A stretch of DNA of 35,368 nt from Prevotellaceae bacterium. Lineage in GTDB: Bacteria; Bacteroidota; Bacteroidia; Bacteroidales; UBA932. The stretch spans positions 1-35,368 of the forward strand of contig JAISOH010000002.1 in assembly GCA_031275825.1 (NCBI GenBank). Direction: 5' to 3'. Under the pieces are notes generated by a model that did no database searches, was not told the DNA's origin, and worked only from the letters and a program-made list of their open reading frames with translations. Of this stretch, positions 1 through 35,368 are shown piece after piece (the first letter of the stretch is position 1; the number at the start of each line of letters is the position of its first letter). The position numbers and the translations under genes were made by a program.

Positions 1-63
1 GATTTTTGTCAATTTATCAAAAATAATTTTGTAATTTTGCAGCAGATTGTTCATTGTATTTAA

Positions 64-567
64 TTATCTTATAATCATGCAAATATACGACATTTTTGTC
101 AAATGAACAATCTTTTTTATATTTTTTTCCAAATGTACAACGGGTGTAAAAATGCGGAACAAATCTTTGCAAGTTTTGTAAAGGCAATACGCAGAACCTG
201 TCAGAATTGGCAAAACAGCGGATTGTTTGCTTAAATGAATTGCATTGCAAAGCAAGTCAATGTTTAATCCGTTTGGAATTACAAAAATGACAATTACAGA
301 TAAAGTTTCAAAAACGATTGAGTGTTTATAATAATCTTTAATTCGGTGTAATTCAGTTTTGTATGATTTATTTTTTGTGTCCCAAAGTTTTTTTCGCAAA
401 GGGGAACTAAACAAAATAGAAAGCGAAGATATTTTAAAACCAATCATTATTGACAGATAAGTGATTAAGTCGGAATAACCGTCAAACTCACAATCAAACA
501 GAAATAAACCGCCAATGAAAGAAGCGGAAAATATAATCCAAAACCATATTAAATCTTTGCCTTTCAT
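64..567 (-). CDS. Small four-helix membrane protein, last gene of the EcoRV-like operon
   Basis: This 167-residue protein is not recognised as a named family. It shows about four hydrophobic segments: near residues 6-24, 31-55, 84-105 and 115-135. A basic, charged stretch (KKLWDTKNKSYKTELHR) lies between the second and third, and the tail is basic. Its ATG overlaps the stop of the preceding gene (ATGA), which suggests translational coupling and a joint function. A soluble protein followed by a four-helix membrane protein recalls the layout of lambda RexA-RexB and of Kiwa KwaA-KwaB. I claim only the layout, not homology. It could act as a membrane effector of an accessory anti-phage pair, or be unrelated to defence. 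Confidence 0.7.
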   Translation of the reverse strand: MKGKDLIWFWIIFSASFIGGLFLFDCEFDGYSDLITYLSIMIGFKISSLSILFSSPLRKKLWDTKNKSYKTELHRIKDYYKHSIVFETLSVIVIFVIPNGLNIDLLCNAIHLSKQSAVLPILTGSAYCLYKTCKDLFRIFTPVVHLEKNIKKIVHLTKMSYICMIIR

Positions 568-1359
568 TTGTTTATTTCTTTCAATAGATTATCTCGAACT
601 TCATCTATTTTTATTTTGCCATTTTCGTCTTTGTTTGCGGATATGTTGATTTTTTGCTGAAATGTATCAACATTGTAAATCGTTTCAAAACCACTGTCAT
701 CTGTTCCGCAAATAACCAAAGAATCAATGTGGCTATCTTGTTTTGCTTGAAAAATATTTTTAATAAAATCAACGATATTTTCTTTCTTGCACTTTGCAGA
801 AATAGTGAACTTATCGGGTGCATCTGTTCCTGTTAAATCCTTTAATGCCTGCTTTTTAGTGCTGTCGTTGCTAAATAGATTGTTTATGTGTGTAAAACTA
901 ATCTCATTGCACGATTGCAATGTGTTTAGAAATTCTTCTCTGTCTTTGAATAAGTTTTTGATTTTATAATCAGTGCTTAATTTTTCTTTCAGAATTGATT
1001 CAAGCAAACTTTTCTTTTTTGAATTTGAAACATACAATCTTTGTTTTGCATAATGAAACAGAAAAAATGCTTGATTGTTTAGTTCTGTTTCTTCTGTGGT
1101 ACGTTGATTTGGCGTTTTTTCCCCTGTATTCACATTTGTTACATTTTCATCTCTTGGTTCAGGATTACCAAAATAGCAAATAAAGAAAGCATAATCATCG
1201 TTTTTTTTCAATGGCAATCTCGTAATAAGTTTTGTCTCTCGTAAATGAAAAACTCTCTTCCAAAGCACCAAACGACTCTTTTGTTGGTGTTACAAATCTT
1301 TCGCCTCGTTCTTTGCTTTCTTCTATTAATTGCATTATTGAAAAAGGAACTTCTGCCAT
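564..1359 (-). pseudogene. Frameshifted soluble protein of unknown function (A8 tract)
   Basis: The ORF track gives only the 3' part (564-1271) with an artificial start. A better start is the ATG at 1359, 12 nt after the methyltransferase stop. That frame reads MAEVPFSIMQLIEESKERGE and runs 54 codons to a TGA at 1195-1197. It breaks at a run of eight A (1201-1208). With seven A the frame would pass through AIEKNDDYAFF into the long downstream ORF, giving about 264 residues. The product is soluble and charged, with no motif I recognise. It overlaps the four-helix membrane gene by 4 bp. The break could be a mutation, a phase-variable switch, recoding or a sequencing error. Confidence 0.7.
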
Positions 1360-1371
1360 AACTATTTATAT

Positions 1372-2286
1372 TTATTCCATCTCTAAACTTAATTGTTTAA
1401 AATTTGACTTCGCTCTGCGAGTATGTTTCGCAAAATCTTTCACATCAAAATTGCAAACCAACGCCTCAACAACTTCTCGGCGGTTTTCAAGGTTTGCGCC
1501 GTTGTGATAAAAATGGTCTTTTGTCAGAACATTAAATTTGCCCCAATATTTTGTAATCATTTCATTTTCACGATAATCGTTGTGGTGCCAAGTAGAAAGA
1601 ACAAATTTTGCCTTCGTTTCGCTCAATAAATGAAACAGATTTTCCTCGTCTTTCTCTGTCCAACCGTTGTAATAATCGGTGTGGCGACCGTAATATGGGG
1701 GGTCGCAATAAATTATGTCGTCTTCTGTGGCAAGCGGGATAATTTCTGTGAAATTTGTATTGTAAAACTGCCAATCTGGTTCGGGTTGTACGATTTGCGA
1801 AACTGCACTTAATTGATTGACAATCTTTGTTATATATGCTTGTGCAAATCTGTCGGGCTTTTTGCAAAACGGAATATTCCAATTTCCTTTACTGCCGAAA
1901 CGCATCATTCCGTTGAAACCTGCTCGCGAAAGAAAAATAAAATCGTAAGGCGAATGTTCTCCGCTGTTAAAACGAGTTCTAACGGTTAAATAATGTTCGT
2001 AGCCGTTATTGTCTGCCTCTCGCAAAAGTTTTCCTTCTTGTTCAAGATACTGTTTCATTGCAGAAACGGTAATTAAATTTTCTTGTACCGACTTATAAAA
2101 GTTGATAATGTGCGGATTCGTGTCGTTAAGAATGGCTTTTTTGTAGCCCGAATTGAACGCCACAACGCCTGTTCCCAGAAACGGCTCAATCCATCGCCCG
2201 CTGACTTTCGGGGCAACTTCTTTTATCCAAGGAACAAGTTTAGTTTTAATTCCCTGACTTTTAATCGGTGGCACAACTACTTTCAT
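1372..2286 (-). CDS. M.EcoRV-like adenine-N6 DNA methyltransferase (Dam/alpha class)
   Basis: This 304-residue enzyme should transfer a methyl group from S-adenosylmethionine to adenine and so protect DNA from the EcoRV-like nuclease encoded just upstream. Motif order is alpha class: VPPIKSQGIKTKLVPW near residues 5-20, SAM-binding EPFLGTG at 34-40, catalytic DPPY at 195-198, and STWHHNDYRE near 236. VPPIKSQGIKTKLVP, FNGM.RF and CKKP.RFAQAYITKI match M.EcoRV closely from memory, more closely than they match Dam. The start lies 1 nt after the nuclease stop, so the pair is co-translated. Predicted target GATATC is by homology only. Confidence 0.92.
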   Translation of the reverse strand: MKVVVPPIKSQGIKTKLVPWIKEVAPKVSGRWIEPFLGTGVVAFNSGYKKAILNDTNPHIINFYKSVQENLITVSAMKQYLEQEGKLLREADNNGYEHYLTVRTRFNSGEHSPYDFIFLSRAGFNGMMRFGSKGNWNIPFCKKPDRFAQAYITKIVNQLSAVSQIVQPEPDWQFYNTNFTEIIPLATEDDIIYCDPPYYGRHTDYYNGWTEKDEENLFHLLSETKAKFVLSTWHHNDYRENEMITKYWGKFNVLTKDHFYHNGANLENRREVVEALVCNFDVKDFAKHTRRAKSNFKQLSLEME

Positions 2287-2287
2287 A

Positions 2288-3100
2288 TCAGGATTTTTTA
2301 GAGATTTTGGTTAATAAATCTGTGCGACTTTTGAACTCTAAAAAATTCTTCAAACTTGTAATTTTTACGGTTTTGCCGTCTTTGAGCATTGTTGCATTGC
2401 CGAAATTCATCCAATACTCGTCAAACCATTCTTCGCCGAGCTGGCTGAAAATACCGTTTTCGTTCTTTAAATCCTCAAAATTTAGCGTACAACCAATATT
2501 TGCAGTGTTTCCCGAACCTTGTTTGTCGCTTGCGATTTTCCATTTTTCGGCGGCAAAAAATTCAAAATCTTTTACGACAGACACAATTGATTTCAATTTG
2601 CTAATATCTAAAATTTCTCTTTCGGAAGTTTCAACTCTCGTGTAAATGATACCCAAACAATAATGTCCTGCATACTGATTATAAGGAAATTGAATGTTTT
2701 TTTGCTTGTCGCGTTCTTTGAAATATGCACCGTGTGAGCCAAGCGTAAAACTTGCTATACCACTCTTTTTGCGACAAGTTGTTTTCAAATCAACGGCAAA
2801 TTTTATGCTATCGTCCAATTTATTGACAAAAGTAAGATCGGGATAATAGTTTTGCTGTTCGGCAAGGATTATATTGTAGCCAATTTCTTCTGCAAACTGA
2901 ATTATCTGCGGGAATATATGAATTTCAAGAATTTTAGACACGATTTTCGTGTCAGACGAAATGGTATAAATGTTTTTATAAACATCAATGAAACCTTTGA
3001 TAGACCATTCGCCTGTTTCAGTCGCCACATAATTCTGCAACTTTTCGGCAAAACCGTCTAACTTTTTCTTGAACTGTATTTTATATTCTGTTTTTGTCAT
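2288..3100 (-). CDS. EcoRV-like type II restriction endonuclease
   Basis: This 270-residue protein (EcoRV is about 245) is predicted to cut unmethylated GATATC. Collinear matches to EcoRV, from memory, include SDTK at residues 49-52, QQNYYPDLT at 82-90, VDLKTT at 103-108, FTLG, PYNQYAGH and YTRVET, and later GSGNTANIG. The catalytic set is visible: D88 in YPD, then D104 and K106 in DLK, matching EcoRV D74, D90 and K92. Glu59 may match EcoRV E45. It is followed by the cognate methyltransferase after 1 nt. A -7 element (TACCTTTG) lies 25 nt upstream of the start, so the R-M pair may have its own promoter apart from the integrase operon. Confidence 0.92.
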   Translation of the reverse strand: MTKTEYKIQFKKKLDGFAEKLQNYVATETGEWSIKGFIDVYKNIYTISSDTKIVSKILEIHIFPQIIQFAEEIGYNIILAEQQNYYPDLTFVNKLDDSIKFAVDLKTTCRKKSGIASFTLGSHGAYFKERDKQKNIQFPYNQYAGHYCLGIIYTRVETSEREILDISKLKSIVSVVKDFEFFAAEKWKIASDKQGSGNTANIGCTLNFEDLKNENGIFSQLGEEWFDEYWMNFGNATMLKDGKTVKITSLKNFLEFKSRTDLLTKISKKS

Positions 3101-3124
3101 AAAATCAAATATTTATTTTGGGCG

Positions 3125-3132
3125 CAAAGGTA
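3125..3132 (-). promoter_or_regulatory. Bacteroidetes -7 element for the EcoRV-like operon
   Basis: On the minus strand the short gap before the nuclease reads TACCTTTG, an exact match to the Bacteroidetes -7 consensus TAnnTTTG. It ends 24 nt before the nuclease ATG. I do not see a clear -33 TTG element at the proper distance. Confidence 0.55.
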
Positions 3133-3143
3133 CGCAAATTTTC

Positions 3144-4337
3144 TCATTTTCCCCACATTTCTAAAAATTTCAAAATATTATCCCAACCAACTATTACGCT
3201 AACTATCAATGTTATAAAGGCAATTACGATACTGATTAACATACCTTTATTTGCCTTCTTCGATTTTATGTAAGTTGCAGCATTGGCTTTGTAGATTTCT
3301 TTTTGTTCGGCAAGCCAACTGTGAAGTTGGCGAGCGACAGAAGAAGTAAGCAATATGGCGACTTCGGGCGTTGTTGCGGGAAAATCGGGAAGATTTTCAG
3401 CAATATTTTCAATTTCTGCGAGTGCCTCACGAGCGTTTGAAAGGGCGTTTAATTGTTGATTAAATGCCTGTTTTCTGTCTTTTAAAAGGGATTTTGAGAA
3501 ATTGGCATTGACAATTTCGGAAAAATCAGAAATAGTGGCGTTTTCTGCTTGCAAGAAAACAGTGTTTTCGAGCGCACAGATAACAGCGACAAGCGTGTTA
3601 TCTGTTGGCGTTCTTTCGAGGTCGCCGTAAAGTTGCGAAAGCAAATTTGAGGCGGCTGCACTGTCAAAATTACTGTATAACTGTTGTGCTTGGTGTATGT
3701 GCAGGGCTTTTTGATATGCTGCAGTTTCGTCCTCGTCGGCTTGCCGATTGAGGCGTAAAGCAAAGAAATCGGCAAACGAAATGTAATCTTGTTCGGACAG
3801 TAGCACACCGAACAGCAAAGTAATCTCAAAATAGAGTTTGACGATTTGCGAAAGCAAAACGGAAAAAATCGGGTTGGGCTGCGTGTGTTCCTGAATATTC
3901 TTTGCATAGCGGGCAAGCAAAGTAAGCACTTCTTTTACTTCCTGTTTGCCACAAATATCATCTTTCAGAATCTCAACCGACTGCAATAAACGAAGTTTAA
4001 TGCGGTGAGCTTCGGCGGTTATTACAAAGAAATAAAACCGCTGAATCAGCGTTGTCGCCGCAGGCAACGGCAATGCGATTTCAGGCGAGAAATAATCCGC
4101 CGCAACTTGCGTGTATTCCTGATTATTGAGGAATTGCGCAATATTTACCGGCACATCGGCATTGAAATTTACCTGTAAATTTCTGCAGATTACCTGCTGC
4201 AACCTGTTTTCGAGTTCGGGCAAAGTTGGCGGAATATCCGCTAACAAGCGCGAAATTTCGGCATACTCGGCAGGCGGTTGGTCGCCTTGCGGCTGCAATG
4301 AGCCGTGAATGATACTGTCGTATATTTTGAGTTCCAT
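3144..4337 (-). CDS. Tail-anchored protein of unknown function, integrase partner
   Basis: This 397-residue protein is not recognised. About 365 residues are predicted soluble and largely helical, followed by a basic stretch (IKSKKANKG) and one C-terminal membrane segment (about residues 371-390, MLISIVIAFITLIVSVIVGW). There is no signal peptide, so the body should face the cytoplasm. It starts 10 nt after the integrase stop and is probably co-transcribed with it. The reading frame looks richer in GC than the nuclease and methyltransferase genes beside it, which suggests that integrase and tail-anchored protein have one origin and the R-M pair another. A role as membrane-tethered defence effector or element-maintenance factor is conjecture. 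Confidence 0.75.
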   Translation of the reverse strand: MELKIYDSIIHGSLQPQGDQPPAEYAEISRLLADIPPTLPELENRLQQVICRNLQVNFNADVPVNIAQFLNNQEYTQVAADYFSPEIALPLPAATTLIQRFYFFVITAEAHRIKLRLLQSVEILKDDICGKQEVKEVLTLLARYAKNIQEHTQPNPIFSVLLSQIVKLYFEITLLFGVLLSEQDYISFADFFALRLNRQADEDETAAYQKALHIHQAQQLYSNFDSAAASNLLSQLYGDLERTPTDNTLVAVICALENTVFLQAENATISDFSEIVNANFSKSLLKDRKQAFNQQLNALSNAREALAEIENIAENLPDFPATTPEVAILLTSSVARQLHSWLAEQKEIYKANAATYIKSKKANKGMLISIVIAFITLIVSVIVGWDNILKFLEMWGK

Positions 4338-4347
4338 ACCTGTAATA

Positions 4348-5418
4348 TTATATTTTTATTTCAGGAAAACAATCTATCGCATCGCGTGCGCCTTTGTCGG
4401 TAATATTGGCGTAATGCTTGATTGTTGTTTGAACGGATTTATGTCCTAATAACTTGCTAACCTTGTAAATATCAACATCGTTTTCCAACAGGATAACACC
4501 AAAGGAATGGCGGGCAATGTGGAAATGTAAGGTCTTTTTTATCTTCAATTTGGCGGCAATACCTTTGAGAGCTTTGTCGCAGGTTTGCTGTAACGGCACA
4601 TCGAACACTTTCATATCATCGGCTTGCCGCTCGCCGAGCAGGGCGATTGCCTGCGGATTCATCGGCAAAAGAGTTACGCTTGTCTGCTTGCCTTTGCTCG
4701 TTTGGGTTTTCTGCTGCGAAAATTGTAACTTAAAATCAGGTGTTATATTGCCCCAAGTGAGGTTTTTAATGTCGGAATAACGCATACCGCAAAAGCACGA
4801 AAACAGAAAAACGCGCTTTACTTTCGTGTTGAGGTCGCTTTGTGCAATGCGTGAAATTTCGTCGGTTGTGAGATAATCGACAATGGTTTCCTGTTTCTTC
4901 GGGGCTTCCACATCAAGCAGCAAATCGGCGGGGACAATTTTTTCGGCGATTGCTCTTTTGATTGTTGTTCTCAACTTGGAAAAATAGCCGTTGGCGGTAT
5001 TGCCGTTGAGGTTTTTAGTCAGATATTCCGAAAAATCCTGCAAATGTTCTTTTGTCAGGTTTTGAATTTGGAAATCGTGCCCGCCTAAAAACTTGCGGAA
5101 ATGTTCGGTCATCATTTCGCCGCCTTTGGTGGTGCTGTTCGCGTCCAAATAGGCGATTACGGACTGTTTGCGCTTGTGCGCAGGCGTTATGCCACGCGGC
5201 TCGGCGATTAGTTGATTTTCGCGCTGATTGCGAATTTGCTGCGCTAATTTCAGACTTTCGCGGTTTGCCTCCCGCTCGGCTTTGGTGGGGCGGTCGGACA
5301 ACACGGTATAAAGTTTCAGGTATTCATAATGGCGTTTGCCGCCCTGAAACCAATCTAAATAGTAACTGCCGTTTCCGTCGGAAAGTTTCTTAACTCGAAG
5401 TTTTACAGTACTTTTCAT
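4348..5418 (-). CDS. Tyrosine recombinase / site-specific integrase
   Basis: The protein is a phage-type integrase with an N-terminal arm-type DNA-binding domain, a SAM-like core-binding domain (about residues 95-190 of the full ORF) and a C-terminal catalytic domain. The active-site series is complete in ORF numbering: R226 in CGMRYSD, H313 and R316 in HIARHSF, H339 in LLGHKS, and tyrosine nucleophile Y349 in IKHYAN. The architecture is typical of integrases on Bacteroidetes integrative elements. The ORF extends to 5457, but I prefer the internal ATG at 5418 (MKSTVKLRVKK), where the arm-domain strand usually begins. It probably mobilised this island; the attachment site is not visible. Confidence 0.92.
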   Translation of the reverse strand: MKSTVKLRVKKLSDGNGSYYLDWFQGGKRHYEYLKLYTVLSDRPTKAEREANRESLKLAQQIRNQRENQLIAEPRGITPAHKRKQSVIAYLDANSTTKGGEMMTEHFRKFLGGHDFQIQNLTKEHLQDFSEYLTKNLNGNTANGYFSKLRTTIKRAIAEKIVPADLLLDVEAPKKQETIVDYLTTDEISRIAQSDLNTKVKRVFLFSCFCGMRYSDIKNLTWGNITPDFKLQFSQQKTQTSKGKQTSVTLLPMNPQAIALLGERQADDMKVFDVPLQQTCDKALKGIAAKLKIKKTLHFHIARHSFGVILLENDVDIYKVSKLLGHKSVQTTIKHYANITDKGARDAIDCFPEIKI

Positions 5419-5501
5419 ATCTTTTTTACATAAATTCCTCACGCTCGGAAAATTCAAACAAGTTTGATTTTCACTCGCTTAATCGGAATTTTCTTGCACT
5501 G

Positions 5502-5509
5502 CAAAGGTA
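5502..5509 (-). promoter_or_regulatory. Bacteroidetes -7 element for the integrase
   Basis: The minus strand reads TACCTTTG, matching TAnnTTTG, about 83 nt upstream of the preferred integrase start at 5418. No convincing -33 TTG is seen. Confidence 0.5.
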
Positions 5510-5563
5510 CGAAAAAGGAACGATATAAGAAACGGTTTTGGCGAAAAAATGCACAAATAAGAG

Positions 5564-5607
5564 AAAAAAAGAGCAAGATAATGATTTTGTAAAAATTTTA
5601 TCTTGCT
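5564..5607 (-). terminator. Hairpin with T-run, possible minus-strand terminator or insulator
   Basis: A perfect 10-bp inverted repeat (AGCAAGATAA / TTATCTTGCT) encloses a 16-nt loop. Read on the minus strand, the stem is followed by CTTTTTTTC, as in a rho-independent terminator. It would stop leftward transcription just before the integrase promoter. No minus-strand gene ends here, so it may insulate the island. The stem is AT-rich, so strength is uncertain. Confidence 0.45.
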
Positions 5608-5715
5608 TATATATAGTTAATTATTTGTTTTTGACTTCTTTTGTTTTCGGGATTTTTAGAGGTGTGTTTTTGAAAGCAAATCACAACACGCTCAACTTGC
5701 AATTGAACGGTATAT

Positions 5716-6009
5716 TTGTTGTTTCGGGCTGTGTCTCCGAATATACGAGTCGGGATGAGTGTGAAAGGCAAAACCAAAATCTGTAAAACGGGGATAACTA
5801 TGGTCGGAAAAATGTTATATTTATGTGCGCTGTCAGCAAAAAGATACAGTAAAGCATTTCGGGAACTTTACGACCGGTCGGTAGAGCGCGGCAAAAGTAA
5901 AATACTCGCATAAATAGCGGTAGCAAACAAATTATTCCGGCAGGCATTCGCTATTATTAAAAACAAACGCATGTATGTTGATAAATTTTACCCAAAAAAT
6001 TTGCCTGTT
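5716..6009 (+). pseudogene. IS110-family transposase C-terminal remnant
   Basis: The plus-strand frame reads SPNIRVGMSVKGKTKICKTG, then YLCALSAKRYSKAFRELYDR and VERGKSKILA, stops at TAA (5911-5913), and continues in the same frame as IAVANKLFRQAFAIIKN. This matches the C-terminal (transposase_20) end of IS110-type transposases, where a G.S...ALIAVANKLL stretch is usual. The N-terminal RuvC-like half is missing and a TGA lies just upstream in frame, so this is a dead fragment. The similarity fades near 6009, where the interspersed repeat begins. Confidence 0.75.
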
Positions 6010-6029
6010 AACACAGTTCTTTGCAAAAA

Positions 6030-6171
6030 GCGAGGGCTTTACCCGAAGCGGGAAGCAATCTATTGACAATCAACATTTGGATTGCTTTGCCTAACGGCTC
6101 GCAATGACGTGTTGCTTCGTCGTTACTCTCCTCGCAATGACGTGTTTTTTCAATTATCCATTGTCAATTAT
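6030..6171. repeat. Interspersed intergenic repeat, copy A
   Basis: The stretch holds GAGGGCTTT, GAAGCAATC, GGATTGCTT, CTCGCAATGACGTG, a second CTCGCAATGACGTG and then TTTTTTCAATTATCCATT. The same blocks in the same order occur at 26369-26612. AGCAATC and GGATTGCT form inverted arms, so the unit may fold into a hairpin. It looks like a dispersed, non-coding palindromic repeat family; its true extent is unclear. The rest of the gap to 6273 shows nothing recognisable. Confidence 0.6.
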
Positions 6172-6273
6172 TCCGTACGGGGCAGCACACATTCGTCCAT
6201 TTCACATTCTATAATATGCAGTGCTTTCGGCATCGATGACAAACATGATATAAAGCCTGCGTTAATAATTTTC

Positions 6274-7674
6274 CTAAATTTTAAGTTTTATTTTCATTTT
6301 GCCGAGTACCCATGTTATTCCTGTTACGGCAAATGCAAATACGAGAGATTTTGCCAATCCTCCAAAGCCGGAACGCATAAATTCGGGATAACCGACAGCG
6401 GCAAGAGAAACAATACAGTACCAGATTGAAGGAATAAGATAGCATGTGAGAGTGGCTGTGCCTGCGGGCTTTATAGTGTTGAACCACGATTTTTTGTTTT
6501 TAATGTCGGTTAGCCAGTATATAAAAATCAATAGTGTAAACGAAATTGATATGCAGTAAAAAATCCATGTGCATGTTTCCTGCAGTTTTGATATTATAAA
6601 GTATCTGTGCGCAATGGTTGCCGCAGCAAACATCAGGGCAGCAACGGCAAGGCAGGATGAACATAATTTTTTGAATTTCTGTTTGCCCTCACTGTTTTGC
6701 ATTAGCAGCGATGCAATAATTCCTGAAAAGGCAAACGACTGAAAACTTCCGTTGCCCGGAATAAAACCTGCAATTTTCATATCTGTTGCCAGTCCTGTAT
6801 TTGCGGCAATACATAAAGATGTGAAAAATATCCATGCAATTATGTTTGGTAAAAATCTGTTTCTTGTAAATATAAAAATCACAGCCGTAAAAAAATAAGT
6901 CCAGCCAATCAATCCAAGTATCTGCCACCATCCCGGACGCAAACCGACCAAACCACCGGCATTTGCGCCTTTAAATAAAAACAGATAAAATATTATTATG
7001 GAAACTGCTGCGCTTATCAATAATTTTAATATGCTGCGGTTGCGTAAAAAACTTGCAGTTATTGGAACAATGGCGCAAATGGCAATTATCAGATATTGAA
7101 AAACATGTTGAGCGCTACCTGAAAATCCTATTGAAATGAAACCCGAAACTGTTTGCTGTTCTGTTGCTGCCGGTTTGCCTGCAAATATCAGTGCAAGCGT
7201 TGCAAGTATTATCCATCCGAGTATTTGCAATGCCGAAAATATTTTTTTTGCAATTCCTTCGGTTTTGGGATAAACGTTCCAAATCATAAAAAATGCGGCT
7301 ACAGATATTAATTTCAGCCATTGAGAAGCGATGCCGATGGCATTTGCGGTTTCGGTAAAACTGTTCATCGAAAAAAGTCCCATTGTCAAAAGCGCAACGG
7401 TTCGCTGCGCTATGTGGGCAAATATCTGCAAAGACGAATCGCCTTTGCTTATTCTGCTGTTTACGGCAAACGGTATCGACAGCCCGACGCAAAAGAGAAA
7501 ACAGGGAAAAACAATATCCGAAAGTCCGAGCATGTCTTCGTTTTTTGCCGCATGATGCAGCCAGTGCGGAACAGTATCGCCAAGCGCAGGAATATCGTTA
7601 ACAAAAATCATTAAAAGCATTGTCAGCGCTCTGAAAATATCTATTGATGCTATGCGTGTTGCGTGGTTTTTCAT
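6274..7674 (-). CDS. DUF5009 / NagX-like multi-pass membrane acyltransferase homologue
   Basis: This 466-residue integral membrane protein has roughly ten or more hydrophobic helices. Its N-terminus (RIASIDIFRALTMLLMIFVN followed by HWLHHA and DIVFPCFLFCVGLSIPF) matches the COG4299/DUF5009 family. That family is related to heparan-alpha-glucosaminide N-acetyltransferase and is common in Bacteroidetes beside glycan genes. The histidines in HWLHHA after the first helix sit where the acetyl-carrying His is expected, but I cannot assign it. Its start lies only 13 nt after the zinc-ribbon gene, so it may be read through from the peptidase/R-M run upstream. The substrate is unknown. Confidence 0.8.
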   Translation of the reverse strand: MKNHATRIASIDIFRALTMLLMIFVNDIPALGDTVPHWLHHAAKNEDMLGLSDIVFPCFLFCVGLSIPFAVNSRISKGDSSLQIFAHIAQRTVALLTMGLFSMNSFTETANAIGIASQWLKLISVAAFFMIWNVYPKTEGIAKKIFSALQILGWIILATLALIFAGKPAATEQQTVSGFISIGFSGSAQHVFQYLIIAICAIVPITASFLRNRSILKLLISAAVSIIIFYLFLFKGANAGGLVGLRPGWWQILGLIGWTYFFTAVIFIFTRNRFLPNIIAWIFFTSLCIAANTGLATDMKIAGFIPGNGSFQSFAFSGIIASLLMQNSEGKQKFKKLCSSCLAVAALMFAAATIAHRYFIISKLQETCTWIFYCISISFTLLIFIYWLTDIKNKKSWFNTIKPAGTATLTCYLIPSIWYCIVSLAAVGYPEFMRSGFGGLAKSLVFAFAVTGITWVLGKMKIKLKI

Positions 7675-7687
7675 GCAGGTTGAGATT

Positions 7688-7888
7688 TTACAATAAATCA
7701 GCGCCGTTTTTTAATTCTTCAGAACACTGGCGGCAATAAAGTTTAATTTCATCTTCAATAAATGGAGAATTAATCAATACTAATTCATTTTCTATAATTT
7801 CATATATATCATAACGATTAGGTTGCGAAATAAATTCCGTTGAACCGCATTTACAGGGTTTGATTTTTTTATTTTTAGATGATTTCAT
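7688..7888 (-). CDS. Small zinc-ribbon-like protein attached to the second R-M unit
   Basis: This 66-residue protein begins with a lysine-rich stretch, then has CKCGSTEF near residues 13-20 and CRQCSEELKNG near residue 52, giving CxC and CxxC pairs that could bind one zinc ion. The centre is acidic (ENELVLINSPFIEDEIKLYC). Its start overlaps the 3' end of the candidate nuclease gene by 14 bp, so the two are translationally linked. I do not recognise the family. Possible roles are an R-M controller-like or accessory protein, or a passenger. It is short but cysteine spacing and overlap argue for a real gene. Confidence 0.65.
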   Translation of the reverse strand: MKSSKNKKIKPCKCGSTEFISQPNRYDIYEIIENELVLINSPFIEDEIKLYCRQCSEELKNGADLL

Positions 7889-8630
7889 AACGTTCTGATT
7901 TTGTTAAAATTATACTGTTATAATCATTTGAATTTGTAAATTCATATTGCCAGATTGAATAAAAATTATTTCTTTTTTCAAAAAAGAGAGTTTTCACCTG
8001 CTTATTTGTATATTGTTGCCATTGTCTGTATGGATAAAAAAGTTGTCGTATAATAGTGTTTTTTGTAGAACTGTTTTTTGCTTCTATTAAAATAACTTGA
8101 TTTTTCCCTTCGTAGCCTGCATCAACTTCTGTTTGTACGCTTTTGGTTGTAATTAATTGATTATTTACTGTAAAAGAAAATTCAGGCGTGTATTTTCGAC
8201 CTCGAATTGTTAAAACCAAACTGTCATCTTTCAAAAAAGTACGAATTAAACTCGAAGCGTAAGCAAAATCCAAATGTTGCATTTCGGAATTACCGACCAA
8301 AGAAGTGTCTAATTTGAAACCAAGTTTGGACTTATATATTTTTACTGTTGAATGTATGTCGGGAATATTAACATAACCTTCGCCTTTTACAATAGCATAT
8401 TCACCATTTCGCGTTGGTAGCAAAAATAATTGATTGTTAATAAAAATTTCAGGTCTGTTTTCTCGACTATCTTGCTTACAAAGGATACGTACTTCTCGTT
8501 CATTTGTTTTCGTAAAATGTTTGGTTGCCATTTTTATCATTTCAGCAGAAATAATAAAAGGCATATTATCAAAATCATGATTTTGAATTTGATATTTATC
8601 AAAAATTGCTTTCCAAGAATTACTATTCAT
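7875..8630 (-). CDS. Candidate type II restriction endonuclease (PD-(D/E)XK-like)
   Basis: The 251-residue protein has no family name I can give. It carries a probable PD-(D/E)XK core: E168 and D170 in TEVDAGYEG, then strand VILIEAK with E183 and K185. A following RQLFYPYRQW segment is of the kind found where nucleases dimerise or where core helix alpha-B lies. Its ATG overlaps the stop of the upstream methyltransferase (ATGA), the usual sign of an R-M pair. It does not resemble DpnII or MboI nuclease as I remember them, although the partner is DpnA-like. Recognition site is unproven; GATC is the natural guess from the methyltransferase. Confidence 0.7.
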   Translation of the reverse strand: MNSNSWKAIFDKYQIQNHDFDNMPFIISAEMIKMATKHFTKTNEREVRILCKQDSRENRPEIFINNQLFLLPTRNGEYAIVKGEGYVNIPDIHSTVKIYKSKLGFKLDTSLVGNSEMQHLDFAYASSLIRTFLKDDSLVLTIRGRKYTPEFSFTVNNQLITTKSVQTEVDAGYEGKNQVILIEAKNSSTKNTIIRQLFYPYRQWQQYTNKQVKTLFFEKRNNFYSIWQYEFTNSNDYNSIILTKSERYEII

Positions 8631-9532
8631 AAATTAAAAAGTGTATTTTGTAGATTTAATTGATTTAGGCGATTTATCGTGAGAATTATATATTCTTTTT
8701 CTATATCAATTCCGATATATTTTCTGTTGCCAATAAATTTTGCGGCAACACCTGTTGTTCCGCCGCCATTAAAAGGATCAAGTATTAGACTGCCATCATT
8801 TGTTGAGGATGAAATAATACGTTTTAATAAAGCGAGCGGTTTTTGAGTTGGATGTTTACCAAACGTTTTTTCATCGGGCAAAGGGGTCGGAATACTCCAA
8901 ACGCTACGCATTTGTTTGTTGGGAATTTTCATTTTATCTTCTTTGAAAATGCCATTTTTCATTTTCTCATAATTAAAAATATGCTTTGCTTTTTTATCTT
9001 TTTTTGCCCATAATAAAGTTTCGTGACTATGAGCAAAAGTAGTACAAGCCAAATTAGGAGCAGCATTAGGTTTAAACCATGAAATATCGTTAAGAATATG
9101 AAATCCCAGTTTTTGAAGTAAAAATCCACATTGGTAAATACTGTGATTTGTACCACTTATCCAAATAGTTCCTTCTGGTTTCAATATTCTTTTACATTCT
9201 GTTATCCATTTTTCATGAAATTTCAAATCCTTTTCAAAACCATTACTTTTATCCCATTTTCCTTTATTTACACTTACCATTTTTCCTGCATGACAAGTAA
9301 TTCCATCATTAGAAAGATTATAAGGAGGGTCGGCAAAAATCATATCAATATAATTATCAGGAAGCGCAGCCATTATGTCCATACAATCTGCATTATACAA
9401 AACCGTATCAGATGTTTCATACATCGGTTTTATGTTTTGGGGTTCATTATTGTTTGTAATACAAAATGCGACATCTTTCATTTTAATAGCAGTTTCAGAA
9501 TCAACGATATAATATTCCATATTTTTATTCAT
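8627..9532 (-). CDS. DpnA-like beta-class DNA adenine methyltransferase
   Basis: The protein (301 residues) has beta-class motif order: DPPYNLS at residues 68-74 (motif IV) ahead of DPFNGGGTTG near residue 255 (SAM-binding motif I). MIFADPPY, VSVNKGKWDK, GTIWISGTNHSIY, PNAAPNL and KHPTQKPLALLKRI closely follow S. pneumoniae DpnA, the GATC methyltransferase of the DpnII system; M.HinfI is more distant. Target GATC is therefore the leading inference. The ATG at 9532 lies 3 nt after the stop of the peptidase gene; a second ATG follows four codons later. It heads a three-gene unit with nuclease and zinc-ribbon genes. Confidence 0.9.
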   Translation of the reverse strand: MNKNMEYYIVDSETAIKMKDVAFCITNNNEPQNIKPMYETSDTVLYNADCMDIMAALPDNYIDMIFADPPYNLSNDGITCHAGKMVSVNKGKWDKSNGFEKDLKFHEKWITECKRILKPEGTIWISGTNHSIYQCGFLLQKLGFHILNDISWFKPNAAPNLACTTFAHSHETLLWAKKDKKAKHIFNYEKMKNGIFKEDKMKIPNKQMRSVWSIPTPLPDEKTFGKHPTQKPLALLKRIISSSTNDGSLILDPFNGGGTTGVAAKFIGNRKYIGIDIEKEYIILTINRLNQLNLQNTLFNL

Positions 9533-9535
9533 ACT

Positions 9536-11671
9536 TTATTTCACCAGTTCAAGTTCGCTTATCAATCGCTTTGCTCCCGAAAACTTGTCGATTATAAACA
9601 GCACATAACGAATATCAACGGAAATATTGCGGCAATAGTTTGGGTCAAACATAATGTCGCTCATTGTTGATTCCCAGCAGCGGTCGAAATTCAATCCTAT
9701 TAAATGTCCGTATGCATTCAAAACGGGACTTCCCGAATTGCCGCCCGTTGTATGATTGGACGCCAAAAATGCAACCGGCAGTTCGCCTTTTGCGTTTTTA
9801 TATTCGCCAAAATCTTTTGTTAAATTGAGTTCTGCAAGCTGGGCTGGGATTTTATAATCGGCTACATCTTCCTTCAGGCTTTTTTCAATCACTCCATCCA
9901 GTGTTGTATAATGTTTGTAAACCGTTCCATCGACAGGCGAAAATCCTGCAACTTTTCCGTATGCAATACGCAAAGTTGAATTTGCATCGGGATACATATT
10001 TCTGTCGGTTTGCATTTCCATTTGTCCGCGCATAAAAAGCCGCTGCTTCAATGCAAGCGTTTTATTCAGTTTTTTCAGTTCCGGCGAGATTTTTTCTTTA
10101 TAAAAGTCGGCAAACGATTTATAAAAAACAACGGCAACATCATTGTTAAATTCTTCCGACTTTCCATCAACATCAGACAAAAAACCGTTAACCCAAGTTT
10201 GGTTTGCAAGTTTTGTTTCGGCATAGATTTTGTTTGACATTTTTGTGAAGTCATTGTTGGTTTCGGCGCAAAATTTCAGGAATGCATCGGCGTGGTATTC
10301 TCTGTCAATATTAATAAAATAGGTTTGCATGACTTCGGCAAATATTTTTCTGTCGGTTTCGAGATTGTAGTTTTTGAAAAAATCTGTTGCTGTTTCTTGC
10401 AGGGATTTTATTTTCTTTTGCCTGTCTTCGTCTGTTTTTTCTTTGAAAACGGCATTTAATTTTTCGGCAAATCTTATTATTTCAGGTGCCATAACGGCTT
10501 CGTTAAAATAATCGTTTAACAGCGAATATGCGTTTATCTTGTTATATATTTCTTTAAAATCGGCAAGCAGATTTTTATAAATTGAGCGCGATTTGTCCTG
10601 CTCAATCCATTCTGCAAAACGTTTTTCAAATTCTGTTTTTTTATTCACGGCGTTCAACCGCTGCAATCCCAGATATTCGCCCTGCCATTTTTTCCATGCG
10701 TTTGCAATACTTGCCTGTTTTGATGCGTATTTTATGCGTATTTCCATATCGTTTGCCATATCGGCGTTTATGATATTCAAACGTTGTGTGCGCAATTTTA
10801 TTTTATGGGGATTATGTTTCATCATCATGTCAACTGCGTACGATGGCAGATATTCCTGAGTTCTGCCGGGAAATCCGTAGATAAATGTAAAATCGTTTTC
10901 TTCATAGCCTTTCAACGAAATTTTCAGATATTGCTTTGGAGTATATGGAATATTAACGTTAGAATATTGAGCAGGCTGATTTTCTTTGTTTGCGTAAATT
11001 CTGAAAATCGAGAAATCTCCCGTATGCCGGGGCCACATCCAGTTGTCGGTATCGCCGCCAAATTTACCTATTGCATCAGGCGGAGTTCCAACCAAACGAA
11101 CATCGTTGAAAATTTCGTAAATGTACAAAATATACTGATTGCCGTAATAAATCGGCTTTACGATGGCTTCAAATTTACCGCCGGCTTCGGCTTCTTTTGC
11201 AATTTTTGCTGAACGCGCGTTTACTAAACTGTCGCGAACTGTTTCGAGAGTATTATCGTCAATATTCTGCAAAATTTGAGATGTAACATCTTCCATCCAG
11301 TAAAGAAATTTAACGTTCAGATTTGGATTTGGCAATTCTTCGCTGTTTGACTGCGCCCAAAAACCTTTGTCAAGATAATTATGTTCAACCGAACTGTGAT
11401 ATTGGATCTGGTCATATCCGCAATGGTGATTTGTAAACAGCAATCCGCTTTTTGAAACCACAACGCCTGTACATCCTCCGTCAAACTGTATTATTGCATC
11501 CTTTAAACTCGAATTGTTTATGTCGTAAATATCCTGCGCAGTAAGTTTAAATCCTTTTTTACGCATGTCTTCAACAGTATATTTTTGCAGTATGGGAAGC
11601 CAGATACCTTCGTCTGCAAGCGCTGTAAATGTTGTAATTGTAATAATACAAACTGTAATTAATTTTTTCAT
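9536..11671 (-). CDS. S46 family dipeptidyl-peptidase, DPP11-type
   Basis: The ORF reaches 11683, but MKKLITVCIITITTFTALA from the ATG at 11671 is a proper signal peptide, so I prefer that start (711 residues). Family S46 serine peptidases act in the periplasm and release dipeptides from peptide N-termini. The catalytic triad is visible: His in LLFTNHHCGYDQIQ, Asp in FGGDTDNWMWPRH, and Ser in GGNSGSPV. After the serine the chain reads GLNFDRCWE. DPP11, which prefers Asp or Glu at P1, has Arg at this S1-pocket point, whereas DPP7 has Gly (FDGN), so DPP11 specificity is inferred. The protein suits an amino-acid-fermenting life style. Confidence 0.9.
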   Translation of the reverse strand: MKKLITVCIITITTFTALADEGIWLPILQKYTVEDMRKKGFKLTAQDIYDINNSSLKDAIIQFDGGCTGVVVSKSGLLFTNHHCGYDQIQYHSSVEHNYLDKGFWAQSNSEELPNPNLNVKFLYWMEDVTSQILQNIDDNTLETVRDSLVNARSAKIAKEAEAGGKFEAIVKPIYYGNQYILYIYEIFNDVRLVGTPPDAIGKFGGDTDNWMWPRHTGDFSIFRIYANKENQPAQYSNVNIPYTPKQYLKISLKGYEENDFTFIYGFPGRTQEYLPSYAVDMMMKHNPHKIKLRTQRLNIINADMANDMEIRIKYASKQASIANAWKKWQGEYLGLQRLNAVNKKTEFEKRFAEWIEQDKSRSIYKNLLADFKEIYNKINAYSLLNDYFNEAVMAPEIIRFAEKLNAVFKEKTDEDRQKKIKSLQETATDFFKNYNLETDRKIFAEVMQTYFINIDREYHADAFLKFCAETNNDFTKMSNKIYAETKLANQTWVNGFLSDVDGKSEEFNNDVAVVFYKSFADFYKEKISPELKKLNKTLALKQRLFMRGQMEMQTDRNMYPDANSTLRIAYGKVAGFSPVDGTVYKHYTTLDGVIEKSLKEDVADYKIPAQLAELNLTKDFGEYKNAKGELPVAFLASNHTTGGNSGSPVLNAYGHLIGLNFDRCWESTMSDIMFDPNYCRNISVDIRYVLFIIDKFSGAKRLISELELVK

Positions 11672-11683
11672 AAATACAAGCAA

Positions 11684-12127
11684 TTTTATTTTATAATATT
11701 TTTGATTTTAACTTTATATCATTTTATGATGATTAATGCCAAATACAAATTACGGCAAAAACTTTCAATTATGCAAACAATTAAGAAATTTATTTTTAAA
11801 ATGATAAAAGCGGACTGAACAGTATATTTCTCTGACCGAATTGCGTATTTTATACATATTGCGTTACCTCAGTGTAAATTATGATTTTTTTCAATCCTTA
11901 AATAATCATTCCTGCTCAACAATGATTATTTTTCAGCAGCCATCAACAATTTACATTTCTGCATAATCCAATCCTGCCGCCAACACGTTTCCCTGTCGAA
12001 CAATTTTATCAAAATCGCATAAAGCGTAAAATTTGCTGCTTTTGCATTGTTTTTTTATGCTATTTTTTACCTTTACGGCTATTAATATTTTTAAAATAAA
12101 CCTTAACATCGAAAAAAAAATTTTTTT
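11684..12127. other. Gene-free divergent intergenic region
   Basis: This AT-rich stretch lies between the divergent DPP11 and EF-G-like genes. I see no ORF, tRNA or clear riboswitch. It ends in a nine-A / ten-T block (12112-12130) that adjoins the EF-G-like promoter. No exact TAnnTTTG was found for the peptidase gene on the minus strand. Confidence 0.5.
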
Positions 12128-12161
12128 TTTGCTTGTAGTTTTGCATAAATTTATAACTTTG
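12128..12161 (+). promoter_or_regulatory. Probable promoter of the EF-G-like gene
   Basis: TAACTTTG at 12154-12161 matches the Bacteroidetes -7 consensus. TTTG at 12128-12131 or TTG at 12133-12135 could serve as the -33 element. An A9/T10 block directly upstream may act as an UP-like or curved-DNA element. This leaves a leader of about 90 nt before the ATG at 12260. Confidence 0.55.
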
Positions 12162-12259
12162 AAGCCGTTTTAAAATAAAACAAGGATTTTTGACATATAA
12201 AAACAGGTTGAAAACAGCGTTGAGAATTACAATTATTAATTAAAATAAATACATCACTC

Positions 12260-14416
12260 ATGAGAGTTTATCAAACAGAAGAAATCAGGAACATCGTGCT
12301 GATAGGAAGCGCAGGAGCAGGAAAAACTACTCTTGCCGAAGCAATGATGTTCGACGGTAAAGTGATCGACCGTCGGGGGACGGTTGAAGCCAAAAACACA
12401 GTATCGGACAGCGCCGAAATAGAACAGATTTATCAACGTTCAATATATTCGAGCGTGCTGTTTACCGAATACCACGATAAAAAAATAAATTTAATCGATT
12501 CGCCCGGCTCCGATGACTTTCTGGGCGGAACTTTTGCTGCGTTCAAAGTTGCCGACACGGGCGTGATGGTTGTTAATGCACAAAGCGGCGTTGAAGTCGG
12601 CACCGAAATTTTTGCACGTTATGCCGAACGGCACGAAAAGCCGATAATTATTGCAGTAAGCTGTTTGGACCACGAAAAAGCAAACTGGGAAAATACTCTT
12701 GATTCGTTGCGGCAAACATTCGGCAACAAACTGACGCTTGTGCAATATCCTGTCAATACAGGCAACGGATTTAACGAAATTGTAGATGTTTTGCTGATGA
12801 AACTATTCCGGTTTAAAGATGATAACGGAACTTTCGAGGCTGTGGACATTCCTGCAAATGAATTGGAACGCGCAAAAGAACTTAATGCAGCGCTCATAGA
12901 ATCGGCTGCCGAAAATGATGAAAGCTTAATGGAACTTTTCTTTGAAAAAGGCGTGCTTACCGAAGATGAAATTCGCAAAGGTTTACGCGCAGGACTGAAA
13001 ACACGCGGAGTAATTCCTGTATTCTGCACGGCGGCGAAAAAAGATATTGGCACAAAGCGTTTATTGGAATTTATTATAAACGTTGCCCCAAAACCAAACG
13101 AATCACGCGAATACAAAACCAAAGAAAGCGAAGTAATTCCATGCGACTCCAAAGGCGCTCCATCGCTGTTTATATTCAAAACTGCCGTAGAACAGCATCT
13201 CGGCGAAGTTTCATATTTTCGCGTAATGTCAGGAAAAATTACCGAAAGCATGGACTTGGTAAATGCAAACAACGAAACCAAAGAACGCATTTCTGCCTTA
13301 TATGCCGTTGCAGGTAAAAAACGTGAAAAAGTTACTGAAATGCTTGCCGGAGATATAGGCTGCACCGTGAAACTGAAATCGTCGCGCCGTGACCAGACCT
13401 TAAACGGAGATGGCAAAAAATGGCAGTTCCTGCCGGTGAAATATCCTGAACCTAAATTCCGCACGGCAATAAAAGCCAAAGACCAGAAAGATGACGAAAA
13501 ACTCAGCGAAATATTAAGCCGCACACACATGGAAGATCCGACAATTATTGTAGAATATTCAAAGGAATTGAAACAAATAATTTTGAGCGGACAGGGCGAA
13601 CATCATATAAACATACTGAAATGGCATTTGAACAATACTCATAAAATAGAAGTAGAACTGTTTGCACCGAAAATTCCTTATCGTGAAACCATTACCAAAC
13701 TTTCTGCTGCCGATTACCGTCATAAAAAACAGTCGGGAGGCGCAGGGCAGTTTGGCGAAGTGCATTTGCTGATTGAACCTTATATCGAAGGAGTTGCCGA
13801 AAATAACAGATTCAAATTTGATGGGAAAGAATTAGTTCTTAATCTTAAAGGAAAAGAAGAATTTAATCTTGAATGGGGCGGAAAACTGATCTATTATAAC
13901 TGTATAGTCGGCGGAGCGATAGATGCGCGTTTTATGCCTGCCATACTTAAAGGAATAATGGAAAAAATGGAAGAAGGACCGCTTACAGGCTCGTATGCGC
14001 GCGACATCAAAGTTTATGTTTACGATGGAAAAATGCACCCGGTCGATTCAAACGAAATATCGTTTAGACTCGCAGGACGTAATGCATTTAAGGATGCTTT
14101 CAAAAAAGCATCTCCCAAAATCATGGAGCCAATCTATAATATCGAAGTGTTTGTACCGGGCGACAGCATGGGAGATGTAATGAGCGACTTGCAAAACCGG
14201 CGAGCCATAATTGAAGGAATGAACAGCGAAAAAGGATTTGAAGTAATTAAAGCGCGAGTACCTTTGGCTGAAATGTATAAATATTCGACAACATTAAGTT
14301 CACTTACTTCGGGACGCGCAACATTTACAATGAAATTTGCCGAATATCAGCAAGTGCCTGCCGAAGTTCAGGATAAACTGCTGAAATCTTATGAAGCCGA
14401 AGAAAAAGATGAATAA
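12260..14416 (+). CDS. fusA2: EF-G paralogue lacking catalytic GTPase residues (FusA2-like)
   Basis: This 718-residue protein has the full EF-G domain layout. The P-loop GSAGAGKT (16-23) is intact. In G3 the motif is DSPGSDDF (80-87), so the catalytic His of DTPGHVDF is Ser84. The switch I ERGIT motif is QRSIY, and G4 NKxD is SCLD (134-137). These losses match Bacteroides FusA2 (EF-G2), reported to support slow translation without GTP hydrolysis during carbon starvation and gut colonisation. Domain IV (GGAGQFGEVHL) is well kept, so translocase function is likely. It stands alone between its promoter and a strong terminator. Tetracycline-resistance-type ribosomal protection is less likely, since those proteins keep the GTPase motifs. 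Confidence 0.85.
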   Translation: MRVYQTEEIRNIVLIGSAGAGKTTLAEAMMFDGKVIDRRGTVEAKNTVSDSAEIEQIYQRSIYSSVLFTEYHDKKINLIDSPGSDDFLGGTFAAFKVADTGVMVVNAQSGVEVGTEIFARYAERHEKPIIIAVSCLDHEKANWENTLDSLRQTFGNKLTLVQYPVNTGNGFNEIVDVLLMKLFRFKDDNGTFEAVDIPANELERAKELNAALIESAAENDESLMELFFEKGVLTEDEIRKGLRAGLKTRGVIPVFCTAAKKDIGTKRLLEFIINVAPKPNESREYKTKESEVIPCDSKGAPSLFIFKTAVEQHLGEVSYFRVMSGKITESMDLVNANNETKERISALYAVAGKKREKVTEMLAGDIGCTVKLKSSRRDQTLNGDGKKWQFLPVKYPEPKFRTAIKAKDQKDDEKLSEILSRTHMEDPTIIVEYSKELKQIILSGQGEHHINILKWHLNNTHKIEVELFAPKIPYRETITKLSAADYRHKKQSGGAGQFGEVHLLIEPYIEGVAENNRFKFDGKELVLNLKGKEEFNLEWGGKLIYYNCIVGGAIDARFMPAILKGIMEKMEEGPLTGSYARDIKVYVYDGKMHPVDSNEISFRLAGRNAFKDAFKKASPKIMEPIYNIEVFVPGDSMGDVMSDLQNRRAIIEGMNSEKGFEVIKARVPLAEMYKYSTTLSSLTSGRATFTMKFAEYQQVPAEVQDKLLKSYEAEEKDE

Positions 14417-14470
14417 TAACGAATATAGCAGATTATTGTTATTATAATTTGTCATTTGTACTTCATTAGG

Positions 14471-14505
14471 CACGGGATGAATATTTGTTTGTCCCGTGTT
14501 TTTTT
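14471..14505 (+). terminator. Rho-independent terminator of the EF-G-like gene
   Basis: A perfect 7-bp stem (CACGGGA / TCCCGTG) with a 14-nt loop is followed by seven T. It lies 55 nt after the EF-G-like stop codon. Confidence 0.85.
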
Positions 14506-14718
14506 ATGTTGTCATTTTATTATGATTTTCTTAAAGAAGAATCACATTTGCCGAAAGAAAATCAAAATTGTGTCTGCTCAAATTTTGGATATATAACTTA
14601 TTTTAAGGATAAATGCTATTCAGGAATATTGGAAACACGCGAAAAAATTAGCGATTTTTCGTATGAACAAAAGAAATACATTATAGAATCTGTTAGAATT
14701 GAAGATATAAAAGAATGA
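14506..14718 (+). CDS. Short hypothetical ORF or gene remnant
   Basis: The frame encodes about 70 residues from the ATG at 14506, at the foot of the terminator; the ORF-track start at 14485 lies inside the hairpin and is unlikely. The C-terminal half (GILETREKISDFSYEQKKYI, then ESVRIEDIKE) is charged and protein-like, while the start (MLSFYYDF) is odd. No promoter is seen and the family is not recognised. It may be the tail of a decayed gene. Confidence 0.35.
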   Translation: MLSFYYDFLKEESHLPKENQNCVCSNFGYITYFKDKCYSGILETREKISDFSYEQKKYIIESVRIEDIKE

Positions 14719-14813
14719 AAAAAATATATGCCCGAATATCCGTAAATTATAAATTTTTCCAAACATTTTTACCAAATTTTTATTCATCCGTGCATAATTC
14801 GGAAAATTTCATC

Positions 14814-14821
14814 TATATTTG
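14814..14821 (+). promoter_or_regulatory. Bacteroidetes -7 element for the HU-like gene
   Basis: TATATTTG matches TAnnTTTG and lies 41 nt before the HU-like ATG. A -33 element is not obvious. Confidence 0.55.
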
Positions 14822-14862
14822 CAGGTGATAAATAAATATTTAACTTATAAAAAAATAGAATT

Positions 14863-15243
14863 ATGGCAATTAAATACACCGTAAGCGAAAGGGGAAATCC
14901 GTTGCAACCCCAGCAACCCAAAAAATGGTATGCAAATGCAAAAAGCACAGGCGACATCACATTAAAAGCCCTGGGTAAAGAAATTGCGCAACGCAGCACA
15001 GTAAGTCCTGCCGACACACAGGCAGTTTTGGTAGCGCTTACCGAAGCGCTTGCAGAACGCCTTGCCGAAGGTAAAATTGTACGTTTAGGCGATTTTGGCG
15101 CATTTCAGGTAAGCATAAGCAGCGAAGGCGCTGAAAGCGAAGCAAAATTCAATGCCTCGCTGATTAAGAGTAGCAAGGTTGTTTTCCGTCCCGGAACCGA
15201 CCTCAAAGAAATGCTTAACAATCTGAAATACGAAAAGGCATAG
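14863..15243 (+). CDS. HU-like (HU-HIG type) DNA-binding protein
   Basis: This 126-residue protein belongs to the Bacteroidetes HU/IHF-related group, longer than classical HU (about 90). It starts MAIKYTVSERGNPLQPQQPK, a lineage-specific N-terminal extension (KWYANAKSTGDITLKALGKE), then an HU-fold core with AEGKIVRLGDFGAFQVSIS around residues 68-86 and KVVFRPGTDLKEML near 106-119. RLGDFGAF corresponds to the HU segment before the DNA-binding arms. It probably shapes or marks DNA locally; its targets are unknown. It has its own promoter and is followed at once by five 22-bp tandem repeats, a possible binding array. Confidence 0.85.
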   Translation: MAIKYTVSERGNPLQPQQPKKWYANAKSTGDITLKALGKEIAQRSTVSPADTQAVLVALTEALAERLAEGKIVRLGDFGAFQVSISSEGAESEAKFNASLIKSSKVVFRPGTDLKEMLNNLKYEKA

Positions 15244-15259
15244 TTGTTTTGTCTGAAAG

Positions 15260-15369
15260 GTATATACTTTTTGCAATAAATGTATATACCTTTTCCTGAA
15301 AAAGTATATACGTTTTTAATGAAACGTATATACCTTTTTGAATAAGGGTATAAAACGTTTTGAAAAGAC
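15260..15369. repeat. Five tandem 22-bp repeats, four starting with GTATATAC
   Basis: GTATATAC occurs at 15260, 15282, 15304 and 15326, exactly 22 bp apart, each followed by a T-run and an A-rich tail. A fifth, degenerate unit begins GTATAAAA at 15348 in the same register. The eight-base core is palindromic, and 22 bp is close to two helical turns, so all cores face the same side of the helix. The array starts 17 nt after the HU-like stop. It resembles an iteron or operator array. It is not a CRISPR array: there are no spacers. Confidence 0.9.
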
Positions 15370-15444
15370 GCAGTCAGATAAGGTTTTTCTTCCATAAATT
15401 CAGGACAGACTGCGCCAAACGGTACTGCAAACTGTGAAGCAGTA
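15367..15444. other. Inverted repeats upstream of the lamin-tail protein gene
   Basis: GACGCAGTC (15367-15375) pairs with GACTGCGCC (15408-15416) at 8 of 9 positions, and TACTGC (15423-15428) pairs exactly with GCAGTA (15439-15444). They could form two consecutive hairpins in the leader of the next gene or end transcription from the HU-like gene. There is no T-run, so I do not call a terminator, and no known riboswitch class is recognised. Confidence 0.35.
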
Positions 15445-15560
15445 AAACAAACAGTATCCGGCATAGCCGAAGCGGAGAATTAACAGTAAAAAAATGAAAC
15501 CTTCAATACCGAATTATAAAAACAGTTAAGAGTTATTTGCAAATCAATACACATAAAACT

Positions 15561-18179
15561 ATGAAACGCAGATTGCTTATATTGATTCTGTTATTTCCGA
15601 TCTTGATGAACGCGCAAATTGCAGAGGATTTTGAGTTGCAAAATATCGAAACATGGAAACAGACGCCGGAAAACCGTTGGGCGGCATCGCAAACCGATGC
15701 TGTTGAAGGAAATTTTTCGCTGAAACATATCTTTGACAATACTGCAGCAGGACACGACAGAATATCTGTTTCGGTTGAAAACATTGATATTGCGGCAGGA
15801 AATGTTACATGGAAATTTTTAATCAGGCACGGATATAATCCATCATCATCAAACTGTTGGGCAACCTTTCTGATGAGCGATAAGGATGCTGCAATGATGA
15901 TGAAAGACAGCGCCGTAAATGCTTATGCCATTGGCGTTAATCTTGTTGGAAGCAGCGATTTTGTTTATCTTTACAAAATAACAAACGGAATTGCAACTCA
16001 ACTTGTAAATACAAATATCAACTGGGAAACCGCTATAAAATCAACAGGAAAAGCGGCGATGGAAGTAACACGAAAAACAGACGGAGAATGGAATATACGC
16101 ATAGACAGGACAGGAAGTTTTGAAAATTTTGAACAGGCAGGAACTCCGGTAATCGACACCGAGCACAGCAACTTTAATCATTTCGGATTGCTATATACCT
16201 ACACTTCGAGCGCCGACATGCGTCTTTGGTTCGATAAACTTACAATCACATCAAGCATATTGCCGGCACAAATAACAGGCGTAAATAAATTAAGCAAAAA
16301 CCAACTTGCAATATCAATAAGCAAATCGGTGGAAAGTATCGGAAACATAAGTTTAATCAATCAAAACGGAGAAGATGTAAATATAATTTCCCAAAGCGTG
16401 GAAGGGCAAAACTATGATAAAATCATTGTAACAACCGAACCTTTGCACGGACGGAAATTTACAGTATCAATCAATAACCTGACCGATAAGGATGAAATTA
16501 CAACAAACACCGCAAAAACATTTTTTATTGATAATTTTGACTATGGCGACGTTGTTTTCAACGAAATAATGTTTCGTTCCGAACCTGTGGTCGGATTACC
16601 AAACAGAAAATATATAGAACTGTACAACCGTACGCAATACAGCATAAATACAGGCGATTGGAAAATACTGTACGGAACGGCAGGAGAAGCCCGAATTACA
16701 GCCGACAGTATTTCTGCATGTTCGTATGCGGTTATCTGTACATCAAGCGCAGTAGCAGATTTGTCGCCTTACGGAAAAGTTATTTCTGCCGTTTCTTTTC
16801 CCACATTGACATATTCGGGACAAAACCTGAAACTTGTCGATAACGAAAATAATCTTATTGCAGCAGTTAATTATCTGCCCGACTGGCATAACAACACAGA
16901 AAAAACAGCAGGAGGCTGGTCGCTCGAAAAAATAGATTTTGACAATCTTTCGGAATTAAGCAACAACTGGAAATCAAGCCTCGATGAAAAAGGAGGAACG
17001 CCGGGACAAAAAAATTCCGTATTCGGCGAAAATCCCGATAACAAACCGCCAGTTCTTATTCAATGGGAAATTTTAGACAATAACAAATTGCGACTGATTT
17101 TCAACGAACCGATAAACATGGAAACCGCATCGCAAACCGAAATTTATTTTGTTGATAACAATATCGGAAATCCCGTAAATGTGATAACGGATTATAATGA
17201 AATAACATTAATTTTTGACGATATTATTGAACTTGGCGTAATTTATAATCTTACGGTACAAAATACTTTTGCCGATATTGCAGGAAACGCTACTGTTGAT
17301 TTTAATCTTGCTTTCGGCATAATGCACAAGCCGCAAAATAACGATGTTATTATAAACGAAACCCTTTTCAATCCTTACCCAAACGGCGTGGATTTTGTGG
17401 AAATTTACAACCGCTCACATAAAAACATTGATTTCAAGGACCTGTTTTTGGCAACACGCAACAAAAGTACAGGTTTGTTGCAGTCAGTACATCGCATACA
17501 GTCAAAAAGCGGTTTTCTGCAAACTCAACAATTTGCCGTACTTACAACAAATCCCGAAACTGTAAGTCAGCAGTATTATGTTCAAAATCCTGAAAATATG
17601 ATAACGATGGAACAGATGCCTGCGTATCCCAACACAGACGGAACTGTTGTGCTGCTTGACGAACAGCAAAATATAATCGATGAGTTTTCATATAACGAAA
17701 ATATGCATTTCAAATTTTTGACAGACGTTGAAGGCGTTTCTCTTGAACGTACAAACTACGAAAAACCGACAAACGACAGAAATAACTGGCATTCCGCATC
17801 AGGAGATGCCGGATATGCAACACCGACTTACAAAAACTCGCAGGCAGAATTTAATTCTGAAAATTACGGCTTTAATATTTCGCCGCAAACATTCTCGCCC
17901 GACAATAGCGGTATTGACGACGAACTGCTTATTACTTACTCAATGCCTGAATCGGGATACATTGCAAACATAAAAATATATGATTCGCAGGGACGTCATA
18001 TTACCGATGTACAAAACAACGCTTTGCTTGGAACACAGGGCAGTTTTATATGGAACGGACTGAATGACAGAAAACAAAAGGTAAACATTGGCGTTTATAT
18101 AGTTTATATTGAATATTTTAACCTGCAGGGAAAAGTTACAAAAGAAAAGAAAACATGCATTGTAGCAGCGCAAAAATAA
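15561..18179 (+). CDS. Secreted lamin-tail-domain (LTD) protein with FlgD-like C-terminus
   Basis: The ATG at 15561 gives a clear signal peptide (MKRRLLILILLFPILMNAQ), so I prefer it to 15537; length is then 872. The order is an N-terminal jelly-roll-like region (to about 240), a first lamin-tail domain (DVVFNEIMFRSEP, KYIELYNRT) near 335-450, an SbsA-type Ig-like domain (DNKLRLIFNEPIN) near 500-600, a second lamin-tail domain (DVIINETLFNPYP, DFVEIYNRS) near 610-720, and a C-terminal FlgD-like Ig fold (IKIYDSQGRHI, GSFIWNGLNDR) of the kind used in gliding/type IX secreted proteins. It is probably exported to the surface or outside. The enzyme activity, if any, is unknown. Confidence 0.85.
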   Translation: MKRRLLILILLFPILMNAQIAEDFELQNIETWKQTPENRWAASQTDAVEGNFSLKHIFDNTAAGHDRISVSVENIDIAAGNVTWKFLIRHGYNPSSSNCWATFLMSDKDAAMMMKDSAVNAYAIGVNLVGSSDFVYLYKITNGIATQLVNTNINWETAIKSTGKAAMEVTRKTDGEWNIRIDRTGSFENFEQAGTPVIDTEHSNFNHFGLLYTYTSSADMRLWFDKLTITSSILPAQITGVNKLSKNQLAISISKSVESIGNISLINQNGEDVNIISQSVEGQNYDKIIVTTEPLHGRKFTVSINNLTDKDEITTNTAKTFFIDNFDYGDVVFNEIMFRSEPVVGLPNRKYIELYNRTQYSINTGDWKILYGTAGEARITADSISACSYAVICTSSAVADLSPYGKVISAVSFPTLTYSGQNLKLVDNENNLIAAVNYLPDWHNNTEKTAGGWSLEKIDFDNLSELSNNWKSSLDEKGGTPGQKNSVFGENPDNKPPVLIQWEILDNNKLRLIFNEPINMETASQTEIYFVDNNIGNPVNVITDYNEITLIFDDIIELGVIYNLTVQNTFADIAGNATVDFNLAFGIMHKPQNNDVIINETLFNPYPNGVDFVEIYNRSHKNIDFKDLFLATRNKSTGLLQSVHRIQSKSGFLQTQQFAVLTTNPETVSQQYYVQNPENMITMEQMPAYPNTDGTVVLLDEQQNIIDEFSYNENMHFKFLTDVEGVSLERTNYEKPTNDRNNWHSASGDAGYATPTYKNSQAEFNSENYGFNISPQTFSPDNSGIDDELLITYSMPESGYIANIKIYDSQGRHITDVQNNALLGTQGSFIWNGLNDRKQKVNIGVYIVYIEYFNLQGKVTKEKKTCIVAAQK

Positions 18180-18385
18180 AAACCCGCCTGTCGGTAATAA
18201 TCAGTTCGCTGCACAGAATATACAAATTAAGATAAAATTTATTTCTTGTTTTGTATCAAAGAAAAAACTTTTGTTCTATTTTGCAGGTTTTAATCAATAT
18301 TGCCATAAAACTATGCATTCTTATTCATTAATTCCTGTTTCTGATTTGTTATTAACAAATGATTTGTACGGTTGTTAAGGAATAT

Positions 18386-19279
18386 TTATGTGTTTTTTGT
18401 TTTCACTTTTATCTGTTCAAATCCTTTTCCGAAAACTCCCATAACCGAAGCAACAGTTATAAAGGCATCTTTATCGATTTCCTTTATAAGCCGGTAAAGT
18501 TCGTTGCTCTGGTATTTTTTTACTACAACCAGCAAAACTTTGTTTTCTTCTTTTGTAAACCATCCTGTTGAATTCATTACCGATACTCCGCGATGTAATT
18601 CATTGCTTATCCTGTCGGCAATTTCTTCATATTTTTTTGAAAATATAAACATCTGTACCGACTGTTTTGATCCTGACAGCAAAAAATCAAGAGTGCTGCT
18701 CATAACCGCAATAAGGATGTAGCCGTACATTACCTTTACAAAATCGTGAGAAACGAAAAACGATGATGCTATGATTACCAAATCTATATACAATATTATT
18801 CGTCCGGGCGTAACGTTGCGGTATTTATTGACAAACAACGCTACAATATCTGTTCCTCCCGTACTGCCGCCCTGTGCAAATGTGATTGCTATTCCTGCTC
18901 CTGAAAAAATTCCGCCCATAATAGCACACATGAGAGGACCATTATCAGTACAAAATTTTTGTCCGAAACCTTTTGCATCGGGTATAATTTCAGGAAGCAA
19001 CTGAAATAAAACAGTAACAATAAAAGTTGCAGTTATGGTTTTAATTGCAAAATTTTTACCAAGTACCCTTATTGACATTATCAACAAAATTGCATTTATT
19101 ATGAAATACGTATAACCTATTGGAAATCCCGTCAGATAATAGATAATTGTTCCTATTCCGCTCACGCCTCCGCCTACAATTTCATTGGGAATAAGAAATA
19201 CTACCCATCCTGTTACGTACAAAAGCAAACCAAGCGTTATCAGAAAATAAGTTTTTATATATTTAAGTGTTTGATTCAC
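18386..19279 (-). CDS. YitT family membrane protein (DUF161 + DUF2179)
   Basis: This 297-residue protein has a membrane part of about five to six helices (residues 10-205), with VVFLIPNEIVGGGVSGIGTI and FAQGGSTGGTDIVA, the glycine-rich motifs of the YitT/YczE-like DUF161 family. A soluble C-terminal DUF2179 domain follows (about 210-290: TKEENKVLLVVVKKYQSNEL). Members are predicted transporters of unknown substrate. The gene stands 36 nt after the DUF4270 stop and could be read with it. It converges with the lamin-tail gene; the 206-bp gap between them shows no clear terminator. Confidence 0.9.
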   Translation of the reverse strand: MNQTLKYIKTYFLITLGLLLYVTGWVVFLIPNEIVGGGVSGIGTIIYYLTGFPIGYTYFIINAILLIMSIRVLGKNFAIKTITATFIVTVLFQLLPEIIPDAKGFGQKFCTDNGPLMCAIMGGIFSGAGIAITFAQGGSTGGTDIVALFVNKYRNVTPGRIILYIDLVIIASSFFVSHDFVKVMYGYILIAVMSSTLDFLLSGSKQSVQMFIFSKKYEEIADRISNELHRGVSVMNSTGWFTKEENKVLLVVVKKYQSNELYRLIKEIDKDAFITVASVMGVFGKGFEQIKVKTKNT

Positions 19280-19315
19280 AATAATTATTTTATGTCAAAT
19301 GTTTACGCTATTTCA

Positions 19316-20752
19316 CTAATATCTCGGTTTGGCATAAGTAATAATCAGCCGTGGCGGCCGTGAACTTGATGAGCCTTTCAACAATGTCTGATACAAATAT
19401 GCCTGATTTTCGATGTATGAATATGACGTTGTTCCGTAATATGATGTACTTGTTATTTGTGTATATGGAGAAACATACATTACTGCCGAATTTGACTTTT
19501 CCATGTTTTTAAGCATGTTTGTAAAATCATAAGTTATTTTCATCGAATATTTATACAATGTTCTGTTCAGCGCTCCTCCAAACAGTGTGGAATTAAGTTC
19601 TGTGATAGATGTAAGGCCTGGATACGAAACTGTTGCCGTATCCGATGTTTTTTGAATTGAGCGGTAAAACAGTCCCAACGGCGTTGCTAATCTGTCCGGT
19701 TCATATCCTTCAAAACGTTCAGCATCAAATTCGAGCAGAACACGTGATATTGCTATTTGTTCTTTATTCATGTTTTTTGATACAAACCAGTTTTGAATAT
19801 CATTTTTTCTTATTTTTATCATTGGCGTAATGCCGAACAATCCTTGAATATACAGCGTGCTGTCCAAAGTTGCCGTTTGTGCTGTGTCGTTTAATGTTGC
19901 AGTATTCACTTTCAGCGAATGCGTTGCCGTTGTATAATCGTGTTGCACTGCGGTAAACGATGCCATGTATCCCGAACTGTAATGCCAGTAAGCAGCAACA
20001 GTATCTTCACCATCGCGCTTGTAATATACCGACAAATTTATATCCAGTGTGTTCAAAGCCATTCTGTTCATTCTGCCTGTTATTCCCGGAGTTACATTGT
20101 CGGCAGTAATATAAAGTCCGTTAAAATATTCATAAAACGAAGATATTGAATCATACAGCATAACATCTGCCGGCGCCGAAACAAGTTTTTCGCCTATGGA
20201 ATTGTCAAGATGTATTTTAAGAGTATCGGAAGTTTCCCATCTGTCTTTGGGAGTCCGTACGTATTGTTTGGTTGCAACGGGAGTCGGATTTATCATAGAA
20301 TTTATATTTCTAACCGGATAATATACCGAGTCATAATAAATTTGTTTGTTTAATTCGTAAACTTTTAATGTTTGGTCATAAGCATCTTCGCCTGTACGGT
20401 CAGTAACAACTATGTCCAGAATAACAGAATCGACCGTATGCGTTGTTCCGAAATCCATGCTGTCGGTTGTAGGCGCTATTTGAAAAGCCAAGCCTGCCGT
20501 TGTTGTTCCCAAAATCGGGTCGTAATAACTGCCGAACGAATTATATTGAAGATTCATTGTCATTACGGAATCAAGCGTTACATTATAAACTGCCGGATAA
20601 AGCGTGTCTGTTACAAGCATAAACTGCTCTTCATCGGGAACCATGTCAACTCCGATAGTTTTATCTACATCTGTGCATGACGCAAAAAACAATATCAATA
20701 TTAATATTGAAAAAAAACTTTTTTTTGTCCGTTTAATAATATTTTTAATCAT
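19316..20752 (-). CDS. DUF4270 lipoprotein
   Basis: The 478-residue protein starts with a basic, hydrophobic leader ending in LILFFASC, a lipobox with the acylated Cys at about residue 26. The mature part (IGVDMVPDEEQF, YYDPILGTTTAGLAFQ) matches the DUF4270 family of Bacteroidetes surface lipoproteins, rich in beta strands and without known activity. Its ATG overlaps the 3' end of the short GT5 gene by 8 bp. DUF4270 genes are regularly found beside this GT5 gene in the phylum, which points to a conserved but undefined link. Cell-envelope location is inferred from the lipobox. Confidence 0.88.
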   Translation of the reverse strand: MIKNIIKRTKKSFFSILILILFFASCTDVDKTIGVDMVPDEEQFMLVTDTLYPAVYNVTLDSVMTMNLQYNSFGSYYDPILGTTTAGLAFQIAPTTDSMDFGTTHTVDSVILDIVVTDRTGEDAYDQTLKVYELNKQIYYDSVYYPVRNINSMINPTPVATKQYVRTPKDRWETSDTLKIHLDNSIGEKLVSAPADVMLYDSISSFYEYFNGLYITADNVTPGITGRMNRMALNTLDINLSVYYKRDGEDTVAAYWHYSSGYMASFTAVQHDYTTATHSLKVNTATLNDTAQTATLDSTLYIQGLFGITPMIKIRKNDIQNWFVSKNMNKEQIAISRVLLEFDAERFEGYEPDRLATPLGLFYRSIQKTSDTATVSYPGLTSITELNSTLFGGALNRTLYKYSMKITYDFTNMLKNMEKSNSAVMYVSPYTQITSTSYYGTTSYSYIENQAYLYQTLLKGSSSSRPPRLIITYAKPRY

Positions 20753-21560
20753 GTTTTTCTAATATTTTTTCGTAAAAATTTGCATAACTTTGAGGATTGT
20801 TGTTTATATCCCCATATTCGAGTATATGTTTTTCTTTTTCTCTGACATAATCTTCAATTTTTCTGTTAATTTTTTTTGCCCCAAAAATAATTCCATCCGA
20901 ATAGTCGATTGCAAATTTCACAAAATGCTCGTAATCCGGCTTTTCTATTAATGTTTCTATGTGTTTGAGTTTTATGTTTTTGCTAATTAATTTTCTGTTC
21001 AGCGTATCGCTGAATGTTCCTTCAAACCTGTCGTTATACAGTGATAAAACGATTTTTGAATTTTTTATTATATCGTCTTTGTAAGCATTTTTAAGAAACA
21101 GCGGCACCATATATGTAAACCATCCGTGGCAATGAATAACATCGGGAATCCACTGTAATTTTTTTACGGTTTCGAGAACTCCGCGAGCATAAAATATTGC
21201 ACGTTCATCATTATCGGCAAACGGGATGCCCGTTTCGTCTTCAAACAACAGTTTTCTGCGAAAAAAATCTTCGCTGTCAATAAAATAAACCTGCATTCTT
21301 GCAGCCGAAATAGATGCAACTTTTATCAGAAGCGGATGGTCATTGTCATCAATTATTATATTTACTCCTGACAGTCTAATAACTTCGTGCAATTGATGGC
21401 GCCTGTCGTTTATACAGCCATAATGAGGAACAAAAGTCCTTATTTCGTTACCCATTTCCTGAATTGCCTGAGGTAGATGCCTGCAAATAATAGAAATGTC
21501 ATTTTCAGGCAGATATGGAGTAATTTCCGAACAGACAAATAAAATTTTTGCGTTTCTCAT
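20745..21560 (-). CDS. Short GT5 starch/glycogen-synthase-like protein
   Basis: This 271-residue protein corresponds only to the N-terminal Rossmann domain of GT5 glycogen synthases (full enzymes are about 480 or more). It has ILFVCSEITPYLPENDISII, HPLLIKVASISAARMQVYFI, FADNDERAIFYARGVLETVK and PDVIHCHGWFTY. The substrate-binding KTGGL motif is absent: that site reads PENDISIICRHLP, as in other Bacteroidetes short homologues I remember. The C-terminal nucleotide-sugar domain is also missing, so catalysis is doubtful despite the usual annotation. Its own -7 element lies about 39 nt upstream, and it overlaps the DUF4270 gene. Confidence 0.85.
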   Translation of the reverse strand: MRNAKILFVCSEITPYLPENDISIICRHLPQAIQEMGNEIRTFVPHYGCINDRRHQLHEVIRLSGVNIIIDDNDHPLLIKVASISAARMQVYFIDSEDFFRRKLLFEDETGIPFADNDERAIFYARGVLETVKKLQWIPDVIHCHGWFTYMVPLFLKNAYKDDIIKNSKIVLSLYNDRFEGTFSDTLNRKLISKNIKLKHIETLIEKPDYEHFVKFAIDYSDGIIFGAKKINRKIEDYVREKEKHILEYGDINNNPQSYANFYEKILEKHD

Positions 21561-21598
21561 TTATATATTTCTTATTGTATATTTTATAACACGAGTTA

Positions 21599-21606
21599 CA
21601 AAGGTA
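21599..21606 (-). promoter_or_regulatory. Bacteroidetes -7 element for the GT5/DUF4270 operon
   Basis: The minus strand reads TACCTTTG, matching TAnnTTTG, 38 nt upstream of the GT5 ATG. The rest of the 21607-21940 gap is AT-rich with no gene seen. Confidence 0.6.
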
Positions 21607-21956
21607 ACATTTTTTTTGCTATCTGCGAAATCCGAAAATCAAACTGAACGTTAATATTTTTTATTTTGTCAAAAATGCAATTCTTTCCGTATTGTTAGAA
21701 ACCGTATTAATATTATTGAAAATACAACATGCCTATATATTACCGCTTAATGTTTTTTCATTGCAATGTATTGATAATAAATGATTTTATCAATAAGCAA
21801 ATTAGCGTTCCACAAATATTGTTCAAAATTAATTTTAACGATAACATTGTATTTACAGGGATTGATTTTTTTGACATTCCGCTTTATTAAAATATATTTA
21901 AAATGTTAATAAATGCTGTTTTTATTAAAAATGTTTAATTGTTAAAAATAAATTTA

Positions 21957-21964
21957 TACCTTTG
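21957..21964 (+). promoter_or_regulatory. Bacteroidetes -7 element for the DUF362 gene
   Basis: TACCTTTG at 21957-21964 matches TAnnTTTG. The ORF-track start at 21962 would lie inside this element, so the element supports the later ATG at 21995. Confidence 0.65.
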
Positions 21965-21994
21965 AGGCGGAATATTACACAAATACACAATATT

Positions 21995-22924
21995 ATGAAA
22001 CGTAGAAACTTTATAAAAGCCCTTGCATTAGGCGGTGCGGCAAGTATTATACAATGGAAACCGGACAGTCTTTTTGCCGCTTTACCGAAAAATCCCGCGC
22101 AACTTAACGATCTTGTTGCTGTGATGGGAGGAGAACCTGTTCAACTGTATGAAAAAGCAATTGCTTCAATGGGAGGAATTGGCAGATTTGTAAAAAAAGG
22201 ACAGAGTGTTGTTATAAAACCGAATATCGGCTGGAACAAAGCGCCCGAACTGGCTGCCGACACAAATCCATTGCTGGTATCAGCCCTTGTTAAAGACTGT
22301 TTTGCAGCCGGAGCATCCGAAGTGGGAGTATTTGACCATACCTGCGACGAATGGCGCTCGTGCTACAAAACAAGCGGAATTGAAGATGCTGTGAAAGCCG
22401 CCGGCGGAAAAATGTTGTTTGCCCATGAAGAAAAATATTATCGCCAAGTGTCAATCCCTAACGGAAAACGTCTGAAAAACGCAAAAGTACACGAAGCGAT
22501 TTTGGACTATGATGTATGGATTAATGTTCCGATATTGAAAAATCACGGTGGAGCAAAAATGACTGTTTCACTTAAAAACAGCATGGGAGTAGTGTGGGAT
22601 CGCCGTTATTGGCATGCAAACGATTTGCAGCAATGTATTGCCGACTTTGCAACATTCAACAAAAAACCTGCGCTTAATATTGTTGATGCATACAGAATTA
22701 TGACGCAAAACGGACCTCAGGGCAGAAATTCCAATGATGTACAACTGGCAAAAGCGATATTTATGTCAACCGACCCCGTAGCCATAGATACTGCCGCCGT
22801 TGCATTTTTCAGCCAGTACAAAGAAATGACAATAAATGATGCAAGTCATATAAAATTGAGCGAAGAATTGAAAGTAGGAACTACAAAAATCAACGAATTA
22901 AAAGTAGAACGCATAAGGCTGTAA
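21995..22924 (+). CDS. DUF362 protein with twin-arginine-like signal
   Basis: From the ATG at 21995 the protein (309 residues) begins MKRRNFIKALALGGAASI, a twin-arginine signal (RRNFIK), so it is probably exported folded, with a cofactor, by Tat. The body (VVIKPNIGWNKAPE, ASEVGVFDHTCDEW, WINVPILKNHGGAKMT, DPVAIDTAA) is DUF362, a family found with iron-sulphur proteins. The polyferredoxin gene follows after 60 nt in the same direction, a pairing I recall in other Bacteroidetes, so the two likely form one redox module. The substrate is unknown. The upstream -7 element excludes the earlier start. Confidence 0.85.
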   Translation: MKRRNFIKALALGGAASIIQWKPDSLFAALPKNPAQLNDLVAVMGGEPVQLYEKAIASMGGIGRFVKKGQSVVIKPNIGWNKAPELAADTNPLLVSALVKDCFAAGASEVGVFDHTCDEWRSCYKTSGIEDAVKAAGGKMLFAHEEKYYRQVSIPNGKRLKNAKVHEAILDYDVWINVPILKNHGGAKMTVSLKNSMGVVWDRRYWHANDLQQCIADFATFNKKPALNIVDAYRIMTQNGPQGRNSNDVQLAKAIFMSTDPVAIDTAAVAFFSQYKEMTINDASHIKLSEELKVGTTKINELKVERIRL

Positions 22925-22984
22925 CTGATAAACCGATGATTTTTAATTTGTAATTTTCAAAATATTAATAATACACTTTTAAGG

Positions 22985-24496
22985 ATGTATAAAAATTTAC
23001 GCCGTTTTCGCATCGTTTTTGCGATATTGTTTTTGTTTGCTCTTACGCTTGTATTTGCAGACATTAGCGGCAATGCGGCTTCGTTTTTCAAAAACTCCAT
23101 AGAATTACAGTTTGTGCCTGCTCTGTTTGGAATTTTGACAGGAGCAGCAGGAGTTTTTTTAATTTTAATTCTCATCACGCTTTTGTTTGGACGCGTTTAC
23201 TGTTCGTTTCTTTGCCCTGCGGGAATTTTTCAGGATGCGGTAACATTTATTGCCAATATCTTTAAAAGCAAGAAAAATCGGCGCCATGCTTATGCAAAAC
23301 CGCATCGCATATTGCGCTATACCGTAATGACGCTTGTTTTTTCGTTATTGATTACCGGCAGCACAACATTGCTGTTAAAGTTAGACCCGTACAGCAATTA
23401 CGGACGCATAGCCGAAAACGTATTTCGACCTGTAATAATAAGCGCCAACAATGTTGCTTCTTCGCTGTTTGCCGACACGTTTTATCAAATGAATTACAAA
23501 ACGTTTACATTCGGAAGCATTGTTTATGCAGTACTGGTTCTTGCAGTAATAACAGTGACGAGCGCTTTGCGCGGACGTTTGTTTTGCAATACTGTTTGTC
23601 CTGTCGGTTCGTTACTGGGTTTGATTTCAAAATATTCTGTTTTTCGCATTACCATAAAAAAATCCGAATGTACGCATTGCCGCCTGTGCGAATTTGCATG
23701 TAAATCACAGTGTATAAACAGCAAAAACGAACAGATTGACAATTCGCGCTGCGTGCAGTGTTATAATTGCGCCGTATCGTGCAAACACAATGCAATAGGA
23801 CTGCAGTATGCATACGTAAAAAAAGAAAAACAACCTGTTGATGCAGGCAAACGCAAAGCCTTTATAACTTCGGCAGGAATATTGAGCGCAGTATTAGCTG
23901 CAAAAATATTTATACCCAAATTCAGAACATCAACAAAAAACGCAAAAGCGATAGCGCCTCCCGGAGCAATAAGCATCGACCGTTTGAAACAGTATTGCAC
24001 GGCTTGTCACGCATGTATTGCATCGTGTCCATCTCGGGTATTGCGTCCTGCTTTTAACGAGTATGGACTTGACGGCTTTATGCTTCCGGTGATGGATTAT
24101 AAAAACGGTTACTGTAATTACGACTGTACCGAATGTTCAAATGTCTGTCCGAATTATGCACTGATTTCCCAAAAACCGGATGACAAAAAGAAAATACAAA
24201 TAGGAAAGGCTAATTTTGTTGAACAAAACTGTATAGTCGTACTCGATGGCACCGATTGCGGAGCCTGTGATGAGCATTGTCCTACAAAGGCGGTTCACAT
24301 GGTATCGTTTCGCGATGGTTTGCTGATTCCCGAAGTTAATACCGATTTGTGCGTAGGTTGCGGCGGCTGCGAATACATCTGTCCGGGACGACCCGAAAAG
24401 GCAATTTTTGTAACAGGCAATGAAGTTCACCAAACTGCCACCTTGCCCGCACAACAGGAACAGGAAGAAAAAACAGTTACCGACTTCGGATTTTAG
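22985..24496 (+). CDS. Membrane-bound polyferredoxin (NapH/CcoG-like, multiple 4Fe-4S)
   Basis: This 503-residue protein has about four to five helices in its first 210 residues, with CSFLCPAG and CNTVCPVGS, as in the NapH/RdxA membrane ferredoxins. Then come cysteine clusters CTHCRLCEFAC and CVQCYNCAVSC, a further helix near residue 300, and more clusters: CTACHACIASC, CNYDCTECSNVC, CGACDEHC and CVGCGGCEYIC. That could hold about five or six 4Fe-4S centres. It probably moves electrons across or along the inner membrane for the neighbouring DUF362 protein. A weak AT-rich inverted repeat (TTGATAA / TTATCAA) follows the stop. Confidence 0.85.
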   Translation: MYKNLRRFRIVFAILFLFALTLVFADISGNAASFFKNSIELQFVPALFGILTGAAGVFLILILITLLFGRVYCSFLCPAGIFQDAVTFIANIFKSKKNRRHAYAKPHRILRYTVMTLVFSLLITGSTTLLLKLDPYSNYGRIAENVFRPVIISANNVASSLFADTFYQMNYKTFTFGSIVYAVLVLAVITVTSALRGRLFCNTVCPVGSLLGLISKYSVFRITIKKSECTHCRLCEFACKSQCINSKNEQIDNSRCVQCYNCAVSCKHNAIGLQYAYVKKEKQPVDAGKRKAFITSAGILSAVLAAKIFIPKFRTSTKNAKAIAPPGAISIDRLKQYCTACHACIASCPSRVLRPAFNEYGLDGFMLPVMDYKNGYCNYDCTECSNVCPNYALISQKPDDKKKIQIGKANFVEQNCIVVLDGTDCGACDEHCPTKAVHMVSFRDGLLIPEVNTDLCVGCGGCEYICPGRPEKAIFVTGNEVHQTATLPAQQEQEEKTVTDFGF

Positions 24497-24687
24497 ATAG
24501 CCGCGCCTTGATAACCGAACAAACTGTTTATCAAAAATAAATTTACAAATAAAAATACAGGATTTTATTAATTGATAATGGAGAATTATTTGTTTTTCAG
24601 TCATTGCAGACTGCTATCGCAAACAAAAGCAGAAATCCTCTCAATCAGTGAGATTGCGGGTTGAGCCGACAAATGTGTTCTCTTTGT

Positions 24688-25830
24688 TTATTCCAGTTTT
24701 CTGTAATAAAACAGTTGATGTTCGGGCAACAAATAAGGATGAAATATTTTTATTAAATCTTTAAGAATTATTTGCGGGCTAACAACTCCGGATTCCCAAA
24801 AATCGTTTCCGCCCTGTTTGTTCAGTCTTTTGTTGTTGTTGTAAATATTGCCGTTTATGAATGCCTGTATATCTGTCAGCCTTGCATCAAGGTTTTGCAG
24901 TTGTATAAGCGATGTTTCGTTATTTTGATTAATCCACACATCCGAATCAAGCGCTTTTGCGTAAACATATTCGATGCCGGCAGGATTGCTTTCTCCTGCG
25001 TTTTGCATTTCATTTTCAAAAATATATTTTCCTCCCGCATCTTTCAGAAAGTTTATTACTGTGGATTTGTTTGAAGGAAGATACCATACATCTCCGTACG
25101 GAGCGTTTATCAACACTTTGGGCTTGGCTGTTACATTTTCTGCAAGTTTTTTAAGATGATTATATTCCTGTTCGATGTTTTTCAATTTATCAATTGCTTT
25201 TTCTTCTTCGTTAAAAAATGCGGCAACAGCAACAAGCCATTCGGCTTTGGCAAGCGGCGTTTCTTCAAGATATTCGCCGATATAAACAAGTTTAACTCCC
25301 ATTTCGTTGAGTTTGGCTTCGGTTTTGGCAAGTTCTCCGTCAACGCCATATGCAAATATAACATCTGGTTTTAACGAGGCTATAACTTCATACGAAAGAT
25401 AGTTTCCGTATCCTACATCAACTGTTTGACCGTTTGCTATGCGTCGCCGTACATTCTCGTTTGAAATATAAGATGTTCCCGATACGCCGGTAATTTTGTC
25501 AGCCTTGTCGATAAAATCAACAAAAGCAACATGGGTTGACGATAAACAAATGATGCGTTCAACCGGAATTTTTACCGAATGAACAGCATCGGCGTTACCA
25601 TTTGTCAAAGTATATGTAAATTTCACATTCTGTGAGCCTTGCCACGGATTAAGCACAGTCAAAAGTTTATTATCGCCATCCTTTTCAATAACAAAGCGTT
25701 TTGAAAAGGATGGTTTATAATAAATTTCGCGTCTGTCGATTGCCGTTTCGGTTTTTTCTCTGTTGTGCCTGCATGAGCAGACAGGCAGCAAGCCAAACAG
25801 TAAAAACCAGAAAATCTGTTTGCAGTTCAT
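24688..25830 (-). CDS. Periplasmic-binding lipoprotein, BtuF/FepB-like (iron/cobalamin type)
   Basis: I choose the ATG at 25830, 1 nt after the ntpK stop, giving a 380-residue lipoprotein with leader MNCKQIFWFLLFGLLPVCSC; the final Cys of the lipobox is the anchor. The ORF-track start at 25851 lies inside ntpK. The body is a two-lobed peripla_BP_2 protein: VERIICLSSTHVAFVDFI, KITGVSGT, LSYEVIASLKPDVIFAYG, and LNEMGVKLVYIGEYLEETPL. The family delivers ferric siderophores, haem or B12 to ABC transporters. No permease or ATPase gene is in the window, so the ligand is open. Its position makes it the last gene of the V-ATPase operon, an unusual partner. Confidence 0.85.
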   Translation of the reverse strand: MNCKQIFWFLLFGLLPVCSCRHNREKTETAIDRREIYYKPSFSKRFVIEKDGDNKLLTVLNPWQGSQNVKFTYTLTNGNADAVHSVKIPVERIICLSSTHVAFVDFIDKADKITGVSGTSYISNENVRRRIANGQTVDVGYGNYLSYEVIASLKPDVIFAYGVDGELAKTEAKLNEMGVKLVYIGEYLEETPLAKAEWLVAVAAFFNEEEKAIDKLKNIEQEYNHLKKLAENVTAKPKVLINAPYGDVWYLPSNKSTVINFLKDAGGKYIFENEMQNAGESNPAGIEYVYAKALDSDVWINQNNETSLIQLQNLDARLTDIQAFINGNIYNNNKRLNKQGGNDFWESGVVSPQIILKDLIKIFHPYLLPEHQLFYYRKLE

Positions 25831-25831
25831 A

Positions 25832-26317
<486 letters not shown>

Positions 26318-26368
26318 TTACTTTAATTTCTGTTTGTTATTTAATCTGTTTATTATTTAATTGTATTC

Positions 26369-26612
26369 CGTCATTGCGAAAGTGAGGGCTTTGAGCAATC
26401 CGGAATTTATTTGTTTTTTTATTATTCATTATTTTTCCAAATTGTCTTCAACATCATTGATGATGCTTTAATATTTTTTTACTGTTCATTATTAATTGTC
26501 CTTTATCCATTATCATCTCTCTGGATTGCTTCACTCCGCTCTCAATGACGTGTTGCTTTCGTCATTTCATTCCTTGCAATGACGCGTTTTTTCAATTATC
26601 CATTATCAATTA
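26369..26612. repeat. Interspersed intergenic repeat, copy B
   Basis: Between ntpI and ntpK lies GTCATTGCGAAAGTGAGGGC with GAGCAATCC (26369-26402) and, 120 bp later, GGATTGCTTCACTCCGCTCT, CAATGACGTGTTGCTT, GCAATGACG and TTTTTTCAATTATCCATT (26522-26612). The two parts form inverted arms and share blocks with copy A at 6030-6171. The DNA between them is AT-rich with no gene. It splits an operon whose other members are packed tightly, so it is probably a later insertion or a processing hairpin. Confidence 0.6.
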
Positions 26613-26641
26613 CTAATTGTCCACTGTTATTTATTTGTCAA

Positions 26642-28453
26642 TTACTGCTTTTTAAGCGGGTTGAAAACGCGCTGTCCGGCTTCAAATCCTGCATTTTTAT
26701 AAAATTCGACAAAAGTCAAACGCATGGGATGCACAAAGGCTCCGAGCGCCGACATGCACAGATTCAATATGTGTCCTATTAACAGAATTACAAGCATGAC
26801 TATCTGTTTTACAACAATAATGTCGGGGCTCATTCCTGTAGCCAGACTGTTGAATACCGTTGCCAAAACCGAACCTGAGAGTCCAAGAGCAAACAGTCGC
26901 AAATATGACAGCGTGTCGCCCAAAATTCCGGTAAGATCGTTGTATGTATTCCACAATCCAGAGCCAAAGTTTACCAATATGTTTTTGCCCGGCGAATTGC
27001 AGAACAGCATTAAAAACAATCCCAAACCTATTGCGCCTGTAAAAATTTCGGAGCCGAAAGGAACTGCGCAGCTTAATGCCGGCACGACAATCAGGGCTGT
27101 AACTGTCGATATAAGCACAATCATCCATCCTATTGTGGACAGGGAATATCTGAAACCGAAATATTTTGCCTTGCCGTATGCTTTAATTCCCATGCCCAGC
27201 AGCAAATGCACAATTCCTGTGCCAAGCGCAAAATAGAATAATTTTGTTGAATCGAGGAATATGTTTTTTACGGGTTCAAATAATTTAAATTCGCCTAATG
27301 AAATGCCAAAAAACGAGCCTGTGGCTATTCCGAACAGCAATGTTGCAAGTCCGCACCAGAATGTCAGCCAGCCGATGCTGCGAAGCAGTCCGTTTTTCAT
27401 TTTTTTTGCAAGGAAAAGTCCCATTATCAAAAATATTGAGCCATAACCTCCATCGCAAAGGCAAAATCCGAAAAAGAACATGTAAAACGGAGCGCAGTAT
27501 GGTGTCATATCTGTTGTTCCGTATTTCGGCAAGGCGTAAAACTGTTCTATAAATTCAAACAGCCGTGCAAATCTGTTGTTTTTGAGTTTTACGGGCGTAT
27601 TGTCTTCAGGAGTCGGCTGTTCTTTTATGTAAAAAATTCCCGAAGAGTTTAACAAATTATCGACTTCCGTTTGCGTGTCGGCGGTCGCCCAGCCTTCAAG
27701 AACTACGAGTTTTCCGTCTGCCGCCGCTTCGCCGCTGTTGAGCGCTTTCGACAGATGCAAATCATCGGAAAGGCGCTGGCTTTCGGCAATAAAATCGTTG
27801 ATATAAACGGCGCTTCGACTGACAATATTTTGCTGTTCTTCGATTTCCGCTTCAATTTTTTTGATGTTTTCCAATGCCTGCCTGTGCGTAATTGCAGGCT
27901 GCTTTAATTCGGGCAGGTCAAATTCAAAAACTTCGGAAGCCTGTGTTGCTATTACAAAATATGTTTTTTTGTCGATAGCGTTTATTTCGGTAATCGAATA
28001 TTTTTCGTTCCACAGTGTTTTAAATTCTTCAAAACGTTTTTCGTCAAGTTCGTAAAAATGCAGTGTTATTCCCGCTTTTTTGAGTGTTTCGATACGGTCT
28101 GCATCAAATTCGCCCCATGCGGCAAGTTCGGCGGCTTCTTTGGTAATTTTGTCCAGTTCGGTTTTTAATTTTACAAGTTTTCCGTTTGCATTTGTATAAA
28201 TTTCCAAAGCGGTTTCCGCATCAAGTTTTTTTTTGTAATTCTGCTGATTTTTTTGGGTTGTGGCAACAGATTTCAGCTGCTGCGCCGCCTGCCTGTAATT
28301 TTTGATTTTTTCAACAAGATTTTGTTCTCCGTCATTTGCTTTCCACGCCGAAACGGTTACATCAACCAGTCCGAGTTTCTGCAACTGCTGCAAAAACTGT
28401 TGACAGTCTCTGTAAAAAACAATCATTGAGTATTTCATCATTGGCTCTATCAT
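26642..28453 (-). CDS. ntpI: V-type ATPase subunit I (membrane stator, a-subunit)
   Basis: This 603-residue protein has a long N-terminal cytoplasmic arm rich in coiled coil (about 1-320; KIEAEIEEQQNIVSRSA) and a C-terminal membrane domain of about seven helices beginning near 325 (MTPYCAPFYMFFFGFCLCDG). GDTLSYLRLFALGLSGSVLA, near residue 510, holds the essential arginine that faces the proteolipid ring. Its ATG overlaps the end of ntpD by 4 bp. It forms the ion half-channels and the outer stalk anchor. The length is close to other bacterial subunit I proteins. Confidence 0.93.
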   Translation of the reverse strand: MIEPMMKYSMIVFYRDCQQFLQQLQKLGLVDVTVSAWKANDGEQNLVEKIKNYRQAAQQLKSVATTQKNQQNYKKKLDAETALEIYTNANGKLVKLKTELDKITKEAAELAAWGEFDADRIETLKKAGITLHFYELDEKRFEEFKTLWNEKYSITEINAIDKKTYFVIATQASEVFEFDLPELKQPAITHRQALENIKKIEAEIEEQQNIVSRSAVYINDFIAESQRLSDDLHLSKALNSGEAAADGKLVVLEGWATADTQTEVDNLLNSSGIFYIKEQPTPEDNTPVKLKNNRFARLFEFIEQFYALPKYGTTDMTPYCAPFYMFFFGFCLCDGGYGSIFLIMGLFLAKKMKNGLLRSIGWLTFWCGLATLLFGIATGSFFGISLGEFKLFEPVKNIFLDSTKLFYFALGTGIVHLLLGMGIKAYGKAKYFGFRYSLSTIGWMIVLISTVTALIVVPALSCAVPFGSEIFTGAIGLGLFLMLFCNSPGKNILVNFGSGLWNTYNDLTGILGDTLSYLRLFALGLSGSVLATVFNSLATGMSPDIIVVKQIVMLVILLIGHILNLCMSALGAFVHPMRLTFVEFYKNAGFEAGQRVFNPLKKQ

Positions 28454-29055
28454 TTTGTTTCTTCCTCCATTTTTTCGTGTCTGTTCTTAACTATTTTTTG
28501 TGCTGCTTTCGACAGGTTTTCTTCGTCTTCGACAAATCGTTTTATTTTAAGAATTGCCTCTCTGTATCCGGGTATCTGGACTTTTTCGTAAAGATTTACC
28601 TTTTGGGTTGTTTTTTTTCGGGTAAAATCCAGAAGGCGCGCTTTTTCATCAACAAATTCGCGTTCCAGACCCAGGCGCGCAAGGTCTTTAAGGATATTGA
28701 CTCCTTCGGCGTACCAAAGCGGTTTGCTGAAAAGATTAAACGGTTTGAGCGAAAATTTCACATCTCCGATTACGGGAATTTTTACGCCTGCTATTTTCAT
28801 GGTTTTAATATCAACATCATCAATTGCAATCAGGTCGGGTTCAAATTCAACCCACAATGCCGACATTTGGTCGTACGAATTGATTTTGCGGGTCAGTTCG
28901 GTGCTTATTTCATCTGCTTTGTCTTTTGCTTTTTTTACTTCCATTCTCAGTGCGGATTCTTTGCTTTTGATTGTAGGCAAAGCCCTTTCACGTACTTTGA
29001 GCTGTTTGTTCAAGTCGTTCAGCGATGTTTTGTTATATTGATATTTTATTGCCAT
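28450..29055 (-). CDS. ntpD: V-type ATPase subunit D (central rotor shaft)
   Basis: The protein is about 201 residues when started at MAIKYQYNKT (ATG 29055); the ORF-track start seven codons earlier is possible but leaves an odd leader. It consists of long helices (LNDLNKQLKVRERALPTIKS and a C-terminal KIKRFVEDEENLSKAAQKIV) with a short central part, as in subunit D, which turns inside the A3B3 head. It lies between ntpB and ntpI with a 4-bp overlap to the latter. Sequence similarity to well-studied D subunits is modest, so the assignment rests partly on order. Confidence 0.88.
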   Translation of the reverse strand: MAIKYQYNKTSLNDLNKQLKVRERALPTIKSKESALRMEVKKAKDKADEISTELTRKINSYDQMSALWVEFEPDLIAIDDVDIKTMKIAGVKIPVIGDVKFSLKPFNLFSKPLWYAEGVNILKDLARLGLEREFVDEKARLLDFTRKKTTQKVNLYEKVQIPGYREAILKIKRFVEDEENLSKAAQKIVKNRHEKMEEETK

Positions 29056-29092
29056 TTTATTGTTTTTTATTTGCAATCAATTTGCAAAATTA

Positions 29093-30409
29093 TTAAATTT
29101 TCCAGTATTTATCCATCAAATCCTGCTTAATTGCCACTTCTGTCCGGCTAAAATATTTGCCAAACATAGCCCATGTTCTGTCAAGCATTTCTATTGTATT
29201 GATATTAATATCTATTGACAGTATGTTTTCCGAATAATCTTTTGCAAAATTCAAAGCCCGTTCGTCGTAAGCGGTAAGGTCGAAACCGTTTTCCAGTTTT
29301 GTTTTTGCATTTGAGGCATCCGCATACAGACGAATAGCGGCGTTCATCACCTGCGGATGGTCTTCTCGCGTTTGCCTGCCTATTACAAGCTGTTTCAAAC
29401 GCGAAAGGCTTCGGAAAGGGTCGATGATAACCTTGCCTGTGTCGCTGTCTTTACGTAAATACAACTGTCCTTCGGTGATGTATCCTGTGTTGTCGGGAAT
29501 GGCATGAGTAATATCGCCGCCGCTTAATGTGGTAACGGCAATTATTGTTATTGAACCGCCATCGGGCAGCTGTACCGCTTTTTCGTAGATTTTTGCCAAA
29601 TCCGAATACAGCGAACCGGGCATGCTGTCTTTCGATGGAATTTGATCCATACGGTTGGAAACTATCGAAAGTGCATCGGCATAAAGAGTCATGTCGGTAA
29701 GCAAAACGAGAACTTTTTCGTTTTTATCGACTGCAAAATATTCGGCGGCAGTAAGCGCCATATCGGGAATTAACAGCCGTTCTACGGGCGGATTGTCGGT
29801 TGTGTTTACGAAGCATATAATTTTGTCGAGCGCTCCTGCATTTTCAAACGATTTTTTGAAAAACAGAAAGTCGTCATTCGACAGTCCCATTCCGCCAAGT
29901 ATGATTTTATCGACCTGCGCTCGCAGAGCAACCAAAGCCATTACATTGTTGTAAGGCTGGTCGGGGTCGGCAAAGAAAGGTATTTTCTGCCCCGAAACCA
30001 GAGTATTGTTAAGGTCGATGCCCGCTATTCCCGTAGGGATGATTTGCGAAGGCTGTTTTCGGCGAAACGGATTTACCGAAGGTCCGCCTATTTCGCGTTT
30101 TTCACCTTCCGGTTCTACTCCTCCATCTATCGGTTTGCCATAAGCGTTGAAAAAGCGCCCCGCAAGGTCGTCGCTCACTTTAAGCGAAGGCGGCTCGCCC
30201 ATAAATACTACTTCGGCGTTGGTAGGAATACCTTCGGTGCCTGAAAATACTTGCAGCGACACCATGTCGCCATCAATTTTTATTACCTGAGCTAAACGAC
30301 CGTCAACGGTTGCAAGCTCGTCGTTTGTTATGTTTTGAGCGTGCAAACTGACCGTTGCTTTGGTAATTGCTTCGAGTTTTGTGTAAATTTTCTGAAATGC
30401 TTTTGTCAT
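29093..30409 (-). CDS. ntpB: V-type ATPase subunit B (non-catalytic head subunit)
   Basis: The 438-residue protein has the F/V-ATPase nucleotide-binding fold: RFFNAYGKPIDGG, PSQIIPTGIAGIDLNNTLVS, and GSITIIAVTTLSGGDITHAI near residue 290. Where catalytic subunits have a Walker A GGxGxGKT, it reads KIPFFADPDQPYNNV, as expected of the non-catalytic B subunit. MLDRTWAMFGKYF closes the protein. The first nine codons (MTKAFQKIY) lie in a 35-bp direct repeat whose other copy starts the restriction-enzyme ORF at 32090. Its upstream neighbour is now a methyltransferase gene, not subunit A. Confidence 0.94.
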   Translation of the reverse strand: MTKAFQKIYTKLEAITKATVSLHAQNITNDELATVDGRLAQVIKIDGDMVSLQVFSGTEGIPTNAEVVFMGEPPSLKVSDDLAGRFFNAYGKPIDGGVEPEGEKREIGGPSVNPFRRKQPSQIIPTGIAGIDLNNTLVSGQKIPFFADPDQPYNNVMALVALRAQVDKIILGGMGLSNDDFLFFKKSFENAGALDKIICFVNTTDNPPVERLLIPDMALTAAEYFAVDKNEKVLVLLTDMTLYADALSIVSNRMDQIPSKDSMPGSLYSDLAKIYEKAVQLPDGGSITIIAVTTLSGGDITHAIPDNTGYITEGQLYLRKDSDTGKVIIDPFRSLSRLKQLVIGRQTREDHPQVMNAAIRLYADASNAKTKLENGFDLTAYDERALNFAKDYSENILSIDININTIEMLDRTWAMFGKYFSRTEVAIKQDLMDKYWKI

Positions 30410-30416
30410 ATATTAT
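30382..30416 (-). repeat. 35-bp direct repeat, ntpB-side copy
   Basis: The 35 bp are identical to 32063-32097. On the minus strand they comprise 7 nt of leader plus the first nine codons of ntpB and one further base. The two copies flank the third R-M unit and look like a target duplication. Confidence 0.95.
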
Positions 30417-30442
30417 GTTTTTTATAAGATATTATTATTTTT

Positions 30443-31432
30443 TTAATCAAACAGTGTTTTTTCCATTTTAGGTAAAGTATAGTTGCTTTTATCAACAATA
30501 TTTAAAATTGACCAATAGCCACGTCCGTATTCATCAGAAATGAGATTTATTGCATTTTTTTTAGAAATCCCTTTTTGCATTAACTGTTTAAATTCTGACA
30601 TAATTTGATACCTTTCTTTTTCTGACAGAGATTTTCCTTTATTAAAAAATTTATTTTGTGGAACCGTTCGCTGTTCAACAAGAAATTCTCCAAATGCAAT
30701 TTTTTTTGTTTCTTCCATTTGATAATCAAAAGCGTTTTTATTGATTTCAAAGCCGCAGGCATACCTTCCTAAACCAACAGCAACTTTTGCCGTAGAAAAA
30801 CTGCCTAAGAAAAAATCACATACCGTATCATTAGGGTTACTCGAATATAAAATCATTTTAGTTAAAAGCGATTTAGGTAATTCATTTTTATTTTTTACTT
30901 GCCCGGGCTTGTATTCGCGATTAATTATCCATACATCTTCTCTGTCTAAATAATTCAAACTGCCTCCATTTTCATTTTTTTCACAATCAGCATAAAAAGC
31001 ATTGGTGTTGAAAGTAATATTCTCTCCCTGTTTTATAAAATATAGAATGTGATAATGAGAAGATATAAATTTTTTACTTGTATAAACTCCAAAATTATAT
31101 TTCCATATAATATGATTTCTTTCTTGCAGATTTGTTTCTGCCAAAGCATTTAATATATGCCTTAAATTTGAATATCCGGAAATAATATAAATACTGCCGC
31201 CCGGTTTAAGTACCCGTTCTGCTTCTTTAATCCATTTAAACGAAAAATCAGGATATTTTTCTTTTGAAATTTCAACATAACCTTCAATAACATTATTTTC
31301 ATCACGATTATAATGTTTGTCCAGTTTATCTCCGTTGATGCCATAAGGCGGGTCGGAAATAATCAGGTCAACCGAATTATCCTTTAGATATTTTTTTGCG
31401 CCTTCAATGCAATCTTCGTTGTAAAACATCAT
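30443..31432 (-). CDS. Beta-class DNA methyltransferase of the third R-M unit
   Basis: This 329-residue enzyme has catalytic DPPYGING at residues 27-34 ahead of the SAM-binding region near 220 (TVCDFFLGSFSTAKVAVGLG), which is beta-class order. The SAM loop reads FLGSFS in place of the usual FxGxG, a variant I recall in some restriction-linked enzymes. A C-terminal extension of about 80 residues (EKERYQIMSEFKQLMQKGIS) is unusual and may bind DNA. Its ATG overlaps the end of the nuclease reading frame (ATGA). It modifies adenine-N6 or cytosine-N4; the target is unknown. It has no sequence kinship with the other two methyltransferases beyond common motifs. Confidence 0.88.
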   Translation of the reverse strand: MMFYNEDCIEGAKKYLKDNSVDLIISDPPYGINGDKLDKHYNRDENNVIEGYVEISKEKYPDFSFKWIKEAERVLKPGGSIYIISGYSNLRHILNALAETNLQERNHIIWKYNFGVYTSKKFISSHYHILYFIKQGENITFNTNAFYADCEKNENGGSLNYLDREDVWIINREYKPGQVKNKNELPKSLLTKMILYSSNPNDTVCDFFLGSFSTAKVAVGLGRYACGFEINKNAFDYQMEETKKIAFGEFLVEQRTVPQNKFFNKGKSLSEKERYQIMSEFKQLMQKGISKKNAINLISDEYGRGYWSILNIVDKSNYTLPKMEKTLFD

Positions 31433-32090
31433 AATTCAATAATATAATTTTCAAATTTATCTATTATTTCTAAATCAAGCATATATTTTTCTGGACGAGG
31501 CATGCCATTTGAATTTCTACCTTGTTTCATTGTTGATAACAAATCCATATCATCTTTTTTAAATATCAAAAGTAAAATTTCCGTCAATTCCGCTTTTATC
31601 TTCCGATAACGTGAAATTGAAGTTCTGCTCTCTCTGTCTAATTCATAATTAGATTTCCCCCCTTTAATTCCGTATGCCATTTTTGAAAAGTTCTGTTAAC
31701 ATCATTGTATTCTACATCACACATAGCAATTATTTCTCCATGATAACCTAATTTTTCAATAGACATATCCATTGCGCATTTATCATTGAGAATTACCTTA
31801 TGTTCATCCGATTTTATTGCCTTTGCTTTTAAATCCCAATTTATTTTTCTTTTCAAATCAAAACAAACATTGTTATATCTGTCTCCAGGAAATGAAAACT
31901 TATCTTTAAGCAAATCCTTTACTTTATACTCAAAATAAAAAGCCCACCATTCCATTTGTCGCCAATTATAATCGGCTACTTTTAATTCCATCACACAATG
32001 TTTCCCTTCCCATTCTTTGGGCAGTTTTGGCATTTCTTTTTTTAATATCTCTATATCTTCACTGTAAATTTTCTGAAATGCTTTTGTCAT
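31429..32090 (-). pseudogene. Restriction endonuclease split by a frameshift in a G6 run
   Basis: Two overlapping ORFs (31638-32090, 150 residues; 31429-31680, 83 residues) seem to be one gene of about 220 residues. The first reads WHTELKGG and then falls out of frame at GGGGGG (near 31656); the second resumes KGGKSNYELDRESRTSIS. One more G, or a -1 slip, joins them. Motifs fit a PD-(D/E)XK nuclease family I recall but cannot name: MELKVADYNWRQMEWWAFYF, CFDLKRKINWDLKAKAI and VEYNDVNRTFQKWHTELKGG. The first nine residues (MTKAFQKIY) are copied from ntpB. The enzyme may be dead, phase-variable, made by recoding, or whole if this is a sequencing error. Confidence 0.7.
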
Positions 32091-32097
32091 ATATTAT
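32063..32097 (-). repeat. 35-bp direct repeat, nuclease-side copy
   Basis: The 35 bp are identical to 30382-30416 and supply the start codon and first nine codons of the nuclease reading frame. They end 9 nt from the stop codon of the T9SS hydrolase gene. Confidence 0.95.
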
Positions 32098-32106
32098 TTT
32101 TTGTTT

Positions 32107-35100
32107 TTAATGATTAACAATAATTGTCTGTTCTTTTATTTTTTCGTTATTTGCGATTATGTTAAGATAATAAATTCCGTTGGGCAGTTTTGAGGTGTCT
32201 ATTTTTATCTGCTGCTCTGCTGCCGAAAAATCTTTACTGTAAACCAGCTGCGTTGTGCTGTGGCTGTACAGCAATACTTTTACTGTTGTGTTTTTAGCCT
32301 GTGAGTTCTGTTCGTTGATTGTTGAGTTTGCTGCTATTTCGTTACTGTTTGTTTCCTTGTCTATAATTAATTCGTTGCCGGCAGGGTTTGGGTAGGCGGA
32401 TGAAACTCCCCAACCTCCACCGCTGCCGCACATTCCCCAAAAATCTGTTGAACTTGGTAATGATTCTTTTCCTTCTATATTTACCACAACAGAAAATTGA
32501 TGATCTCCGCATGGCCAATCCCAGTACCAAACGGATGGCTCTGATGTTACTGCAATAAGGCTACCGTCGAAATACCAGTAAAACTCTGCTCCGTTAATCA
32601 TAGGTACAGGAATATCTTCTACATAAGCATAAAGAGGTTCCGGTCGTAAGGGATTAAAATTTCCTAATAATGTTGGACGCCAAAGTGAAAATGATGCATT
32701 TTCCCATGATGACACACAATTTCCGTTTCTTGCTCTGACCGATATAAATCCATAAACATCTTCACCTGAAGGATATAATAATAAATCATTATAATTTGAA
32801 CAGGTAATATATCCTGTACCTACGTGAACATTATAAAAAGAATTGCTTATTTCCCAGTCATAACACTGTGCATAAGGATTATTTAACCAAACGTCAACAT
32901 GATCTAAATATTCAATTACAGACAAATTGCCTGTTTTTGCTTTAATTGTTTTATTCAATACCTGATTTACTCCCCCCGAAAGCGTAGCGGTCAGCGTTGC
33001 CGTGTTTCCGCCGCAAACAGAAACCGTAACCTGCGAAGTTCCCTGTCCGCTTATAATATTAACATTGCTGCTGCCGCTCCATGTTATATTGATGCCTTCG
33101 CCGAGAAAACGAACGGTATATGCCGCCTGCTGCAAACTGTAAACAGTATCGGCTCCTGCAATCATATAAGGATTTTCCGTAAGATGATTGTACAGAAACA
33201 ATGCGGGAGAATTAAATCTTGTATGCAAATCATTAACGGATTGCGCATACATGTCGTGAAAAGCCGGTGCTGCCGTTACCGGTTGCGTAAGTTTGGTTTG
33301 CCAGTCGGATAATGCCAGAGAACTTACCGTTGGAATAAAACAAAAATGCTGCTGCTTTATTATGTCATTACCAAACGGTAATTCGCCTCCGATTATGCTC
33401 AAATCATATTTTCCGCCCGGAGCGCCGTCCAAAGGCAACATGCCTGCCGTACTGTTTATTGTTTTTGACGTGAGGGTAACATATACGGGAATAAACCACA
33501 ATAATTTCTTTTTTATATATGCTTTTGCGTAATATATTTGAGAGGCAGTTTGGTTTTTCAATGCATGAATGCTCATGTCGGCTTTTAACTGACTGTTGCC
33601 CGGAACCATATTGATGAGAGCCATCAGAGGATAGTTGGTAGATAAAAAATACGGATGAAATATCCATGCAAGCATATCCATCCACCATTTTACAGAATAG
33701 CTTGCATTCATGCTAACCAAATTACTGCCTGCGGGAAATATCAGACTGCCCGAATTGCTGCCGTTAGAAATTGCCACATTGATACATTGACCGGGAAAAC
33801 CCAACTGGTCGTACTGGCTTTGAAAATTATCGTGCACGCTGTTATCAAATCCGTAACCCGAATTAACGGTATATACAAGCATTTGTTTAACCGCCACGCT
33901 GTTTAACAGGTTTACGGCATTCCTTGTTACATCAAAATCTTTATAATCGAGAATATTAATGAAGAATATCGTAAAATCGGTATTCTGTATATGCCTCACG
34001 GCAGCCTGAAAGCCCAGCGGTACATTGGCTCCCTTGTGAGGCGAGTCCATCGAAATATATTTCCATGTTTGATGCTCAACGCCGTCAAGTTCCATTTTGC
34101 GCAGGGCTATGCGGGCAACCAGACCGCCCATGCTTATTCCCATTACCACATTGGGTTTAACGCCTTCTTTGTTTGCGTTTACCCATTCTATAACTTCGCG
34201 AAACAGTTGAGCGTTGCGCCATATATCATCTACTCCGTTGTTGTAGTCCAAATATACAATATCATATTCTGCAAGATTAATTTCATTGTATAGATTTCTA
34301 TGATAATTATAGAAGTAGTTTATATTTATTGTACCTGTTGATGTGGGATATTCGTTATATATAAAATCATTAATATCCATATTATATTCTTTTCCCGTTA
34401 TAATGCTTGCATCAAAACCTTCGGCTACAATAAGTGGTTTTTTAATTGTTTTTGAAGAATTGTAGTTTGAATATTTGATTTGTATTTTTCCGCCGGAGTG
34501 TTGTGAAGTTGCAGAAATTGTAACGGCAGTATCTATTGTATTATTGCCTGCCGACATAAGTATGTATTCGTTATCGCTTTTTAGCATAATATTTGTTTGA
34601 CTTGTATAGGATGTGCCATCGATATATGTAAGTCTGAAATAAACGGTTTTTATTCCCGGCGAATCAAAACTTGATGTTACAGGCTCTCCCCATTCTGCGG
34701 GTCTCCAGCCGTGTCCGTTATTGAAGTTTATTTCAATTTTGTCAACAGTTTTATCCGTATTTGTATAAAAAAGTTCTTTAAAAAAAACGAAGGCTACCTT
34801 GTTTGTATTCTGTTTTAAGTAAACTTTTTCGGGAGCGGCGGCAAACAGTTGTTTGGTATAGTACAGCGGATTTTTTAATGATGATATAAGATTAGTTTCT
34901 ATTATCTGGTCGTTCACTATTTTCACCAGTCCTGCTTTTTCGGCATTTTCATTAAGCCGGTTATACTGAAAATGCATTATTGCCACAGTAACGGCATGTT
35001 CATCCCGGTATTGTGCTTTTTCAATCTGTTTGTAAACATCATCAGGCGATATGAGATTCGCGAATTTGTTTATTTTTGAGGAATACATGCCCAAATACAG

Positions 35101-35352
35101 CATTTTCCAAGTATCCATATCAACATAATTGCTGTCTGCAGGAATGCCATCGAAGTATTCGGGTTCAACTGTCTGCAATCCGTAATCAACAAGCAAGCCT
35201 GTTGTAATTTTGTTTTTGTCAACATGCTCGAAAATGTAATTCATTCTGTCGGTATATTCCTGACCGGGGTCAGGTTCTAAAACCACCTTTTGTGCAAAAA
35301 CGTTTACTGCTGTCAGTAAATTTAGCGCTAATAATAATATTTTTGTTTTCAT
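32107..35352 (-). CDS. Large secreted alpha/beta-hydrolase-like protein with T9SS sorting domain
   Basis: The 1081-residue protein starts with signal peptide MKTKILLLALNLLTAVNVFA. A hydrolase-like domain (about 300-480) contains KKPLIVAEGFD, EYDIVYLDYNNG and nucleophile elbow GISMGG (405-410, Ser407), with DSPHKGANVPLGF after it, much as in PGAP1-like or triacylglycerol-lipase folds. Further beta-rich, Ig/PKD-like segments follow. The end (YPNPAGNELIID, then SKLPNGIYYLNIIANNEKIK) is a type A type IX secretion sorting domain, so it should cross the outer membrane and be anchored or released. The ester or lipid substrate is unknown. Only 16 nt upstream are visible. Confidence 0.85.
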   Translation of the reverse strand: MKTKILLLALNLLTAVNVFAQKVVLEPDPGQEYTDRMNYIFEHVDKNKITTGLLVDYGLQTVEPEYFDGIPADSNYVDMDTWKMLYLGMYSSKINKFANLISPDDVYKQIEKAQYRDEHAVTVAIMHFQYNRLNENAEKAGLVKIVNDQIIETNLISSLKNPLYYTKQLFAAAPEKVYLKQNTNKVAFVFFKELFYTNTDKTVDKIEINFNNGHGWRPAEWGEPVTSSFDSPGIKTVYFRLTYIDGTSYTSQTNIMLKSDNEYILMSAGNNTIDTAVTISATSQHSGGKIQIKYSNYNSSKTIKKPLIVAEGFDASIITGKEYNMDINDFIYNEYPTSTGTININYFYNYHRNLYNEINLAEYDIVYLDYNNGVDDIWRNAQLFREVIEWVNANKEGVKPNVVMGISMGGLVARIALRKMELDGVEHQTWKYISMDSPHKGANVPLGFQAAVRHIQNTDFTIFFINILDYKDFDVTRNAVNLLNSVAVKQMLVYTVNSGYGFDNSVHDNFQSQYDQLGFPGQCINVAISNGSNSGSLIFPAGSNLVSMNASYSVKWWMDMLAWIFHPYFLSTNYPLMALINMVPGNSQLKADMSIHALKNQTASQIYYAKAYIKKKLLWFIPVYVTLTSKTINSTAGMLPLDGAPGGKYDLSIIGGELPFGNDIIKQQHFCFIPTVSSLALSDWQTKLTQPVTAAPAFHDMYAQSVNDLHTRFNSPALFLYNHLTENPYMIAGADTVYSLQQAAYTVRFLGEGINITWSGSSNVNIISGQGTSQVTVSVCGGNTATLTATLSGGVNQVLNKTIKAKTGNLSVIEYLDHVDVWLNNPYAQCYDWEISNSFYNVHVGTGYITCSNYNDLLLYPSGEDVYGFISVRARNGNCVSSWENASFSLWRPTLLGNFNPLRPEPLYAYVEDIPVPMINGAEFYWYFDGSLIAVTSEPSVWYWDWPCGDHQFSVVVNIEGKESLPSSTDFWGMCGSGGGWGVSSAYPNPAGNELIIDKETNSNEIAANSTINEQNSQAKNTTVKVLLYSHSTTQLVYSKDFSAAEQQIKIDTSKLPNGIYYLNIIANNEKIKEQTIIVNH

Positions 35353-35368
35353 ATTCGTTATTTTATTT

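What the first reader, a model, noticed from the sequence alone, without database searches (positions are those of the whole stretch)
15260..15369. Five 22-bp tandem repeats with a GTATATAC core, in exact helical phase behind an HU-like gene
GTATATAC recurs at 15260, 15282, 15304 and 15326, with a degenerate unit at 15348, always 22 bp apart. A palindromic core at two-turn spacing places each site on the same DNA face, as in operator or iteron arrays. It begins 17 nt after the stop of an HU-like DNA-binding protein and lies ahead of the lamin-tail protein gene. It matches no feature class I know for this phylum.
Basis: seen in the sequence. Interest (0 to 1): 0.72.

Follow-up and report, generated by a model that had tools for sequence, protein, structure and literature searches.

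The report
HU gene with its own repeat array
In many Bacteroidota bacteria, a gene for an HU-type DNA-bending protein is followed directly by a row of 22-base sites whose central letters differ from gene to gene, and further rows with matching letters lie elsewhere in the same genome, as if each protein carried its own DNA address and the two changed together.

Summary
The array is real: four exact GTATATAC cores at 22-bp spacing, degenerate units on both sides, starting 17 nt after an HU-HIG (PF18291, TIGR01201) gene. It is not a one-off minisatellite. Each unit is AAA-N10-TTT plus 6 bp, the N10 being a dyad. The window's genome has seven such arrays. Across Bacteroidota (Bacteroidales, Chryseobacterium, Empedobacter) this HU subfamily carries a 22-bp AAA-N10-TTT array just after its stop codon: at least 3 strict units in 21/73 HU loci against 1/248 neighbouring genes (p=5e-14). 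The core differs from HU gene to HU gene. Dispersed arrays carry the core of their own genome's HU gene (p=0.0003). At one orthologous site, between efflux genes, three genomes keep the array's frame while the inner core letters switched; in two the core is essentially that of the genome's HU array, in the third it is similar (G003 against G006: 11/12 inner mismatches, 7/88 elsewhere, p=2.5e-9). Some arrays also spread by block copying. Best reading: cognate binding arrays of an HU/IHF-fold protein whose specificity drifts together with its sites. Binding and function are inferred. I found no description of this in the open-access papers searched.

The parts
14863..15243 (+). HU-HIG / HU_rel family DNA-binding protein gene (126 aa), the gene the array follows
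   Evidence: PF18291 4e-34, TIGR01201 1.4e-27; AlphaFold model with beta-arm strands 79-87 and 101-110, pLDDT 87; best PDB fold matches are HU, Hbb and IHF, at weak E-values
15234..15249 (.). degenerate unit 0, AAAGGCATAGTTGTTT, overlapping the HU stop codon
   Evidence: in register with the array; in G001, G088 and G005 the same unit reads AAAGGTATAANCGTTT
15256..15271 (.). unit 1, AAA-GGTATATACT-TTT
15278..15293 (.). unit 2, AAA-TGTATATACC-TTT
15300..15315 (.). unit 3, AAA-AGTATATACG-TTT
15322..15337 (.). unit 4, AAA-CGTATATACC-TTT
15344..15359 (.). degenerate unit 5, AAG-GGTATAAAAC-GTT
15561..18179 (+). lamin-tail-domain secreted protein downstream; a neighbour, not part of the system
   Evidence: PF00932 1.9e-23; neighbours of the array differ in other genomes

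Best explanation
The array is the home copy of a set of cognate binding sites for the HU-HIG protein encoded directly upstream. Each 22-bp unit is one dyad bound by one HU-type homodimer: each monomer reads a 5-bp half-site running inward from a flanking A-tract, and the 22-bp repeat lets dimers sit side by side on bent DNA. Copies of the array elsewhere in the chromosome are further sites for the same protein, so it acts as a site-specific nucleoid protein, bending or bridging at these loci and affecting local folding or transcription, including its own gene's 3' end. Each HU paralog has its own core. When the protein's preference changes, the home array and the dispersed arrays follow, by point change in the half-sites and by copying of whole arrays. 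Shown: the anatomy, the phylum-wide linkage, the per-gene cores, the matching within genomes, and the core switch at an orthologous site. Inferred: that this HU protein is the binder, one dimer per unit, and the architectural or regulatory effect.
For: Linkage: at least 3 strict units within 160 bp 3' of the HU gene in 21/73 loci, against 1/248 other genes in the same loci (p=5e-14) and 0/71 HU 5' flanks. Arrays often start 15-22 nt after the last sense codon. Presence: 15/19 relatives with a close HU have arrays, against 13/130 without (p=7e-10; some of the 13 are AT-rich chance hits). Own-genome match: 41 dispersed arrays in 10 genomes score 3.09 with their own genome's HU cores, permuted mean 0.03, p=0.0003. 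Two paralogs, two cores in the window's genome: C159 HU has GTATATAC with six other arrays; C134 HU has GATAACTATC with the same array at two or more other sites. G129, in another family, also has two HU genes, two cores, and a remote array for each. Orthologous switch: between the efflux-adaptor and TolC-like genes, three inner tetrads are ATAT/ATAT/ATAT in G000, CTGT/GCGT/GCGT in G003 and CGAA/CGAA/CGAA in G006, while frame and spacers are conserved. G000 and G006 match their HU arrays (GTATATAC; GGTCGAAACC); G003 resembles its own (half-site GATAC shared). Hybrid units in G004 join the two half-site types, e.g. GGATT|ATACC. Unit dyad symmetry exceeds shuffles at all five position pairs. HU protein similarity tracks core similarity (Mantel p=0.0002), the beta-arm adding beyond the body (partial p=0.0006); the top single column, 84, is on the arm.
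Against: No binding or expression data. Some GTATATAC arrays are in genomes where no matching HU was found (G008; G005 has only the last codons of the gene), though these assemblies are 83-93% complete. G002 and G064 have the HU but no strict 3-unit array. Several genomes with arrays (G099, G147, G059) lack a close HU; G099 and G147 have only divergent ones without the array beside them. Whole-array copying occurs, so own-genome matching alone could reflect copying. HU proteins usually bind with little sequence specificity (general knowledge).
Confidence: 0.62

Rival explanations
1. A REPIN-like selfish or mobile repeat. The array (or an element of about 120-450 bp holding it) is copied around the genome, and cores match because dispersed arrays are recent copies of the one beside the HU gene. 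The HU gene is a preferred harbour or a helper, not a regulator using the sites.
For: C98, C137 and C156 arrays share a 420-490 bp block at 90-95% identity. The C134-type array recurs at 97-100% identity with different left flanks at C43 and C44. An IS200/Y1 transposase lies 430 bp from the G001 HU array. Arrays often sit at contig ends, as repeats do.
Against: At the adaptor-TolC site, spacers are kept by descent while the inner core changes in each unit (11/12 against 7/88 mismatches), which block copying does not produce. No transposase was seen consistently beside the arrays. The HU linkage holds across Bacteroidales and Flavobacteriales with diverged cores.
Confidence: 0.2
2. Intrinsic (RNA-hairpin) transcription terminators: neighbouring units pair into stems with A- and U-tracts, ending transcription of the HU gene and of others.
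For: RNA folds of both strands are far more stable than shuffles (z -6.2 and -6.4). A terminator-like site is found at 15304-15333. Some arrays, e.g. Breznakibacter L155 and Chryseobacterium L176/L186, have inverted neighbouring units. The nearest gene end is a 3' end in 20 of 28 arrays.
Against: Units are often direct repeats of imperfect dyads that pair poorly (L138 GAATGGATAC x4: direct 1.0, hairpin 0.6; L116; L177). Four of 28 arrays lie between divergent genes, not significantly fewer than background (p=0.44). A terminator needs no sequence match between loci, nor parallel core switches.
Confidence: 0.1
3. Binding arrays for a different, unidentified protein; the HU gene is linked because its 3' end is a main regulated site.
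For: Linkage does not prove the neighbour is the binder; the core correlates with the HU body as well as the arm.
Against: Two HU paralogs in one genome each have their own core, which most simply names the paralogs as the readers.
Confidence: 0.07
4. A plain minisatellite without function.
For: Tandem repeats can arise by slippage.
Against: Phylum-wide placement after one gene family, dyad symmetry and matched cores.
Confidence: 0.01

Closest known systems
IHF binding to BIME-1/RIB elements in enterobacteria (repeats at 3' ends of transcription units; cited in PMC2817692)
   Same: an HU/IHF-fold protein and dispersed intergenic repeats, often near gene 3' ends
   Different: here each HU gene carries its own array of 22-bp dyads directly after its stop codon, the core differs per gene, and it changes together with dispersed arrays; RIB/BIME elements are REP-based
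REPIN-RAYT systems (PMC2817692, PMC8049555)
   Same: a gene associated with a private, diversifying set of palindromic repeats that also disperse in the genome
   Different: the linked gene is an HU-fold DNA-binding protein, not a Y1 transposase; uniform 22-bp arrays; core switches without copying at an orthologous site
ParB-parS and plasmid centromere arrays (general knowledge)
   Same: a DNA-binding protein gene next to its dyad sites, with further sites in the chromosome
   Different: no ParA or ParB noted beside the array; up to dozens of array hits per genome; fast core turnover
BrickBuilt MITE of Porphyromonas gingivalis (PMC4596501)
   Same: intergenic tandem repeats of about two helical turns in a Bacteroidales genome
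   Different: 23-bp consensus AGAYCATARTATCCTCTCRTRTG inside a MITE with leader and tail; no AAA-N10-TTT dyad frame; no HU-gene linkage reported in the passages read

Membership tests
HU-HIG / HU_rel proteins (PF18291, TIGR01201) | profile score above the curated cut-off | tested here: met
   117.8 bits against 26.2 and 96.6 against 68.6
REPIN-RAYT | linked REP-associated tyrosine transposase | tested here: not met
   linked gene is HU-HIG; one Y1 transposase in G001 only, at 29 bits against a cut-off of 80 for REP_Tyr_transpos
REPIN-RAYT | dispersed palindromes related to those beside the gene | tested here: met
   own-genome core match p=0.0003
Intrinsic terminators | adjacent units complementary, GC-rich stem, then U-tract | tested here: inconclusive
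   one terminator-like site in the array; across loci hairpin pairing 0.59 against direct repeat 0.65
Intrinsic terminators | never only between divergent genes | tested here: not met
   4 of 28 arrays between divergent genes
BrickBuilt MITE | 23-nt consensus with leader and tail TIRs | tested here: not met
   22-bp units with unrelated consensus (PMC4596501); TIRs not searched
ParB-parS | ParA/ParB genes next to the sites | tested here: inconclusive
   flanking proteins read by eye only; profile scans covered 7 proteins, including the HU and lamin-tail genes
Curated structured RNA | match to an Rfam family | tested here: not met
   no match in the window at gathering score
Site-specific nucleoid protein with its sites (IHF-like) | the protein binds the repeated site | not testable with these tools
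   needs EMSA or ChIP-seq

The most novel reading that the evidence does not exclude
A self-addressed chromatin system: HU-fold proteins that read specific half-sites, each gene carrying its own address array, with repeated co-evolution of protein and sites across a phylum (comparable to REPIN-RAYT or PRDM9-like turnover, but for a bacterial HU protein) and with several addresses coexisting in one cell.
Probability: 0.4. Interest if true: 0.9.

Novelty: new variant of a known kind. Interest (0 to 1): 0.8.

Why it matters
HU proteins are taught as largely non-specific DNA benders. A phylum-wide subfamily whose genes each carry a distinct array, matched by arrays elsewhere in the genome, would mean sequence-specific HU proteins with private sites, a natural series for learning how the HU/IHF arm reads DNA, and a bacterial case of fast protein-site co-evolution. 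It would also give many unannotated Bacteroidota intergenic repeats an identity.

Tried and rejected
Rfam scan of the window: nothing. PLSDB plasmids, DNA search with the array: nothing. The single GTATATAC motif as a genome-wide signal: rejected, equal to the control. BrickBuilt MITE: different consensus. Terminators as the whole story: direct-repeat and divergent-gene cases. Lamin-tail gene as partner: neighbours of arrays vary. Arm-only specificity: not established, the HU body correlates too. Papers on HU-HIG, 22-bp repeats or HU ChIP-seq in Bacteroidetes/Bacteroides: none found in the held library, which lacks most subscription journals. Three 22-bp repeats (G000:C86, G003:C10, G007:C62) look unrelated and were not pursued.

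Full report
OBSERVATION. Four GTATATAC cores lie exactly 22 bp apart at 15260-15333, with a degenerate fifth at 15348. TRF gives 22 bp x5.0 and 44 bp x2.5. The four intact units are AAA-N-GTATATAC-N-TTT (16 bp) separated by 6 variable bp, and a further degenerate unit overlaps the HU stop codon. 22 bp is 2.1 turns, so phasing is close but not exact.

GENE. The upstream gene encodes a 126-aa HU-HIG/HU_rel protein. An AlphaFold model shows helices, then a two-strand arm at 79-87 and 101-110. The best PDB fold matches are HU, Hbb and IHF, with E-values no better than 0.01; by sequence profile the best is HU 3rhi at 1.4e-5.

OWN GENOME. The 2.46-Mb assembly (202 contigs, 85% complete) has seven GTATATAC arrays. 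Isolated GTATATAC is not enriched. The generic pattern (AAA-N10-TTT-N6)x3 finds only these loci plus one unrelated repeat (C86), with 1 hit for the reversed control. A second HU paralog (C134, 61% identity) is followed by an array with core GATAACTATC. I predicted dispersed copies of that core, and the search found the same array at contigs C43 and C44, plus C192, which may be the other end of one of these.

RELATIVES. GTATATAC arrays occur in 8 of 149 genomes searched (window genome included), one of them in another family. Reading the 3' flanks of HU genes showed the main point: the 22-bp AAA-N10-TTT frame follows many HU genes, but the core differs between them, e.g. GTATATAC, GGGTTAACCC, GATACGTGTC, GGGACGCCCC, GGTCGAAACC and GC-rich forms. 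In GTDB genomes, 80 loci of this HU subfamily include Anaerophaga, Marinifilum, Breznakibacter, Chryseobacterium, Empedobacter and Riemerella; most flanks show units, some do not. Counting only perfect AAA/TTT flanks, at least 3 units are found 3' of 21/73 HU genes, 1/248 other genes in the same loci (p=5e-14) and 0/71 HU 5' flanks, with none expected from shuffles.

MATCHING WITHIN GENOMES. The generic pattern gives from one to dozens of hits in most genomes with a close HU, and none in five relatives without one. By 2x2 count: 15/19 with HU against 13/130 without (p=7e-10); some of the 13 are AT-rich hits matched by the control, and G073, G099 and G147 do have divergent HU-HIG genes, of which G073:C128 has a 22-bp array of another frame. 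Scored with half-site matrices, 41 dispersed arrays in 10 genomes fit their own genome's HU cores better than permuted genomes (3.09 against 0.03, p=0.0003). Misfits include G008 and G005 (GTATATAC arrays, no matching HU found), the G006 arrays of GGGTTATCCC type and G030's GCAGGCGAGC arrays. In G006 and G003, an HU of the T-K arm type, which elsewhere often goes with GGGTTAACCC, is cut at a contig end, so its array cannot be seen.

CORE SWITCH AT ONE SITE. An efflux adaptor gene and a TolC-like gene flank an array in G000, G003 and G006; other genus members examined have none there. The 100-column gapless alignment keeps frame and spacers, while the inner tetrads of three units read ATAT x3, CTGT/GCGT/GCGT and CGAA x3. 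G003 against G006: 11/12 inner mismatches, 7/88 elsewhere (p=2.5e-9). The G000 and G006 cores are those of their HU arrays; for G003 the match is similarity (shared half-site GATAC, inner ACGT/GCGT against GCGT). In G004, arrays mix half-sites of two types in one unit. Copying of the home array cannot give this pattern; point change under a trans-acting reader can. Short-tract conversion among units within the array is not excluded.

PROTEIN AND CORE. Over 44 HU-array pairs, protein similarity correlates with core similarity (r 0.27 arm, 0.33 body); the arm keeps a partial correlation of 0.19 (p=0.0006) and the body 0.27 (p=0.0002). The best single column is arm residue 84. These tests do not correct fully for phylogeny.

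CONTEXT. Non-HU arrays sit in convergent (10), codirectional (14) and divergent (4) gaps, not different from background; the nearest gene end is 3' in 20 of 28. Both strands fold into hairpins far better than shuffles, a by-product of dyad units, but many arrays are direct repeats that pair poorly.

DISPERSAL. Two further routes exist: a 420-490 bp block shared by three arrays, and near-identical copies of the C134-type array with different flanks. In G005 the last codons of the HU gene remain before an array.

LIMITS. ORFs were called mechanically; most genomes are fragmented MAGs; only seven proteins were scanned by profile; no experiment shows binding. The thresholds and half-site frames of the scripts were chosen after first seeing the arrays. 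Claims of novelty rest on open-access full text only.

Noticed in passing
G005:C39, L042 2230-2336: The last codons of an HU-HIG gene (about KMLNNLKYEKV*) stand directly before a GTATATAC array with no HU ORF upstream: a relic or a copied 3' end.
   Followed up: partly
G000 C98, C137, C156; G008 C45, C92: These arrays lie inside a 420-490 bp dispersed block (88-95% identity within a genome), possibly a small mobile element.
   Followed up: partly
G000:C43, C44 and C192 contig ends: The C134-type array is repeated with different flanks and breaks the assembly there.
   Followed up: partly
G073:C128, L253 3' of a divergent HU (38% identity): A 22-bp array with CAA...TTG flanks (CAAGGTACRGTCATTGATTTGT) follows a more distant HU-HIG gene.
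   Followed up: no
G099 (several contigs): Arrays of AAACCATGCATGGTTT type without an HU gene beside them; the G099 HU-HIG genes are followed by another ORF instead.
   Followed up: no
G007:C62 3152-3211, G000:C86 2761-2864, G003:C10: Other 22-bp repeats (AAACGGATGAAAATTTCTGTCT type); the G007 one lies about 110 bp upstream of an HU gene.
   Followed up: no
window 1372-3100, 8627-9532, 30443-31432: By sequence these look like DNA methyltransferase genes and a possible restriction gene; not scanned.
   Followed up: no
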